Below, in pieces: positions 1 to 64,000 of a DNA stretch of 64,000 nt. Positions within the stretch are counted from its first letter, which is position 1; each line of letters starts with the position of its first letter. The notes beneath the pieces are model-generated. The model made no database searches, was not told the origin of the DNA, and worked only from the letters and a program-made list of their open reading frames with translations. A program made the position numbers and the translations under genes. Origin of the DNA: Zobellia alginiliquefaciens (lineage in GTDB: Bacteria > Bacteroidota > Bacteroidia > Flavobacteriales > Flavobacteriaceae); the NCBI RefSeq assembly GCF_029323795.1, contig NZ_CP119758.1, forward strand, positions 620,001 through 684,000. The letters run 5' to 3'.

Positions 1-3000
1 AGTAATCGTGACCGAACAACCGTTACCGAATGCGGGTACCGATGGTACGTTGACAATCTGTGAAGGAACGACAGTTACAGAATCCCAATTATTTGCTCAA
101 CTAGGTGCTCCCGATTCTGGTGGAACATGGTCCCCGGCAATGAGCGGTGCGGGAACCTATACTTACACCTTAACAGCAACTTCGCCTTGTACAACTGACG
201 ACACTGCAGAAGTAATCGTGACCGAACAACAGTTACCGAATGCCGGGACCGATGGTACGTTGACAATCTGTGAAGGAACTACCGTAACAGAAGCCGAATT
301 ATTCGCTCAAATAGGAACTCATGATTCCGGTGGGACTTGGTCACCGGCGATGGCAGGTGCGGGAACCTATACCTACACCGTTGCAGCTACCTCTCCCTGT
401 ACAGTTGACGACACTGCAGAAGTAACCGTGACCGAACAACCTTTACCGAATGCGGGTACAGACGGTACTTTGACCATTTGCGAGGGAACGACAGTCACAG
501 AATCCGAACTATTCGCTCAAATAGGAACTCATGATTCCGGTGGAACTTGGTCACCGACGATGGGCGGTGCCGGAACCTATACTTATACTGTTGCGGCTAC
601 CTCACCCTGTACAATTGACGACACTTCGGAAGTAATCGTGACCGAACAACCCTTACCGAATGCGGGTACCGATGGTACGTTGACCGTTTGCGAAGGAACT
701 ACCGTAACAGAAGCCGAGCTATTCGCTCAAATAGGAACTCATGATTCCGGTGGAACTTGGTCACCGGCGATGGGCGGTGCCGGAACCTATACCTACACAG
801 TTGAGGCTACCTCACCCTGTACAGTTGAGGCTACCTCACCCTGTACAGTTGACGATACTTCGGAAGTTGTGGTGACCGAACAACCTTTACCAAATGCAGG
901 TGCCGATGGTGCTTTGACCATTTGCGAAGGAACAACAGTCACAGAATCCGAGCTATTCGCTCAAATAGGAGCTCATGATGCCGGCGGGACTTGGTCTCCA
1001 TCAATGGGCGGTGCCGGAACCTATACCTACACTGTTGCAGCTACCTCACCCTGCACCGTTGACGACACCACTGAAGTAACCGTGACCGAACAACCCTTAC
1101 CGAATGCGGGTACCGATGGTGCTTTGACAATATGTGAAGGAACAACTGTCACAGAATCCGAATTATTTGCTCAACTAGGTTCTCCAAATTCTGGCGGAAC
1201 ATGGTCACCGGCAATGGGCGGTGCCGGAACCTATACCTACACTGTTGCGGCTAACTCTCCCTGTACCGTTGACGACACCGCTGAAGTAATTGTGACCGAA
1301 CAACCGTTACCGAATGCGGGTACGGATGGTACGTTGACAATCTGTGAAGGAACTACCGTAACAGAAGCCGAATTATTCGCTCAAATAGAAACTCATGATT
1401 CCGGTGGAACTTGGTCACCGGCAATGGGCGGTGCGGGAACCTATACTTATACCGTAACAGCAACTTCGCCTTGTACAACTGATGATACCTCCCAAGTCGT
1501 GGTATCAGAACAACCCTTACCGAATGCCGGAACCGATGGTACGTTGACAATCTGTGAAGGAACTACCATAACAGAAGCCGAGCTATTCGCTCAAATAGGA
1601 GCTCATGATGCCGGTGGGACTTGGTCACCGGCAATGAGCGGTGCGGGAACCTATACTTACACCGTAACAGCAACTTCGCCTTGTACAACTGATGATACCT
1701 CCCAAGTCGTGGTATCAGAACAACCCTTACCGAATGCCGGGACCGATGGTACGTTGACAATCTGTGAAGGAACTACCATAACAGAAGCCGAGCTATTCGC
1801 TCAAATAGGAGCTCATGATGCCGGCGGGACTTGGTCACCGGCGATGGGCGGTGCGGGAACCTATACTTATACCGTAACAGCAACTTCGCCTTGTACAACT
1901 GATGATACTTCGGAAGTTGTGGTGACCGAACAACCTTTACCAAATGCAGGTGCCGATGGTGCTTTGACCATTTGCGAAGGAACGACCGTAACAGAAGCCG
2001 AGCTATTCGCTCAAATAGGAGCTCACGATTCCGGCGGGACTTGGTCTCCAGCAATGGGCGGTGCCGGAACCTATACCTACACTGTTGCAGCTACCTCACC
2101 CTGCACCGTTGACGACACCACTGAAGTAACCGTGACCGAACAACCCTTACCGAATGCGGGTACCGATGGTGCTTTGACAATATGTGAAGGAACAACTGTC
2201 ACAGAATCCGAATTATTTGCTCAACTAGGTTCTCCAAATTCTGGCGGAACATGGTCACCGGCAATGGGCGGTGCCGGAACCTATACCTACACTGTTGCGG
2301 CTAACTCTCCCTGTACCGTTGACGACACCGCTGAAGTAATTGTGACCGAACAACCGTTACCGAATGCGGGTACGGATGGTACGTTGACAATCTGTGAAGG
2401 AACTACCGTAACAGAAGCCGAATTATTCGCTCAAATAGAAACTCATGATTCCGGTGGAACTTGGTCACCGGCAATGGGCGGTGCGGGAACCTATACTTAT
2501 ACCGTAACAGCAACTTCGCCTTGTACAACTGACGATACCTCCCAAGTTGTGGTGACAGAACAACCCTTACCGAATGCGGGTACCGATGGTGCTTTGACAA
2601 TATGTGAAGGAACAACTGTCACAGAATCCCAATTATTTGCTCAACTAGGTTCTCCAAATTCTGGCGGAACATGGTCACCGGCAATGGGCGGTGCCGGAAC
2701 CTACACCTACACTGTTGCGGCTACCTCACCCTGTACCGTTGAAGACACTGCAGAAGTAGTTGTGACCGAACAACCCTTACCCAATGCGGGTACAGACGGT
2801 ACTTTGACCATTTGTGAGGGCGAAACTGTAAACGAAACCCAACTTTTTAATCAACTTGGTGGAAGCCCAAATTCCGGAGGAACTTGGTCACCGGCGATGG
2901 GCGGTGCAGGCTCGTACACTTATACGGTTTCTAGTCCCGTTTGTGAAAGTGACACATCAACTGTAACCGTTACTGAAGAACATCAACCTAATGCAGGAAC

Positions 3001-3964
3001 CGATGCTACGCTCACCATATGCCCTAATACAACAGTAACTCAAAGTCAACTTTTATCACTTTTACAAACAAACGATACACGTGGTACATGGAACCCTAAT
3101 CCTGAGGATGCAAATGCCGGGGTTTATACCTATACGATTCCTGGAAACATCTGTAATGGGGAGTCAACCTCAACAGTAACGATTATCCTTTCCAATCTTG
3201 ATTCTGATGGAGATATGATATTGGACTGTAATGAAATAATTGATGGAACGGACCCTTTTGACGATTGTGATTCTATTAATGGGACACCACTACCTATTAG
3301 TGATTGTGATAATGATAACCTCTCCGAAGAAGAGGAAACACTATTAGGTACAGACCCGAAGAATCCTGATACCGATGGTGATGGGGTTATAGACGGACAA
3401 GAAGTAACCGACAATACCGACCCACTGGACAGTTGCGATTTTGTCATTGAAAACCAAACCCTGGCTCCATCTAGAATATGGAATATGGAAGATTGTGATA
3501 TGGATGACCTTACGAATGCCCAGGAAATAGATAGAGGTACTGATCCTATCAACCCTGACACGGATGGGGATTTAATCAATGATGGCCAAGAAGTAAATGA
3601 TAACACTGACCCGCTTGACCCATGCGATTCAATTGGCGGTACACCACCTAATACTATTTCATGCGAATTATTCGTTGAATTAGATATTGTACGACCTGGA
3701 GACATTTTAAATGGTGCGTTTAAGATTATAAACATTGACCGTTTTCCTGACAATCACGTTGAAATATTTAACCGTTGGGGAATCCTAGTATGGGAGAGCT
3801 CTGTTTATGATAACCAAAATAATGCATTTGACGGATTGTCTAAAGGAAGAATCACCATAATGGAAAATCAAAAACTGCCTGCCGGTGTTTATTTCTATAA
3901 AATAAAATATGTATCCAAAGGAGAAGACAAGATGCTAGATGGATACTTATATGTGATACGCTAA
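1..3964 (+). CDS. Repetitive T9SS type B surface adhesin (5'-truncated by window)
   Basis: The frame is open from the first base, so the true start lies upstream; the GTG at 8 is only an internal Val codon of a repeat. About fifteen tandem units of roughly 70 residues fill positions 11 to 3180. Each carries NAGTDG-LTICEGTTVTE, GGTWSP and GTYTYTV motifs and a conserved pair of Cys. Positions 3190-3660 encode Asp-rich thrombospondin type 3-like calcium repeats (DSDGD, DTDGDGVIDGQE). From about 3673 the C-terminus (EIFNRWG, LPAGVYFYKI) matches the gliding-motility-associated CHU_C domain that directs T9SS type B secretion and surface anchoring. The ATG of the PorP/SprF gene follows the stop by 2 bp, so the genes are co-transcribed. 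This adhesin plus PorP plus OmpA arrangement recurs in Flavobacteriia. The ligand is unknown. Unit 4 carries an extra 8-residue insertion. Confidence 0.9.
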   Translation, partial: VIVTEQPLPNAGTDGTLTICEGTTVTESQLFAQLGAPDSGGTWSPAMSGAGTYTYTLTATSPCTTDDTAEVIVTEQQLPNAGTDGTLTICEGTTVTEAELFAQIGTHDSGGTWSPAMAGAGTYTYTVAATSPCTVDDTAEVTVTEQPLPNAGTDGTLTICEGTTVTESELFAQIGTHDSGGTWSPTMGGAGTYTYTVAATSPCTIDDTSEVIVTEQPLPNAGTDGTLTVCEGTTVTEAELFAQIGTHDSGGTWSPAMGGAGTYTYTVEATSPCTVEATSPCTVDDTSEVVVTEQPLPNAGADGALTICEGTTVTESELFAQIGAHDAGGTWSPSMGGAGTYTYTVAATSPCTVDDTTEVTVTEQPLPNAGTDGALTICEGTTVTESELFAQLGSPNSGGTWSPAMGGAGTYTYTVAANSPCTVDDTAEVIVTEQPLPNAGTDGTLTICEGTTVTEAELFAQIETHDSGGTWSPAMGGAGTYTYTVTATSPCTTDDTSQVVVSEQPLPNAGTDGTLTICEGTTITEAELFAQIGAHDAGGTWSPAMSGAGTYTYTVTATSPCTTDDTSQVVVSEQPLPNAGTDGTLTICEGTTITEAELFAQIGAHDAGGTWSPAMGGAGTYTYTVTATSPCTTDDTSEVVVTEQPLPNAGADGALTICEGTTVTEAELFAQIGAHDSGGTWSPAMGGAGTYTYTVAATSPCTVDDTTEVTVTEQPLPNAGTDGALTICEGTTVTESELFAQLGSPNSGGTWSPAMGGAGTYTYTVAANSPCTVDDTAEVIVTEQPLPNAGTDGTLTICEGTTVTEAELFAQIETHDSGGTWSPAMGGAGTYTYTVTATSPCTTDDTSQVVVTEQPLPNAGTDGALTICEGTTVTESQLFAQLGSPNSGGTWSPAMGGAGTYTYTVAATSPCTVEDTAEVVVTEQPLPNAGTDGTLTICEGETVNETQLFNQLGGSPNSGGTWSPAMGGAGSYTYTVSSPVCESDTSTVTVTEEHQPNAGTDATLTICPNTTVTQSQLLSLLQTNDTRGTWNPNPEDANAGVYTYTIPGNICNGESTSTVTIILSNLDSDGDMILDCNEIIDGTDPFDDCDSINGTPLPISDCDNDNLSEEEETLLGTDPKNPDTDGDGVIDGQEVTDNTDPLDSCDFVIENQTLAPSRIWNMEDCDMDDLTNAQEIDRGTDPINPDTDGDLINDGQEVNDNTDPLDPCDSIGGTPPNTISCELFVELDIVRPGDILNGAFKIINIDRFPDNHVEIFNRWGILVWESSVYDNQNNAFDGLSKGRITIMENQKLPAGVYFYKIKYVSKGEDKMLDGYLYVIR
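11..3180 (+). repeat. 210-bp tandem coding repeat array, about 15 units
   Basis: Units begin at 11, 221, 431, 641, 875, 1085, 1295, 1505, 1715, 1925, 2135, 2345, 2555, 2765 and 2972. The period is 210 bp except for unit 4 (234 bp) and the divergent last two. The last unit is the most degenerate, as expected at an array edge. Positions 1002-1482 are identical to 2052-2532, an offset of exactly five units, and units 8 and 9 are near-identical neighbours. This indicates expansion by unequal exchange or gene conversion. Confidence 0.95.
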
Positions 3965-3966
3965 AC

Positions 3967-4905
3967 ATGAAAAAAACAACTCTTACGGTTCTGTTTCTAC
4001 TTGTAGCGATGCTCAATTGCTTTGGTCAGCAAGATGCACAATTCACGCAATACATGTATAATACTCTAGCAGTTAATCCCGCATATGCCGGTTCTAGGGA
4101 TGTTCTTGGTGTCTCGTTATTACACAGGTCGCAATGGGTTGGTTTAGATGGTGCACCTAGCACTCAAACTTTTAATATTCAAGGTCCATATAATGACAAA
4201 GTAGGACTAGGGTTTTCTATTGTACACGATGAGATAGGGAATAATACTAACCAAAATACGAATTTTAATCTTGCCTTTTCATATAGCCTACCTACTTCTG
4301 AAAAGTATCAGCTTTCCTTTGGAGTCACCGCAGGCGGACACTTATTGAACGTTGATTTCAATAAACTGAGAAATTATAGCGCAAGTCTAGCCCCTTCAGT
4401 AGAAAATGAACTGTACAAGAAATTTTCTCCTAACATAGGAGCCGGAGTTTATTTTCATTCAAATAAATTTTACATAGGGCTATCGGTTCCGGATTTTTTA
4501 GAGACGGAACACTTTCAAGATCCAGACAACAACAACTCGATCATAGCTTCTGAACGCATGAACTTTTACCTAATTTCCGGATATGTCTTTGACTTAAATT
4601 CTTCGTTAAAATTCAAACCCGCCTATCTTGTGAAGGCAGTTGCCGGTGCGCCACTTCAAGTTGACCTTTCCGCTAACTTTCTCCTAAATGAAAAATTTAC
4701 TTTAGGAGCGGCATATCGTTTAGATGCGGCAGTAAGTGCTCTCTTTGGTTTTCAAATGGGTAAACAATTTATGCTAGGTCTCGCATATGACAGAGAAACA
4801 TCTTCCTTGGGCGGCACCCAATTTAATGATGGCTCTTTTGAAATATTCCTTAGGTATGAATTCATAAAGAACTCGAAAATAGACTTAACCCCAAGATTCT
4901 TCTAG
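3967..4905 (+). CDS. PorP/SprF family type IX secretion membrane protein
   Basis: This 312-residue protein has a signal peptide ending near CFGQ, then the family signature QFTQYMYNTLAVNPAYAGSR, and ends as a predicted outer-membrane beta-barrel. In Flavobacterium johnsoniae, SprF-type proteins are needed for secretion of one partner adhesin encoded next door, and PorP is part of the T9SS outer-membrane complex. The gene lies 2 bp after the repeat adhesin and 2 bp before the OmpA-family gene, so the most likely role is cognate secretion or attachment of the upstream adhesin. The partner assignment is inferred from position. Family membership is confident. Confidence 0.93.
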   Translation: MKKTTLTVLFLLVAMLNCFGQQDAQFTQYMYNTLAVNPAYAGSRDVLGVSLLHRSQWVGLDGAPSTQTFNIQGPYNDKVGLGFSIVHDEIGNNTNQNTNFNLAFSYSLPTSEKYQLSFGVTAGGHLLNVDFNKLRNYSASLAPSVENELYKKFSPNIGAGVYFHSNKFYIGLSVPDFLETEHFQDPDNNNSIIASERMNFYLISGYVFDLNSSLKFKPAYLVKAVAGAPLQVDLSANFLLNEKFTLGAAYRLDAAVSALFGFQMGKQFMLGLAYDRETSSLGGTQFNDGSFEIFLRYEFIKNSKIDLTPRFF

Positions 4906-4907
4906 AT

Positions 4908-6836
4908 ATGAGCAAAAAATCAACATATCTATTTATGCTAATCTTTGTTTCTACATGGAGTTTTGGCTGTTTTGCCCAAAGAGAAAAGAAAACGGCCGAT
5001 GCCGATAACTTTGACCACTATGCTTATATGGAAGAAATAGAATCCTACTCTTCTTTACTCAAAAAAGGATATGACCAGGTCACCATTCACAAGAAATTAG
5101 GGAACGCAAATTACCATAGTGCCAATTACGATGTGGCTACATTTTGGTATGGAAAACTCTTAAAAAATACAGAAGTGGCCATATCCCCAGATTATCTATA
5201 TCGCTATGCGTTAGCCCTTAAAAGCGTTAAGAGATATGATGAAAGCGATGAATGGATGAGAAAATTCCAAAGTATTAAGAACAATGACACTCGCGCAAGC
5301 CTCTTTGCAAATAACACCGGCTATTTACAGGAAATACAAATTCCAAAGGAGCAATATACTATAGAAAATTTGGCCGACCTCAATTCAAAAGAGTCAGATT
5401 TTGCTCCTTCTTATTTTCAAGGTAATCTTGTTTTCACTACTGCTAGAGACCTTGAAGTTCAGAAATACAATAAATTGTTGTACACCAACTTATATCAATC
5501 AAAAGTTTCAGAAGAAGGTAAAATAAATGAACTTTCAGCACTTTCAGAAATGCTGAATACAAAAGCTAACGAGTCTTCTACAACGTTTTCTAAAGATGGT
5601 GAAACCGTATACTTTACTAGAAACAATTTTTCAAAAAAATCATTTAAAAGAGATAAAAAAGGAATAAGTAAATTAAAAATCTATAGGGCATTTAAAAATG
5701 GTGACTCATGGTCTGAGCCAGAAGACCTTCCTTTTAACAGCACTGACTACTCCGTTGCCCACCCCTCTTTAAGTAGTGATGGCACAAAACTTTATTTTGC
5801 ATCGGACATGCCCGGCGGCATGGGAGCATCGGACATCTATGTGGTAAACGTTATATCTAACGGTACTTTTGGAGACCCCATAAATTTGGGTCCTCAAGTG
5901 AATACGGAAGGAAAGGAAACCTTCCCATTTATTTCAAATTCCAATGTTTTATATTTTGCTTCAAATGGCCACCCAGGTCTTGGGGGACTTGATATATTTA
6001 AAGTCGATTTAAACAAAGAAAGCAAAGTTGAAAATTTAGGCAGCCCGATAAATAGCCCAGAAGACGACTTTTCACTGGTTCTGGATTCATCAGAGGAAAA
6101 AGGTTATTTTGCCTCCAATCGAAAAGGTGGTATTGGTAATGACGATATATTCAAGTTAAAACGAAGTGATACCGATTGCTTTACTTTTATAGAAGGGAAG
6201 GCCGTAGATAAAGATTCAGATATACTTTTGGCCAAAACCCAAATTGAAGTTTTTGACCACGAGGGACAGAAAATAGGAGAAACCATAACCGCTTCAAACG
6301 GTTCTTACACTGTACGCATACCTTGCCAAGAAAAACAGTACCAACTATCCGGTAGTAAAGATGGTTATGAAGTCGGTAGCCTTTATATGTTGACCAGCAG
6401 TGATAAAAACCGAATTAAAGATACCCGTTTAGAATTGGAACAATCAGCAAAGGTTGCGGATGTAGGTTCTGATTTGGTAAAAGTTTTAAAGCTCACCCCT
6501 ATTTACTTTGACCTAAACAGTTCTTATTTACGTAAAGATGCCTATGCCGAGTTAAATAAGGTTGTGGATTATATGAGTAAAAGGCCTGATATAAAAATTG
6601 CCGTAGGTTCCCATACCGATAGCCGTGAAGGTGATGATTATAATTTATGGTTATCTAAGCGAAGAGCCATGAGAACCGTTCAATATATCACCTCAAAAGG
6701 TATTGACGCGTCACGCATTTCAGGAACGGGTTACGGTGAGACCCAATTATTGAACAAATGTGCCAATGGTATTAGGTGCCCGGAAAGAGATCACCAACTA
6801 AACAGACGTTCGGAATTCATTGTCATGGAAAAATAA
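4908..6836 (+). CDS. TPR/PD40/OmpA-family outer membrane protein
   Basis: This 642-residue protein has a signal peptide ending near CFAQ, TPR-like helices at about 60-120, a PD40/WD40-like beta-propeller at about 165-420 (FSKDGETVYFTRN, LSSDGTKLYFASD, FASNRKGGIGNDDIF), a carboxypeptidase-regulatory-like domain at about 430-505, and a C-terminal OmpA domain at about 525-642. The peptidoglycan-binding region is seen in GSHTDSR and NLWLSKRRA. The architecture matches the P. gingivalis T9SS component PorE and many flavobacterial paralogs encoded with PorP/SprF genes. It probably ties the outer-membrane PorP-like protein to the cell wall. It is the last gene of the adhesin cassette; an 82-bp gap and a new promoter-like element follow. 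Confidence 0.9.
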   Translation: MSKKSTYLFMLIFVSTWSFGCFAQREKKTADADNFDHYAYMEEIESYSSLLKKGYDQVTIHKKLGNANYHSANYDVATFWYGKLLKNTEVAISPDYLYRYALALKSVKRYDESDEWMRKFQSIKNNDTRASLFANNTGYLQEIQIPKEQYTIENLADLNSKESDFAPSYFQGNLVFTTARDLEVQKYNKLLYTNLYQSKVSEEGKINELSALSEMLNTKANESSTTFSKDGETVYFTRNNFSKKSFKRDKKGISKLKIYRAFKNGDSWSEPEDLPFNSTDYSVAHPSLSSDGTKLYFASDMPGGMGASDIYVVNVISNGTFGDPINLGPQVNTEGKETFPFISNSNVLYFASNGHPGLGGLDIFKVDLNKESKVENLGSPINSPEDDFSLVLDSSEEKGYFASNRKGGIGNDDIFKLKRSDTDCFTFIEGKAVDKDSDILLAKTQIEVFDHEGQKIGETITASNGSYTVRIPCQEKQYQLSGSKDGYEVGSLYMLTSSDKNRIKDTRLELEQSAKVADVGSDLVKVLKLTPIYFDLNSSYLRKDAYAELNKVVDYMSKRPDIKIAVGSHTDSREGDDYNLWLSKRRAMRTVQYITSKGIDASRISGTGYGETQLLNKCANGIRCPERDHQLNRRSEFIVMEK

Positions 6837-6891
6837 CCGCTGCCCTGTTCAAGAAATAGCTTAATTCCTCTTAAAATTCTTTAAGGAGCCT

Positions 6892-6899
6892 TATTTTTG
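6892..6899 (+). promoter_or_regulatory. Putative -7 element (TAnnTTTG) of ctaA
   Basis: TATTTTTG matches the Bacteroidota TAnnTTTG -7 consensus, 19 bases before the ATG at 6919. No clear TTTG -33 box is visible, so this is a weak prediction. Confidence 0.45.
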
Positions 6900-6918
6900 C
6901 ACAAAGGAAAATTTACCT

Positions 6919-7953
6919 ATGCAGAAAAATTTCAGACAGGTTGCTAAAATAGCTTTGGTTCTTGTATATCTCGTTATTATTGCCGGTGCCGTGGTACGAG
7001 GAACGGGCAGTGGTATGGGATGTCCTGATTGGCCTAAATGTTTTGGACACTACATCCCCCCTACTGAAATTTCTGAACTGCAATGGAAACCGGATACCGA
7101 TATTAAAAAAGGACAAATTATTATTGTTGACGAAACTCTTCAAGTAGCTAATGAAGCTTTTAAAACCAGTTCTACTTTTGATAAAACCAAATGGGCAACA
7201 TACACCAAACATGATTATGCCCAATTTAATGCGGCCCACACCTGGATAGAGTACATTAACCGTTTGTTTGGGGCTTTAGCCGGTTTAGCAACCTTTGTGT
7301 TGGCAATCCTCTCCATACGTCTCTTTAAAACAAATAAAAACATTACCATTCTGTCTTGGCTCGTAGTTTTTGGCATGGGCTTTCAGGCGTGGTTGGGCGC
7401 AACTGTGGTCTATTCGGTATTAGAACCCGTTAAAATCACGGTTCATATGGTTATGGCCTTAGTCATAGTAGCCTTTTTACTTTATATTATTTACATGACC
7501 AAAGCAGCTAGTGATAAGCCAAAAACCTACAAAGATATTGTTCCGCTCTTATCATTTGTGTTGTTCATGACATTAATTCAAGTAGTCTTGGGCACACAAG
7601 TAAGACAGTTTGTAGACGAACGCATGGATGTTTTTGGAGATGCCGCTAAAAACCAATGGTTGGCCAATGCCGATTGGCAATTTTACGCACACCGTTCGTT
7701 TTCAATAGTAATTGTCCTGCTCAACATATTTCTAGCACAGCGCATTTATAAGTACAAGCTTAATTTTCCTAAAATTAATTGGGTATTATTATTCTTGCTC
7801 ATAGAGGCTATGTCCGGTGTGGCAATGTACTACTTTCATTTCCCATTTGCTTCGCAGCCTATACATCTGGTATTGGCCAGCTTGCTTTTTGGGGTTCAGT
7901 TTTATTTGCTTTTAGAGGCCATAAGTGCTAAAAGAAGCTATAAATCTTTGTAA
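6919..7953 (+). CDS. ctaA: COX15/CtaA family heme A synthase
   Basis: This 344-residue polytopic membrane protein oxidises the C8 methyl of heme O to give heme A for aa3-type cytochrome oxidases. The N-terminal segment is followed by the family motif RGTGSGMGCPDWPKCFG. Conserved His residues that bind heme lie in HTWIEYINRL, HMVMALV, AHRSFSI and HLVLAS. Around eight hydrophobic segments are visible. A roughly 50-residue extracytoplasmic loop after the CPDWPKCFG motif is typical of Bacteroidota members. No heme O synthase (ctaB) is next to it here. The start is supported by a TATTTTTG element 19 bases upstream. Confidence 0.95.
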   Translation: MQKNFRQVAKIALVLVYLVIIAGAVVRGTGSGMGCPDWPKCFGHYIPPTEISELQWKPDTDIKKGQIIIVDETLQVANEAFKTSSTFDKTKWATYTKHDYAQFNAAHTWIEYINRLFGALAGLATFVLAILSIRLFKTNKNITILSWLVVFGMGFQAWLGATVVYSVLEPVKITVHMVMALVIVAFLLYIIYMTKAASDKPKTYKDIVPLLSFVLFMTLIQVVLGTQVRQFVDERMDVFGDAAKNQWLANADWQFYAHRSFSIVIVLLNIFLAQRIYKYKLNFPKINWVLLFLLIEAMSGVAMYYFHFPFASQPIHLVLASLLFGVQFYLLLEAISAKRSYKSL

Positions 7954-7958
7954 CTTTG
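7951..7958 (+). promoter_or_regulatory. Putative -7 element overlapping the ctaA stop codon
   Basis: TAACTTTG matches TAnnTTTG and begins with the TAA stop of ctaA. It lies 22 bases before the ATG at 7981. No clear -33 box is seen. Confidence 0.4.
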
Positions 7959-7980
7959 TCCTCCCTTAAAAATTGTGGTT

Positions 7981-8475
7981 ATGATTTATAAAATACGTGT
8001 CATCTTAGATGCTAAAGAGGATATCTTTAGAGACCTTGAGATAGAAGCAAGCAATTCAATGGAAGAGTTTCATAATTCCATAGCGCAATCTTTTGGGTTT
8101 CTAGGCAATGAAATGGCTTCTTTTTACACTTGTGATGAGGAATGGAACCAAGATGAGGAAATCGCCCTTTTTGACATGAGCGATAACGGTTCGGACGTGA
8201 GATTGATGAACGAAACCTTTTTAGAGGATGTCATGACCGAAGATGAGCCTAAGCTTATCTATGTTTATGATTTTTTAAGTATGTGGACGTTCTATGTGGA
8301 GCTTGCCGATATTGTTGAACCAGAATCTGGTGTGGCATACCCAAACCTGCTGTTCAGTTTTGGAGAGCTTCCGGAAACACCACCCGAGAAAAATTTTGAG
8401 TCAAAACCTAAATTTGATTTTGACGATACCTTTGACAACTATGACGACCTTGATTTTGATGAAAACTGGAATTAA
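7981..8475 (+). CDS. Plasmid pRiA4b ORF-3-like protein
   Basis: This 164-residue cytoplasmic protein starts at the ATG at 7981; an in-frame GTG at 7975 is less likely. The N-terminus (IYKIRVILDAKEDIFRDLEIEASNS, then a LxNEMASFYTCDEEW stretch) resembles the pRiA4b ORF-3 family (PF07929), a widespread fold also seen in IS1096 passenger proteins. Its biochemical function is unsettled. The last 25 residues are strongly acidic (DFDDTFDNYDDLDFDENWN). No transposase or plasmid gene is nearby, so it appears to be a resident chromosomal gene. A TAACTTTG element at 7951-7958, overlapping the ctaA stop, may give it its own promoter. Confidence 0.7.
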   Translation: MIYKIRVILDAKEDIFRDLEIEASNSMEEFHNSIAQSFGFLGNEMASFYTCDEEWNQDEEIALFDMSDNGSDVRLMNETFLEDVMTEDEPKLIYVYDFLSMWTFYVELADIVEPESGVAYPNLLFSFGELPETPPEKNFESKPKFDFDDTFDNYDDLDFDENWN

Positions 8476-8582
8476 ATCTATTCCCTTTCAACTTTATTGA
8501 GCACATCACCACCAATCTATTTAGCCTTCTGATTGCAGGCAATCTGTATAAAAAATCCAAGAATTAAAACAGCTCTTATACT

Positions 8583-9641
8583 ATGATTAACCTATACCCT
8601 ACCCAAATCGAAACAATTTCCCTACATCGTGTAGGGAACAAAAACAAGAGTGAAGGTATCTTCCTTTCCGAAGAGCCTTTTTCTTTGAACGATGAGACCA
8701 CCGGTCTATTAAAAGAGTATTTCTTTAAGCCTTTTCGTGAAAAGGAAGAGAATTATTTTAAACTTGTAAATGATGTAGATGTTGAGTTTAATGAGCTTCA
8801 CAAAATAGTTTCGGATATTTTTGCCGACCCTGAAAGCATGCACCTCAACTCAAAAAAAATAGCGCAACACCTTTTTGAGCAATCTAACCACCCACATATA
8901 AAAAGTGGTGAGGTATATGTGGCTTACCTTACTAATGTAATGCTAGATAACGTTAAGACCGAAGCCGTAGGTATATTTAAGAGTGAGCTTAAGCACGACT
9001 TTCTTCAGTTTGAAGAAAAAGGAAGCAACCTAGATATTGTAATCCAACAGGGTATAAACATCAATAAATTAGATAAAGGTTGCCTTATCTTTAATGTGAA
9101 TAAAGAGGAGGGATATAAAATTCTTTCAGTAGACAGTAACCGTTACGATACAAAATATTGGTTGGAAAACTTCTTGGATGTAGAGGCACTAGCAGATGAA
9201 AATTTCTACACTAAAAACTATTTAAAGTTCTGTCAGAATTTTGCAAAAGACGTGGTTTTACCGGCAGAGGACAAGCAACAAGAGGTGCTTTTTATGAACC
9301 GTGCCGTGAATCATTTTGCTAAAAATGATGAGTTTGAAGAATCAGGTTTTTTAAACGAAGTAATGGAAAACCCTGAATTAATTCCTGAGTTCAAAAATTA
9401 CAAAGTAGAAAAAGGTCCTAAATTTAGTATTGAGGATGTTTCAAATTTTGATATTGCCAACAAAGCGGTATCTGATGCTCGTAAGAAAATAAAGAACGTT
9501 ATAAACCTTGATACCAACATACAAATCAAGTTAGACTTTATAAACCCAGAATCTGCAGAAAAATTCGTGGAAAAAGGCTGGGATGAAGAGCGCCAAATGT
9601 ACTATTACCTAGTATACTTTAATAAAGAGGAAAAAAACTAG
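8583..9641 (+). CDS. Nucleoid-associated protein, YejK/NdpA family
   Basis: This 352-residue protein matches the 37-kDa nucleoid-associated protein family (PF04245, E. coli YejK). Visible features are the N-terminal IETISLHRVGN stretch, a central YVAYLTNV segment followed by VGIFKSE and KLDKGCLIFN, and the C-terminal IQIKLDFINPESAEKF region. YejK-type proteins associate with the nucleoid, and some bind topoisomerase IV, but their precise role is unclear. It is cytoplasmic with no signal peptide. It lies 107 bp after the pRiA4b-like gene and is followed at once by a strong bidirectional terminator, so it ends this transcription unit. Confidence 0.85.
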   Translation: MINLYPTQIETISLHRVGNKNKSEGIFLSEEPFSLNDETTGLLKEYFFKPFREKEENYFKLVNDVDVEFNELHKIVSDIFADPESMHLNSKKIAQHLFEQSNHPHIKSGEVYVAYLTNVMLDNVKTEAVGIFKSELKHDFLQFEEKGSNLDIVIQQGININKLDKGCLIFNVNKEEGYKILSVDSNRYDTKYWLENFLDVEALADENFYTKNYLKFCQNFAKDVVLPAEDKQQEVLFMNRAVNHFAKNDEFEESGFLNEVMENPELIPEFKNYKVEKGPKFSIEDVSNFDIANKAVSDARKKIKNVINLDTNIQIKLDFINPESAEKFVEKGWDEERQMYYYLVYFNKEEKN

Positions 9642-9645
9642 TAAT

Positions 9646-9704
9646 AAGGGTTGTTGGTAGGTTGCATGTAGACTTTACAATGCATACCAACAACCCTTTT
9701 TATT
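9646..9704. terminator. Bidirectional rho-independent terminator
   Basis: A perfect 14-bp stem (9646-9659 with 9685-9698, AAGGGTTGTTGGTA and its complement) is followed by T-runs on both sides. The loop can extend with TGCAT/ATGCA. It lies between two convergent genes and overlaps the end of the minus-strand gene. Confidence 0.9.
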
Positions 9705-10770
9705 ACTGTATTTTTATGCGCTGTTCAAGGATTTGTTTCATACTCACATCCTCATAATTTCGGCGCACAAAATTAAGGGCTAAATCCAATACTTCGCCCA
9801 TAGTTTCACATTTCCTAAACTGTTGATCCAGGGTAAGCTCATAAATTGCCTCACGCAACAATTCAATATTCTCTTGGGTTGAAATAACATCCTTTTTAAC
9901 AATACCTCGCAGCCGTTTTATTCGTGCTCCGGAACTAAGGATTCGTTTGGCTACAATAGATCTTTCCTCTAGCTTATATTGGTCTACGGAATCTCGTCTT
10001 AATTTCTTTCTTACGAGCTCTACCATCTGAAAATTTTCCTTGAAAAACTGAGGTCTGTATACCTTCAATTTCCCTTCAAAACACTGTTGATCAAAATCTA
10101 TGGCTCGTATACGATACACCACATGATCAAAGTCATGAACGGGTACAATTACATAGTTATAGGACCTCATATCACCTAACAAACGGATCATACAACGTTC
10201 ATTGAATTTCACGAACTCTTTTGCCAATTGCGATTTCTCGGATTCGGTGCAATTGGGCAGCATATCCTTTATAAAAACATCACCCGGAATTCCCGCAATA
10301 TGCTCCTCAATCAGCGTGTCTTTATACACCAAAAAGTTAAGGTTATAAGGCGAAAGCATATGCTCTAGCTCAAGCCCATAAATACGGGAAGCATCAGTCT
10401 TTTTTACATAGAAATAAGTGAAGTTATCATTCAAAATATTTCTTACTTTGATACGGAAAGGTTTGGAGTTACCGAAAGTGCAAAAATCTACCGCATCCAC
10501 ATTCAAATATTGATGAATATTATCGCTACCATCTGAATGAAGAATAGAGTACACTTTCTTCAGGCTATTATCAATTTCAATTCTATCAAACTCCGAATAA
10601 TACACCCGTATCCATAGCGTATCTTCATCATCGGAATCATAGACAACTACAGAACCTGAAAAGCGCAACAAATCTTCATAAAAAATAGGTATTTCTATTT
10701 TACGGCTATAATGTCCTAAATACTGGTCTAACTTCTTGCTGACAGGATAGGCCGGCTTCTTTTTAGACAT
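9703..10770 (-). CDS. Uncharacterised protein with divergent kinase-like motifs
   Basis: I do not recognise a named family. The frame is open from an ATG at 10788, but a -7 element at 10793-10800 would place transcription start near 10786. The Met at residue 7 (10770, MSKKKPAYPV) is therefore the more likely start, giving 355 residues. It is soluble with no signal peptide. Numbering from 10788, it has FYVKKTD (K129/K130), an acidic helix at 139-143, a hinge-like LVYKDTLIEEHIAG, then GDMRSYN (D206, N211), and 20 residues later AIDFDQ (D231). This order mimics the beta3 Lys, catalytic Asp-x4-Asn and DFG Asp of protein-kinase or HipA-like folds. The C-terminal third is helical and basic. Kinase function is an inference. 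It faces the nucleoid-protein gene tail to tail. Confidence 0.6.
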   Translation of the reverse strand: MSKKKPAYPVSKKLDQYLGHYSRKIEIPIFYEDLLRFSGSVVVYDSDDEDTLWIRVYYSEFDRIEIDNSLKKVYSILHSDGSDNIHQYLNVDAVDFCTFGNSKPFRIKVRNILNDNFTYFYVKKTDASRIYGLELEHMLSPYNLNFLVYKDTLIEEHIAGIPGDVFIKDMLPNCTESEKSQLAKEFVKFNERCMIRLLGDMRSYNYVIVPVHDFDHVVYRIRAIDFDQQCFEGKLKVYRPQFFKENFQMVELVRKKLRRDSVDQYKLEERSIVAKRILSSGARIKRLRGIVKKDVISTQENIELLREAIYELTLDQQFRKCETMGEVLDLALNFVRRNYEDVSMKQILEQRIKIQ

Positions 10771-10792
10771 TAACTTTTCGTCTGACATACTT

Positions 10793-10826
10793 CAAATTTA
10801 CTTACAAAATAAACATTTCGAACAAA
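10793..10826 (-). promoter_or_regulatory. Promoter of the kinase-like gene
   Basis: On the minus strand, TTTG (10826-10823), a 22-base spacer and TAAATTTG (10800-10793) match the Bacteroidota TTTG / TAnnTTTG promoter. It favours a start at 10770 over 10788. Confidence 0.55.
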
Positions 10827-10950
10827 TAACATAATAGTCTACTATAGATTTCATACATAAAACCACATATTTTGGCACATTGGCAACATTAATTTAGAGA
10901 TAAAATCAAACGTTGGTTATTTTGTTTATCGTTCCAAATTAACCAAACCA

Positions 10951-13900
10951 ATGAAATCACTGCTTAAGCCCTACTTAAAAGGTATACTCTTTTTCTTTAT
11001 TGCTTTTAATGCAATTTCTGGATTCTCGCAATTAAGTGACCTGCACTATTTACCACCCATGAAGCAGGGTCAAAATAATGCAGGAATACAAAACCAAGCT
11101 ATTTACTTATCCACCCCAGAAACAACCTCATTTACGGTAAATGCGTACCGAGGTATATCTACAACTGTAGAAAGAACTTTTAGCATCAATAATCTGACCC
11201 CAGGTGTTTGGACTTTAGGTAATGGCGATAACAATATCACCTTAGTCAACAATAGTAATACAGGAGTAGTATTAACGAATAGTGGTTTACGATTTGAAGC
11301 GCCTGGTGGAGAAAAATTCTATGTCAATTATAGAGGTAAGTCTGGCTCGCAAGCTGCATCATTGACCGCAAAGGGTAGACAGGCCATGGGTACCAATTTT
11401 AAATGGGGCGGTGTTCCCAATAAAGGTACACATTCTTCAAAATCAAATACTTTGGGAATCATGGCAACAGAAGATAATACTACCATAGTATTATCTGGCT
11501 ATGATCCTGGTTGTGAGTTTAGAGTTGGAAATAACAGAGCAGGTATTACTGCAAACTCCCATACAATAACATTAGATGCTAATGAATCTTTTGTATATGA
11601 AACCTATATAGGTAACACGCATACTCAGGCCCATGAAGATGGTTGGATCGGAGCATCAATAACCTCTACAAAGGACATTGTAATCAGTAACGGTTCTATA
11701 AACTTTGGTAGTCAAGATGGGCAAAGCCATAGGGATGCCGGAATAGATCAACCCGTGCCTATTAATAAATTAGGAAAAGATTACGTATTTATTAGAGGTA
11801 ACGGTAATACCAATGGGCTTACAGAATTTCCTTTGGTAATTGCAACGGCAGACAACACGCAAGTATTCGTAAATGGTAATGCAACTGCAGTCGCAACTAT
11901 AAACAATGGCGAATACTTTAAAATACCTAGTTCTTATTACTCTTCCAATACGGTAGGCGCCAATATGTTCGTGCAAACATCAAAAGATGTATATGCCTAT
12001 CAATCAATGGCTGGATCTAGTAACCTTTATACACAAGGATTAAATTTTGTTGCTCCTGTAAACTGTTTGTTACCGGATAAAATGGATAACATTCCAAATA
12101 TTCGAAATATTGCAGGAAGTACGGTGACTGGAGGATTAACGATTATTGCATCAGTAAATACATCGGACGCAAATGTTAAAGTATTTGAAAATGGTACAGA
12201 AGTATCAAAGCCTGCTTCTAGCGCAGTTGCCGGCTCAGCAGATTGGAAAACATTCTATATTCCCAATTTAGATGGAGATATTAGTGTAACATCAACCGGG
12301 CCAATGGCTATCGGTTTTTTCGGGTTTAATGGTGCTCAGGGTGTTGCCGGTTATTTTTCCGGTTTTGATACCGTACCCGAAGTTAGGTTGGAAATTAATG
12401 GAGGAACTGTTGGAGAATGTTTTTCAGGTTCCAGTATTTTCGAAGCTTCTGACGATAACTTTGACGCCTATCAATGGTATTTTGATGGGGAACTGATTCC
12501 AGGGGCAAATTCATTTGATTATGCCGCAACTATTGCAGGTGATTATTTTGTAAGAGGTACCAAAGGACCATGTACGTATGACTCTCAATCTATTCAAATT
12601 TTTTATTGTGAACCCGATGTTCTAATAGAAAAAACCGTAGATAAACCTGAAATTAAAGAAGGAGAAAATGCCACCTTTACCATACGGGCAGAAAACCTAT
12701 ATTTTAGAGATATTACTAATTTACGGATTACCGACAATATTCCCGAGGGGTTAACTTTAGTTAATGCTTCTACTATAACAGGAAGTTGGAACGGGTCTGT
12801 TTGGAATATTGGAACATTAGAACCTGGCGAAGTTGCCTTTTTAACCTTAGAAGTAACTGCAGATGAAATAGACATCTTGCCTTTACTCAACCTCGTAAAT
12901 ACAGCCACCAATTCCCAAGATCAAACGGATGCCAATACGACAAGGGATGAGCCCTCTGCCCGAATAATAGTACATAACGATTTTGATAATGACGGGGTTG
13001 TAGATAGCGTTGATTTAGATGATGATAATGATGGTATTTATGACGCTGTTGAACAAATGTGTATCATATCTAATGATGTAAACTTTACTTCACCATCAAG
13101 CACCGCACAAGGTGGTACTGCGGTAACAGAAATTTTCTCCAATTTCTCTGGTTTTTGGAAAAGTTCTACAACTTCAAGAAATCCAGTATTGCCAAACTTA
13201 TCACATGAATTATTGGCATTCACCACCGGTGGAACCACGTTTACCACTGGGGTTGCAGACGATAACCTTTATGACGCTAACGGGAATGGTTTATCAGACG
13301 GCATAGACTCCAATAATGATGGAATTGCGGACATTTCGGCAACAGAATCTAGCTGGATGGCCTTGACACCTTCTAACAATATTTATGGCGAAGCAACCTT
13401 TGAAGCCAATTTAAATGATGGAAATAATAATAATGCGTTAGGCTTAACGATTATCAACGATCCTACCACAGACCCATTAAATCCTTTGTTGACCCACGGG
13501 CAAAACGGATTGGACCTTGGTTCCGGTATTGTTAACATCGGCGACACATGGACTTATGAAATAGACCCTATTGTAGCGACTAACGTGGGTGATGGTATAC
13601 CAGATATATTATTAACTCAAGTTGCAGACCCCAATGGTGTTGGTCATGTTGTAAGTCTTTATGATGCTACAGGTGCTCCTCTAGGAAATGCTGTACGTGT
13701 GCAAGCCTATAGTGGCGGGGCACTGGCCAGTGTGGTTGGTTCGTACAGATTAGATATCTATCACGCAAACGGAAGTATTTTCTATAATAACACCACAAGA
13801 GATTACCGATTAGCAACAGTAGAATTGTCAGAATTTGGTATACCCACAGCTAATTTGGCAGACGTGGCATACCTACGACTACAATTAAGTTCTAATGCAG

Positions 13901-16900
13901 ATGTTGCCTTTTTATCCTACAATACAGCTTCCTTTTCCGGATTTTGTGCGAATTTAGATACCGATATGGACGGGTATCCGGATCATTTGGACCTAGATAG
14001 TGACGATGATGGCTGTAGTGATGCCAACGAATTTTATAAAGATGATACTGCTGACGGTGGTGATGGCGGTGAATATGGAACGGGAGTTCCAGTGGTTGAC
14101 CCTAACGACGGTACCGTAAATGCCGCTTCTTACAACCAAGTTTACGCACCGGTCATAGTTTTAGGCAATACTTCTGAATTATTGAGCGGTACGGATATTA
14201 ACGGGCAAGATGTAAGTCTAGGAGACACCTTTAACTACGTGATACGCTTTCAAAATACAGGAGATGATGATGCTACCAATTTCACTATTGAAAATGTACT
14301 TCCTAATAATGTTACATTAGATAATATAGATATTGGAGATGCTCCAGGAGTTACAAATACGTATGACGTAAATACACAAACTATAAATTTTAGCATTCCT
14401 GATAATTTGGTTCAGGTTGGCGATCCTGAATATAAAATAAAGATTAAAGTTTCCATTTCCGGGGACTGTTCGGAATTTGTTGCTGCTTGTGCTGCTCAAT
14501 TGGAGAATCATGCTCTTGCAACCTATTCAGGTACATTGAACACCAATACTTTTTCCGATGCAGATGGTAGCAACCCTGCCGGGGCTTGTACCACCACTCT
14601 AGAGGTGGCAACAAATAATGTCTCGGACGCATTTACAAATTGTAATGCAGCACGTACTGTACAACTTTGTGGTGCAGATGCTACTCTTACCGCTGGTTCA
14701 GGTTTTGACACCTATACTTGGGCGATAGACAATAATAACAACGGATCAATAGATTCTGGTGACACTATTTTAGATGATGGTACTTCTAGCACTTTAGTAG
14801 TTACTACCATTGGAAATTATATAGTTGAAAAAACAGCTACCAACGGCTGCTCAAACCATACGGAACGTATTACCGTAGAACGTTTTGGAGAAACCCAAAC
14901 CAACCCGATTATAGAATATTTCAATCAGGTGAATGGTGACAGTAATCCTGACAACAACATCCAAGGAGAAATTGTTGAATGTACTATAGATGGTAATTCT
15001 ATGCCACATATCTTTCTTTGTGGTACAACGGACAGCGCATTCATACAATTAGGTATTACCGATGCCCAAAGTATTACATGGGAAAAACTTAATGAAGGTA
15101 GTTGTGATGCTGTTGCAGATGATTGCGCCAACACTAACGGAACCTGTACTTGGTCAGAAGAAGCGGTTCAGGACAACTTTACCATCAATGAAGGTGGTAA
15201 GTTTAGAGTTGTTATCGCTTATACAAATGGATGTTTTAGTAGGTTCTATTTTAATGCCTACCAAAATACACTTGATATTCCCACGCCTAATTCCTCTGAT
15301 ATTATCTGTAATACGGATGGTTCTATACGTGTTGTTGATTTAGGAAGTGGATACGGATACCAATTATTTGATGTAGAGAACAATTCTATTTCCGTTCCGT
15401 TCAGTGCGGGTCAAGGTCCGATATTTGATATTGCCACAAGTGGAACATATAAGGTTCAGGTTACACAACTAGACCCATCAACCGGCGCTCCAATAGAGAA
15501 CAGTTGTGTATTCGAAACAGAAGAAATTGGTATCTCAGAAAGAGTTTTTGATGTTACCCCAAGTACTACGCCTGTTGATTGCAACAATTTAGGAACCATT
15601 AGCGTACAAGCATTGAACGTTTCTCCAGAATACAGTTATGAACTGTTTTTGGATGATGGTAGTGGAAATGCAGGATCTTTGGTTGCCAATAATTTAGTTT
15701 CTTCGGATAACACACATACGTTCACCGGTCTTGCTGCGGACGACTATGTAATTGTAACTACGACTACGGATGGTTGTAGAGACGAGCGTACCATCACGGT
15801 AGGCGAAATCCCGAAATTAGAATTGACTGCGACGACACAAAATGATATTACCTGTAGCCCCGGGGTTATCAACTTAACTCCATCGGGAGGAACTACTGGC
15901 TATGCGTATGCTATTTACAGTAAAGATGGCGTAGCTCCATACGCTGATGAAACGACTATTCCTGATTCAGATTTCACTCCTAACGCTACATTTTTATTTG
16001 GTTACGAAGGCTCCCCTTCTACTTACGTCCCTAATCAGGATGGCGATTACATTTTTGTGATTAAAGATGATAACGGTTGTTATGGACTATCAAACGTAGT
16101 TACAATAGAGGATTTAGGTACAGTGAGCATCACGGCTTCTAATTCGGATATTACCTGTGCAGATTCATCAACATCCGTATTAACAATCAACGCTACGGGC
16201 GGTATTGCTCCATATCAATACAGTCTTGATGGTGGTTCAACTTATCAAACCGAAAACTTTTTCAACAATATATCGGCAGGGAATTATACGATTACCGTAC
16301 TTGACTCTAGCGGTGCTAGCGGAACCGGTTGTGAAGAATCTATAGAATATGAAGTTGTTCAGCCTTTTAGACTTACGGCTTCTGCAGCAATAATTGAAGA
16401 CGCTTCCTGCGACACTTCTGGTGCTACAACTCCTACCGCTTTGGTTAAAATCTTGAATACGGCCGGAGGACAAGCTCCTTATGAATATAGCTTTGATGGA
16501 GGTAGTACTTTTAGTGCCATTGACGAAAACCGTTTGGCTGCAGGAACTCACCAATTAGCCGTAAGAGATGCTCTGGGTTGTGAAACGGACTTAGAAATAA
16601 CCGTACCTAGTACCATTGCAGACCCTAGTTTTGACAATGCTATTACTTACGATTGTAACGGAGACGGAATTATTACCATTACTCCATCTAACACAACAGA
16701 TTTTACATATACCTATAAACTGAACGGAACGGACAATTCACCTGTAGATAACAACATTTTTAACAATGTAATTGCAGGCACACAAACTGTTACCGTTGGG
16801 TATACAAGTACTGTAGCTGCTGACCAAAGTACCTTATTGCTTGAAAATTTTGGGACGGGAGTTACCACTCAAATTGCAGAAGTAGGTCCTGGCTATTGTT

Positions 16901-19900
16901 ATGAGCCACAAGACGGCACGGATACCGATTGTAATTTAGGTCCTGCAGGAATTTTGGTAAATGCCGAATACGCAGTTACCGATAGAGTTACCAATCCTAA
17001 CACCACATGGCGAAGTCCTAATGACCATACTGGTCTTACCGATGGTAGATTTATGGCCATAGGTGTAAGTACCTCTGCCGGAAACAATAACGTTCTATGG
17101 TCTAGAACAGGAGTGGATGTACTTGCGAATCAAGATATAACTATTTCTTTCTATGCTTATAACCTACAAATTGATGGTACTCCTGGTCGTGACCCGGAAG
17201 TCCTTGTGGAGCTAGTGGATGGTTCTGGTACAGTTATAAGTAGTCAGGCCACTACAGCTATCCCTCAGAATAACAATGCGGATGATTGGCACTTAAGAGA
17301 GGTTACTTTTAACCCTGGAACAAATACAGTTGCCGGAATTCTATTACGTACCAACTTAGATAGTGACGATGGAAACTTCTTGGTCTTAGATGACATTCAA
17401 GCAACCCAAACGCCTGAGGTTTGTGAAAAAACACAGGACATTACGGTTTCTGTTGAAACCGGAAAAGCTTTTGAAGTACATATTTTAGGAAGTACAAATC
17501 CTACCTGTAACGGAAGTAACAATGGTAGCATCCGTTTTGAAGTAAGCAATTTTGACCCTGCTTTCGGATATGAATATTCATTAGATGGAGGTGCAACTTG
17601 GGTAGCTGAAACTACTTCTCCAATTACCACACCACCTAATTTAGGAGATGGAACTTATGAAGTAATGGTGAGAAAAGCAGATGATAACTCATGTACCGCA
17701 ACCTCAACTTCTACAGTAACTTTGACATCACCAAATGCGCTAACAGCAAGTTTAACACAAGATGCAGAATTCACCTGTTTCAATACAGGGGCAACATTAG
17801 AAGCAACCGCTTCCGAAGGTACTCCCGGTTATGAATATCAATTGGAGTTGACGGACGGTTCTATCATAAGAACTTTTAGTACCTCATCTCAATTTTTGAA
17901 TGTTCCTGCTGGCGATTATTTAGTACGAGTAAATGACCAGAACAACTGTGAGGTTTTATCCTCTTCACCGGTAACGGTTACTGCGCCAACTCCTGTAGCT
18001 TTTGATTTAACGGCAACACAGTGTTATGATGGTTCCAGCAACGGTACGGTAACTGCAACGGTTACTAACGGAAATGGCAATTATACGTTTAGAATAAATG
18101 GAGGAGCATGGCAAACCCCTACTCCAATTACTGATCTGGCTTATACCTTCAACAACCTGTCTGAAGGAACCTATGATGTAGAGGTAACAGACCAATATGG
18201 CTGTGCTTCAGGAACACAGTCAATTACTATTGCACCTACGGTTTCTCTTAGCGTGGTCGTTACAAATGTAAGTACATGTGCAGACGGTACCTTAACGGCT
18301 AATGCTTCAGGAGGAGATGGAAATTTTGAATATGCCTTTATCCCATCGGGAAATACGGTTACAGATGCTGATTTTTCCAGCTCCAACACGACTACCATTG
18401 CTTTGGCCAATATTGGTGCTTATGATATTTACGCTAGAGATAAAGCCAATGGAACAGGCGCTTGTGAAGCTATGGTTTCGGAAACTGTTGCCGCGAACCC
18501 GGTTCTAGCAATAACAGCTGTACCAACAGACCCTGAATGTCATGATGGAACAGGAAGTATTGAAGTAAACATCACTGATGGGCTTTCACCTTTTGATTAC
18601 CGCTTGGTGGATACAACCAATGGAACACCTGATCAGGTAGACACCAATGTTGTTGGCAATACCAAAACATATTATAATCTTGCACCAGGCACCTATAATG
18701 TAATTATTACCGATGACGCAGGTTGCTCGGAAAACGAAACCGTAGTTATAAATCAACCGGACGAACTAACCGCTGATATTGTTTTGGCGTATGCCAGTGA
18801 CTGTTCAGGTGCTGCTTCTGATTTTGGTTTTGATTTTACCAATGTTACAACCGGACTTGCCGGAACAATCGAATACAGTGCAGATGGAGGAGCTACTTGG
18901 CAATCATCAACCATATTTAGAGGGTATACTTCCGGTGATGAAGTCTTCCCATCGCTTCGCACAGTAGATGGTAGTAGTAATTTAATTTGTCAAACAGACC
19001 TTCCTAGAGAAATTATACCTTATCCTTTAGATGATTTAGATATAACCACCTCTTCCGTAGTTGAAAACTGTGATGAATTAAAAGTAGAAGTACAAGGGGG
19101 CGAGGGAATACCTGGTTACGAATATTCGTTCTCTAACGACCCTGCCAATTTTGACGCTTCAACGGCTACATGGTATACTGGTGGAAGTACTCATCTTGAC
19201 GGTAGTGCCGTACCAGCAGGTCATGGTAGTTATGAGTTTACAAACTTAATTCCTGGCAGAACGTATGTTTTCTATGTAAGAGACAACAACACTCCTACCA
19301 GTTGTATAAGACAAAGTACCGTAAACGTAAATGAAATTGCAGGTGGCCTACCCATGGATATCACTGCAGATATCACTCCATCTTGTAACACCTCTAATAA
19401 TGGAGCTATAACTTATACCATTGTAGATGAAGATGGTTTTACAGAACCAAATATGGAATGGTTTTTATATAATGTTAACGGAACGCTTATTAGAGATAGT
19501 GCCGGAACAATTTCATATAGCAACACTATTACAATTACAGCCCTAGCACCAGACGAGTATTACATTGAAGTAAGACAAATAGATAGTGGTGGTACAGAAC
19601 AATGTATCAGCGCAAGTGAGAATGAAATTTTAGATGAACTTGATGTCATTACAGGAACACCACAATCTATTCAAGATATCTCTTGTGAAAACCCGGGATT
19701 AATAGAAATAGACAATATTCAAGGTGGTGGAGGTTCTTACGTATATACTATAACCGGGCCTAGTCCATTTACCCCGATTACGGCAACAGGAGACAATCCA
19801 ATAGAAATTGCTGCAAACTCTCCTGCAGGTACATATACCGTTTCTGTAGAAGACCAATACGGTTGCTCTTATAATCTCTCCGATGTTACAATGAGCTTTA

Positions 19901-22900
19901 CGGCAGCGCCAGTTATTGTTGATGTTACGGCAGAAAATTGTAATACCAATGCAACGGTAACGGTTAATGCAACCGGTACAGGTACAATTCTATATTCTTT
20001 AGACGGAGGAAGTAGCTATCAAAATAATGGAGGTGTATACAACACAGTATCCGCCGGAAACTATGATGTTTTCGTTAAGGATGCTTCTGGTTGTACCGCT
20101 ACCTTAAATATTGACGTTCACCCTACCCTACAGGCTACAGCAGGTTTAGACAAACAGTTAGGTTGTGGTGCTGGTAATGAAGCTGAAATAGCCATTGAAG
20201 CCATTGCTGGTTCAGGAAATTATGAGTTTGAAATTCTAGACAGTTCGGCAGGAATCAAGGTTTCGCGTCAGGCATTAACAACAAGTCCGTTTAATGCAAT
20301 AATTGATGCGGCCGATACGTACACTGTAAATGTCTACGATATGGGTACGTCAACACCACAATGTAGCAGAAGTTTCATTGTTGAAGTTCCTACTGCCATA
20401 CAACCAGAATTTACGTCTAACCCTACGGATGTAAGTTGTTCAGGTGCAAATGACGGTAGCATAGAATTGGCTCAAACCAACAATGGCAATAACCCATTAA
20501 CCTATACCTTAAGTCCAATGCCTGCCGGTGCATCTTGGGATGCAACTACGCAATCGTTCATAGATTTGCCAGGTGATACGTATACTGTCACAGGTCTTGG
20601 TCCAAATGGTTGTTCAACGGTCATTAACAATATTGTAGTGGGTGAAAATGCACTCATCACTTTCGCTGTTCCAACTGTAGAACAATTTGGTTGTACTACT
20701 GACAATGACACTAATAACGCGACTATTACCATTGACCAAAGTACGATTAGTAATGGAAGCGGAACTTACAACCGTTTTGAATTCATAGATAACGCTACAT
20801 CAAATGTGCTTCAAAATAGCAGCAGCTTAGTTTATGAATATACAGATGTTGCCGGTGGCGATGTTATTGTACGTGTTTATGATGATGAAGGATGTTCTGC
20901 AGAACAGACGGTCACCGTAAATCCTTATGATGCTTTAGTTGATGCTACGGTTGTAGTAACCCGAGAAATTGATTGTGTCAATAGTGGCGAAGATTTAAGA
21001 ATTGATGTGAATAGCACTTTTACGAATTCTACTACTGATCTTGGCAATTATGAATTTAGAATCTTGCCTTCAGCAACCTATCAAGCATCAAATGAGTTTT
21101 TGAACAGACAAGTAGGCTCTTATACTATAGGCATTAGAAATATTACTACGGGTTGTGAAATTACACGAACCCACACCATAGAAGACCCTAACACTTTTAA
21201 TGTAGAGGTAGACAAATTATCTGATGTGGTTTGCCATGGTACGGATGGAAGCATACAGTTGACCTTTTCGGATTTAACCTATACCGGTGATTTTGACTGG
21301 GAAGTATTTAATGACGATGGAACGGCAACCAGCAGAACCGATGACGAAGGTATTTTCAGTGGTACAGGAACAACTCCTGCTATACCGGTTGCAGCAGGTA
21401 AGTATATAGTTAGAGTTGCACAAGTTGGTTTCCCAGAATGTACTCAAGAACGTGCCTTTACCATAACTACACCTAGTGCGCCTATTACTTTAGCCACTAT
21501 AGAAACTAAAGATGTGGGTTGTTCCAATGATATGGGTAGCGCCAATATTACACCTAATGGTGGTGAAGCGCCTTACAACATCATCTTAACCCATAACCCT
21601 TCAGGTACAACATACCCAGTTACTGACGTAAATAGTCACTTGTTCAGAGGGTTAAGCGATGGCCAATATACGGTTGAAGTAACAGATAATTTAGGTTGTA
21701 CCGTACCATTTACCAATGCATTTGTATTGTCTCCGCCAGAACCAATAGTTGCCAACATTCAATCTATTAAAGAATTGGTTTGTGAAGGTGATGCCGATGC
21801 AGAGATAACCGCGGAATTCACACCAAGATCTATTAGCAATCCTACGCCAAGTTATAGATATATTCTTAACACTTATGATAGCGATGCTCCTGGTGCAGAT
21901 CTATTGCAGACCACAAGCTCACAGAGCTCAGCAACCTTTACCAATTTAAGGTCCGGTTTCTATAGTATTACTATTTTGGACGATTTGAATTGTTCAGATG
22001 AAACCGATATTGTGGAAATTGTTGAGCCTACTGAAGTAGAAGGTCAATTGGTAACAGCAAGAAGATTAAGTTGTTTATCCGATGCTGAACTATTACTAAC
22101 AGCCTCAGGTGGTACCGGACCTTATTCTTGGAACACTACGGGAGTTGCTCCATTCAATAGCATGAACGAGACTAGTGGACCGAACACCCATCTATTCACC
22201 GGTGTAACGGCAGGCACGTATCAATATTACGTTCAGGATAGCTTCGGTTGTATTTCCGTTCTATCCAATGAAGTTACGATCAATGCAATTGTTCCGCTAG
22301 AGGTTATACCGGAAAATCTTAATCCAGAAATCAGCTGTAATGGTGATAATTCCGGTGTTATTAATGCGGAAGCCCAAGGTGGGTTAGGCAATTACCAGTA
22401 TGCTTTGTTCTCTGATGCCGCATTCACCAATGAAATTCGTCCGAACCAAGCAACCGGTCTATTTACCGATTTGCTGGCTGGAACGTATTTTATACGGGTA
22501 CAGAGTGATGATTGTGAAGTGTCCGAAGAAATAACTATTACCGAACCAGACGCTCTTGAAATAGACAATGCCAACACAGCATTCAATAATGTTACTTGTA
22601 ACGGAGCGGATGACGGCAGCATTGTAGTGAGCATGATCGGTGGATCAGGCACATATCAATATGCTATTTCACCTAATTTGGACCGGTTTAGCGATGATAA
22701 TACATTTGAAGATTTAGCTCCGGGTGATTATACAATTATTGCTCAGGACTCCAATGGGTGTTTTGAAGTGATAGATGCCACTATCTCTGAACCAGAATTG
22801 TTGGAAGTATCCGCTATAACTACACCTGAAATATGTGTTGGTGAAGAAAACGGTTCCATTGAATTAACTATCACCGGTGGTACCGCTCCGTACAGTACTC

Positions 22901-23757
22901 GCCTATTGGACGAAAGTAATTTTGTTCTAGATAGAACTAGTTTTACAAATATGGCTGCCGGGTTATACATCATCTATATTGAAGATGCCCAAGGCTGTGA
23001 AGAAACTATTACGGTAACTATAGAACAAGGGGTTAACCTTGGGGCGTTTGTAGAGCCTGTCTATGGTTGTAACGGAAACACACCTAATAATTATGTAAAT
23101 ATTGTACTAGAGGATTTGAGTATCGAAAATGATGTTTTATTCGGACTTGATACTACTGACCCGGCTGAAATGCAACTGAACCCATTTTTCCGAGACATGG
23201 CACCGGGTACTCATTACATTGCTATTTCACATGCAAATGGCTGCGTAGCAACCTACGATTTTGAAATTGAATCTTTTGACCCATTAGGTTTAACGGTGTC
23301 AGAAACCAATATCAATCAAATAACTGCGGTTGCTTCTGGAGGAAGAGAAAATTATACTTTCTATTTTGGCGATACCAATAACGGTTCCGACAATGTTTTC
23401 TATATCACTAAAACGGATACCTATGTAGTAACTGTTGTAGATGAAAACGGTTGCGAAACTACAGAAAGTATTTTCATGGAGTTTATAGACATTGAAATCC
23501 CTAATTTCTTTACCCCTAACGGAGATGGTGCCAATGACCTTTGGAAACCAAAGAACATAGAGATTTACCCAGATATCTTTATCAGTATCTATGACAGGTA
23601 TGGCCGTACAGTGTATCGCTTTAAAGATAATGAAGACGGATGGAGCGGTATCTACCAAGAAAGCAACTTACCTTCCGGTGACTACTGGTATATTATTAAA
23701 TTGAACGGAGAAGCGGATACAAGGGAATTTGTAGGGCATTTTACTCTGTATCGATAA
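10951..23757 (+). CDS. Giant SprB-like gliding/adhesin protein, T9SS type B cargo
   Basis: This 4268-residue protein has a signal peptide (residues 1-27, ending SGFSQ). Residues of about 50-480 resemble the IgGFc-binding N-terminal region found in many bacterial surface proteins. A DUF11-like domain at about 557-670 (VLIEKTVDKPEI) precedes Asp-rich TSP3 repeats at about 677-705 and 1003-1030 (DFDNDGVVD, DTDMDGYPD) and a second DUF11-like domain at about 1070-1180. From about 1500 to 4150 there are many divergent SprB repeats of roughly 75-100 residues (SCNGDNSG, GGxxxYxYSLDGG, AGTYxVxVxDxxGC). A non-repeat jelly-roll-like block sits at about 1961-2150. Residues 4181-4268 (FFTPNGDGANDLW, DRYGR, LPSGDYWY) are the CHU_C sorting domain. 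F. johnsoniae SprB (about 6500 residues) is the mobile gliding adhesin. This homolog lacks adjacent sprC, sprD and sprF, so the role in motility is inferred. It is monocistronic, with a terminator 20 bp downstream. Confidence 0.9.
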   Translation: MKSLLKPYLKGILFFFIAFNAISGFSQLSDLHYLPPMKQGQNNAGIQNQAIYLSTPETTSFTVNAYRGISTTVERTFSINNLTPGVWTLGNGDNNITLVNNSNTGVVLTNSGLRFEAPGGEKFYVNYRGKSGSQAASLTAKGRQAMGTNFKWGGVPNKGTHSSKSNTLGIMATEDNTTIVLSGYDPGCEFRVGNNRAGITANSHTITLDANESFVYETYIGNTHTQAHEDGWIGASITSTKDIVISNGSINFGSQDGQSHRDAGIDQPVPINKLGKDYVFIRGNGNTNGLTEFPLVIATADNTQVFVNGNATAVATINNGEYFKIPSSYYSSNTVGANMFVQTSKDVYAYQSMAGSSNLYTQGLNFVAPVNCLLPDKMDNIPNIRNIAGSTVTGGLTIIASVNTSDANVKVFENGTEVSKPASSAVAGSADWKTFYIPNLDGDISVTSTGPMAIGFFGFNGAQGVAGYFSGFDTVPEVRLEINGGTVGECFSGSSIFEASDDNFDAYQWYFDGELIPGANSFDYAATIAGDYFVRGTKGPCTYDSQSIQIFYCEPDVLIEKTVDKPEIKEGENATFTIRAENLYFRDITNLRITDNIPEGLTLVNASTITGSWNGSVWNIGTLEPGEVAFLTLEVTADEIDILPLLNLVNTATNSQDQTDANTTRDEPSARIIVHNDFDNDGVVDSVDLDDDNDGIYDAVEQMCIISNDVNFTSPSSTAQGGTAVTEIFSNFSGFWKSSTTSRNPVLPNLSHELLAFTTGGTTFTTGVADDNLYDANGNGLSDGIDSNNDGIADISATESSWMALTPSNNIYGEATFEANLNDGNNNNALGLTIINDPTTDPLNPLLTHGQNGLDLGSGIVNIGDTWTYEIDPIVATNVGDGIPDILLTQVADPNGVGHVVSLYDATGAPLGNAVRVQAYSGGALASVVGSYRLDIYHANGSIFYNNTTRDYRLATVELSEFGIPTANLADVAYLRLQLSSNADVAFLSYNTASFSGFCANLDTDMDGYPDHLDLDSDDDGCSDANEFYKDDTADGGDGGEYGTGVPVVDPNDGTVNAASYNQVYAPVIVLGNTSELLSGTDINGQDVSLGDTFNYVIRFQNTGDDDATNFTIENVLPNNVTLDNIDIGDAPGVTNTYDVNTQTINFSIPDNLVQVGDPEYKIKIKVSISGDCSEFVAACAAQLENHALATYSGTLNTNTFSDADGSNPAGACTTTLEVATNNVSDAFTNCNAARTVQLCGADATLTAGSGFDTYTWAIDNNNNGSIDSGDTILDDGTSSTLVVTTIGNYIVEKTATNGCSNHTERITVERFGETQTNPIIEYFNQVNGDSNPDNNIQGEIVECTIDGNSMPHIFLCGTTDSAFIQLGITDAQSITWEKLNEGSCDAVADDCANTNGTCTWSEEAVQDNFTINEGGKFRVVIAYTNGCFSRFYFNAYQNTLDIPTPNSSDIICNTDGSIRVVDLGSGYGYQLFDVENNSISVPFSAGQGPIFDIATSGTYKVQVTQLDPSTGAPIENSCVFETEEIGISERVFDVTPSTTPVDCNNLGTISVQALNVSPEYSYELFLDDGSGNAGSLVANNLVSSDNTHTFTGLAADDYVIVTTTTDGCRDERTITVGEIPKLELTATTQNDITCSPGVINLTPSGGTTGYAYAIYSKDGVAPYADETTIPDSDFTPNATFLFGYEGSPSTYVPNQDGDYIFVIKDDNGCYGLSNVVTIEDLGTVSITASNSDITCADSSTSVLTINATGGIAPYQYSLDGGSTYQTENFFNNISAGNYTITVLDSSGASGTGCEESIEYEVVQPFRLTASAAIIEDASCDTSGATTPTALVKILNTAGGQAPYEYSFDGGSTFSAIDENRLAAGTHQLAVRDALGCETDLEITVPSTIADPSFDNAITYDCNGDGIITITPSNTTDFTYTYKLNGTDNSPVDNNIFNNVIAGTQTVTVGYTSTVAADQSTLLLENFGTGVTTQIAEVGPGYCYEPQDGTDTDCNLGPAGILVNAEYAVTDRVTNPNTTWRSPNDHTGLTDGRFMAIGVSTSAGNNNVLWSRTGVDVLANQDITISFYAYNLQIDGTPGRDPEVLVELVDGSGTVISSQATTAIPQNNNADDWHLREVTFNPGTNTVAGILLRTNLDSDDGNFLVLDDIQATQTPEVCEKTQDITVSVETGKAFEVHILGSTNPTCNGSNNGSIRFEVSNFDPAFGYEYSLDGGATWVAETTSPITTPPNLGDGTYEVMVRKADDNSCTATSTSTVTLTSPNALTASLTQDAEFTCFNTGATLEATASEGTPGYEYQLELTDGSIIRTFSTSSQFLNVPAGDYLVRVNDQNNCEVLSSSPVTVTAPTPVAFDLTATQCYDGSSNGTVTATVTNGNGNYTFRINGGAWQTPTPITDLAYTFNNLSEGTYDVEVTDQYGCASGTQSITIAPTVSLSVVVTNVSTCADGTLTANASGGDGNFEYAFIPSGNTVTDADFSSSNTTTIALANIGAYDIYARDKANGTGACEAMVSETVAANPVLAITAVPTDPECHDGTGSIEVNITDGLSPFDYRLVDTTNGTPDQVDTNVVGNTKTYYNLAPGTYNVIITDDAGCSENETVVINQPDELTADIVLAYASDCSGAASDFGFDFTNVTTGLAGTIEYSADGGATWQSSTIFRGYTSGDEVFPSLRTVDGSSNLICQTDLPREIIPYPLDDLDITTSSVVENCDELKVEVQGGEGIPGYEYSFSNDPANFDASTATWYTGGSTHLDGSAVPAGHGSYEFTNLIPGRTYVFYVRDNNTPTSCIRQSTVNVNEIAGGLPMDITADITPSCNTSNNGAITYTIVDEDGFTEPNMEWFLYNVNGTLIRDSAGTISYSNTITITALAPDEYYIEVRQIDSGGTEQCISASENEILDELDVITGTPQSIQDISCENPGLIEIDNIQGGGGSYVYTITGPSPFTPITATGDNPIEIAANSPAGTYTVSVEDQYGCSYNLSDVTMSFTAAPVIVDVTAENCNTNATVTVNATGTGTILYSLDGGSSYQNNGGVYNTVSAGNYDVFVKDASGCTATLNIDVHPTLQATAGLDKQLGCGAGNEAEIAIEAIAGSGNYEFEILDSSAGIKVSRQALTTSPFNAIIDAADTYTVNVYDMGTSTPQCSRSFIVEVPTAIQPEFTSNPTDVSCSGANDGSIELAQTNNGNNPLTYTLSPMPAGASWDATTQSFIDLPGDTYTVTGLGPNGCSTVINNIVVGENALITFAVPTVEQFGCTTDNDTNNATITIDQSTISNGSGTYNRFEFIDNATSNVLQNSSSLVYEYTDVAGGDVIVRVYDDEGCSAEQTVTVNPYDALVDATVVVTREIDCVNSGEDLRIDVNSTFTNSTTDLGNYEFRILPSATYQASNEFLNRQVGSYTIGIRNITTGCEITRTHTIEDPNTFNVEVDKLSDVVCHGTDGSIQLTFSDLTYTGDFDWEVFNDDGTATSRTDDEGIFSGTGTTPAIPVAAGKYIVRVAQVGFPECTQERAFTITTPSAPITLATIETKDVGCSNDMGSANITPNGGEAPYNIILTHNPSGTTYPVTDVNSHLFRGLSDGQYTVEVTDNLGCTVPFTNAFVLSPPEPIVANIQSIKELVCEGDADAEITAEFTPRSISNPTPSYRYILNTYDSDAPGADLLQTTSSQSSATFTNLRSGFYSITILDDLNCSDETDIVEIVEPTEVEGQLVTARRLSCLSDAELLLTASGGTGPYSWNTTGVAPFNSMNETSGPNTHLFTGVTAGTYQYYVQDSFGCISVLSNEVTINAIVPLEVIPENLNPEISCNGDNSGVINAEAQGGLGNYQYALFSDAAFTNEIRPNQATGLFTDLLAGTYFIRVQSDDCEVSEEITITEPDALEIDNANTAFNNVTCNGADDGSIVVSMIGGSGTYQYAISPNLDRFSDDNTFEDLAPGDYTIIAQDSNGCFEVIDATISEPELLEVSAITTPEICVGEENGSIELTITGGTAPYSTRLLDESNFVLDRTSFTNMAAGLYIIYIEDAQGCEETITVTIEQGVNLGAFVEPVYGCNGNTPNNYVNIVLEDLSIENDVLFGLDTTDPAEMQLNPFFRDMAPGTHYIAISHANGCVATYDFEIESFDPLGLTVSETNINQITAVASGGRENYTFYFGDTNNGSDNVFYITKTDTYVVTVVDENGCETTESIFMEFIDIEIPNFFTPNGDGANDLWKPKNIEIYPDIFISIYDRYGRTVYRFKDNEDGWSGIYQESNLPSGDYWYIIKLNGEADTREFVGHFTLYR

Positions 23758-23777
23758 ACAAACAATTTAAAGAAATT

Positions 23778-23811
23778 AAAAAGGTAGTATATTAATAATG
23801 CTACCTTTTTT
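23778..23811 (+). terminator. Rho-independent terminator after the giant adhesin
   Basis: A perfect 10-bp stem (23778-23787 AAAAAGGTAG with 23801-23810) is followed by a T-run. It separates the adhesin from the ABC transporter genes. Confidence 0.88.
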
Positions 23812-23846
23812 ATTTGAACAAACTTGTAACAAAAGGGCTACTCTCT

Positions 23847-23885
23847 CGTCAAGTATTATGTAACCCATCAAAAAAACACTTGACG
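23847..23885 (+). promoter_or_regulatory. Inverted repeat covering the start of the ABC ATPase gene
   Basis: CGTCAAGT (23847-23854) is exactly complementary to ACTTGACG (23878-23885), with 23 bases between. The downstream arm runs into the GTG start codon. It could be a repressor operator or a hairpin that masks the start. Either role is inference. Confidence 0.45.
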
Positions 23886-24787
23886 TGAGTACTATTCTAA
23901 CCGTTAATCATCTCACCAAAAAATTTGGTTACCTAACTGCCGTAAAAGACCTTTCGTTCACTATTGAAAAAGGTAATGTCTATGGTATTTTGGGACCAAA
24001 CGGAAGTGGTAAATCCACTACTCTAGGTATTGTTCTGAATGTTGTGAACGCCACACAAGGCACTTTTGAATGGTTTGACGGTTCTGCAACAACGCATCAA
24101 GCTTTAAAAAGAGTAGGTGCTATTATTGAAAGGCCTAATTTCTATCCATACATGACGGCAGTTCAAAATCTGAAATTGGTTTGCAAAATTAAGGAGGTCA
24201 GTCAAAATAAAATAGAAGAGAAATTAGAACTCGTTGGTTTGTTAGACCGGAAAGGGAGTAAATTCAGAACCTATTCCCTGGGCATGAAACAACGCCTTGC
24301 TATTGCTTCTGCCCTACTCAACGATCCGGAAATTTTAATTTTAGACGAACCCACAAACGGACTAGACCCACAGGGTATTCACCAAATACGAGAAATCATT
24401 AAAAAAATCGCTTCTCAAGGAACTACGATCTTACTGGCATCTCACCTACTTGATGAAGTTGAAAAAGTATGCAGCCATGTTATCATTCTAAGAAAAGGCG
24501 AAAAACTTTATTCCGGGCGTGTTGATGGTCTATTAGCGAGTCATGGTTTTTTTGAATTGAAAGCCGATAACCAAGAAAATTTAAAAAGGTTGCTAGAAAA
24601 ACATGCAAGCTTTGGCGAAATAAAGCTTGAAAATGGGTGTATTACCGCATTTTTGAAAGAAGAAATGAATGCAGCAGAACTCAACAAAAGCCTATTTGAC
24701 CAAGGCATTTTACTATCACATCTTGTAAAACGCAAAGAAAGTCTTGAGGAGCAATTCTTAACCTTGACCAAAAACCAATCGAACTAA
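23885..24787 (+). CDS. ABC transporter ATP-binding protein
   Basis: This 300-residue nucleotide-binding subunit of an ABC-2 type exporter has a Walker A at about residues 39-46 (GPNGSGKST), a signature variant YSLGMKQRL, Walker B LILDEPTNGLD and the switch His in LLASHLLDE. The C-terminal 80 residues form the extension common to gliding/bacitracin/multidrug-type ATPases. No in-frame ATG is available nearby, so the GTG at 23885 is used. The permease gene begins 5 bp downstream, so the two form one exporter. The substrate is unknown. Flavobacterial GldA is also an ABC-2 ATPase, but that identity cannot be set from this sequence. Confidence 0.93.
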   Translation: MSTILTVNHLTKKFGYLTAVKDLSFTIEKGNVYGILGPNGSGKSTTLGIVLNVVNATQGTFEWFDGSATTHQALKRVGAIIERPNFYPYMTAVQNLKLVCKIKEVSQNKIEEKLELVGLLDRKGSKFRTYSLGMKQRLAIASALLNDPEILILDEPTNGLDPQGIHQIREIIKKIASQGTTILLASHLLDEVEKVCSHVIILRKGEKLYSGRVDGLLASHGFFELKADNQENLKRLLEKHASFGEIKLENGCITAFLKEEMNAAELNKSLFDQGILLSHLVKRKESLEEQFLTLTKNQSN

Positions 24788-24792
24788 AAGTT

Positions 24793-25626
24793 ATGATACG
24801 ATTACTACAAATAGAATTCATAAAACTTTGGAACAACCGTGCGAGTAAGGTTTTGATTGTTTCCTATTTTTTACTCCTAAGTTCCATTGCGTTAATAGCT
24901 GCCATTAAGTTTGATATTGGCCGTATAAAGTTTCACTTGGCGGAGCAAGGAATTTTCAACTTCCCCTATATATGGCATTTTAACTCTTTTATCACTGCAT
25001 TTTTTAAGTTATTCTTAGCGATAGTCATTGTATCGATGATGGCTAATGAATACAGCAACAAGACTATTAAACAGAATTTAATTGATGGACTTTCTAAAAA
25101 GGAATTTATTCTATCAAAGTTTTTAACGGTCATAACCTTTGCCCTTATTTCAACTGTTTTTGTTTTTCTGGTTTCGCTCGTTTTAGGGCTCGTTTATTCA
25201 GATTTTACAGAAATCAGTATCGTTTTTTCCGGATTGAAGTTCCTTTTAGCCTTTTTTATCAAACTAGTCGGTTTTTTCTCCTTCTGCTTATTTCTGGGGA
25301 TTTTAGTTAAACGCTCGGCATTTGCCCTTGGTTTTCTTATCCTCTGGCAGGTTTTTGAAGCATTTTTCCGGGGTATTATAAGATGGCGTTTTTTTGATGG
25401 CGAAACCACGGATATCATCATGGGTTTCTTTCCGCTGAATGCCATGTGGAATCTCATCAAAGAACCCTTTACACGCTTAAGCGCCGTACAGACTGCGGTA
25501 AACCAAATGGGTGAAAAAATTGTCCTGAATTATCATGTTCACGGATACGAAATGTTAATCGTTCTGGCTTGGACCGCCCTTTTCATTTATGGGTCTTATG
25601 CCCTTTTGAAAAAGAGAGACCTCTAA
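24793..25626 (+). CDS. ABC-2 type transporter permease
   Basis: This 277-residue integral membrane protein has about six hydrophobic segments: one at the N-terminus (SYFLLLSSIALIAAI), a cluster at about 75-195 and the last near 250-270 (MLIVLAWTALFIYGSYALL). A cytoplasmic stretch, MMANEYSNKTIKQNLIDGLSKKEFILSK, is typical of ABC-2 permeases. It is the membrane partner of the ATPase 5 bp upstream. No periplasmic adaptor or substrate gene is present, so specificity is open. The next gene starts 115 bp downstream behind its own hairpin. Confidence 0.9.
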   Translation: MIRLLQIEFIKLWNNRASKVLIVSYFLLLSSIALIAAIKFDIGRIKFHLAEQGIFNFPYIWHFNSFITAFFKLFLAIVIVSMMANEYSNKTIKQNLIDGLSKKEFILSKFLTVITFALISTVFVFLVSLVLGLVYSDFTEISIVFSGLKFLLAFFIKLVGFFSFCLFLGILVKRSAFALGFLILWQVFEAFFRGIIRWRFFDGETTDIIMGFFPLNAMWNLIKEPFTRLSAVQTAVNQMGEKIVLNYHVHGYEMLIVLAWTALFIYGSYALLKKRDL

Positions 25627-25718
25627 ACTCACAAGAACCTTTTTTCCATAGTACTCTTTAAAGATAAAATTTACCACTCATAGAATTTATACAATAACAA
25701 CTATTTAGGCAGCTATAT

Positions 25719-25740
25719 TAGCTCTCAAACGTTAGAGCTA
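25719..25740 (+). promoter_or_regulatory. Leader hairpin directly before the BspA-like gene
   Basis: TAGCTCT (25719-25725) and AGAGCTA (25734-25740) form a perfect 7-bp stem with an 8-base loop, ending one base before the ATG at 25742. It may affect ribosome access or be a protein-binding site. No function is proven. Confidence 0.4.
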
Positions 25741-25741
25741 T

Positions 25742-28579
25742 ATGATATTTTCCCGTTTTCACCTGTTTTTTATAGGTGTTCTTCTCGTATTTCTTAAAGT
25801 AAATGCAAAAGAGGGTCACCCCCAGTCTTTACCTGCTGACAGGCCTTTTATCACTACTTGGAAAACAGATAACCCCGGTACTTCAGCCAATAATCAAATT
25901 ACGATCCCTTCAAGTAAATACCTTCCATCAAATTACGAGGTAGACTGGGGAGACGGAACTTTTGATACTGGAGTGAGTGGTTCTTCAACACACACTTATG
26001 CCCAACCAGGGGAATATGTAGTAAAAATAACCGGGTTGTTTACCAATATTTCTTTTGGAGGTATAGGAGACAAAGAAAAAATTCTTTCTGTTGATCAATG
26101 GGGAGATATTAAATGGCAAACCATGATCTCTGCTTTTGATGGGTGTTCTAACTTAGATGTGTTAGCTACTGATATTCCTAATTTCTCCGGTGTATCAACC
26201 GTTAATAATATGTTTACCAATTGCTCCTCTCTTATAGGGAATAGTTCATTTAATAATTGGAAAATGGATACCATTACAAACATGCAAAATATGTTTTCAG
26301 GAGCATCACTATTTAACCAACCTATTGACCGATGGGATGTAAGCAATGTTAAAGATATGGTTGGCACATTTAGTTCGGCAACTCAATTTAACCAACCTAT
26401 AGGAAATTGGGACGTGAGAAATGTTACATCCATGTTTACTATGTTTTTTGCTGCCGAAACTTTTAATCAAGATATTGGTGACTGGGATGTGAGCAAGGTC
26501 GTTTCCATGGATAGTATGTTTGATTTGGCTATTTCATTTGACCAAGATCTGGGTAAATGGAATCCCGTTAACCTAAGCAAAGCTCCCTTAATGTTCAGTA
26601 GAGCCGGTCTTTCAACAAAGAACTATGATGCTCTCCTAAAGGGGTGGGCTACTAAAAATCTTAAAACCGATGTTAAATTTCATGCCGGAAATAGTACATA
26701 CTGCTCGAGTTCCGACATGAGAAAAATTTTAATCGATGTTTTAAATTGGGAAGTTGAAGACGCAGGTCTAGAGTGCACTTCCCAAAAGCCTTTTATTACC
26801 ACCTGGAAAACGGACAATCCGGGTACATCAGCAGATAATCAAATAACCATTCCTACATTTTTAGGAGAAATCTATAATTATACAGTTGTTTGGGGCGATG
26901 GCACGACCGACAAAAATATTACTGGTGATATAACGCATACGTATGCCACGATAGGAACATATGAAGTCTCTATCTCAGGTGATTTCCCGCAGATATATTT
27001 TGACAATTATAGTGATAGAGAGAAGATGCTCTTTGTAAATCAATGGGGGGATATTGAATGGAAATCTTTCGTACATGCTTTTGACCGATGTTTGAACTTA
27101 GATGTTATTGCCAGGGATACCCCTGATTTATCGGAGGTTACATCCTTAGCGAGTATGTTCCGAGGCTGTGAATCTTTAATTGGTACTCCAGAATTCAATA
27201 AATGGAATCTTTCAACCATTACGTCTATTTTAGGATTGTTCGAGAATTGTAATAAATTCAATCAACCATTGGCCAATTGGGATGTTAGCAAGGTCCAAGA
27301 TTTCGAAGTAGCATTTCGGGGTGCATCCACTTTCAACCAACCACTTAATAATTGGGATGTTGGCAATGTTGTAGACTTAACCGGCACATTTTGGGGTGCT
27401 GTTTCTTTTAATCAACCCTTAGATAAATGGAACGTTTCAAATGTTGAAGAATTATGGGCTACGTTTTTAGGGGCAACTTCCTTTAATCAAGATATTGGAA
27501 GTTGGGCTACGGGCAAGGTAGTAATAACATCGGAAATGTTCAGAGAAGCTATTTCCTTTGACCAAGACATTAGCGCCTGGGATATCTCCAATCTAAGAGA
27601 TGCATCCTGGATGTTTAAAGATGCGGGGCTATCAACCACCAACTATGACAACTTACTAATCGGTTGGAGTGCACAGGATGTCCAAACCCAACTTTATCCT
27701 TTCGGAGCGGGCTACAGTACATACTGTACCGGAGAAGAAGCTAGAAATAACTTAATAGAGAACCATGGTTGGAAAATCAATGATGCCGGGTTTGCAGGAA
27801 TCACAATAGACGAATTGGAAGGGCAAGAACATATGGATAGCTACACGCTACCTGAAATAACTGGTGAGAATTTAACCGGAAATGAAATGTACTATACAGG
27901 CCCAACCGGTACCGGGCAGTCTTTTCTTCCCGGAGCCACACTTTACACAGATGATTTTACAGATTATCCTATAACACTTTACATGTATGATTTTAGTGGG
28001 GATAGCACATCAGGTTGTACTGATGAAAAAAGTTTTGAACTTATCTTAAACACTATTTGTAAAAATCCTGTTGCAGATAGTTTAGAGGACGTACTGAGCT
28101 GTACGAGTTACACATTACCAGAATTAAGTGAAAACAATTTCTACTATACGAAAGCCAACGCAAACGGAGAAAGGTTTGAAGGAGGTGATATTATCTACAG
28201 CGGTAAAACCCTGTACATTCATACGGGCTGGGGTGACTGCTATGGCGAGAATAGTTTTAAGATTACCATAAACAGAAGTTTATGCGATATTGAGATTAAA
28301 ACTGTTGACCCATGCATGGTGGAGTTTCCGCAATTTATTACGCCTAATGGAGATGGGCTTTTTGATTTATTTAAAGCTACAAAAAATCCATGCGGTCAGT
28401 TAGGGCTCTTAAGTATTCTTGACAGACACGGTAGAATTATTTTTAAGACAAATAATTTATATTCAGGTTGGGATGGAACTGACAACTCAAGAAATCTACC
28501 TGAAACCGATTATTGGTACTTGTTTCAAAACTTAGATTCCGGGAAGACATTTACAGGTCATTTTACCATACTCCGATAG
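25742..28579 (+). CDS. BspA/DUF285 leucine-rich-type surface protein, T9SS type B cargo
   Basis: This 945-residue secreted protein has a signal peptide (IFSRFHLFFIGVLLVFLKVNA). Two copies of a module of about 315 residues follow, at about 30-345 and 350-690. Each begins PFITTWKTDNPGTSA-NQITIP with a PKD-like beta-sandwich (VDWGDGTFDTG / VVWGDGTTDKN). Each then runs into DUF285/BspA repeats of about 25-30 residues (FNQPxxNWDVSNV, MFxxAxxFNQDIG). Residues of about 690-850 form a non-repeat region, and residues 855-945 (FITPNGDGLFDLF, DRHGR, LPETDYWYLF) are the CHU_C T9SS sorting domain. BspA-type repeats mediate surface binding in several bacteria. The ligand here is unknown. It appears to be transcribed alone. 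Confidence 0.88.
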   Translation: MIFSRFHLFFIGVLLVFLKVNAKEGHPQSLPADRPFITTWKTDNPGTSANNQITIPSSKYLPSNYEVDWGDGTFDTGVSGSSTHTYAQPGEYVVKITGLFTNISFGGIGDKEKILSVDQWGDIKWQTMISAFDGCSNLDVLATDIPNFSGVSTVNNMFTNCSSLIGNSSFNNWKMDTITNMQNMFSGASLFNQPIDRWDVSNVKDMVGTFSSATQFNQPIGNWDVRNVTSMFTMFFAAETFNQDIGDWDVSKVVSMDSMFDLAISFDQDLGKWNPVNLSKAPLMFSRAGLSTKNYDALLKGWATKNLKTDVKFHAGNSTYCSSSDMRKILIDVLNWEVEDAGLECTSQKPFITTWKTDNPGTSADNQITIPTFLGEIYNYTVVWGDGTTDKNITGDITHTYATIGTYEVSISGDFPQIYFDNYSDREKMLFVNQWGDIEWKSFVHAFDRCLNLDVIARDTPDLSEVTSLASMFRGCESLIGTPEFNKWNLSTITSILGLFENCNKFNQPLANWDVSKVQDFEVAFRGASTFNQPLNNWDVGNVVDLTGTFWGAVSFNQPLDKWNVSNVEELWATFLGATSFNQDIGSWATGKVVITSEMFREAISFDQDISAWDISNLRDASWMFKDAGLSTTNYDNLLIGWSAQDVQTQLYPFGAGYSTYCTGEEARNNLIENHGWKINDAGFAGITIDELEGQEHMDSYTLPEITGENLTGNEMYYTGPTGTGQSFLPGATLYTDDFTDYPITLYMYDFSGDSTSGCTDEKSFELILNTICKNPVADSLEDVLSCTSYTLPELSENNFYYTKANANGERFEGGDIIYSGKTLYIHTGWGDCYGENSFKITINRSLCDIEIKTVDPCMVEFPQFITPNGDGLFDLFKATKNPCGQLGLLSILDRHGRIIFKTNNLYSGWDGTDNSRNLPETDYWYLFQNLDSGKTFTGHFTILR

Positions 28580-28638
28580 TAACCTATAATATTTTAATCG
28601 AACTCCTATAAATCATACTTCTTTTGTAATTTTAAAGG

Positions 28639-30627
28639 ATGAAATTTAAAGTAGTCTCAGAGTTCGAACCCACTGGTGACCAGCCTAGTGCCATTAAGCA
28701 ACTTGTTGAAGGTATTGAAAGTCAAGAACGGTATCAAACCTTATTGGGTGTTACCGGTTCAGGAAAAACGTTTACCGTTGCTAATGTAATAGAACAGGTA
28801 CAGCGCCCTACCCTAGTACTTGCACACAACAAAACGTTGGCCGCACAGTTGTATTCGGAGTTCAAACAGTTTTTTCCGGAAAATGCTGTAGAATATTTTG
28901 TGTCATACTATGATTATTACCAACCGGAAGCATTTATACCATCATCCGGGCTTTACATAGAAAAGGACCTTTCTATTAATGAAGATATTGAAAAGCTCCG
29001 TTTAAGTGCTACTTCATCTTTACTTTCAGGGCGTCGCGACGTGTTAGTTGTGGCATCGGTTTCGTGTTTGTATGGTATTGGAAACCCCGTAGAGTTCCAG
29101 AAAAATGTCATCACAATTAAAAAGGACCAAGTAATTGCACGTACCAAATTCCTTCATCAATTGGTGCAAAGTCTGTACTCTAGAACTACGGCCGATTTTA
29201 GAAACGGCAACTTTAGAGTAAAAGGTGATGTCGTGGATGTATTTCCCAGTTATGCGGACCACGCTTTCCGAATTCACTTTTTCGGCGATGAAATTGAAGA
29301 AATTGAAGCTTTTGACCCTTTCAACAATAACGTAATAGAGATATACGATACTTTGAATATCTACCCGGCCAACATGTTCGTTACTTCTCCTGATGTACTG
29401 CAAGGTGCAATTCATCAAATACAGGAAGATATGGTGGCTCAGGTTAATTATTTCAAGGAGATAGGAAAACCTCTGGAAGCAAAGCGACTGGAAGAACGCA
29501 CAAGCTTTGATTTAGAGATGATTCGTGAACTTGGCTATTGTTCAGGAATTGAGAACTATTCGCGCTATTTGGATGGCAGACAACCCGGTACTAGGCCGTT
29601 CTGCCTTTTAGATTATTTCCCTGATGATTATTTGATGGTAATTGATGAAAGTCACGTAACCATACCACAAGTCCATGCCATGTACGGTGGTGACCGCTCT
29701 CGTAAAGTGAATTTGGTAGATTATGGTTTCCGTCTTCCTGCCGCAATGGATAATAGACCACTGAAGTTTGAAGAGTTTGAAGCTCTACAAAACCAAGCCT
29801 TATATGTGAGTGCCACACCTGCAGATTATGAGTTACAGTTAAGCCAAGGGGTTTATGTTGAACAGGTAATTAGACCTACCGGCCTGTTGGATCCAATTAT
29901 TGAGGTTCGACCAAGTCAAAACCAGATTGATGACCTCGTAGAAGAAATCCAGGTTAGAGTGGAAAAAGATGAACGCACACTGGTTACCACCTTGACCAAA
30001 CGAATGGCAGAAGAGCTGGCAAAATATCTCACACGAATAAATGTACGTTGCCGTTATATTCATAGTGATGTGGACACTTTGGAAAGAGTAGAAATCATGC
30101 AGGATTTGAGAAAAGGTATTTTTGATGTGCTGATTGGTGTAAACTTACTTCGTGAAGGATTGGATTTACCAGAAGTTTCTTTAGTTGCTATTTTAGATGC
30201 GGACAAAGAAGGCTTTCTACGAAGCAATAGATCGCTTACACAAACCGTTGGTAGAGCAGCAAGAAATTTAAATGGACGAGCAATTATGTATGCCGATAAA
30301 ATAACGGAAAGCATGCAAACCACCATTGACCAAACCAACTATAGAAGAGAAAAGCAAATAGCATATAACACGGAACATGGTCTTGTTCCAAAAGCGTTAA
30401 ATAAAAGTCTGGACAGTGTTCTTTCAAAAAATTCGGTTTCAACATATCACTTTGAAAAAGAGGAGATGCGAGCTGCAGAACCAGACCTTGATTATATGAC
30501 CAAAGACCAGATTGAAAAAATGGTCAGAGAAAAAAGAAAGGCAATGGAAAAAGCGGCAAAAGAACTTGACTTTATGCAAGCCGCAAAACTACGTGATGAA
30601 ATAAAAATGCTCCAGGAAAAAGCCTAA
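28639..30627 (+). CDS. uvrB: UvrABC excinuclease subunit B
   Basis: This 662-residue protein is the usual UvrB length. It loads onto damaged DNA with UvrA and then recruits UvrC for nucleotide excision repair. Visible are Walker A GVTGSGKT (37-44), the Tyr-rich beta-hairpin YYDYYQPEAF that clamps DNA, the helicase box YVSATP, QTVGRAARN motif VI, and the C-terminal UVR domain that contacts UvrC (DFMQAAKLRDEIKML). The start ATG at 28639 gives the standard N-terminus KFKVVSEFEPTGDQP. No uvrA or uvrC is adjacent. The downstream 434 bp carry no gene. Confidence 0.98.
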   Translation: MKFKVVSEFEPTGDQPSAIKQLVEGIESQERYQTLLGVTGSGKTFTVANVIEQVQRPTLVLAHNKTLAAQLYSEFKQFFPENAVEYFVSYYDYYQPEAFIPSSGLYIEKDLSINEDIEKLRLSATSSLLSGRRDVLVVASVSCLYGIGNPVEFQKNVITIKKDQVIARTKFLHQLVQSLYSRTTADFRNGNFRVKGDVVDVFPSYADHAFRIHFFGDEIEEIEAFDPFNNNVIEIYDTLNIYPANMFVTSPDVLQGAIHQIQEDMVAQVNYFKEIGKPLEAKRLEERTSFDLEMIRELGYCSGIENYSRYLDGRQPGTRPFCLLDYFPDDYLMVIDESHVTIPQVHAMYGGDRSRKVNLVDYGFRLPAAMDNRPLKFEEFEALQNQALYVSATPADYELQLSQGVYVEQVIRPTGLLDPIIEVRPSQNQIDDLVEEIQVRVEKDERTLVTTLTKRMAEELAKYLTRINVRCRYIHSDVDTLERVEIMQDLRKGIFDVLIGVNLLREGLDLPEVSLVAILDADKEGFLRSNRSLTQTVGRAARNLNGRAIMYADKITESMQTTIDQTNYRREKQIAYNTEHGLVPKALNKSLDSVLSKNSVSTYHFEKEEMRAAEPDLDYMTKDQIEKMVREKRKAMEKAAKELDFMQAAKLRDEIKMLQEKA

Positions 30628-31061
30628 TTCGGTACATTTTTCTCCAAAAAGCCAAAAAACCGACCTTATTAAACAAAGGATATACTTAATTACATTCAAA
30701 ATACTGAATTACAAACCTATAACCTATATTTTTAGACGCGTCTAAATTATATTTATTTCACGTTTTACATTAAATCAAGACTTTCACGTTCTTCATTTCC
30801 TGTTAGGAAGATAAACAAAAAGTAACAAAAGTCGCTGTATTTTCACCTCTTTCTGTTCTTCAAAAAATCATAAAAAACAGACAAAAAAAATCACTTCGCC
30901 CATACAAAAACCTACCCATAATATTATTTTTAATCAAAAAAAGCACCCTAGGAATAAACCTAAGGTGCCTCTTCAACTAACCAACCAAACTTAAATCTAC
31001 CCGACTAAGAATCGGGATTATGAAACGTTTTGCCTTTACAGCAAAACAACCAATCTAACTT
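30628..31061. other. Gene-free convergent spacer with a 16-bp palindrome
   Basis: This AT-rich spacer lies between the uvrB stop and the hsp20 stop. I find no convincing ORF. It contains the perfect palindrome TTTAGACGCGTCTAAA at 30731-30746 and a terminator hairpin at 30937-30968. A small RNA cannot be excluded. Confidence 0.5.
30937..30968 (-). terminator. Terminator of the hsp20 gene
   Basis: GCACCCTAGG (30943-30952) pairs with CCTAAGGTGC (30959-30968) with one mismatch. On the minus strand the hairpin is followed by a T-run (30937-30942). Confidence 0.7.
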
Positions 31062-31487
31062 TTACTTTAATTCAATAAGACGCTTTGGCTTTGGCAAAGC
31101 TTCTTCTTTTTTTGGCAACTCAACCTTTAGGACTCCATCAACATAATCGGCTTTTATTGCATCTGCATCAATTGTTTCCGGAAGAGTAAAAGCTCTTTTA
31201 AAAGATGAAAATCTAAATTCACGACGGGTATAATTCTCTTCTTTCACTTCCTCTTCATTCTTCAATTCAGATGAAATTGTCAATAGATCATTATCCACTT
31301 CAATATTAAAATCCTCTTTCTTTCTACCCGGCACAATCAGTTCTAGGTCAAAGCGGTTTTCACTATCCTTAATGTTCACTGCAGGAGTGCTAGTGGCAAC
31401 ATTCTCCATTCCACCAAACCAGTCAGGTTTAAAAATTTCGTTCATTAATGAAGGAAAAACCAAATTATTTCTTTTAACTATACTCAT
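31062..31487 (-). CDS. Hsp20/alpha-crystallin small heat shock protein
   Basis: This 141-residue ATP-independent holdase chaperone has a short N-terminal arm (LVFPSLMNEIF), an alpha-crystallin domain at about 35-130 with the core DLELIVPGRKKEDF, and the family signature ADYVDGVLKVELPK. A C-terminal RLIEL tail may serve as the inter-dimer anchor. The length is normal for bacterial Hsp20. It is a single gene with its own terminator. The 256-bp upstream region contains the inverted pair TGACA/TGTCA near 31566-31593, which could be a control site, but no known heat-shock operator is recognisable. Confidence 0.95.
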   Translation of the reverse strand: MSIVKRNNLVFPSLMNEIFKPDWFGGMENVATSTPAVNIKDSENRFDLELIVPGRKKEDFNIEVDNDLLTISSELKNEEEVKEENYTRREFRFSSFKRAFTLPETIDADAIKADYVDGVLKVELPKKEEALPKPKRLIELK

Positions 31488-31743
31488 GACTTATATATTT
31501 TATGTTAGACTTTTTATTTGACTCGAATAAGACAAATTATATACCAACTCTTGAAAACTGACTTTATGACACTTTTGATGTGTTCGATAATGTCAAAATG
31601 GCATTTTGTTTCAGCGACTACCGTTAAACTGTCCGTATTATATAGAAAGTAGACAAGACTACGCTATTTATCGGTTCACTAATATCGTACACGAACATGG
31701 TTCTCTCTGTTATTTGTAATACCTTGTCACAAAATTTACAATT

Positions 31744-32115
31744 ATGACCAATAATGATGTTTTCAAAAAGCTTAGAGTCGCTTTGATGTTGAGAGATGAT
31801 GATATTGTAGACATTTTAAAACTAGTAGATTTTAATATTAGTAAGAGTGAATTGGGTGCTTTTTTCAGAAAGGAAGACCACCCCAACTATAGAGAATGTG
31901 GTGATCAAGTTCTCCGTAACTTTTTAAACGGATTAGTTATACATTTAAGAGGCACAAAAGAAAACCCCACTACTCCAGGTGAAGTGCTTTCAAAAAAAGT
32001 GGTTAAAAAAGCAAAAGCCGTCCACTCTAAAAGACCGGATTTTAAGACTCAGCAGCAGAAGAGAGTCAATAATGATATTACCAACGTAAAATATAAGAAC
32101 AAAAAAAAATCCTGA
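31744..32115 (+). CDS. DUF1456 family protein (YehS-like)
   Basis: This 123-residue cytoplasmic protein belongs to the DUF1456 family (E. coli YehS). Two similar helical halves are normally present. Here the first (NDVFKKLRVALMLRDDDIVDIL) and second (ISKSELGAFFRKEDHPNYRECGDQVLRNFLNGL) are visible. The C-terminal 50 residues are Lys-rich and likely disordered (KKVVKKAKAVHSKR, ending KNKKKS). No biochemical function is established for the family. It stands alone and converges on the small secreted protein gene at a shared terminator. Confidence 0.85.
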   Translation: MTNNDVFKKLRVALMLRDDDIVDILKLVDFNISKSELGAFFRKEDHPNYRECGDQVLRNFLNGLVIHLRGTKENPTTPGEVLSKKVVKKAKAVHSKRPDFKTQQQKRVNNDITNVKYKNKKKS

Positions 32116-32147
32116 GCTCGATGATGAGTCGCACCCAGGATTAAAAA
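32105..32147. terminator. Shared convergent terminator
   Basis: AATCCTG (32108-32114) and CAGGATT (32136-32142) form a 7-bp stem with A-rich and T-rich flanks on both sides. It overlaps the DUF1456 stop codon and serves both convergent genes. Confidence 0.6.
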
Positions 32148-32161
32148 TTTTCATAAAAGAG

Positions 32162-32497
32162 TTATCCGTCAATACGAACTGGCAAAGTATAAGATCTTCC
32201 CTCTTTATACTCATTAACACTTACCTTTTGATTGTGAAGACTTTCTTTCACAAAGGCCTCAACAACCTCATTGGCCGCATCTACGGATAGAACTACAATC
32301 TCACGATTTTCATTTAACGTCAAACATGCAAAGGCAGTTTGGTCAACTTCATTACTTGTCAAGCTATTGTAACTTAATAAATCGTAAATCTGTACTGATA
32401 ATTTCTTTGCGGACTTTTTGTTCTCTCCTTCGTTAGCAGAGACGGTACTCACAGACAGCAGCATTGCAGCTACCAAGAATAAACTAATTTTTCTCAT
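32162..32497 (-). CDS. Small secreted protein, paralog of 40796-41140
   Basis: This 111-residue protein has a signal peptide (MRKISLFLVAAMLLSVSTVSA). The mature part holds KLSVQIYDLLSYNSL, VLSVDAANEVVEAFVKESL and EGRSYTLPVRI. The same order of motifs occurs in the protein at 40796-41140 (VLTSQIYELLGTNVI, ILSIETENEALKDFLKSAI, GIVYRIPIEV), so the two are paralogs. I know no function. Proteins of this look are common, unannotated periplasmic proteins in Flavobacteriia. It lies on the same strand as, and 103 bp downstream of, the Lrp regulator gene. Confidence 0.75.
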   Translation of the reverse strand: MRKISLFLVAAMLLSVSTVSANEGENKKSAKKLSVQIYDLLSYNSLTSNEVDQTAFACLTLNENREIVVLSVDAANEVVEAFVKESLHNQKVSVNEYKEGRSYTLPVRIDG

Positions 32498-32600
32498 AAT
32501 TGTCGTTTTAAATGATTTGATGAACTACCTTAAAGACGACGCATAAATTGAATTGTTACTGGAAAAACTAGACTTTAACAGATAGTTATGATTTAGTTTA

Positions 32601-33062
32601 TCAGCTGTCAAAATTAATGTGCCTACTCATATTCTCTTCCACGGAAATAAAGGATTCAATACCTCTTATACCCTCTATAGTAAGTATAGCTTCTTGATAT
32701 AGGTTTCTATAGTGCAAACTATCTTTTGCATGGACCTTAATGAAAATATCATATTTACCAGTACTGTGATGAATTTTAACTACCTCCTGAATTTTTGCTA
32801 ACTCCTCTATTACCACCTTGTATAAAAAACTTTCTCTCAGATAGATACCTAAAAAAACGGTCATCTTATACCCCATTTTACTATAGTCTAAACTAAGGGT
32901 AGCCCCTTTAATAACCCCCATGTTTTTCATCTTTCGCGTTCGCATGTGTACTGTTCCTGGGGATATGCCTGCCCGCTTGGCTACTTCGGTATAGGGCATT
33001 TGTGCATCATCTGATAATAAAGTCAATATTTTGTGGTCTACTGAATCAAGTTTATCTCTCAT
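32601..33062 (-). CDS. Lrp/AsnC family transcriptional regulator
   Basis: This 153-residue protein has an N-terminal winged helix-turn-helix (LDSVDHKILTLLSDDAQMPY, then AGISPGTVHMRTRKMKNMGVI) and a C-terminal RAM ligand-binding domain (FLGIYL, VVKIHHSTGKYDIFIKVHAKD). Lrp/AsnC proteins sense amino acids and often control a divergent transport or catabolic gene. Here the divergent neighbour is a TonB receptor gene followed by an aminotransferase and alanine dehydrogenase, which makes alanine or a related amino acid a plausible effector. That is inference. The 555-bp shared upstream region contains repeated TCGTT-ATTTT motifs. Confidence 0.93.
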   Translation of the reverse strand: MRDKLDSVDHKILTLLSDDAQMPYTEVAKRAGISPGTVHMRTRKMKNMGVIKGATLSLDYSKMGYKMTVFLGIYLRESFLYKVVIEELAKIQEVVKIHHSTGKYDIFIKVHAKDSLHYRNLYQEAILTIEGIRGIESFISVEENMSRHINFDS

Positions 33063-33617
33063 TTGTAGTATTTTTCTCGGTTATTTTTTCCCCCTCATTT
33101 TTCCTTCAATCCTTGATAATCAGGTTTGTTAACATAAAAAATCTTCCATTTAATTTACCATTTAAAGGATTTTAGTAAAAATAGTTTAATGATTTCAAAA
33201 AATCAGTTATAATTCACTAATTAAACCCGTTTTTTTATGGATATAATTAAAAATTGCCTAGTCCAAATTTTCAATACCATAAAAATGGTTTTTTAACGCA
33301 ATATTTACATATCGTTAGATTTTTAAAATTAAAAAATCTGAAAATTGTCATATCGTTCAATTTTTCCTTCAAAAATACCAATTCGTTAGATTTTATTGTC
33401 ATAACTAACTAAAACACAGTGTTTTCAGGGTTTGCCGAATTTTTTTAAACCAAAAAGTCACCCTAATATTGTGGTGTCGTTAGGTCGTAAACAGTGACCA
33501 TCGACACGTTAAGTATCCGGAACTTTTCTTTTATCACATTTGACCACCGTCCCCCGATTGGATAAGGTGTGGTTGGGCAAATGAACAATGTTTAGTATCA
33601 ACCAAAACCTTGTACTT
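33063..33617. promoter_or_regulatory. Divergent regulatory region with repeated TCGTT motifs
   Basis: This AT-rich non-coding region separates the Lrp gene and the TonB receptor gene. ATCGTTAGATTTTT (33311), ATCGTTCAATTTTT (33352) and TTCGTTAGATTTT (33382) are repeated in one orientation, with a shorter TCGTTAGG at 33477. An 8-bp inverted repeat, AGATTTTT (33317-33324) with AAAAATCT (33332-33339), overlaps the first copy. These are candidate Lrp binding sites. The 81-residue minus-strand frame overlapping the receptor start is not credible as a gene. Confidence 0.6.
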
Positions 33618-36563
33618 ATGAAGAAAGCTCTAATACTATCACTCTTATTTTTAAACTGTATGATATCATACGGACAAGAGACGACTATTACCGGTACGGT
33701 AGTAGATGAAGAAGGAGTCGTGCTACCAGGCACAGACATTATTATTAAAGGCACAACAAAAGGAACACTTACTGATTTTGATGGAAATTATTCGATAGAC
33801 GCTCCGGCAGATGCTATCCTTATATTCTCATCCTTAGGATACGGAACTAAAGAAGTTCCGGTAGGCGGCCAAGCAACCGTAAACGTAACCTTGGCCATGG
33901 CAGCAGAACAACTGCTGGAAACTATTGTAATTGGCTCCAGGGGACAACCTAGAACCAAACTGAACACTCCGGTTCCGGTAGATGTTATAAATATTAAAGA
34001 AGAAGCTATTAATATGCCTCAACAAGATCTTTCCCAAATGTTGGCTGCGTCGGCACCATCATTCACCGCATATACTAGTGGTGGTGGAGACCTATCATCA
34101 TTTGTTAGCCCACCAAGCCTTAGGGGTCTGGCACCTAACCAAATGTTGGTTTTGGTAAACGGAAAGAGAAGACATACCTCGGCCATATTAGCCGCATCGC
34201 AAACCGGTACACCTTCTAATGCGGTGGACATGAAATTTATACCTTCCATTGGTATTGACCGTATTGAAATACTTCGTGACGGTGCCTCGGCACAATATGG
34301 CTCAGATGCCATTGCAGGGGTAATCAATGTAGTTACCAAAAAGGGAACCGGTGAATTTACTGGAACCCTTACTGTGGGTGGCTATCCTAACAAGTCTCCC
34401 GATTTTAGTGATTCGGACTTAACCGATGGCGAGAAAGCTTTAAACAGGTCTTCCGGTGATTGGGATGGTTTTAATTTTCAATTTGACGGTAATTACGGAA
34501 TCGGATTCGAAAATGGTGGTTACTTTAATGTATCTGCATTAATAAGCCAATCCGAACGAACCATACGCCCTACTGTTCTTGAGATAGATAGAGCTCCGCT
34601 TTACAGCGATACCTATTTGAACAACCAAACCACAGATGTAAACGGAAGACCCGTAATAACCAACCCAGAACTAGTTGCCGCACAAGCAAGCGGAAACACC
34701 GCAGCAATGAGCACGTTAACAACAGTAGAAGGGCTCATGGCAGCAAGAGATATTGAACAAGTAGATGTAGCAACGTATTCAGGACTCCCGGCCAAGACAC
34801 TCATGGGCTTTGGCTTTAATCTTGAAAATCCGTTGAGTGAAACTACGGATTTTTATGCTTTTGGGGATTTCGGTTACCAGTATTCAGATGCTTATAGCTG
34901 TTTCTACAGAAGAGCTGCACAAGCGGACAGAACTAGTTTTGACCTATACCCTAACGGATTTAGACCTCAAATTTATACGGATCAATACAATCTTTCTTTG
35001 TCCACGGGACTTACCGGAGAGCTTGGTGATTTTGATTTTGACCTGAGCAATACCTTCGGTTATAATTCCGCTAAATACGGCATGTTCAATACCTGGAATG
35101 CAAGTATCGGAACCAGTTCACCAACAGAAATGTATTTAGGTACGCACAGTTTTGCCCAAAACACATTAAATCTGGATTTCACAAACTATTATGATGATAT
35201 CCTATCTGGACTTAACGTAGCTTTTGGTGGTGAATTAAGAGTTGAAAACTATGCTATTGTTGCTGGCCAAGAAGAAAGTTGGACAGCAGGAACAGCAGGT
35301 GTAGTTACCGCAACAGAAGACAATCAAGCATTAGTTGGTCCTGACGGTTTTCCTTTAGAGGACTTAAACGGAACTCCTATTGTTGACGATTCCGGAAACC
35401 CTGTTGTATTACCATACGCAGGAGTTAGCCAGGAATTGGTTAAAAATTATGCATTAAACTGCCAGTGTTTCCGAGGTTTTGCGCCTGAAAACGAAAGTAA
35501 CTCTTACCGTTCGGTAATGGCCGCTTATATAGATATGGAATTGGATGTTACCGAAGCTTTCTTAGTTTCCGGAGCACTTCGCTTAGAAAACTACTCAGAT
35601 TTTGGTAACGTATTGACCGGTAAGGTAGCCGCACGTTATTCTATTGGCGATAATTTTGCATTGAGAGGTTCTTTCAGCAGTGGCTTTAGAGCTCCATCAT
35701 TACAAGAATTGAACTACTCGCACAGTTATACTTTTTTCGTTGGTCTAGAGCCATTTGACGGTACGTTATACCCTAATAGCAGTTCTGCTGCAAGAGCATT
35801 GGGCATAGGTCAATTACAAGAAGAGCGTTCTAGAAACTACAGCTTAGGTTTCACAACCAAAATAGGAAAAGTGAACCTAACTGTTGATGCCTATAAAATT
35901 GACATATTCGATAGAATCTTTGAAACTGGTGAATTTGATGCAGGCCAAGCTCCTGTGCTTTCTCCAATCATCGGTAGCGGTTTAGCTAGTTTTAGAATCA
36001 ACGGTGGCGACATTAGTACTAAAGGTATTGAAGCCGTACTGAACTATAATAAGAATATTGGTGCAGGCAAGTTAGGAGTGACCCTTTCGGGAACATTTAG
36101 AGAGAATAAATTTGAAAATGTAAATATCCCTGACCTAAACACCAATCTTACGGATGAAGAATTGGCTGACAACTACGTAAACAGAGGTCTTATCGGACAG
36201 TTTGAAACCGGTACACCAAGTAGTAAGATCATAGGAACATTAAATTACTCTATTGGTAAATTCTCAGCTATGCTAAGAGGTACAAGATTTGGTTCGGTTC
36301 AAACTAGAGATAGCAGAGAACGTACTTTACTAGATGGCAGCACAGGTTATGCCGATCAATATTTCACGCCTGAGTTCACTACGGACATGGGTGTCACTTA
36401 CAACTTTTCAGACAAAATCAGTTTCACCATAGGAGGTAACAACATATTTAATGAATACCCAGAAATAGTAAGGTATGAATTAAGGACCTTCAACTTGTAT
36501 TCTAACTATCAGCAAGGATCATCGGGATCTTACTACTTCGGTAGGTTAACCTTTACACTATAG
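33618..36563 (+). CDS. TonB-dependent receptor (amino-acid cluster)
   Basis: The start is set at the ATG at 33618, which gives a clean signal peptide (MKKALILSLLFLNCMISYGQ) and 981 residues; the upstream ATG at 33588 would add ten residues before it. A carboxypeptidase-regulatory-like domain (GTVVDEEGVVLPGTDIIIKG) is followed by a plug (SLRGLAPNQMLVLVNGKRRH, RIEILRDGASAQYGSDAIAG) and a long beta-barrel ending in TFTL. It imports a substrate across the outer membrane using TonB energy. It heads a same-strand series with a lipoprotein, aminotransferase, permease and Ald, so amino acids or peptides are plausible substrates (inference). Its barrel is strikingly similar to the receptor at 62462. 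Confidence 0.92.
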   Translation: MKKALILSLLFLNCMISYGQETTITGTVVDEEGVVLPGTDIIIKGTTKGTLTDFDGNYSIDAPADAILIFSSLGYGTKEVPVGGQATVNVTLAMAAEQLLETIVIGSRGQPRTKLNTPVPVDVINIKEEAINMPQQDLSQMLAASAPSFTAYTSGGGDLSSFVSPPSLRGLAPNQMLVLVNGKRRHTSAILAASQTGTPSNAVDMKFIPSIGIDRIEILRDGASAQYGSDAIAGVINVVTKKGTGEFTGTLTVGGYPNKSPDFSDSDLTDGEKALNRSSGDWDGFNFQFDGNYGIGFENGGYFNVSALISQSERTIRPTVLEIDRAPLYSDTYLNNQTTDVNGRPVITNPELVAAQASGNTAAMSTLTTVEGLMAARDIEQVDVATYSGLPAKTLMGFGFNLENPLSETTDFYAFGDFGYQYSDAYSCFYRRAAQADRTSFDLYPNGFRPQIYTDQYNLSLSTGLTGELGDFDFDLSNTFGYNSAKYGMFNTWNASIGTSSPTEMYLGTHSFAQNTLNLDFTNYYDDILSGLNVAFGGELRVENYAIVAGQEESWTAGTAGVVTATEDNQALVGPDGFPLEDLNGTPIVDDSGNPVVLPYAGVSQELVKNYALNCQCFRGFAPENESNSYRSVMAAYIDMELDVTEAFLVSGALRLENYSDFGNVLTGKVAARYSIGDNFALRGSFSSGFRAPSLQELNYSHSYTFFVGLEPFDGTLYPNSSSAARALGIGQLQEERSRNYSLGFTTKIGKVNLTVDAYKIDIFDRIFETGEFDAGQAPVLSPIIGSGLASFRINGGDISTKGIEAVLNYNKNIGAGKLGVTLSGTFRENKFENVNIPDLNTNLTDEELADNYVNRGLIGQFETGTPSSKIIGTLNYSIGKFSAMLRGTRFGSVQTRDSRERTLLDGSTGYADQYFTPEFTTDMGVTYNFSDKISFTIGGNNIFNEYPEIVRYELRTFNLYSNYQQGSSGSYYFGRLTFTL

Positions 36564-36598
36564 AAAAGAATATCCGGTAAAACTTAAAAAAGATAATT

Positions 36599-37099
36599 AT
36601 GATAAAGTATATAAAAAACATTTTAGTAGTAATGGTGGTCGCCACAGGTCTCATCTCTTGTGAACAAGAAAGACTGGACCCCGTTCTTACAACAGCTGAA
36701 GGAGGAGGCACACTTAGCCAGTACATGGCATACACCGTAGCAGCTACTGACCCCGCAGGATCAAATGTAAATGGAAGAATTGTTTTCTGGAAAGATAACC
36801 TTGACCGCACTTTAGTACAGATTGCACTATACAATACTATAGAAGGACTATCGCATCCCGCTTTGATTATGGATGGAATGGTAGGCACCGGAACCACTAC
36901 AATGATTGCACTAGACGATGTTTCCGGAGATAGCGGTGAATTTACGACGAATAAATTCTTCATTATTTCCGACACCAGTTTTTATGATTCTATCCCTGAG
37001 ATGGATTCCCACATAAACATCTACCTAAGCGACTCTGATGATACCATTGTTGCTTCGGGAGATTTAGGCGCAAATGCCGAACCAGTAGAAATGAATTAG
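36599..37099 (+). CDS. Small lipoprotein of unknown function
   Basis: This 166-residue protein has a lipoprotein signal (VVATGLISC, lipobox Cys at 21). The mature domain has an all-beta look with GRIVFWKDNLDRTLVQIALY and ALIMDGMVGTGTTTMIALDDV segments, slightly reminiscent of CHRD-type domains, but I do not assign it. It starts 35 bp after the TonB receptor and ends 29 bp before the aminotransferase. It could be a surface or periplasmic partner of the receptor, as SusD-like or HmuY-like lipoproteins are for others. It is much shorter than SusD. Confidence 0.7.
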   Translation: MIKYIKNILVVMVVATGLISCEQERLDPVLTTAEGGGTLSQYMAYTVAATDPAGSNVNGRIVFWKDNLDRTLVQIALYNTIEGLSHPALIMDGMVGTGTTTMIALDDVSGDSGEFTTNKFFIISDTSFYDSIPEMDSHINIYLSDSDDTIVASGDLGANAEPVEMN

Positions 37100-37128
37100 A
37101 CTTTTTTAACTTAAATACAGACAGCATT

Positions 37129-38319
37129 ATGAACACTTTAGACAGAAGAGCTTGGTTGAAACGAGGAATGATAACTGCCGCAGGCGCAATGGTTATTCCA
37201 CATGTAACGTTTGGTAAATCCACTTACGTAAACGGATTTCCTACGAACGCTGAAGGACAGACACTTTACAGTCCATTTTTTAAGGAGTACAACTCTGAAG
37301 TATTTCCGGATACGGTAAAGTTATTGGCTAAATTAAATGCCAACGAAAACCCTTATGGCCCATCTCCTAAGGCAATTGAAGCTTTTAAGGAGTCTGCACA
37401 TTTAGGGAACAGATATGCTTGGAAAGAGCTTTTTGACTTGATGGAAAAAATAGCGGCAGAAGAAAAAGTAACCGCCAAGAATATTATGACCGGTCCGGGT
37501 TCATCGGATTTATTGGAAAAAACTGCAATGGTATTATTTGCCGATGGAGGAAACATTGTATCTGCAGACCCATCATACATGTCGCTCATAAAAGTAGCTC
37601 AGGCTACAGGTGCCACTTGGAAACCTGTTCCGTTAAAAGATGATTGGTCCCATGACCTTGCCGGAATGGAAGCCGCAATAGATTCTGATACCAAATTGGT
37701 TTACATCTGTAACCCGAACAATCCAACAGGTAGTATGACGGACCATGCAGAACTTCTTGATTTCTGTTCGCGTGTATCGGAAAAGGTTCCTGTATTTATA
37801 GATGAAGCATATTTAGGCTTTTTAGATGATGCAGCGGAAAAAAGTATGGTATCATTAATCAATGAAGGTAAGGATGTAATCATAGCTCGTACTTTTTCTA
37901 AAATACACGGTATGGCCGGTTTACGCCTAGGCTATATTGTTGCTCAAGAAACTACCCTAGGTAAAATTCAAAAAATAACACGTGGCGGTATGGGTATCTC
38001 CTACCCTAGCATATTTGCGGCATCTACTAGTATGGACGATATTGAGTTTCAGAACAAATCTAGAAAACTGAATGCAGAATGCAGGGAGTATGTTTATAGT
38101 GTATTGGACAAAATGGGCTACGAGTATGTTCCTTCTTCTACCAGCTTTATCCTTTTCCCAATTGAAATGGAAGGAAAAGTATTCTTAGAAAAAATGACTG
38201 CGGAAGGTGTTGGTGTACGTGCTTTTGACATCATGGATAAAAACTGGTGTCGTGTGAGTATGGGTACTATGGAAGAAATGAAAGTTTTTGGTACAGCTCT
38301 ACAGAAAGTCCTCGCTTAA
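37129..38319 (+). CDS. Tat-exported PLP aminotransferase, HisC-like
   Basis: This 396-residue class I/II aminotransferase is most like histidinol-phosphate aminotransferases. It has a twin-arginine signal at its start (DRRAWLKRGMITAAGAMVIPH), which implies folding with PLP in the cytoplasm and export to the periplasm. Active-site features are LNANENPYGPSP, the substrate-pocket motif CNPNNPTGS, DEAYLGF, and the Schiff-base Lys in TFSKIHGMAGLRLGY. It is not in a his operon. It sits between a TonB receptor/lipoprotein pair and a permease/alanine dehydrogenase pair, so a role in extracytoplasmic amino-acid conversion is likely. The substrate is unknown. Confidence 0.88.
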   Translation: MNTLDRRAWLKRGMITAAGAMVIPHVTFGKSTYVNGFPTNAEGQTLYSPFFKEYNSEVFPDTVKLLAKLNANENPYGPSPKAIEAFKESAHLGNRYAWKELFDLMEKIAAEEKVTAKNIMTGPGSSDLLEKTAMVLFADGGNIVSADPSYMSLIKVAQATGATWKPVPLKDDWSHDLAGMEAAIDSDTKLVYICNPNNPTGSMTDHAELLDFCSRVSEKVPVFIDEAYLGFLDDAAEKSMVSLINEGKDVIIARTFSKIHGMAGLRLGYIVAQETTLGKIQKITRGGMGISYPSIFAASTSMDDIEFQNKSRKLNAECREYVYSVLDKMGYEYVPSSTSFILFPIEMEGKVFLEKMTAEGVGVRAFDIMDKNWCRVSMGTMEEMKVFGTALQKVLA

Positions 38320-38451
38320 GTACTATGTAATATCCCTGAGAGTCGATGTTTTTTATCGTCAACTGCCTTGATATTCCTAGATATTGGCTCTCATTGGGTT
38401 ATTCATTCCTTTTTACCTACTCACATCCATAACTCTTAAACTGAACACCTT

Positions 38452-39603
38452 ATGAATTTTGCCCTTCAAAACACGTTAGAACTTTTACTCATTATTGGTT
38501 TAGGGCTGTTACTGCAAAAAAAAGTAGCAAAACAAGACCTTAAAGGCGTCAAGGTAATTATACTAAGCGTTGCCTTACCGGCCGTAATTTTCGTCGCCCT
38601 TTTAAAAATAAAATTAGATAGTTCCTTATTGATTTTCCCCCTACTGGCCTTGGCATTTAATCTTGTTATGCTATTGGCTTCAAAATACCTATTGAACTCA
38701 TCGGTACCAAAAGAGGAAAGTTCAAAAAGAAGAACTATCATGATGCTAATGCCTTCGTTGGCTCCAGGACTTTCCTGCTTTCCGTTCATTGCCATTTACT
38801 TAGGTGATGACTCCGTAGCACTGGCCGCCCTAGCAGATGTTGGGAACAAAATTTTTGTTCTGATACTGCTTTATATGGTTGCTATGCACTGGTATCAAAA
38901 AAGAGCTTTAAAAGATTTACAAACCTCAACCTCTAACAAATTAAAGGGTTTAGGTTTAGCCTTAATAAAAGAGCCTATTAATATGGTTATCATCGTAGGT
39001 CTTTTATTATTGTCTTTCGGGTTTAACATAGAATCATTGCCTGGTTTTTTACAAAATACTGCATTGAGCATAAAAGTTATAATGACACCTCTTATACTAT
39101 TGTTTATTGGTATGGCAGTACGTATTAAATCTGGTGAGTTTGGCCTTATCCTCTCTCTCTTAACACGTAGAGCAGGAATTACATTCTGCCTTTCCGCTAT
39201 TTTTATTTTACTATTCCCAGGCTTAGCCGCACCATTAGTTTTGCTCATAATAGTATTCCCGCAAAGCTCATGTAGTTTCTGGCCTTTTGCCCATATGAGT
39301 GCAATTAGCTCCATGGAAGAAGAAGATAAGCAGGATAAACCAACCTTTGACATCAATTTTGCCGTTAATATTTTGGCATTATCATTACCGTTTTCTACCA
39401 TGCTCGCCATAGGAATATTCACCTTTAGCGATTTCTTTATCAACCCTGCAATTTTACTATTAATAGGTTTTGGTATGATAACGGTTTCTTTTATTCCTTA
39501 TCTAATTGAAAAAGTAAAGAAAAGCAAAGAAACGGACCTATCCGGCCAATTTAATACATACGCGGGTATCGATAATCATTCACAACCTTCAGAAGACAAC
39601 TAA
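38452..39603 (+). CDS. AEC-type (auxin efflux carrier-like) permease
   Basis: This 383-residue protein has about ten hydrophobic segments in two halves joined by short charged loops, resembling the AEC/bile-acid-sodium-symporter-like permeases. Helix-like stretches include TLELLLIIGLGLLL, VIILSVALPAVIFVALL and LFIGMAVRI. The C-terminal 30 residues are hydrophilic. It lies 132 bp after the aminotransferase and 38 bp before alanine dehydrogenase, so it probably moves an amino or keto acid across the inner membrane. The direction and substrate are not known. The family call is moderate because AEC members are very divergent. Confidence 0.7.
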   Translation: MNFALQNTLELLLIIGLGLLLQKKVAKQDLKGVKVIILSVALPAVIFVALLKIKLDSSLLIFPLLALAFNLVMLLASKYLLNSSVPKEESSKRRTIMMLMPSLAPGLSCFPFIAIYLGDDSVALAALADVGNKIFVLILLYMVAMHWYQKRALKDLQTSTSNKLKGLGLALIKEPINMVIIVGLLLLSFGFNIESLPGFLQNTALSIKVIMTPLILLFIGMAVRIKSGEFGLILSLLTRRAGITFCLSAIFILLFPGLAAPLVLLIIVFPQSSCSFWPFAHMSAISSMEEEDKQDKPTFDINFAVNILALSLPFSTMLAIGIFTFSDFFINPAILLLIGFGMITVSFIPYLIEKVKKSKETDLSGQFNTYAGIDNHSQPSEDN

Positions 39604-39641
39604 TTTTAGAAAATACTTATTAAATTTATCTAAAAAAAATT

Positions 39642-40721
39642 ATGACAATTGGTATCCCAAAGGAGGTGAAAAATAACGAGAGCCGCGTAGGTATGACACC
39701 TGGTGGTGTTTTTGAATTAACTAAAAAAGGTCATATTGTTTATGTTCAGTCCAGTGCCGGAGATGGAAGCGGTTTTTTTGACAATGACTACAAAAAAGCA
39801 GGAGCACTTATTTTAGACACTATAGGCCAAGTTTATGGCATTAGTGAAATGATCGTAAAGGTCAAAGAACCTATGCCCGAGGAGTACGATTTAGTACAGC
39901 CAGATCAAATAGTTTTCACCTACTTTCATTTTGCCTCTAGTGAGCCATTGACCAAAGCAATGATAGAAAGCAAATCTATCTGTATTGCTTATGAAACGGT
40001 CGAAGACACAGATGGCACCTTACCGTTACTTACTCCAATGTCCGAAGTGGCCGGGAGAATGGCAATTCAACAAGGAGCCAAATACTTAGAAAAACCAGCA
40101 AAAGGAAGAGGTGTTCTTTTAGGTGGAGTACCTGGTGTTGCGCCCGGCAAAGTATTGGTATTGGGTGGCGGTGTAGTTGGCGTTCAAGCGGCTAAAATGG
40201 CTGCAGGCCTTGGGGCTCAAGTTACCATATTAGACATTAACATGAAGCGACTTAGACATATAAATGATGTTATGCCTCCTCATGTAGTGACAGAGTTCTC
40301 CAATGAATTTAATATCCGAAAGCATATTCAAACGCATGACCTAATTATTGGCGGCGTTCTTTTAAAAGGAGCTAAAGCTCCAAATCTTATTACCAGGGAT
40401 ATGCTGAAAGAAATGAGACCAGGGACGGTTATAGTAGATGTTGCCGTAGACCAAGGCGGATGTGTAGAAACCACGAAGCCCACCACTCATGAAGACCCTA
40501 TTTATATTATTGACGATGTTGTACATTATTCAGTTGCCAATATGCCCGGAGCTGTTCCGTATACATCTACCGTTGCACTTACCAATGTAACCCTACCTTA
40601 TGTATTAAAACTAGCCAATTTAGGATGGGCAAATGCTACTGATGCAGACCCAGCGCTTAAGAAAGGGCTAAATATAATTAACGGAGAAGTGGTTTATGAT
40701 GGTATTCTGGAAGCATTTTAA
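39642..40721 (+). CDS. ald: Alanine dehydrogenase
   Basis: This 359-residue NAD-dependent enzyme interconverts L-alanine with pyruvate plus ammonium. N-terminal IGIPKEVKNNESRVGMTPG carries the Arg that binds pyruvate, followed by the conserved MIVKVKEP segment. The Rossmann motif is VLVLGGGVVGVQAAKMAAGLGA, and VDVAVDQGGCVETT plus the VANMPGAVPYTST motif are classic Ald signatures. It is the last gene of the TonB/aminotransferase cluster and is followed by a strong terminator, consistent with catabolism of an imported amino acid. The Lrp gene at the other end is a natural regulator. Confidence 0.95.
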   Translation: MTIGIPKEVKNNESRVGMTPGGVFELTKKGHIVYVQSSAGDGSGFFDNDYKKAGALILDTIGQVYGISEMIVKVKEPMPEEYDLVQPDQIVFTYFHFASSEPLTKAMIESKSICIAYETVEDTDGTLPLLTPMSEVAGRMAIQQGAKYLEKPAKGRGVLLGGVPGVAPGKVLVLGGGVVGVQAAKMAAGLGAQVTILDINMKRLRHINDVMPPHVVTEFSNEFNIRKHIQTHDLIIGGVLLKGAKAPNLITRDMLKEMRPGTVIVDVAVDQGGCVETTKPTTHEDPIYIIDDVVHYSVANMPGAVPYTSTVALTNVTLPYVLKLANLGWANATDADPALKKGLNIINGEVVYDGILEAF

Positions 40722-40740
40722 ATACTAAACACCCATAAAA

Positions 40741-40776
40741 AAAAGCGGTCTCCTTACAAATAAGAGACCGCTTTTT
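40741..40776. terminator. Bidirectional terminator after ald
   Basis: AAAAGCGGTCTC (40741-40752) and GAGACCGCTTTT (40764-40775) form a perfect 12-bp stem with an 11-base loop and flanking A- and T-runs. It serves both ald and the convergent small secreted protein gene. Confidence 0.92.
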
Positions 40777-40795
40777 CAATTATAAAATGAGCTTT

Positions 40796-41140
40796 TTATC
40801 GCTTTGCAACTTCAATTGGAATACGATATACAATTCCTTTTTCAAAAGTACCTTTTGATAATTTTTCAAAGTCAATCGCACTTTTCAAAAAATCTTTCAA
40901 AGCTTCGTTTTCTGTTTCTATTGAAAGAATTCTTAAGTAGTTTCCTTCATCAACAGCAACCCTAACTTCTGCTTTAGAGCCCCTAATATCATTAGGAATA
41001 ACATTTGTTCCTAGCAACTCATAGATTTGCGAAGTAAGAACTTTTAATGCTTTTGGTTCGTGTAATTCTGGTGTACCGGCAAATGCGTAGCCTATGTTCA
41101 GCGCCATCATCACCATAAGGGCATAAACTGATTTTTTCAT
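40796..41140 (-). CDS. Small secreted protein, paralog of 32162-32497
   Basis: This 114-residue protein has a signal peptide (MKKSVYALMVMMALNIGYAFA). The mature part shows VLTSQIYELLGTNVI, ILSIETENEALKDFLKSAI and GIVYRIPIEV in the same order and spacing as in the 111-residue protein at 32162. The relation is evident by eye although most positions differ. No enzyme motif is visible. It stands alone on the minus strand, convergent with ald, at the opposite edge of the Lrp-to-Ald cluster from its paralog. Function unknown. Confidence 0.75.
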   Translation of the reverse strand: MKKSVYALMVMMALNIGYAFAGTPELHEPKALKVLTSQIYELLGTNVIPNDIRGSKAEVRVAVDEGNYLRILSIETENEALKDFLKSAIDFEKLSKGTFEKGIVYRIPIEVAKR

Positions 41141-41376
41141 GATTTGTTGTTTTGTTTTGCTAATTCAGATAACTAATTCATGTTAAAGATATTACAATAT
41201 ACAGGTCTCATACTGGTTATTTACTAAAATTTAACACTAAAAAACAGTAATGTCATAAAATAGGCGCAAAAACTAACGATACCTCAGCTTTTACCTATAC
41301 CTGAGCCATATACAAATCTGGCTATTGGAAAATAGCTTCCATCGAGAATAAAAAATAAGGATAAATTGAGAATAAA

Positions 41377-41410
41377 AAAGAGGGATAAACTGTGACGCTT
41401 ACCCCTCTTT
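41377..41410 (-). terminator. Terminator of sucC
   Basis: AAAGAGGGATAA (41377-41388) pairs with TTACCCCTCTTT (41399-41410) over 12 bp with one mismatch. On the minus strand it is followed by a T-run. Confidence 0.75.
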
Positions 41411-41434
41411 AAAATTTATTAAAAGCAGAAAATT

Positions 41435-42628
41435 CTAAGCCAGAACCTCTTTTACTTTATCCGCAGCTTCTTGAAACTGAACTGCAGAATGTACCGCTAA
41501 ACCAGAGTTATCAATAATCTCTTTTGCAATCTCTGCATTGGTTCCTTGCAAACGCACAATAATAGGAACTTTAATAGCATCTCCCATATTTTTGTAAGCC
41601 TCTACAATACCATTTGCTACACGATCACAACGCACAATACCTCCAAAGATATTTACAAGAATTGCTTTAACACCCTCGTCTTTTAAAATAATACGAAACG
41701 CTTCTTCAACTCTTTTCGCATCTGCAGTACCACCAACATCCAAGAAGTTGGCAGGCTCACCACCGGCCATCTTGATTAAATCCATTGTAGCCATTGCAAG
41801 TCCGGCTCCGTTAACCATACAGCCAACGTTACCATCTAAGTCTACATAGTTTAATCCTAACGCACCCGCCTCAACTTCGATCGGGTTTTCCTCTCGTAAG
41901 TCGCGCATTTCTGCATACTGTTTTCTACGGTACAATGCATTATCATCAATAGACACCTTTGCATCTACTGCCATAATTTTATCATCTGATGTTTTCAATA
42001 CAGGGTTGATTTCAAACATGCTAGAGTCACTCTCTACATACGCTTTATACAAAGAAGCAACGAATTTGGTCATTTCTTTAAAAGCAGTTCCGGAAAGCCC
42101 TAGGTTAAAAGCTATTTTTCTAGCTTGAAACGGTAAAAGACCTGTAGCAGGATCAATCTCTTCGGTAAAAATAAGATGTGGAGTGCTCTCGGCAACTTCC
42201 TCAATATCCATTCCACCTTCCGTAGAATACATAATCATATTTCTACCTGTTCCCCTATTTAATAGAACAGACATGTAAAACTCACTAGTTTCGCTATCGC
42301 CCGGGTAGTATACATCCTCGGCAACTAAAACTTGATGTACTTTTTTACCGGCTGCAGAAGTCTGAGGGGTAATTAGGTTCATTCCAATAATGTTCCCTGC
42401 GATCTCCTCTACTTCTTTTAGGTTTTTGGCCAATTTTACACCTCCACCTTTACCACGGCCACCTGCATGTACCTGGGCTTTTATAACGTGCCAACCTGTT
42501 CCGGTCTCTGCAGTTAGTTGTTTTGCAGCCTCAACGGCTTCCTTTGAATTATGGGCCACGATACCGCGCTGAATGCGCACACCGAAACTGGCCAAAATCT
42601 CTTTTCCTTGGTACTCGTGAAGATTCAT
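41435..42628 (-). CDS. sucC: Succinyl-CoA synthetase (ADP-forming) beta subunit
   Basis: This 397-residue TCA-cycle enzyme subunit makes ATP or GTP from succinyl-CoA together with the SucD alpha subunit. It opens with the family N-terminus NLHEYQGKEILASFGV. The ATP-grasp region includes VIKAQVHAGGRGKGGGVKLA, and later FEINPVLKTSDDKIMAVDAKVSIDDNAL, NGAGLAMATMDLIKMAGGEPANFLDVGG and NIFGGIVRCD are diagnostic. The length is standard. No sucD is adjacent, as is usual in many Bacteroidota where the genes are apart. A -7 element lies 27 bp upstream and a terminator follows, so it is monocistronic. Confidence 0.97.
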   Translation of the reverse strand: MNLHEYQGKEILASFGVRIQRGIVAHNSKEAVEAAKQLTAETGTGWHVIKAQVHAGGRGKGGGVKLAKNLKEVEEIAGNIIGMNLITPQTSAAGKKVHQVLVAEDVYYPGDSETSEFYMSVLLNRGTGRNMIMYSTEGGMDIEEVAESTPHLIFTEEIDPATGLLPFQARKIAFNLGLSGTAFKEMTKFVASLYKAYVESDSSMFEINPVLKTSDDKIMAVDAKVSIDDNALYRRKQYAEMRDLREENPIEVEAGALGLNYVDLDGNVGCMVNGAGLAMATMDLIKMAGGEPANFLDVGGTADAKRVEEAFRIILKDEGVKAILVNIFGGIVRCDRVANGIVEAYKNMGDAIKVPIIVRLQGTNAEIAKEIIDNSGLAVHSAVQFQEAADKVKEVLA

Positions 42629-42655
42629 ATATTAAGGTATATTTAGATTCAGAAG

Positions 42656-42663
42656 CAAAAATA
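42656..42663 (-). promoter_or_regulatory. -7 element of sucC
   Basis: The minus strand reads TATTTTTG, matching TAnnTTTG, 27 bases before the sucC ATG at 42628. No clear -33 box is seen. Confidence 0.5.
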
Positions 42664-42815
42664 GCAAACGCAAAGGATTTAGACTAATGAAATATGGAGT
42701 TAGTTGCATGGATATACAATCTCTTTTTGAAAACCCTTAACTAAAACCAAGCTACAACAGCCAAATACTGCACTTGTATCCATTCAATAAAAAATTCCGT
42801 TTATAAAATTGATAC

Positions 42816-43454
42816 TTATAGATTAAAATCCTCAAAATCCAATGGGTCAAAATTCTTAAAGTTACCGTTCATCTCTATGGTCTTTTTAGTTCGGTTCACT
42901 TCGCTCAGCATAGAAATAGTAGAGACCAAATGAGACTCCATGAACAACAAGCGATCACGCTCACTTGGCATTTGCAACAACTTGTATTCTTGATCAAATG
43001 AAAGTCCCATCTTATGTACTAGCACATAACTGTTGAATTTTTCTAAGGGTAATACAGTATAAGGCACCCCCATGAGCTCATAGAGTTCATGTATCTTATC
43101 CAGTACCCGCTTTTTCAAGGGTTTATCTGCATCCCTAACACTATATATAAATTGAATGTTACCGCCCGCATACAGTTTTCCGCCCATCTGATTTTCAAAA
43201 CTTAGAATACGAAAAACTTGGCGTGCAACACAGGTAACATCCATACTACCATCATCGTAGGTGTTTACAATCTCTACCAATTGCACCTCTGTTCCAAAAG
43301 TCATACTATCATTTATATACACGGGAATCCCAAAGGTTACCGCTTCCTTTCTACAGTCTCTGATCAACTGCTTATAACGGTCTTCAAAAATATGCAGAGG
43401 TACGGTTTCACCCGGAAAAAATATGGATTGCAGAGGTAGTAGCGCCAGTTTCAT
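42816..43454 (-). CDS. LON substrate-binding domain protein
   Basis: This protein is the stand-alone N-terminal substrate-binding domain of Lon-type proteases, without ATPase or protease parts. The start is placed at 43454 (MKLALLPLQSIFFPGETVPLHIFEDRYKQL), giving 212 residues. The open frame reaches 43499, but a promoter at 43470-43500 would lie inside that extension. Conserved features are FPGE, HIFEDRY and the FGIPVYIN segment. A helical C-terminus ends with NFDPLDFED. Such proteins are widespread, but their job (adaptor or chaperone-like) is not known. It is divergent from lysA. Confidence 0.88.
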   Translation of the reverse strand: MKLALLPLQSIFFPGETVPLHIFEDRYKQLIRDCRKEAVTFGIPVYINDSMTFGTEVQLVEIVNTYDDGSMDVTCVARQVFRILSFENQMGGKLYAGGNIQFIYSVRDADKPLKKRVLDKIHELYELMGVPYTVLPLEKFNSYVLVHKMGLSFDQEYKLLQMPSERDRLLFMESHLVSTISMLSEVNRTKKTIEMNGNFKNFDPLDFEDFNL

Positions 43455-43469
43455 AATATAAATTTGGTT

Positions 43470-43500
43470 TAAAAATACAACCGAATTGACGAACGACAAA
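43470..43500 (-). promoter_or_regulatory. Promoter of the LON-domain gene
   Basis: On the minus strand, TTTG (43500-43497), a 19-base spacer and TATTTTTA (43477-43470) match the -33/-7 pair with one mismatch. It supports the start at 43454. Confidence 0.55.
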
Positions 43501-43568
43501 CTTATATCACACCCTAGTTTGTTTCAAAAATAACAATTTGTTGTATTTTTTATTATTGTGATAGATTT

Positions 43569-43600
43569 TTTGCGCATATGGGATTAAGGGGTTAAATTTG
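43569..43600 (+). promoter_or_regulatory. Promoter of lysA
   Basis: TTTG (43569-43572), a 20-base spacer and TAAATTTG (43593-43600) match the Bacteroidota TTTG-N(19-21)-TAnnTTTG consensus fully. The expected transcript start is near 43607, 12 bases before the ATG. Confidence 0.75.
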
Positions 43601-43618
43601 CATTAAATACCGAAGGAT

Positions 43619-44860
43619 ATGAATAATGCCGATTTGCTAAATATAGCAAAAACCTATGGAGACCCCGTTTACGTTTACGATTCGGAAAAAATAATTTCTC
43701 AGTTTCAGAGACTTACAAGTGCCTTTAGCAGTGTAAAGAAGTTAAAACTTAATTATGCCGCTAAGGCGTTATCCAACATAGCTATACTTAAATTGATGAA
43801 CAGTTTAGGTAGCGGCCTGGATACGGTTTCTATTCAAGAAGTACAATTAGGATTGCTTGCAGGATTTAAACCGGAATCTATCATTTTTACACCTAATGGC
43901 GTTTCTTTAGAAGAAATTGAAGAGGCTTCTAAATTGGGCGTTCGTATTAATATAGACAACCTCTCTATTTTAGAGCAGTTTGGCAGCAAGCATCCAGATG
44001 TTCCTGTGTGTATTCGTATCAACCCTCATGTTATGGCAGGTGGAAATGCGAATATCTCCGTGGGCCACATCGATTCAAAATTTGGTATTAGCATTCATCA
44101 GATTCCGCATTTGCTACGCATTGTTAATGTTACGAATATGAACATTAACGGTATACACATGCATACCGGAAGTGACATTTTAGACATTGATGTTTTTCTA
44201 TACGCCTCAGAAATACTTTTTGAAACCGCTAAAAACTTTAAAAATCTAGATTTTATAGATTTCGGAAGCGGTTTTAAAGTACCTTATAAAGATGGTGATA
44301 TTGAAACCAACGTTGAAGAACTGGGTAAAAAATTAGGTTCCAGGTTCAACGAATTCTGCAAAGAATACGGTAAAGAACTAACACTTGCCTTTGAACCAGG
44401 AAAATTTTTAGTGAGCGAAGCCGGTAACTTCCTTGCAAAAGTTAATGTAGTAAAACAAACTACTTCTACTGTTTTTGCTAGTATTGATTCTGGTTTTAAC
44501 CATCTAATACGCCCAATGCTTTACGGAGCTACGCATCGTATCTTGAACATTTCCAACCCAGAAGGTAGAGAACGTTACTATTCTGTTGTAGGTTACATTT
44601 GTGAGACCGATACTTTTGCGAGCAATAAAAGAATTAATGAAATAAGTGAAGGCGATATTCTTTGCTTTAAAAATGCAGGTGCATATTGCTTTACCATGGC
44701 AAGTAATTACAACTCTAGGTTTAGGCCAGCGGAAGTATTGTGGCACGAGGGCAAAGCTATATTAATTAGAGAGCGAGAGACCTTTGACGACCTTATAAAA
44801 CATCAGATAGATGTTAAAAATTTGTTTTCTCCTAAGAAGGAGAAGGCCGTAGCAAAATAA
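43619..44860 (+). CDS. lysA: Diaminopimelate decarboxylase
   Basis: This 413-residue PLP enzyme makes the last step of lysine synthesis, meso-diaminopimelate to L-lysine. The Schiff-base Lys is in LNYAAKALSN. The barrel holds IRINPHV, GIHMHTGSDI and the phosphate-binding DFGSGFKVPY, and EPGKFLVSEAG, CETDTF and NAGAYCFTMASNYNSR carry the substrate-binding and dimer-interface residues. The length is normal. It is a single gene with a very clear promoter, divergent from the LON-domain gene. A related amino-acid decarboxylase activity cannot be excluded but is less likely. Confidence 0.95.
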   Translation: MNNADLLNIAKTYGDPVYVYDSEKIISQFQRLTSAFSSVKKLKLNYAAKALSNIAILKLMNSLGSGLDTVSIQEVQLGLLAGFKPESIIFTPNGVSLEEIEEASKLGVRINIDNLSILEQFGSKHPDVPVCIRINPHVMAGGNANISVGHIDSKFGISIHQIPHLLRIVNVTNMNINGIHMHTGSDILDIDVFLYASEILFETAKNFKNLDFIDFGSGFKVPYKDGDIETNVEELGKKLGSRFNEFCKEYGKELTLAFEPGKFLVSEAGNFLAKVNVVKQTTSTVFASIDSGFNHLIRPMLYGATHRILNISNPEGRERYYSVVGYICETDTFASNKRINEISEGDILCFKNAGAYCFTMASNYNSRFRPAEVLWHEGKAILIRERETFDDLIKHQIDVKNLFSPKKEKAVAK

Positions 44861-44877
44861 ACTTGTTCCATTTTCGT

Positions 44878-44885
44878 TAGTTTTG
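44878..44885 (+). promoter_or_regulatory. -7 element of the thioredoxin-like gene
   Basis: TAGTTTTG matches TAnnTTTG, 34 bases before the ATG at 44920. No -33 box at proper spacing is seen. Confidence 0.4.
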
Positions 44886-44919
44886 GTACATTAGTTGGAC
44901 TAATACCGCAAAAATAACA

Positions 44920-45453
44920 ATGAAAATATTCTCCACATCCGCAGTAAAGCTTGCCTTATTTGCCTTTATAGGTTTAATGGCAACTAATAGCAGTGCTCAA
45001 GAGGTTACATGGCTTAGCTGGAACGAAGCAGCAGAATTGGCTACTACAGAAAAAAATCCAAAGAAGATTTTTATCGATGTGTATACGGATTGGTGCGGAT
45101 GGTGCAAGAAGATGGACAAGGATACTTTTCAGAATGCCGAAGTAGCTGCGTATATGGAAGAGAACTTCTATATGGTAAAATTGGATGGAGAAGGAAAAGA
45201 CCCTATAGAATTCAAAGGAAAGACTTATAAATTCATACCTTCTGGAAGAAAAGGATACCATGAATTTGCCGCTGCTTTAATGCAGGGAAGAATGAGTTAC
45301 CCTACTACTATTTTTCTGGACGAAGAAATGAATATGCTCTCTCCGCTACCTGGTTACCAGAAACCGGAGCCTTTTTTGAATATTGCCCGTTATTTTGGCG
45401 ACAATATCTACAAGGACCAAGATTGGAAAACTTACGCCGGAGAAAGTAAATAA
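44920..45453 (+). CDS. Secreted thioredoxin-fold protein (CGWC)
   Basis: This 177-residue protein has a signal peptide (residues 1-26, ending NSSAQ) and so acts in the periplasm. A thioredoxin fold follows, with the redox motif DWCGWCKKMDKDTF and a cis-Pro loop SYPTTIFLDEE. It resembles the thioredoxin_7/DUF255-like group rather than classic TrxA, with a long insertion (GEGKDPIEFKGKTYKFIPSGRKGYHEF) between the active site and the cis-Pro. It probably handles disulfide reduction or isomerisation in the envelope. A terminator follows. No obvious partner such as DsbD is nearby. Confidence 0.88.
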   Translation: MKIFSTSAVKLALFAFIGLMATNSSAQEVTWLSWNEAAELATTEKNPKKIFIDVYTDWCGWCKKMDKDTFQNAEVAAYMEENFYMVKLDGEGKDPIEFKGKTYKFIPSGRKGYHEFAAALMQGRMSYPTTIFLDEEMNMLSPLPGYQKPEPFLNIARYFGDNIYKDQDWKTYAGESK

Positions 45454-45486
45454 AAGCTTCTTAAAGAGGTGATTATACAAACAATT

Positions 45487-45526
45487 AAGACCCGATGCTT
45501 TTTAAAAATAGCATCGGGTCTTTCTT
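45487..45526 (+). terminator. Rho-independent terminator
   Basis: AAGACCCGATGCT (45487-45499) and AGCATCGGGTCTT (45510-45522) form a perfect 13-bp stem with a 10-base loop, then TTCTTTT. Confidence 0.92.
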
Positions 45527-45567
45527 TTATGTAAAACTAGTTTACACCATACCCTTGTATTGGTTTT

Positions 45568-45575
45568 TACTTTTG
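45568..45575 (+). promoter_or_regulatory. -7 element of the M1 peptidase gene
   Basis: TACTTTTG matches TAnnTTTG, 43 bases before the ATG at 45619. No convincing -33 box. Confidence 0.4.
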
Positions 45576-45618
45576 AGTACTTTCATTACACCAAAGTAAA
45601 TTCCGAGTTTCAAAGTTC

Positions 45619-48204
45619 ATGAAAACATTCTTTATCTCCTTAATCACTGGCTTACTTCTACTTTCCTGTCAGAACCCTACGAGTGCTACATTTGAATTAA
45701 AAAATGGGGTCTCAAAAGAATTGGCAAACTTTAGAAAAGAACAAGTCTCTAACGTCAACTATCACCTTAGTTTTCAAATTCCAAATGAAAAAACAGCTCC
45801 TATTCCTGCTAAATTGGTGTTGAACCTAGCCATTTCCAATTTAGATTCACCCTTATATCTAGATTTTAAAGAAAAGACTTCAAACGTAAAGTCGATTGAA
45901 GCGAACCACAAGTCCGTTACTATTGTTCATGAAAAAGAACATATTATTATTGAGCCTAGCTTTCTTAAAAAGGGAGAGAATACGATTGCGATAGATTTTA
46001 TAGCTGGAGAGTCTTCTTTAAACCGAAATGAAGATTACCTATATACCCTCTTGGTTCCGGATCGTGCTAGAACACTTTTCCCCTGTTTTGACCAACCTAA
46101 TATTAAAGCGACCTATACCTTAGACATTTCCGCACCCAAGGACTGGACCGTCCTTTGCGGAGCACCTAAAATATCACAGGAAGAAATAAATGACCTCAGA
46201 CTTCATCATTTTGCACAATCTGATCTAATGAGTACCTATCTCTTTTCTTTTGTTGCCGGTAAATTTAAATCTACGGAACAGAATCCCGGAAAGTTTGATA
46301 TGGCTATGCTTTATAGGGAAACCGATGAAGATAAAATAGCGTACAGCACAGATACTATTTTTGACCTTCACCAACAATCCATCTCCTTCCTAGAAAAGTA
46401 TACAAACCAACCTTTTCCGTTTAAAAAAATGGATTTTGCTACCATTCCAGGGTATCAATATGGTGGCATGGAGCACGTGGGAGCCATTCAGTATAAAGAA
46501 AGCGCATTGTTCTTGGATGAATCTTCTACGGCAAACCAAAAGCTCCGAAGGTTAAAACTTATAGCGCATGAAACAAGTCATATGTGGTTTGGCGATTTGG
46601 TGACTATGGACTGGTTCAATGACGTTTGGATGAAAGAAGTATTTGCCAATTTTATGGCCGATAAGATTGCGAATCCAGCTTTCCCCCAAGTTAATCATGA
46701 CCTTTCTTTTATGACCACCCATTACCCAAGAGCGTATGGAGAAGATAGGACTAAAGGCACTAATCCTATTCGCCAGGAATTAGAAAACCTGAATAATGCA
46801 GGCTCCCTTTACGGAAGTATTATCTACAGTAAAGCGCCAATAATGATGCGCCAATTAGAACATGTTCTAGGCGAAAAAGCTTTTCAGAAAGGTGTTCAAG
46901 AGTATATTAAGACCTATAGCAACGGTAATGCTACATGGACAGACCTCATAACCATTTTTGCAAACAACACGGATTTTGACATTGAAAAGTGGAGTGAAGT
47001 TTGGGTAAACAATGCCGGACGCCCCATATTTCATGAGCAAATAATATATGATGATAAAAAGAATATTTCTTCATTTAAAATTAGTCAAACCGCAGAAGAC
47101 AATAGCTACCATGTTTGGCCACAAACCTTTGATCTGACCATGGTCTACAAAGACAGTGTAATAAATCTGAACGTAGATATGAAGAGCAGCAATGTAGAAC
47201 TACATGACGCATTGGGCAAACCCAAACCTTTAGCTATGGTTTATAACTCCAACGGAATGGGCTATGGAGTTTTCCCGATGCATAATGTGATGGATGACAC
47301 TCTTCCTGAAATAAAAAAGGATGTTGCCCGTGGCTCCATATACATCAACACATTTGAGAACTGTTTAAATGGAAATATCAAACCAGCTACTGTTCTTGAG
47401 TTCTATCGTCATAGTTTAAAAACAGAAAAAAACGAACTCTTAGCCAATTTGCTATCCGATTATATATCCCTGCTTTTTTGGAAATACCTTTCACCAGCCG
47501 AAAGAGACCTGTATCAGCCCTTACACGCCAAGCAACTATGGAAGCAATTACAATCTGACTTACCTTCAAACATTAAGAAAACACTATTTTCAACATTTCG
47601 CTCCATTGCGTATACTGATGCTTCCAAAAAGCAATTGTTTGCGGTCTGGAACAAAGATAGGGTCATTTCAGATTTAAAACTGAATCAAGACGATTATACC
47701 AAAATGGCCATGAGTTTAGCACTTTACAATCATTCGGATTATGAAAATATTTTAAAGGAAGCCAGACGAGATTTGACCAACCCGGATAAGCAGGCCGAGC
47801 TAGATTACTTGCTCCCTTCCCTATCAAACGATATAACGGTTAGAAACAAATTCTTTGCATCTCTCCATGACGAAAAAAATAGACAAAAAGAATCTTGGGT
47901 TTTACACGCATTAAGCAACCTTAATCATCCGTTACGTGCAAATACGAGCCTTACCAATTTAAGAGCAAGTCTAGACCTGTTAACGGAAATTCAAAAAACA
48001 GGGGACATTTTCTTTCCTAAGGGATGGCTGAACAATACCATAGGCAAACATACCTCAGCCAAGGCCTACACCATACTTAATGAGTATATTAAGGAGAACC
48101 CCAATTTAAAACCTACACTTCTAAGCAAATTGAAACAAGCTTCTGATGACCTTTGCCGAATACATACTTTGAACGAAAAAGAAGATTCAGTTAAAACCGA
48201 CTAG
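45619..48204 (+). CDS. M1 family aminopeptidase lipoprotein
   Basis: This 861-residue metallopeptidase begins with a lipoprotein signal (ITGLLLLSC), so it is membrane-anchored in the envelope. The zinc site is intact: HETSH followed after 18 residues by the Glu of MKEVFAN. The exopeptidase motif reads GGMEHVG instead of the usual GAMEN or GGMEN, so the Asn is His. N-terminal beta-domain features include LLVPDRARTLFPCFDQP, and the C-terminal 350 residues form the helical ERAP1-like region. It likely trims peptides from outside for uptake. It is transcribed alone between two terminators. Confidence 0.93.
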   Translation: MKTFFISLITGLLLLSCQNPTSATFELKNGVSKELANFRKEQVSNVNYHLSFQIPNEKTAPIPAKLVLNLAISNLDSPLYLDFKEKTSNVKSIEANHKSVTIVHEKEHIIIEPSFLKKGENTIAIDFIAGESSLNRNEDYLYTLLVPDRARTLFPCFDQPNIKATYTLDISAPKDWTVLCGAPKISQEEINDLRLHHFAQSDLMSTYLFSFVAGKFKSTEQNPGKFDMAMLYRETDEDKIAYSTDTIFDLHQQSISFLEKYTNQPFPFKKMDFATIPGYQYGGMEHVGAIQYKESALFLDESSTANQKLRRLKLIAHETSHMWFGDLVTMDWFNDVWMKEVFANFMADKIANPAFPQVNHDLSFMTTHYPRAYGEDRTKGTNPIRQELENLNNAGSLYGSIIYSKAPIMMRQLEHVLGEKAFQKGVQEYIKTYSNGNATWTDLITIFANNTDFDIEKWSEVWVNNAGRPIFHEQIIYDDKKNISSFKISQTAEDNSYHVWPQTFDLTMVYKDSVINLNVDMKSSNVELHDALGKPKPLAMVYNSNGMGYGVFPMHNVMDDTLPEIKKDVARGSIYINTFENCLNGNIKPATVLEFYRHSLKTEKNELLANLLSDYISLLFWKYLSPAERDLYQPLHAKQLWKQLQSDLPSNIKKTLFSTFRSIAYTDASKKQLFAVWNKDRVISDLKLNQDDYTKMAMSLALYNHSDYENILKEARRDLTNPDKQAELDYLLPSLSNDITVRNKFFASLHDEKNRQKESWVLHALSNLNHPLRANTSLTNLRASLDLLTEIQKTGDIFFPKGWLNNTIGKHTSAKAYTILNEYIKENPNLKPTLLSKLKQASDDLCRIHTLNEKEDSVKTD

Positions 48205-48235
48205 AGTTTGACTAAATAAGAAAGTTAAGAGCAAA

Positions 48236-48263
48236 AAAAGAGCCCTGTAAAAGGGCTCTTTCT
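48236..48263. terminator. Bidirectional terminator between the M1 peptidase gene and guaB
   Basis: AAAGAGCCC (48237-48245) pairs with GGGCTCTTT (48253-48261), with A- and T-runs on both sides. It lies between two convergent genes. Confidence 0.9.
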
Positions 48264-48282
48264 GTTATTTGAAGATATAGGC

Positions 48283-49755
48283 CTATCTACTATAGTTAGG
48301 CGATTCTTTTGTAATTGTTACATCATGCGGATGGCTTTCATTTATACCGCTGGAGGTTATCTTAACGAAGCGACCGTTTTCTTTTAAGGCATCGATGTCT
48401 TTTGCACCACAATACCCCATACCTGCACGAAGACCTCCAACAAATTGGTGAATACTCTCGTAAAGTTCTCCTTTGTAAGGAACACGACCTACGATACCCT
48501 CTGGTACCAGTTTTTTAATATCATCCTCTACATCTTGGAAATAACGGTCTTTACTACCTTCTTTCATAGCCTCAACAGAACCCATACCGCGGTACGACTT
48601 AAATTTTCGGCCTTCATAAATGATAGTTTCTCCTGGCGATTCTTTCGTACCCGCTAAAAGAGAACCTAACATAACCGTATCAGCACCAGCAGCTATCGCT
48701 TTTGGAATGTCGCCTGTATAGCGGATTCCTCCATCGGCAATTACCGGAACACCTGTACCTTTTATGGCGGCAGATACTTCTAGTACCGCAGAAAACTGAG
48801 GAAAACCAACACCGGCAACCACACGAGTTGTACAAATAGAACCGGGTCCAATACCAACCTTAACGGCATCTGCACCCGCTTCCACCAAATATTTGGCAGC
48901 TTCACCCGTTGCAATGTTACCAACAATAACATCCAAATCCGGGAATTTCTTTTTCACCTCTTTTAAAACTGAAACCACACCTTTGGTATGACCATGGGCC
49001 GTGTCAATAACAACTGCATCAACACCTGCATTAACCAACGCCTCAGCTCTATCTACTGCATCCGGTGTAACACCAATAGCCGCAGCCACACGAAGTCTAC
49101 CGTAAGTATCCTTATTTGCAATAGGTTTTTGGGTAAGTTTTGTAATATCCCTAAAAGTAATAAGACCTACCAATTTGTAGTTCTTATCAACTACAGGAAG
49201 TTTTTCAATTTTATTCTCTTGAAGAATATCTTCGGCCTGTGCCAATGAGGTGCCTTCCCCAACCGTTACCAAATTCTTGGTAGTCATTACCTCAGAAATT
49301 GGACGGTCGTTATTTTTCTCAAAACGAAGGTCCCTATTGGTAACAATACCAATTAATTTACCTTCACCATCAACAATAGGAATTCCACCAATACTAAATT
49401 CTTTCATATTGGCTTTTGCATCACGAACAAAAGAGTCTAACGGTAGAGTAACAGGATCAATGATCATACCACTTTCCGCACGCTTTACTTTGCGCACTTT
49501 TACCGCTTGCTGCTCAATGGTCATATTTTTGTGAAGTACACCAATACCTCCTTCTTGCGCAATGGCAATAGCCATACGAGATTCCGTAACCGTATCCATA
49601 GCAGCCGAAACGACCGGTACGTTTATAGTAATGTTACGTGTAAATTTAGTTTGAATATTTACTTCTCTTGGGAGTACTTCAGAAAAGGCAGGGACTAAGA
49701 GTACGTCATCATAAGTGAGACCTTCTCCAACAATTTTATTCAGGTGGGCTTCCAT
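48283..49755 (-). CDS. guaB: IMP dehydrogenase
   Basis: This enzyme converts IMP to XMP with NAD, the committed step to guanine nucleotides. The start is set at the ATG at 49755 ([32 protein letters not shown]), giving 490 residues, the family norm. The frame extends to 49782, but a -7 element at 49780-49787 rules that out. Two CBS domains lie at about 95-205 ([14 protein letters not shown]-type sequence). The catalytic Cys is in [15 protein letters not shown] and the flap in [10 protein letters not shown]. It is monocistronic; guaA is not adjacent. Confidence 0.97.
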
Positions 49756-49779
49756 AGCAATTAAAGATTTAATTGCGTG

Positions 49780-49787
49780 CAAATGTA
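49780..49787 (-). promoter_or_regulatory. -7 element of guaB, decides its start
   Basis: The minus strand reads TACATTTG, matching TAnnTTTG. Transcription would begin near 49773, leaving an 18-base leader before the ATG at 49755. Confidence 0.6.
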
Positions 49788-49985
49788 GTAAAATTAATTG
49801 GTTATCACCTTATTATCAAGGTTCGATTGCGACCAAATGGAAACCTACAGAAATCACTCACATTCTTCTGGCGAATATCTCTAATCCACATCAAAAAACT
49901 ACTTCTGTATCCTTTGTTTTAAATAGATATAAAAACCAAAAATAAAATCACATGAAACTCAGCGGATTATACCTTTAGAACTCAT

Positions 49986-52460
49986 TTATAATTTAAGCTG
50001 AAGCGTTGTATAAAATGTTCTCGGTTCAGACGGAATAATACCTGGCCCGGGATAGCCCGTAGCCCGACGCGTAAAATATGAATTATCTAAAAGGTTATTG
50101 ACACCCGCTTCCAACTTCCATTTTTTATAGGTGTAGGAGAGCGAAAAATCCAAAATGTCATAGGCAGGTATTTCTCCTTCAATACCTCGTTGGTTATCAT
50201 TTACATCTTGTAATGCGTTGGTGGCATCCGTAAACTGTTTGTCAAAATAGGTGTACTGTAAACTGCCCAGCAAGTTGCCATACCCAAAGTTTAAACCTGT
50301 TTTTAGGTTTACTTTGGGAATAAATTCTACTTCTTTTCCTTCAACATTGTTCCTTTCGGAAGAAAGATACTCGGATTGTGTCAAAGCCAAATTGGCGAAA
50401 TAATTTAGCTTCACCTTTTCCGATTGCGGAAAGAAGGTTTCTTTTATACTCCAATTTGCAAAACTTTCTAGACCATATATAAAAGCGGTTCCTATATTTC
50501 CCCTTGCCCTTAACAATCTTCCGGTGGATACTTCTTCGCCCACTGCATTCACCTGAGTTTCTTCCTTTAAGATTTCCCCTAAGCGATTGTCATAATACAG
50601 GCCGTATACGCTAACATCATAAGAAAGAACATCTTTAAATCTTCCCCGAGCACCAAAATCGGCCGTAAACCCATCTTCATCCGATATGTTCGGGTCTACT
50701 TGAAAGGAAGGGTTTACCACACGAATATCACTAAAAGTCACGGAACGATAATTCTGCGAAAAGTTACCGTACAGTTCTACGCTAGGCGATAGCTTATAGG
50801 TAGTTCCCACGCCCAGTAAAAGAAACGTTCTATCAAAAACCTGGTTATCTTCAATTTCCCTGTTCAACAATGGGTTGCCTGCCAAGTCCAACGTAATTTC
50901 TCTGTAGCTTCCTATACTTTCAGTCTTAATGTGTTCCAAACGAAAACCGGGTGTTATCGCCAATCGATCAGTAAGATTGAAAATATTTTCACCAAAAAAA
51001 GCGACATTAAAATTTGGAAAATTAAACTGGGACTGTCTCTCATAATTAGGAAAATCCGCATCGGCAAAGGTGAAATCGGCATCAGCTGCTGCAGAACCTG
51101 GTCCTTGCCTTTGGTCATTATTCGTTTTATAAAATTTAGAGCCTAACAAAAGTGCAGATTCAGTGACTCCCAGATTGTATCTAGTTAAAACCCTTGCTTC
51201 CGCTCCCCAATTACTAAAATCATCTACCAACAGTTCCCTAGGTTCGGTAATAATATCTTCTTGTGATACCCTGTTGGTTCTAAATCCTAATGCTCTACGA
51301 GAAGCATTTAGGCCAAACACATTTAGACTAAAGTCCGTTTTATCCGAAAAAGCGTGGTCTAGCCGTAACGAGTACAAACGCCAATCTACTTCAAACCAGT
51401 TTCTATCACGATTGCTAAAAGTAGGGTCTTCATAGAACTGAGCATCTGTAAGACCACCGGGTTGTTTGGCCAAATAATGCATGAAGGTCGTTTCAAAAGT
51501 TACTTTTGTCCTATCGGAAATTTCATAGCCCAAATTCGTAAAATAGTTTTTGCTATTAAAGTTTGAATTGGGTCTAAAGCCATTACCATCCTTATAGCTA
51601 AAATAGGTGTAATAGCTAAATTTACCCACCGTACCGCTAAAACTATTAAAGCTGGTAAACAAATCATACGAACCAACGGTTTGGCGGGAAACGAGCTCTA
51701 TCTCCTTATTAGGATTCGGTTTTTTAAATTTAAAATTAATCAAACCTCCAAATTGGGTACCGTATTGCAAAGAAGCAGCCCCACGAATCACTTGAATTTC
51801 CTCTAGTGCTTCTGCTGGCGGCGTATAATAACTTTCCGGGTATCCTAAAACATCTGCGCTAATATCATAACCGTTCTGCCGTGTGTTAAAATTAGCCGTT
51901 CTATTTGGGTCTAACCCTCTACCTCCAATATTCAATTGTAAACCAGCATCACCATTATCATAAATATTCAGCCCAACAACCTGACTGTAAATTTGTCTTG
52001 CATTATTAGCTGCAAGGTTTCCGGTAAGCCCTTCCATAAGAACAACTTCTGTCTTTTTTCCTGCATAAATTGCTGTTCCCTCTACTTTTTTTAGTTGTTT
52101 TAAAGCGAATACTTTCTCTCGTCGTTCGGTTAAAACAACCTCTGAAAGCGCTTGCGACTGTATGCGCTTAAGTTGAATATTGAGATTGAAGGTCGTATCA
52201 AAAGTTAATTCCTTTTCATAGACTTCATATTCAAAGGCAAACACCACAACAGTATATTTACCGCCTGGAATGTTGGCAAACTCAAAACTACCATCTGCGT
52301 TGGCAGTCCGTAATAACTGAAGTTCCTTTAAATACACCTCTGCATCTTCTACAGGACTCCCTTTCTCATCCGTAACCTTACCCGAAATGGTAAGCTGCGC
52401 AACCGCAGAAAACGATGCTAAGAACATCATACATGCAATACTAAATTCCCTTAATTTCAT
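49986..52460 (-). CDS. FecA-like TonB-dependent receptor
   Basis: This 824-residue outer-membrane receptor has a signal peptide (ending SFSAVAQ), a carboxypeptidase-regulatory-like domain (ISGKVTDEKGSPVEDAEVYLKEL), a plug (IGGRGLDPNR, IQVIRGAASLQYGTQFGGLINFKFKKPN) and a 22-strand-type barrel ending TTLQLKL. The plug pattern resembles siderophore and ferric-dicitrate receptors. It is the last gene of the DUF4856-imelysin-HTTM series and overlaps the HTTM gene by 20 bp, showing translational coupling. A role in iron import is inferred from neighbours. No hairpin terminator is obvious after its stop. Confidence 0.92.
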   Translation of the reverse strand: MKLREFSIACMMFLASFSAVAQLTISGKVTDEKGSPVEDAEVYLKELQLLRTANADGSFEFANIPGGKYTVVVFAFEYEVYEKELTFDTTFNLNIQLKRIQSQALSEVVLTERREKVFALKQLKKVEGTAIYAGKKTEVVLMEGLTGNLAANNARQIYSQVVGLNIYDNGDAGLQLNIGGRGLDPNRTANFNTRQNGYDISADVLGYPESYYTPPAEALEEIQVIRGAASLQYGTQFGGLINFKFKKPNPNKEIELVSRQTVGSYDLFTSFNSFSGTVGKFSYYTYFSYKDGNGFRPNSNFNSKNYFTNLGYEISDRTKVTFETTFMHYLAKQPGGLTDAQFYEDPTFSNRDRNWFEVDWRLYSLRLDHAFSDKTDFSLNVFGLNASRRALGFRTNRVSQEDIITEPRELLVDDFSNWGAEARVLTRYNLGVTESALLLGSKFYKTNNDQRQGPGSAAADADFTFADADFPNYERQSQFNFPNFNVAFFGENIFNLTDRLAITPGFRLEHIKTESIGSYREITLDLAGNPLLNREIEDNQVFDRTFLLLGVGTTYKLSPSVELYGNFSQNYRSVTFSDIRVVNPSFQVDPNISDEDGFTADFGARGRFKDVLSYDVSVYGLYYDNRLGEILKEETQVNAVGEEVSTGRLLRARGNIGTAFIYGLESFANWSIKETFFPQSEKVKLNYFANLALTQSEYLSSERNNVEGKEVEFIPKVNLKTGLNFGYGNLLGSLQYTYFDKQFTDATNALQDVNDNQRGIEGEIPAYDILDFSLSYTYKKWKLEAGVNNLLDNSYFTRRATGYPGPGIIPSEPRTFYTTLQLKL

Positions 52461-53808
52461 CGGTAAAAGGTATTATCCATTTTTTATGTTCAAACGACTC
52501 CTGCATTTGGCCAAGGTCTACTTTTGGGTCTATATAGGTAGTGCTTAACCGTCCGTTCAGTGCCACCCGGCTATCAACAAATATCTGCACATTTTTATGC
52601 CCATCATTTTCAAAATGCTTTTTCAGAAACTGGGCATATTCCAGAATAAAATCGGGTTGAAAAGCCATCTGTTTTTCTTGAAAAGGCGTCAAAAAATCCG
52701 TATTATCTACATAGAACCATCTTCCGGAATCTTTGCTAACCACTTTAAATTGGGCATAACCTGATTTTTCCATCAACATTACCCGCCAAGAAAAGCGATA
52801 CCCTTCTTCCGTCCAGAACAATTCCCCAGGATACACTAAATACCGCCATGGCATAAGTAATTGAATCACAAAGAACAAGGTGACTACTACTCTTTTGAAG
52901 TTTGTTCTTAAACTTGGAGGCATTACCAAGCTTTGACCATTATCAAATATTTTTTTTTGTATTCGAAAAAGACTGCTCAAATACTCTAAAAACCTATGAT
53001 GCAAAGGAGAATCAAAAAATATCAATGTGGAAATAATCATGACATAAGGAAACATTCCAATGGGAAAAAGCACCCGAGTCATCACATGAAAAATAACCAC
53101 TACAACAAAGGCATATGGCCGTGTTTTTTTATACAATAACAGGAATGGAATTGCCAAATCATAACCGGCCCCAAACCAACTGAATGCATACTGCACCCAT
53201 TCTTCGTGTAAAAACTGACCCAAAAAAGGCGTATCAAACTTAGAGGGCAACCAAATTTTTAGGGGCATAGCCTTAAAAAGCCAATCGGAATTTAGTTTAG
53301 CAAGCCCTGCATAAAAATAGACAATGGCCAACAAGAATTTTATACCGTTGATCGTCCAAGCCGGAACCTTCTGAAATGCCTTTGTAGCATCCTGTTTTGC
53401 ATCCAGCGAAAAATAAGCATTAGCTGGTAAAAAAATCATTAAAAAACTAAGCAGGCTTATAAAGTAGTAGTGATTGAGGTAGGTGGTCTTATCCATCAGT
53501 TCTATATAGGTAAAACTGAGGAAGAACGTAATAATCGCTATTTTGTATTTATAACCCAAGGCCACAAAAATGGCCGATAAGCCACAAAGAATAAATATAA
53601 GGTAGGTATAAACACCCAAAGGTTTTACCCATTCAAAACCGTAATATGAGAAGAAGAACTTAGGCTGAATATATAATTTATCTATCCATCCGTAGCTCCA
53701 AAACCTTACAATACTCAACAACATCATCACACCAAATAAAATGCGAAAGACCGCCAAGGGGGCGGCCTCTATTGGGGCTGATATATGTTTGCTGATGAAA
53801 CGATTCAT
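52441..53808 (-). CDS. HTTM (vitamin-K-dependent carboxylase-like) membrane protein
   Basis: This 455-residue integral membrane protein has many hydrophobic segments in the first 300 residues (APLAVFRILFGVMMLLSIVRF, FLLAIVYFYAGLAKLNSDWLF) and a soluble C-terminal domain of about 130 residues. The N-terminal HTTM domain is shared with vitamin-K-dependent gamma-carboxylases, and YAGLAKLNSDWL is typical. Bacterial members have no proven reaction in most cases. It starts 3 bp from the end of the imelysin gene and overlaps the TonB receptor gene, so it belongs to the iron-type operon. It might modify or assist the imelysin or receptor (speculative). Confidence 0.8.
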   Translation of the reverse strand: MNRFISKHISAPIEAAPLAVFRILFGVMMLLSIVRFWSYGWIDKLYIQPKFFFSYYGFEWVKPLGVYTYLIFILCGLSAIFVALGYKYKIAIITFFLSFTYIELMDKTTYLNHYYFISLLSFLMIFLPANAYFSLDAKQDATKAFQKVPAWTINGIKFLLAIVYFYAGLAKLNSDWLFKAMPLKIWLPSKFDTPFLGQFLHEEWVQYAFSWFGAGYDLAIPFLLLYKKTRPYAFVVVVIFHVMTRVLFPIGMFPYVMIISTLIFFDSPLHHRFLEYLSSLFRIQKKIFDNGQSLVMPPSLRTNFKRVVVTLFFVIQLLMPWRYLVYPGELFWTEEGYRFSWRVMLMEKSGYAQFKVVSKDSGRWFYVDNTDFLTPFQEKQMAFQPDFILEYAQFLKKHFENDGHKNVQIFVDSRVALNGRLSTTYIDPKVDLGQMQESFEHKKWIIPFTDEIKGI

Positions 53809-53811
53809 TTT

Positions 53812-54951
53812 CTAGTCGCCATCGGCATCTACAAAATCAATACTTACGCTCATTGCCGAAACCATATCTACTTTAAAAAGGGGAACAATACGCTGCACCT
53901 CATCATACGCCAAAAGCATGTTGGTAGGTGGCACATTATTTTCAATTTCTTCTTTAAAAGGTGCTAACTCCACCACTTTGGTTTTGGCTAAATCAAACTG
54001 ATCGTTTATTAATTTCTTGAGGTCATCACCATCTTTAACCGTGTTTAAGGCATCTAAATATGAACCTAAACTTTCGCCCGAGCTGCTTTTGCCATAGTGC
54101 ACTCCATTAAAAAAATCTTGAACGGATTCAAGACCTGCCAAAAACAATTCGTTGGATATATCGCCTTTATAATAGGCCTCTACATTCTGAGGAAGCACTG
54201 TTTCGGAAAAAGCTCCCACTGGGATTCCCATTTTTCCAGCTCTTAAAAACTTCTCGTAGTAAAAGATATAATCATTAATAAAGCGATCAACGGATGCCGT
54301 TGAAGAAGCTCCATCATTTGAAACAAAAGTATCCCTGTAACCAGATTCCCATTCTGCCAACACACCTGTTGTTAGTGTTACCATATCTGAAATCACGTCT
54401 CCTGTGTAGGTAATTAAATTATCCTTTTCCGCTCCGTTGTACTTTTCTAAAATAGCCTCATCCGTTTCACCTAAACCATTAATGATATAGTCCAATGCCG
54501 GGAAGCCTTTGGCATTCCTATTAGACGACAATGTTAAATCATAAGTGCCCGAGCTTATAAAGCCATCTATCTTATCAGAATCGGAAGGATAAATATTTAT
54601 ATTTAAACGTAGCCCAACAGTTTCAGCAGGACCGATTTCAAACATTGAAACTCTTTGCCACATGGTATAAGCGGACAACCATGATGCTCTAAAGGCTATA
54701 AGGTTGGCTTCACTTGCGTCAGTTTTAAAGGCATCGAATGCCGTTTGCAAACTTGTCATTTCCGTAGAAAACGCTTTGTATGAAGGAATGATAATGTTGT
54801 CCGCCCAATTGGCCAGCATAGGTCCTCGTTCAAAACTTACAGGTTGTGGCTCCGGCTCTTCCGTTCCATCATCAGTTGGGTCCGCTCCACCATCAGAACT
54901 ACATGCCCAAATCATTGTTGCCACAACTACAACGGCAAAAAACCTTCTCAT
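53812..54951 (-). CDS. Imelysin family lipoprotein (peptidase M75-like)
   Basis: This 379-residue lipoprotein (lipobox IWAC at residues 14-17) has an all-helical imelysin fold. Family members such as EfeM/IrpA bind iron or heme in the periplasm. The hallmark GxHxxE motif appears degenerate: the matching position reads GFPALDYIINGLG, with His replaced by Pro and Glu by Asp. Other segments fit the family (SWLSAYTMWQRVSMFEIGP, SLGSYLDALNT). It follows a terminator and its own -7 element, and is tightly linked to the HTTM and TonB receptor genes. A role in iron acquisition is likely from context. Confidence 0.85.
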   Translation of the reverse strand: MRRFFAVVVVATMIWACSSDGGADPTDDGTEEPEPQPVSFERGPMLANWADNIIIPSYKAFSTEMTSLQTAFDAFKTDASEANLIAFRASWLSAYTMWQRVSMFEIGPAETVGLRLNINIYPSDSDKIDGFISSGTYDLTLSSNRNAKGFPALDYIINGLGETDEAILEKYNGAEKDNLITYTGDVISDMVTLTTGVLAEWESGYRDTFVSNDGASSTASVDRFINDYIFYYEKFLRAGKMGIPVGAFSETVLPQNVEAYYKGDISNELFLAGLESVQDFFNGVHYGKSSSGESLGSYLDALNTVKDGDDLKKLINDQFDLAKTKVVELAPFKEEIENNVPPTNMLLAYDEVQRIVPLFKVDMVSAMSVSIDFVDADGD

Positions 54952-54978
54952 ACCTTATTTTTATTTATTCTAAGTAAG

Positions 54979-54986
54979 CAAAAATA
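54979..54986 (-). promoter_or_regulatory. -7 element of the imelysin gene
   Basis: The minus strand reads TATTTTTG, directly after the hairpin at 54988-55026 and 27 bases before the ATG at 54951. It suggests a second promoter inside the cluster. Confidence 0.4.
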
Positions 54987-54987
54987 T

Positions 54988-55026
54988 AAAAAGCAGCTTG
55001 TTATATCCTAACGGAAGCTGCTTTTT
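54988..55026. terminator. Intra-cluster terminator/attenuator
   Basis: AAAAAGCAGCTT (54988-54999) and AAGCTGCTTTTT (55015-55026) form a perfect 12-bp stem with a 15-base loop. It lies between the DUF4856 gene and the imelysin gene on the minus strand. It should lower transcription of the downstream three genes relative to DUF4856. Confidence 0.88.
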
Positions 55027-55063
55027 TTCAACACTTTAGTTCTAATATTTGATATAGGTAAGA

Positions 55064-56359
55064 CTATTCACCAGCTTGGACTACAGTAAAATCGAATTCT
55101 TCCGCAATATCTTCAGAAATTTCGTCAATAGTTTCCGCTGTAACATCCCATAATCCGTTATCACCATCATTCATTAACTCTGCAATAAGCTCATCTGATT
55201 CCGTCTTCGTAAAATAAGCTTCATCCGTACCGGGTTGACGGGTAAAACGTAGGCTATAGATAAAACCGTACGCTTCAGAAAGTGCATGAAAGGCACTACC
55301 GTAGTTGGGAGTTTCGGCTGCTAAGGTGGCTTTAGCCTGTTGTAAATAGTAAACTCCTCTAACAGCGATTACTTGTGATATTTTACCTCTAATAATTTCG
55401 ACTTGCGCATCACGAACATCATAGTCCCCAGCTACAATTGCAGCACGACCTAATTTAAATGCTTGAAAAATATCATCAGCAATACCGGAAAAATCTGAAT
55501 CCTCTTCAAGCTTACCTATATACTCGTTCAAAAATTTATCCGCACCCAAATCTGCATTAGGATCAGATGCATCTGCATTAAGGCCGTAAACATAGCCGTA
55601 TGCCTCATCCCATTTGTGTTCCATATTGGTATAGGAATTGCCTTCCAATACCGTGCCCGCATCGTTGTCTTCACGGTTAGAACCTTCGTCCAACACTGCT
55701 GTACTTAAATAATTGTTTAAAGCCTGATCGGTCATCAATGCCCCAATCAATCCTTTTGCAAACAATTGGTTGTATTCCAAACCTTTAGCATTTACGTAAC
55801 GGGTACTTTCCCCATCGGCCAATTGACCGGCTGTTCCTGCTTCAGCAGCCACTTCCCAGTTTGTGAATACTTCATTTACCTGCCCCTCTATCCAAGATTC
55901 AAAATCAGCACGAATAAGTGTCTGATCGGTAGCGTTTGTTGCGAAGTAATCGGCTGAAGCTGCAGTTTTACTACGTAGACTTTTATCGGAAGCATTTAAA
56001 TCTGTATCTTCAAAATCCGCCGCGCCTTCTTCATGGGCATACATAGACTTCAAGGATTCAGCAGTATTTGTACTAGTGGTAAACTCACCTAATAGCTCAT
56101 GAGCCATTAATATTCGTGTGGTTTGACCGCTAAAACTTACTGTAGACTCCCCGTCTCTTTCAAAAGAATAACTCGCAGGGTTTTCTATAGCCGTTTCACA
56201 TGGTGTACAACTACCGCCACAATCTATTCCAGTCTCGTCTCCGTTCATAATATTGTCGAAACAGGTCTCCTCCGGAATCTGAACCGCATTATCATCAGAT
56301 TCACAAGATGCTAACAACAATACTGAACTTGCTGCTATGGAAAAAAATACACTTCTCAT
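55064..56359 (-). CDS. DUF4856 domain lipoprotein
   Basis: This 431-residue lipoprotein has a signal with lipobox VLLLASC (Cys 19). A short Cys-rich segment follows (CFDNIMNGDETGIDCGGSC, then PC) of a kind often seen near the N-terminus of flavobacterial surface lipoproteins. The rest is helical with YSFERDGESTVSFSGQT at its start, matching DUF4856. Members are found next to imelysins and TonB receptors in Bacteroidota, and a metal-acquisition role is suspected but unproven. It is first in the series behind a conserved 14-bp box, and is followed by a strong hairpin that may make it the most transcribed member. Confidence 0.85.
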   Translation of the reverse strand: MRSVFFSIAASSVLLLASCESDDNAVQIPEETCFDNIMNGDETGIDCGGSCTPCETAIENPASYSFERDGESTVSFSGQTTRILMAHELLGEFTTSTNTAESLKSMYAHEEGAADFEDTDLNASDKSLRSKTAASADYFATNATDQTLIRADFESWIEGQVNEVFTNWEVAAEAGTAGQLADGESTRYVNAKGLEYNQLFAKGLIGALMTDQALNNYLSTAVLDEGSNREDNDAGTVLEGNSYTNMEHKWDEAYGYVYGLNADASDPNADLGADKFLNEYIGKLEEDSDFSGIADDIFQAFKLGRAAIVAGDYDVRDAQVEIIRGKISQVIAVRGVYYLQQAKATLAAETPNYGSAFHALSEAYGFIYSLRFTRQPGTDEAYFTKTESDELIAELMNDGDNGLWDVTAETIDEISEDIAEEFDFTVVQAGE

Positions 56360-56435
56360 TATAATTTTAGTTTAGTTATTTAATTTTTCATTGAATTTGG
56401 CGGTGAAACTAGTGCATCAAATCGACTAAAACAAG

Positions 56436-56449
56436 TTTATTTAGATTAA
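56436..56449 (-). promoter_or_regulatory. 14-bp box facing the DUF4856 gene
   Basis: TTTATTTAGATTAA on the plus strand, so TTAATCTAAATAAA on the minus strand, in the same orientation toward its gene as the copy at 56535. It lies about 77 bases before the DUF4856 ATG. A candidate metal-repressor operator (Fur or DtxR type); the regulator is not identified. Confidence 0.55.
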
Positions 56450-56534
56450 GTACAAATAATGTAGCGGAAACACTTATAGCTAAATACGCGCAAAATTGAA
56501 CGATTGAACAAAAATTAATAATACTTATTTATAT

Positions 56535-56548
56535 TTAATCTAAATAAA
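56535..56548 (+). promoter_or_regulatory. 14-bp box facing the small Cys-rich gene
   Basis: TTAATCTAAATAAA, the exact inverse copy of 56436-56449. It ends 5 bases before the -7 element TACATTTG, so a bound protein would block polymerase. Confidence 0.6.
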
Positions 56549-56553
56549 AATAC

Positions 56554-56561
56554 TACATTTG
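56554..56561 (+). promoter_or_regulatory. -7 element of the small Cys-rich gene
   Basis: TACATTTG matches TAnnTTTG, 31 bases before the ATG at 56593, with the 14-bp box directly upstream in the spacer. Confidence 0.55.
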
Positions 56562-56592
56562 AAATGCATACTATAACCATATAATTAATTCT

Positions 56593-56958
56593 ATGGAAGA
56601 TATAAACCCCATTTACCACAACCCGTTTGGTGTAGCATTTCAATGGAAACGAAACACCGTCAAAGACCCAAAAAAAGTGCAAATTGTTTTTAGGGATACC
56701 GGCCTACTACTTACCCAGAGCGAGCTTTTGCAATTCAAGAAAAATATTGAGTGTACCCAGAAAATGAATTCGCCATGCGAAGAGTGCCATCAGCATGACA
56801 CTTGTAGGTCACTATTGTTGGATACGCCCGCACCCCAGATAACCTTAGCCATGAACAGAACTGAGCTGGATGCCGTTCACGATCTGATTGACGGTACGCT
56901 ATTTCAGCTGAACCTAGATAGCTATCTAAACCATATGTGCGGTAAGAACAATTATTAG
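56593..56958 (+). CDS. Small Cys-rich protein divergent from the iron-type locus
   Basis: This 121-residue cytoplasmic protein has no signal peptide and no family I recognise. Cys54, Cys62, Cys65, His66, His68 and Cys71 form a C-x7-C-x2-CHQH-x2-C cluster (CTQKMNSPCEECHQHDTC), a likely metal or iron-sulfur site; Cys116 lies near the end. The rest is a short alpha/beta domain. It is divergent from the DUF4856-imelysin operon and carries the same 14-bp box over its promoter, so it is probably co-regulated by the same metal-responsive repressor. Its last 4 bases overlap the convergent HMG-CoA lyase gene. Confidence 0.75.
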   Translation: MEDINPIYHNPFGVAFQWKRNTVKDPKKVQIVFRDTGLLLTQSELLQFKKNIECTQKMNSPCEECHQHDTCRSLLLDTPAPQITLAMNRTELDAVHDLIDGTLFQLNLDSYLNHMCGKNNY

Positions 56959-57821
56959 TGGTAAACGGAAAACAACTCCGTTGCTTTATTGTAGGCCGCC
57001 TCAAACACCATCCAATTGACACCAGAATCCGCTTTTTCAGTAGTAAAATAGGATAGCATCTTCTCGGTAGGCATATTACCGGTAAGGTCATCTTTTGCCA
57101 TTGGGCAGCCCCCAAAACCCTGAACGGCGCCATCAAATCTACGACAACCGGATTTGTATGCGGCATCTACCTTCTCATGCCATTTGGCAGGTGTTGTGTG
57201 CAAATGGGCTCCAAATTCTATTTCTGGGTATCTAGGAATCAGTTGTGAGAAAAGATATTCTATTACCTCTGGTGTAGACGAGCCTACGGTATCTGAAAGG
57301 GATAAAATTTTAGCGCCCATTCCGCTTAACTTTTCTGTCCATTCCCCAACAATATCCACATCCCACGGGTCGCCATAAGGGTTCCCGAAACCCATAGAAA
57401 TATAGGTAACGACCTCTTTACCCGATGCATCGGCAATGTTCAGTATTTCCTGAAGAATTTCTACGGATTGGTCAATGGTCTTATGCGTATTCCGCATCTG
57501 AAAATTTTCGGAAATAGAAAACGGATATCCTAGGTACTGTATTTCCGGATGTTTGCACGCGTCTTCCGCGCCCCTCACATTTGCTACAATACTTAAGAGT
57601 TTACTTTTTGTATTGGAAAGGTCAAGTTTTGACAGCACCTCTGCCGTATCTACCATTTGCGGAATTGCTCTTGGTGAAACAAAACTCCCAAAATCTATAG
57701 TATCAAAACCGCAACCTAAGAGCGATTGAATGTATTTTACCTTTTCATTAGTGGGAATAAAAGGTTTGATGCCTTGCATAGCATCTCTAGGACATTCAAT
57801 AACCTTTACCTTTTCTATCAT
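56955..57821 (-). CDS. Hydroxymethylglutaryl-CoA lyase
   Basis: This 288-residue TIM-barrel enzyme cleaves HMG-CoA to acetyl-CoA and acetoacetate in leucine and ketone-body catabolism. It opens IECPRDAMQGIKPFIPT with the metal-binding Asp and the Arg of the family (ECPRD replaces the more usual DxxRDG). ISMGFGNPYGD, LSDTVGSS, GAHLHTTP and the signature GCPMAKDDLTGNMPTE with its catalytic Cys are present. The start at 57821 is the first Met and lies 35 bases after a TAATTTTG -7 element. The order of neighbours does not show a leucine operon. Confidence 0.93.
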   Translation of the reverse strand: MIEKVKVIECPRDAMQGIKPFIPTNEKVKYIQSLLGCGFDTIDFGSFVSPRAIPQMVDTAEVLSKLDLSNTKSKLLSIVANVRGAEDACKHPEIQYLGYPFSISENFQMRNTHKTIDQSVEILQEILNIADASGKEVVTYISMGFGNPYGDPWDVDIVGEWTEKLSGMGAKILSLSDTVGSSTPEVIEYLFSQLIPRYPEIEFGAHLHTTPAKWHEKVDAAYKSGCRRFDGAVQGFGGCPMAKDDLTGNMPTEKMLSYFTTEKADSGVNWMVFEAAYNKATELFSVYH

Positions 57822-57855
57822 TCAAGTGAGTTTCTACTAGGCTTATAAACCTACT

Positions 57856-57863
57856 CAAAATTA
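57856..57863 (-). promoter_or_regulatory. -7 element of the HMG-CoA lyase gene
   Basis: The minus strand reads TAATTTTG, matching TAnnTTTG, between the LysE stop and the lyase ATG. No -33 box is clear. Confidence 0.4.
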
Positions 57864-57866
57864 GCA

Positions 57867-58493
57867 TTATTTATCCGATACTAGAATATAGACCGCAATA
57901 CCAACAAACACAATGATTTGAAGCCATTTTAGATAAACTCCAACCTTGGAATTCTCTTTAAAATACGCCGAAATGCTACCGGACAGTATAGCTATCAGAC
58001 TAAAAACTATAGTAGAAATAAACATAAAAAGCAGCCCTAAAATATAAAACTGAATTGTGGTATTTATCTCTTCACTAAACAGAAACCCGGGAAAGAATGC
58101 CAAGAAAAAAATAGTAACCTTAGGGTTCAGAACGTTCATTATAAACCCTTGCTTAAACAACTGCCACAGTCCTTTTTTGGGCACCGCTCCTTCCGTTAAC
58201 TCCAAGTCACCACTGCTCTTAAATACCTTGAACGCCAAGTAAAAAAGGTACAGCGTCCCTAATAGTTTAATACCAAAAAACAAGGTCTCACTCTCCTTAA
58301 TAATGACAGAAACCCCAAAAGCAAGTAAACTGGTATGCACCAAACACCCCGAAATTAAACCAGCGGTGGTTGCCAGCCCATATTTTTTACCATTTACCAA
58401 ACTTTGCATTAAAACATAGATATTATCCGGACCAGGGGAAATTGACAAAGCCGCGGTAGCCAACATAAAAGTGTAAAGGGTTTCGTAATTCAC
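57867..58493 (-). CDS. LysE/RhtB family amino acid exporter
   Basis: This 208-residue inner-membrane protein has six hydrophobic segments. The first holds the family signature SISPGPDNIYVLMQSLVNGKKYGLATTAGL. A later segment (LNPKVTIFFLAFFPGFL) carries the conserved NPK near the fourth helix. Family members export amino acids such as lysine, threonine or homoserine lactone. The substrate here cannot be told. It lies 45 bp upstream of the HMG-CoA lyase gene on the same strand, but the lyase may have its own promoter. Confidence 0.93.
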   Translation of the reverse strand: MNYETLYTFMLATAALSISPGPDNIYVLMQSLVNGKKYGLATTAGLISGCLVHTSLLAFGVSVIIKESETLFFGIKLLGTLYLFYLAFKVFKSSGDLELTEGAVPKKGLWQLFKQGFIMNVLNPKVTIFFLAFFPGFLFSEEINTTIQFYILGLLFMFISTIVFSLIAILSGSISAYFKENSKVGVYLKWLQIIVFVGIAVYILVSDK

Positions 58494-58710
58494 TGTAATG
58501 CTATTCTGTGTTGTTTTTAAATGTAATATTCAATGATAAAAAATTGCCTTGGAAACTTTCGTGTGGGCACTAAAGTAACTACTCTTTTTTATATCTTGTC
58601 ATAAATTCAGGCTTCAACGGATTATTTAGTTATATCCTGTCTTTTTTTGACGGTTGCAATTTCCCGCATGCAAGACCGCAAAAGTAATTGCATCTCAAAA
58701 TAATTAGGAC

Positions 58711-59130
58711 ATGAAACCAAGTTACATCACATTTACCTTAAGTCTAGTTTTAGTATCATTGCTTTTATTGGCTTTTGAAACTCGTAACGACCCCAAACCA
58801 ACACCTGAAACTTTCATGCAAAAAGATAGCTTATTACGCCATGTGGTATTGTTCAAATTTAAACCGGGAACCTCTGCTGAAGACATTAAAAAAGTAGAAG
58901 ATGCCTTTTCTGCCCTACCCTCAAAGATTCCGCAAATAGTGGGTTACGAATGGGGATTGAACAATAGCCCCGAAGGTTTAAACGATGGTTTTACCCATTG
59001 TTTTTTTCTTACTTTTAATAGCGAAGAAGACCGTGCCATTTACTTACCTCACCCAGACCACAAAGCGTTTGGAGAAGTTTTAGGCCCGCATTTGGGTGGT
59101 GTTTTGGTTGTTGATTATTGGAGTAAGTGA
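58711..59130 (+). CDS. Secreted Dabb (stress-responsive A/B barrel) protein
   Basis: This 139-residue protein has an N-terminal hydrophobic segment (ITFTLSLVLVSLLLLAFE), a signal peptide or anchor, then one Dabb domain. Diagnostic parts are LLRHVVLFKFKPGTSAEDI, VGYEWGLNNSPEGLNDGFTHCFFLTF and YLPHPDHKAFGEVLGPHL. Dabb domains form dimeric ferredoxin-like barrels. Some are enzymes, but most have no proven activity. It is a single gene. The 216-bp upstream gap contains a 7-bp inverted repeat (TGCAATT/AATTGCA) near 58655-58692. Confidence 0.9.
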   Translation: MKPSYITFTLSLVLVSLLLLAFETRNDPKPTPETFMQKDSLLRHVVLFKFKPGTSAEDIKKVEDAFSALPSKIPQIVGYEWGLNNSPEGLNDGFTHCFFLTFNSEEDRAIYLPHPDHKAFGEVLGPHLGGVLVVDYWSK

Positions 59131-59169
59131 TACTTTTTTTGATTGAACTAAGCCTTTTTCATAGGAGGA

Positions 59170-59880
59170 CTACTGATTGTTGCTTGTATTATTTTCTTTC
59201 ATGTGTTCAAAAGGACGATTAATCTTACCTCCACACAGTTCAATAAAAGTCTGAAAATCAAAAACAATCTTGTCTATAAAGTCGTTCTTATTCAATTCTA
59301 TTAGTTTTATTTCTTCTTGCTTTGTTTCTAAAAAAAATAAAGTTTCAACAAGAGTTTCTCTAAAGGAATGTCCACCTTTGTCAGTACGGGTTATATCTCC
59401 ATCATAATGAACCAAACAATTTCTAAGACTCCCAAGTTCAGGAATTGTACTTGACAAATAAGAAGGGTATTTTAATTCATACTTTTTGTTTAGAACAAAA
59501 AGTGAAAACCTTATATTCATAAAAGAAGTAGAACTATTATAATTTTCTTTTTTATCTTCATTCCATAATAATTTTTCACGTCTTAAATATTTATTCCAAA
59601 ACCCATTTTGATTAACTTCTAGCTCTGTAAGACCATCTTTAATTCTAATAAAGTCTTGAATAAAGGATTCGAAAAGATTAACCAAATAAACTATTTGCAT
59701 TTTTTGAGATGCTCCAACTCCTTGTTTATTTAGCCCAATCACTGAATTTTTATATTTAGAATCGGCTAAATAATTTAAAACATCATTGCCATTTTTTATC
59801 AATTCCGACATCCATCCGATTTCATTTCCTATACGTTTAGCATATCCCTGACAAAGTATATCCAATTGTTCCTGTTTCAT
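59170..59880 (-). CDS. HEPN-motif protein, possible RNase or defence protein
   Basis: I do not recognise a named family. The first Met in frame is at 59919, but MKQEQLDILCQGYAKRIG at 59880 is a better start and gives 236 residues. The protein is helical and soluble. It contains SLRNCLVHYDGD, an exact RN-x3-H form of the HEPN signature R-x4-6-H, placed in a helix as in HEPN nucleases. QIVYLVNLFESFIQDFI upstream fits the first HEPN helices. HEPN proteins are often RNA-cleaving toxins or defence effectors. It lies just beyond a ParDE-type pair and looks like part of a small accessory island between core genes. The lack of an obvious MNT antitoxin leaves the role open. Confidence 0.6.
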   Translation of the reverse strand: MKQEQLDILCQGYAKRIGNEIGWMSELIKNGNDVLNYLADSKYKNSVIGLNKQGVGASQKMQIVYLVNLFESFIQDFIRIKDGLTELEVNQNGFWNKYLRREKLLWNEDKKENYNSSTSFMNIRFSLFVLNKKYELKYPSYLSSTIPELGSLRNCLVHYDGDITRTDKGGHSFRETLVETLFFLETKQEEIKLIELNKNDFIDKIVFDFQTFIELCGGKINRPFEHMKENNTSNNQ

Positions 59881-60006
59881 TTTTGTTTTGCTTAAAACTA
59901 ATGCCTGAGCGATGAACAATACTGAAGCAAATTAGCGTTTGTTTTCCACTATGTAAATAGACATATCTTTTGGTTTCCTTTTTTCTTTGACCAGTTAAAA
60001 GCAAAA

Positions 60007-60023
60007 TCCCAAAGATTTTGGGA
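60007..60023 (-). terminator. Weak hairpin after the ParE gene
   Basis: TCCCAAA (60007-60013) pairs with TTTGGGA (60017-60023) around a 3-base loop, with TTTTGCTTTT following on the minus strand. A modest terminator for the toxin-antitoxin pair. Confidence 0.5.
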
Positions 60024-60112
60024 CCTCTTTAAAATATGCAAAACCCTGAGATTAAAACTTTAACCCGAATTATTTAGTGATAGTTCGGACAACAGTATTT
60101 TGGCCTATAAGC

Positions 60113-60400
60113 TTAAAGTATATTTTTTAAATCCTGTCTGCCGACAATTGCCATTATTTCTACGGTGTTACCATTAATTTTATAGTAAATACTATCGACA
60201 CCACATACACACCGCTTATATCCCTTTTTTATAAAATCAACTGCTTCGAATGAATAGGGACTTTGAGCAATGATGTTGAAGTACTCAAAAAAAGAATCAA
60301 AGTATTTGTCAGCTTGGACCATTCCAAACTTTTTTACTCCATATCGATGAATTCGTATCAAGTCATCTTTTGCAGCGTTGCTTAGTCTATAATCAGCCAT
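60113..60400 (-). CDS. ParE/RelE superfamily toxin
   Basis: This 95-residue protein matches the ParE-like branch. It begins YRLSNAAKDDLIRIHRYGVKKFG and ends KINGNTVEIMAIVGRQDLKNIL, with YKRCVCGVDSIYYKI forming the central beta strands. ParE-type toxins poison gyrase, while RelE types cut mRNA on the ribosome. The residues here fit the ParE type (IVGRQD near the end). Its start is 3 bp after the antitoxin stop, a typical type II arrangement. The function is inferred from family and context. Confidence 0.9.
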   Translation of the reverse strand: MADYRLSNAAKDDLIRIHRYGVKKFGMVQADKYFDSFFEYFNIIAQSPYSFEAVDFIKKGYKRCVCGVDSIYYKINGNTVEIMAIVGRQDLKNIL

Positions 60401-60403
60401 TAA

Positions 60404-60631
60404 TTATGACTTGGCTTGCGCTAAAATTTGTTCCTTGCTATCATTGGAGAATCCACTATTCTCGGCTTTATCTAATTTAGCCTTAATCCAGTCTATTTCG
60501 ATTTGCTGCTTTCTTGCCTGTCTAATTAAATCGTTAACGAGTTCACTTTTACTGGAATATTCTTGGGTGTCAACCTGTGATTTTAACCACTCATCATTTG
60601 GTTGTGTAAATGAAATGCTCTGTCTTGTCAT
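60404..60631 (-). CDS. ParD-like ribbon-helix-helix antitoxin
   Basis: The start is at 60631 (MTRQSISFTQPNDEWLKSQV), giving 75 residues; the frame runs on to 60682 but the added residues are not typical. The N-terminal RQSISFTQP strand and SSKSELVNDLIRQARKQQ helices form a ribbon-helix-helix DNA-binding domain, and the C-terminal tail (DWIKAKLDKAENSGFS) would wrap the toxin. It is upstream of and co-transcribed with the ParE gene, and should autoregulate the pair. The 5' region is 97 bp from pyrD. Confidence 0.88.
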   Translation of the reverse strand: MTRQSISFTQPNDEWLKSQVDTQEYSSKSELVNDLIRQARKQQIEIDWIKAKLDKAENSGFSNDSKEQILAQAKS

Positions 60632-60728
60632 GAGAGTAAATTTATTTGATGTAAATATACACCAAAAACGAACCAATTGCAAATTTCTAATTATATTGGC
60701 AACAGTTGTACAAACGTACCTTGTTGCT

Positions 60729-61763
60729 CTACCCCTTCAAAATAGCTTTATTAATCCTCTTTATCACAGCTGGACCTTCATAGATAAAACCGGTGTACAA
60801 TTGAATAAGGTCTGCACCGGCTTCTAACTTTTCTAGTGCATCTTTTTCCGAGTGTATGCCTCCTACTCCAATGATCGGGAAAGCTTTATTGCTTTTATCT
60901 GCCAAGAAACGGATTACCTCTGTACTTCTATTGGTCAATGGTTTTCCGCTTAATCCCCCCATTTCTTTGGTAAGTGACTCTTCAGATTTTAAATCTTTAC
61001 GCTCAATTGTTGTGTTGGTAGCTATAACACCGTCAATTTTAGTATCGGCTACGATAGCAATAATATCCAATAATTGGTCGTCCGTTAAGTCAGGAGCTAT
61101 TTTTAGAAGAATAGGCTTTTCTTTTTGTTGCTTCTGCGAGGCCAAGCTTGTATTTTCTTTTTTCAATTCTAGCAAAAGAGCCGTAAGCGGTTCTTTATCT
61201 TGAAGCTCCCGAAGTCCTGGAGTATTGGGAGAACTCACGTTAACCACAAAGTAGTCCACATGGTCAAACAGCGCATTAAAACAGATAAGATAATCGGAAA
61301 CGGCATCTTCATTGGGCGTTACCTTGTTCTTACCAATATTACCGCCTATTAGCACTTTGTGCTCTTTTTTTAAACGCTTTACGGCATCAACAACACCCAT
61401 ATTATTAAAGCCCATTCGGTTCACTATGGCCTGATCCGGCTTTAACCTAAACAATCTTGTCTTTGGATTTCCAGGTTGTGGCTTGGGCGTAAGTGTGCCT
61501 ATCTCAACAAATCCGAACCCGAAATTAGATAGTTCATTGTACAGTTTGGCATCCTTATCAAAACCAGCGGCCAGACCTACAGGGTTTTTAAACTTTATAC
61601 CAAAAACTTCCTTTTCCAAACGGGGGTCTTCTATTTTGTAGATAGCTCTAAAAATTCCTGAAAAACCGATTTTACAAAGAAAACGAACTAAAGAAAAAGT
61701 AACATGATGGGCTTTTTCCGCGTCTAGCGAGAAAAGTAATGGCTGAAGGAAGGTCTTATACAT
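60729..61763 (-). CDS. pyrD: Dihydroorotate dehydrogenase (quinone)
   Basis: This class 2 enzyme oxidises dihydroorotate to orotate in pyrimidine synthesis and passes electrons to membrane quinone. The start is at 61763 ([20 protein letters not shown]), giving 344 residues; the frame continues to 61793 but a -7 element at 61783-61790 lies inside that stretch. The N-terminal amphipathic helices fit class 2. FMN-binding motifs include [30 protein letters not shown] and [12 protein letters not shown] with the catalytic Ser, and the end has [31 protein letters not shown]. It is monocistronic. Confidence 0.96.
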
Positions 61764-61782
61764 GAACGTGGTTGTGTTTGCG

Positions 61783-61790
61783 CAAAAATA
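61783..61790 (-). promoter_or_regulatory. -7 element of pyrD, decides its start
   Basis: The minus strand reads TATTTTTG, with TTTC 19 bases upstream as a weak -33 box. It places transcription start near 61776, before the ATG at 61763. Confidence 0.5.
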
Positions 61791-61877
61791 CAAACTTACC
61801 CCTAGTATAGAAACTACTTCCTACTATTTTTAAAATTGGAAATGGTTGTAAAAAATTGAATAGTAAATTACTAACGC

Positions 61878-62315
61878 TTATTCTTCCTCAACCGGTGTTT
61901 CATAGGTCTTTGGAACTACCTTTATTGGTATACGTATGGCTTCGTTACAAAGCTGAAGATAACGCTCGTACTGCTTCATATTAAAAACGGACAAAAGTTG
62001 TTTGTCACTATCATAAGCAGCTCGTACCAATTCCTGCTGTAAAGCTCGGTATTTTTCGGCCAGTTTAATAAGGTCTTCTTCAGTACTCTGTGGATGTTGG
62101 GCCAATAGTTTTTCTATCTGTTCTTCTAAACTCTTTGTTGTTACGGCCAATTCCCCTTGCAAAGCCTCCATAATTCCAATCTGTTCCTCATTTAACTGAA
62201 AAATAGTTTTGATGGTATCACTGTTTTTTCCGCCAATATCCAATGTACAATTTTGGGCATTTCCCACAGAAAAAAACATTAAGCATACTATAAAACCATA
62301 CATCTTACGAAACAT
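61878..62315 (-). CDS. Small periplasmic helical protein
   Basis: This 145-residue protein has a signal peptide (MFRKMYGFIVCLMFFSVGNAQ). The mature protein is helical with FQLNEEQIGIMEALQGELAVTT, LEEQIEKLLAQHPQSTEEDL and VFNMKQYERYLQLCNEA. The layout recalls the Spy/CpxP-type periplasmic chaperones and the LTxxQ-like helices, but the LTxxQ motif is not clear, so I do not name it. Two Cys (residues 23 and about 128) could pair. It is a single gene 114 bp from pyrD, with a terminator-flanked TonB receptor gene upstream. Confidence 0.7.
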   Translation of the reverse strand: MFRKMYGFIVCLMFFSVGNAQNCTLDIGGKNSDTIKTIFQLNEEQIGIMEALQGELAVTTKSLEEQIEKLLAQHPQSTEEDLIKLAEKYRALQQELVRAAYDSDKQLLSVFNMKQYERYLQLCNEAIRIPIKVVPKTYETPVEEE

Positions 62316-62404
62316 ACTACTTTGTTTAAAATTTGATTCCGTTTATATAAACAACAATTTAGGTGAAAAATTATATTTCTTCTGTGTATGACTCTTTTAT
62401 AGCA

Positions 62405-62436
62405 AAAAAAAGACCGCCCTTCCGGACGGTCTTTCT
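62405..62436. terminator. Terminator of the TonB receptor gene
   Basis: AAAGACCG (62409-62416) pairs with CGGTCTTT (62427-62434) around a GC-rich loop. A-runs on one side and T-runs on the other make it act on the minus strand and possibly both ways. Confidence 0.8.
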
Positions 62437-62461
62437 CAAATTAATTTAAATTCTTACTGCT

Positions 62462-64000
62462 TTATTTAAGCGTAAAATTCACTCTAGCAAACAAGAATCG
62501 GCCACCTATGCCAAATTGTTGTGCTCTACGAGACCAATCAAAACGTCCAGAACTTCTATTATTAAAGGCTTCTTCCGCCCTGTCCGGATAAATATCAAAC
62601 AAGTTGTTCGCCCCCAGTGTAAGCGTTAAAGCATCTGTTGCCTTATATCCTATGGAAAGGTCAGTTACCACTTTAGTGCCAAAAACCTGCTGATTTTCCA
62701 CAACCGTAGTAGCTTCGGTTACTTCACCAAAATATACATTTCTCAAGAACATAATCCATTTGTCAGACGTAAGACTATTAGAAAGATTAAGCTTTGTACG
62801 GGGTACGGCCTCTTCTAAATACACTCTACTATCTTCTGGAAAATACGTATCTACCAGACCGGCATTTTCCAATACTTCGGAAGAATTAATATCTCCTATT
62901 TGGTTGGTTTTTGAAAACGTACCCGCTAGATCGGATTTCAATCTCCACTTATCACTTAAAGTTGCCTGGTGAGTGATAACCACATCCAACCCACGAGATT
63001 CTGTGTTAATGGCATTTGCAAAGAAAGAAGCAGCTGTTGCGTTAGCCTGACTCAATAAATTGTCCAATTCCGTTCCTGTACCAGGACCTTCAAACTGACC
63101 TGTATAGACTACTCTATCATTGATTTCAACATAATAGCCATCAACAGTAATCGTCAAATTAGCATCAGGAATCTTTGCTGTAAGCCCTAGGCTAACACTG
63201 CTGGAAGTTTCTTCTTTTAATTCTGGAATGCCCAAAAGTTTAGCCGCACGACTGTCATTTGCAAAAGTTCCCACCTCTTGAGGATCACCATTCTGATCAA
63301 AAATAGTTGATGTAGAATTGAAATTGATCTGATGTAAAGAAGGAGCCCTAAAACCCGTATTGGCAGCACCTCTAATGTTTAAATTATCAGAAATTTTATA
63401 ACGAGCAGCCAATTTAAAATTGATGGTAGAACCAAAATCGCTATAATCTTCAAAACGTGTGGCGAAACTGGCCAAAAACTTTTCAGAAAAATCTGCTTCT
63501 ATATCTATATAACCGGCCACACTACTTCTTCCTCTAGACAACTCATTTGTTGGTCCAAAACCTGGGAAAACTTGAGATCCACCCGGTCTAGCACTTCCAA
63601 AGAAATCTGTTGGTACACGTATGTCCGAATTTGGGTTTGGAATTGTAGCCCCCTCATCAGTTAATAAAGGGGTGCCAGAATCATCCCTAAGTATATCATC
63701 ATAAGCATTGTTTATTTTTCCGGTACCATCATACTGGCCATATGAGGCTGGCTCCCCTGCAACTATATCATAGTTTTCTACACGATATTCTGCTCCAAAA
63801 GCAACGTTTAGGCCAGACATGGTATCTTCGAAGAAACGAGTCACATCTAAATTGGCCGTATTCTGGGCAAAGGAAAATCCACCCGCATCAAAAGTTGTTG
63901 GCGATGAATTCTGCATAGACGCATTAAAGGTGTTACCTATAGTATATAAGAAAGAGTTCTTTCCATAGGTGTTACTTAAATCCACATCCCACTCATTAAT
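62462..64000 (-). CDS. TonB-dependent receptor, C-terminal part (runs off window)
   Basis: The frame is open to the window edge (GTG at 63985 is an internal Val), so only about 513 C-terminal residues are seen, all barrel. It shares long runs of similarity with the receptor at 33618: SFAQNTANLDVTRFFEDTMSG, GLNVAFGAEYRVENYDIVAG and AARYKISDNLNIRGAANTGFRAPSLHQINF align directly with that protein. It ends RVNFTLK at the last strand. It therefore belongs to the same receptor subfamily. The plug and any regulator lie outside the window. It is followed by a terminator. Confidence 0.9.
   Translation of the reverse strand: MNEWDVDLSNTYGKNSFLYTIGNTFNASMQNSSPTTFDAGGFSFAQNTANLDVTRFFEDTMSGLNVAFGAEYRVENYDIVAGEPASYGQYDGTGKINNAYDDILRDDSGTPLLTDEGATIPNPNSDIRVPTDFFGSARPGGSQVFPGFGPTNELSRGRSSVAGYIDIEADFSEKFLASFATRFEDYSDFGSTINFKLAARYKISDNLNIRGAANTGFRAPSLHQINFNSTSTIFDQNGDPQEVGTFANDSRAAKLLGIPELKEETSSSVSLGLTAKIPDANLTITVDGYYVEINDRVVYTGQFEGPGTGTELDNLLSQANATAASFFANAINTESRGLDVVITHQATLSDKWRLKSDLAGTFSKTNQIGDINSSEVLENAGLVDTYFPEDSRVYLEEAVPRTKLNLSNSLTSDKWIMFLRNVYFGEVTEATTVVENQQVFGTKVVTDLSIGYKATDALTLTLGANNLFDIYPDRAEEAFNNRSSGRFDWSRRAQQFGIGGRFLFARVNFTLK

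What the first reader, a model, noticed from the sequence alone, without database searches (positions are those of the whole stretch)
33618..40721. Extracytoplasmic aminotransferase joined to TonB uptake and alanine dehydrogenase
A Tat-signalled, HisC-like PLP enzyme between a TonB receptor/lipoprotein pair and an AEC permease plus Ald suggests an undescribed route in which an amino acid is converted in the periplasm, moved in and deaminated. The divergent Lrp is a fitting sensor. The Tat signal and gene order are seen; the pathway is inferred.
Basis: partly seen in the sequence, partly recalled or inferred. Interest (0 to 1): 0.7.

Follow-up and report, generated by a model that had tools for sequence, protein, structure and literature searches.

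The report
Exported transaminase paired with a permease
A marine flavobacterium carries an amino-group-transferring enzyme that is apparently sent out across the inner membrane and, in its close relatives, is almost always encoded next to the same membrane transporter, which suggests that amino acids are converted outside the cell interior before being taken up.

Summary
The main new result is that the aminotransferase (AT) and the AEC-like permease form a dedicated pair. In 249 genomes of the family the AT orthologue (E<=1e-100) occurs in 29 and the permease (E<=1e-10) in 28; all 28 lie directly downstream of the AT on the same strand.

The other genes are lineage-specific. Of 60 related loci, 19 have the TonB receptor, 20 the CHRD-like lipoprotein, 17 the divergent Lrp, 19 a secreted carbamoylase-family amidase and only 5 alanine dehydrogenase.

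Tat-exported periplasmic PLP transaminases are known (PtaA of Pseudomonas), but this enzyme scores below the PtaA and HisC cut-offs, and no permease-coupled system was found in the papers searched. The receptor operon also has a conserved operon-specific leader: a hairpin plus the near-palindrome AAGTNTCCGGAACTT. Export, substrate, acceptor and transport direction are inferred, and the AEC label is weak.

The parts
32601..33062 (-). Lrp/AsnC-family regulator, divergent from the operon
   Evidence: PF13412, PF13404, PF01037 all above cut-off; divergent partner of the TonB receptor in 17 of the 19 loci that have the receptor
33464..33471 (+). TAATATTG, promoter -7-like element of the receptor operon
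   Evidence: in the 22 rows of A3 its last three bases TTG are invariant and four of the others at least 90% conserved; resemblance to the Bacteroidota TAnnTTTG element is recalled, not tested
33472..33510 (+). leader hairpin of variable sequence
   Evidence: 22 of 22 segments folded: each is matched or beaten by 0-30 of 200 mononucleotide shuffles; window 0 of 200. The whole 171-base leader is not unusually stable (z -1.37, 18 of 200 shuffles as good)
33511..33525 (+). AAGTATCCGGAACTT, operon-specific near-palindrome
   Evidence: AAGTNTCCGGAACTT occurs once in the window's genome; it lies upstream of the TonB receptor in 10 of the 11 family genomes with this operon, and the 13 hits in other genomes all lie inside ORFs
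33618..36563 (+). TonB-dependent receptor with CarboxypepD_reg N-terminal domain
   Evidence: PF00593, PF07715, PF13715 above cut-off; not SusC (TIGR04056 142.1 < 368.25); ORF opens at 33588
36599..37099 (+). small lipoprotein with a degenerate CHRD-like domain, possibly surface-exposed
   Evidence: invariant S-C lipobox in 20 of 20; profile match to a CHRD protein, probability 97.9%; directly upstream of the AT in 11 of 11 family genomes with a close copy; surface exposure is a guess
37129..38319 (+). Tat-signalled HisC-like PLP aminotransferase (AT)
   Evidence: PF00155 178.5 bits; RR motif in 99 of 100 homologue ORFs; Lys258, Asp225, Asn197, Tyr228, Arg266, Arg375 invariant in a 10-row alignment that includes E. 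coli HisC and the genome's own HisC-like ORF
38452..39603 (+). AEC-like inner-membrane permease, dedicated partner of the AT
   Evidence: directly downstream of the AT in 28 of 28 family genomes that hold it and in 58 of 60 loci; PF03547 in 11 of 32 alignment members, UbiA in 5 of 32
39642..40721 (+). alanine dehydrogenase, lineage-specific neighbour
   Evidence: TIGR00518 508.3 bits, above cut-off; present after the permease in 5 of 60 loci

Best explanation
The core is a two-gene periplasmic transamination module. A folded PLP aminotransferase is exported by Tat and, outside the inner membrane, moves an amino group between an amino acid that has reached the periplasm and a 2-oxo acid. The AEC-like permease is its dedicated inner-membrane carrier; it either brings the 2-oxo acid (or amino acid) product in or supplies the 2-oxo acid acceptor, which an exported transaminase cannot otherwise obtain. 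In the Zobellia-Maribacter lineage a TonB receptor and a small lipoprotein were added to feed the periplasm, under a local regulator (probably the divergent Lrp) and a structured leader. In Allomuricauda/Flagellimonas a secreted carbamoylase-family amidase was added instead. In Zobellia and Pricia an alanine dehydrogenase was added, which fits pyruvate as acceptor and alanine as the molecule brought back. Shown: gene content, Tat motif, catalytic residues, AT-permease linkage, leader conservation. Inferred: export, reaction, substrate, acceptor, direction of transport, regulation.
For: Tat motif in 99 of 100 AT ORFs, the exception being a fragment of a split gene; TatC in all 29 AT genomes, though TatC is in 244 of 249 anyway. 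Permease in 28 of 249 family genomes, 28 of 28 next to the AT, and in 2 of 247 class genomes, both with the AT. One-base overlap of AT and permease ORFs in 24 of 58 pairs and a gap of 36 or less in 40 of 58, starts being those of the longest ORF. AT tree: all 77 rows labelled with the permease fall in one 82-row clade, support 100/94. TonB receptor with lipoprotein, or a SusC/SusD-type pair, in front of the AT-AEC pair in separate lineages. A secreted amidase follows the pair in 19 of 60 loci; the one copy scanned is above the hydantoinase/carbamoylase cut-off (TIGR01879 409.1 > 204). Two sister-clade ATs lie beside a flavin amine oxidase. Precedent PtaA/PvdN: Tat export with bound PLP (PMC6206403, passages).
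Against: No biochemical data. The window permease has no significant AEC hit and its substrate class is uncertain; UbiA matches some relatives as weakly. 41 of 60 loci have no receptor like the window's in front of the pair (7 of the 60 have short flanks). Ald is rare in the neighbourhood. AT without the adjacent permease: Dyadobacter (2 loci), G439, and G207, whose AT also passes E 1e-100 but falls outside the 82-row clade. TatC is almost universal in the family, so its presence discriminates little.
Confidence: 0.5

Rival explanations
1. The AT tailors a secreted compound such as a metallophore in the periplasm, as PtaA does for pyoverdine, and the TonB receptor takes the loaded compound back up.
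For: PtaA is a Tat-exported transaminase of this broad family (PMC6206403, passages); the receptor plug resembles siderophore receptors (PirA, FepA). Zobellia and Maribacter strains release the iron-binding morphogen thallusin (PMC9696546, passages).
Against: AT scores 211.1 against the 500 needed for PtaA. 41 of 60 loci have the AT without a receptor like the window's (7 of the 60 with short flanks). No biosynthetic gene was recognised beside it. Plug similarity is generic.
Confidence: 0.15
2. The pair works in the export direction: the AT makes an amino acid or 2-oxo acid product (for instance an aromatic one) outside the membrane from material that the AEC carrier, a family named for efflux, pushes out.
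For: Weak AEC homology; overlapping ORFs of the pair; many pairs without recognisable uptake genes beside them (the listing was cut at L090-L093).
Against: Receptor, SusC/D-type and secreted amidase neighbours point to uptake and breakdown; Ald is usually catabolic (recalled).
Confidence: 0.2
3. The genes are independent neighbours: an exported AT of unknown role beside housekeeping transport and Ald genes.
For: Ald and the receptor are absent beside most of the 60 pairs; Zobellia ATs are not one group in the tree, so the AT has been exchanged on its own or with part of the operon.
Against: 28 of 28 permease genomes have it next to the AT, across genera; lipoprotein directly upstream of the AT in 11 of 11.
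Confidence: 0.1

Closest known systems
PtaA, periplasmic transaminase A (Pseudomonas; NCBIfam NF051461)
   Same: HisC-like PLP transaminase with a Tat signal; PtaA leaves the cytoplasm with its cofactor bound, and how the cofactor is regenerated outside is left open (PMC6206403, passages)
   Different: 211.1 bits vs cut-off 500; here paired with a permease and, in this lineage, a TonB receptor; Bacteroidota; no link to pyoverdine
PRK09105 aminotransferase subfamily (NCBIfam NF006580)
   Same: best-scoring family, 270.5 bits over residues 66-395
   Different: below its cut-off of 444
HisC, histidinol-phosphate transaminase (TIGR01141)
   Same: sequence family and catalytic residues
   Different: 249.6 < 276.55; about 31-35 residues longer at the N-terminus than the genome's own HisC-like ORF and E. 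coli HisC; the genome has that separate HisC-like ORF at C1:4727877
AEC transporter family (PF03547), e.g. E. coli YfdV
   Same: weak similarity in 11 of 32 alignment members, best E 3.2e-6; hhalign to YfdV over 205 columns, E 3e-4, probability 40%
   Different: window protein has no hit above threshold; found only in AT-bearing genomes in the two sets searched

Membership tests
HisC (TIGR01141) | score above curated cut-off | tested here: not met
   249.6 vs 276.55
HisC (TIGR01141) | histidine-operon context | tested here: not met
   no his gene recognised beside it; another HisC-like ORF of the genome lies between ORFs read by eye as HisB-like and HisD-like
PtaA (NF051461) | score above curated cut-off | tested here: not met
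   211.1 vs 500
PtaA (NF051461) | Tat signal peptide | tested here: met
   MNTLDRRAWLKRG; motif in 99 of 100 homologue ORFs
PtaA (NF051461) | periplasmic location shown | not testable with these tools
   needs fractionation
PLP fold-type I aminotransferase (PF00155) | profile score and catalytic Lys, Asp, Asn, Tyr, Arg | tested here: met
   178.5 bits vs 19.7; residues invariant in the 10 rows of A4; residue roles recalled
AEC transporters (PF03547) | score above curated cut-off | tested here: inconclusive
   no PF03547 hit for the window protein; 11 of 32 members match at E<=0.1, best 3.2e-6, while UbiA matches 5 of 32, best 6.5e-6; L059 20.4 vs 25.7
AEC transporters (PF03547) | ten-helix crossover fold (recalled) | not testable with these tools
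   structure prediction switched off; no PDB sequence hit
SusC/RagA receptors (TIGR04056) | score above curated cut-off and SusD partner | tested here: not met
   142.1 vs 368.25; partner is a CHRD-like lipoprotein, not SusD
CHRD domain (PF07452) | score above curated cut-off | tested here: not met
   0 of 20 members hit CHRD at E<=1; profile similarity to a CHRD protein 97.9%
Alanine dehydrogenase (TIGR00518) | score above curated cut-off | tested here: met
   508.3 vs 391.85
Lrp/AsnC | HTH plus ligand-binding domain | tested here: met
   PF13412 50.8, PF01037 55.8, both above cut-off

The most novel reading that the evidence does not exclude
A two-protein trans-membrane amino-group shuttle: a Tat-exported transaminase works in the periplasm on scavenged amino acids, and its obligate AEC-like partner exchanges 2-oxo acid and amino acid across the inner membrane. 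Carbon skeletons and amino groups would then cross separately, and the acceptor and cofactor-recycling problem left open for PtaA is solved by a dedicated carrier. In Zobellia-Maribacter the module is wired to TonB uptake and to an operon-specific RNA leader/operator.
Probability: 0.3. Interest if true: 0.75.

Novelty: new variant of a known kind. Interest (0 to 1): 0.52.

Why it matters
Transamination is treated as cytoplasmic, and the described exception, pyoverdine tailoring in Pseudomonas, left open how the cofactor is recycled outside. A transaminase with a dedicated carrier partner, found in many marine Bacteroidota, makes that question testable with two genes and would add a new way for these bacteria to take up amino-acid nitrogen and carbon.

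Tried and rejected
AEC and lipoprotein structure prediction: tool off. PDB sequence searches with the permease and lipoprotein profiles found nothing. Sigma-70-type promoter and terminator scans of 32500-41500 were no richer than shuffles (19 vs 25.5, 7 vs 6.5). TCGTTAG repeats in the Lrp-receptor gap looked like regulator sites but are not consistently kept in relatives. Rfam: no family at gathering score in the window; on the leader only a sub-threshold mir-676 match (15.6 vs 61 bits). The whole leader folds only slightly better than shuffles (z -1.37), so only the short hairpin is claimed. The leader motif as a general TonB-receptor element: rejected, since the 13 hits in genomes without the operon all lie inside ORFs. 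A recombination signal from synonymous sites was not clear-cut; the AT tree shows the exchange better. The secreted amidase as a missing part of the window's own system: own genome has no close copy (best E 1e-5). Active-site residues did not separate HisC from aromatic-type substrates. Literature: ten searches of an open-licence library that lacks most subscription papers. Those aimed at this system returned the pyoverdine papers, a few incidental hits, or nothing; no description of an AT-AEC system was seen. Only PMC6206403 and PMC9696546 were opened, and only passages were read.

Rows dropped or misscored: L094 and L098 were labelled as lacking the permease because an over-long ORF start made the genes overlap; searches show that both have it. 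One search left out L103, L104, L105 and L109 as repeats of named species; L022 was left out because its motif lacks the spacer base. One search's listing was cut (L090-L093 not fully seen). Ranges of AT-permease gaps use the longest ORF start, which misplaces the permease start in L009 (-32) and perhaps L017 (28).
Full report
OBSERVATION. The intergenic gaps (35, 29, 132, 38 bases) fit one operon. The window lies in a single-contig 5.07-Mb genome whose nearest named relatives by gene content are Zobellia species. The AT is about 31-35 residues longer at the N-terminus than the genome's own HisC-like ORF and E. coli HisC, and the extra part holds RRAWLK. TatC is encoded.

THE AMINOTRANSFERASE. 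It is a class I/II aminotransferase (PF00155 178.5 bits). The best named models include PRK09105, HisC and PtaA, all three below their cut-offs (270.5/444, 249.6/276.55, 211.1/500). The nearest solved chain is 3ly1, deposited as a putative histidinol-phosphate aminotransferase (E 2.8e-49). Catalytic residues are intact (roles recalled). The Tat motif (RR, any residue, one of WFLYIAM, one of LIVFM, within the first 60 residues) is present in 99 of 100 homologous ORFs from the loci held at that time (the set contains repeated species), including distant ones at 35-40% identity. The Tat-type signal is therefore a property of the whole clade, not of one gene.

THE CORE IS AT PLUS PERMEASE. The search for related loci, which finds close relatives only, gave 60 loci, all Bacteroidota by title or taxonomy; the permease gene is directly downstream in 58 of 60, the two misses being Dyadobacter. 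In an evenly drawn set of 249 genomes of the same family, the AT at E<=1e-100 is in 29 and the permease at E<=1e-10 in 28. All 28 are among the 29, adjacent and on the same strand by their coordinates. The AT genome without a permease is G439, whose AT is the most diverged of the 29 (48%). In 247 genomes of the class the permease occurs in two, both with the AT; a third genome, G207, has an AT at E 6e-108 (48%) and no permease. In 24 of 58 pairs the ORFs overlap by one base; in 18 of the 20 loci with the lipoprotein they are 93-127 bases apart, the other two (L009, L017) having longer permease ORFs. A maximum-likelihood tree (94 rows) puts all 77 rows labelled with the permease in one 82-row clade (100/94). 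The five other rows in it are Dyadobacter (2) and G439, read as losses, and L094 and L098, which do have the permease and were mislabelled; G207 falls outside. The 60 loci and the 249 genomes were drawn by different routes but share species.

WHAT WAS ADDED TO THE CORE. TonB receptor 19 of 60, CHRD-like lipoprotein 20 of 60, divergent Lrp 17 of 60, Ald 5 of 60 (named Zobellia and Pricia loci; Ald is also found in the unnamed same-genus loci L102 and L103), secreted amidase 19 of 60 (7 of the 60 loci have short flanks, so these are lower bounds). The amidases carry a Sec-type N-terminus (read by eye). The one copy scanned (L024) is above the cut-off of hydantoinase/carbamoylase TIGR01879 and of one 'allantoate amidohydrolase' subfamily, and below that of N-carbamyl-L-glutamate hydrolase ErtE. 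In L071 a SusC/SusD-type pair precedes AT-AEC. Among three sister-clade loci, two ATs (L072, L073) lie beside a flavin amine oxidase; its N-terminus reads TRRDFLG in L073 but DRKTFIQ in L072 (by eye), so Tat export is likely for one and doubtful for the other. All three (L071 second copy, L072, L073) have a ~320-residue protein with a Hint-domain match just above cut-off. The recurring theme is extracytoplasmic amino-acid chemistry.

RECEPTOR AND LIPOPROTEIN. The receptor has plug, barrel and CarboxypepD_reg domains; among solved siderophore receptors only its plug region is matched, which says little about ligand. The lipoprotein has no Pfam hit itself. Its profile matches 41 of 249 genomes at E<=1e-6: close single-domain copies (E<=1e-60) in 11, all 11 directly upstream of the AT, and weaker matches, mostly tandem ~120-residue repeats in larger ORFs, elsewhere. 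Two of those larger proteins were scanned and are CHRD proteins, and the lipoprotein profile aligns to one at 97.9% probability. The HxH motif seen in those repeats (HPAHIH in L151) is missing in the lipoprotein (by eye).

LEADER. Between Lrp and the receptor lies a conserved order: TAATATTG-like box, hairpin, AAGTNTCCGGAACTT, receptor start. Among the 18 loci whose receptor upstream is held, 16 have TCCGGAACTT there. L017 has AAGCCTCCGGAGCTT, a paired change that keeps the palindrome; L053 has nothing similar. L022 has a perfect palindrome without the spacer base. TATCCGGAACTTTTC occurs once exactly in the window's genome; at up to two mismatches it is no commoner than the reversed control (16 vs 24). 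AAGTNTCCGGAACTT occurs in 23 of 249 family genomes, once each: 10 at this operon (10 of the 11 genomes with it, G354 missing) and 13 inside ORFs of other genes. The hairpin arms differ between species, yet in all 22 segments tested only 0-30 of 200 mononucleotide shuffles fold as well; related sequences are not independent, and the full 171-base leader is not unusual (z -1.37). The palindrome suggests an operator for a dimeric protein such as the divergent Lrp; the hairpin suggests an RNA element; both may hold.

MECHANISM. Shown: gene content, motif, linkage, conservation. From established knowledge: Tat exports folded cofactor-bound proteins, and PtaA/PvdN of Pseudomonas are exported with PLP (PMC6206403, passages). 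Inferred: the AT needs a 2-oxo acid acceptor outside the membrane, and a carrier never found without it in the sets searched is the natural supplier or remover of the 2-oxo or amino acid. Where Ald follows, pyruvate/alanine is the most economical acceptor/product pair.

NOVELTY AND LIMITS. Exported transaminases are known; a permease-coupled one is not described in the papers searched. The permease's family and the substrate are the weakest points. Interest is moderate: the linkage is solid, the chemistry unknown.

Noticed in passing
window 33464-33525 (and e.g. L009:4337-4418, L010:4331-4412): Operon-specific leader: promoter-like TAATATTG, hairpin with species-variable arms, then near-palindrome AAGTNTCCGGAACTT; a possible regulator operator or new cis-regulatory RNA.
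   Followed up: partly
L009, L018, L019, L102 versus window 37129-38319: Zobellia ATs are not one group in the tree: the window's, L009 and L102 go with Maribacter polysiphoniae, L018/L019 with another Maribacter/Cellulophaga group at the same chromosomal place, which suggests in-place exchange between species.
   Followed up: partly
L072:8664-12425, L073:7127-10995, L071:4003-6124: Sister Tat-signalled ATs: in L072 and L073 they lie beside a flavin amine oxidase (RR-type N-terminus in L073, RK in L072), and all three loci hold a ~320-residue protein with a Hint-domain match just above cut-off.
   Followed up: partly
L024:7088-8383 and 18 further loci: A secreted hydantoinase/carbamoylase-family amidase follows the AT-AEC pair in Allomuricauda/Flagellimonas-type genomes (19 of 60).
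   Followed up: partly
window 32162-32497 (-) and 40796-41140 (-): Two related small secreted-looking proteins (111 and 114 aa, no Pfam hit) flank the operon on both sides, and do so in several relatives.
   Followed up: no
L064:7986-9180 and L093: AT gene split into two ORFs (frameshift or sequencing error) while the permease is kept.
   Followed up: no
window 1-4000: G+C 0.477 against 0.364-0.411 in the rest of the window; no Rfam family and no tRNA found there.
   Followed up: no
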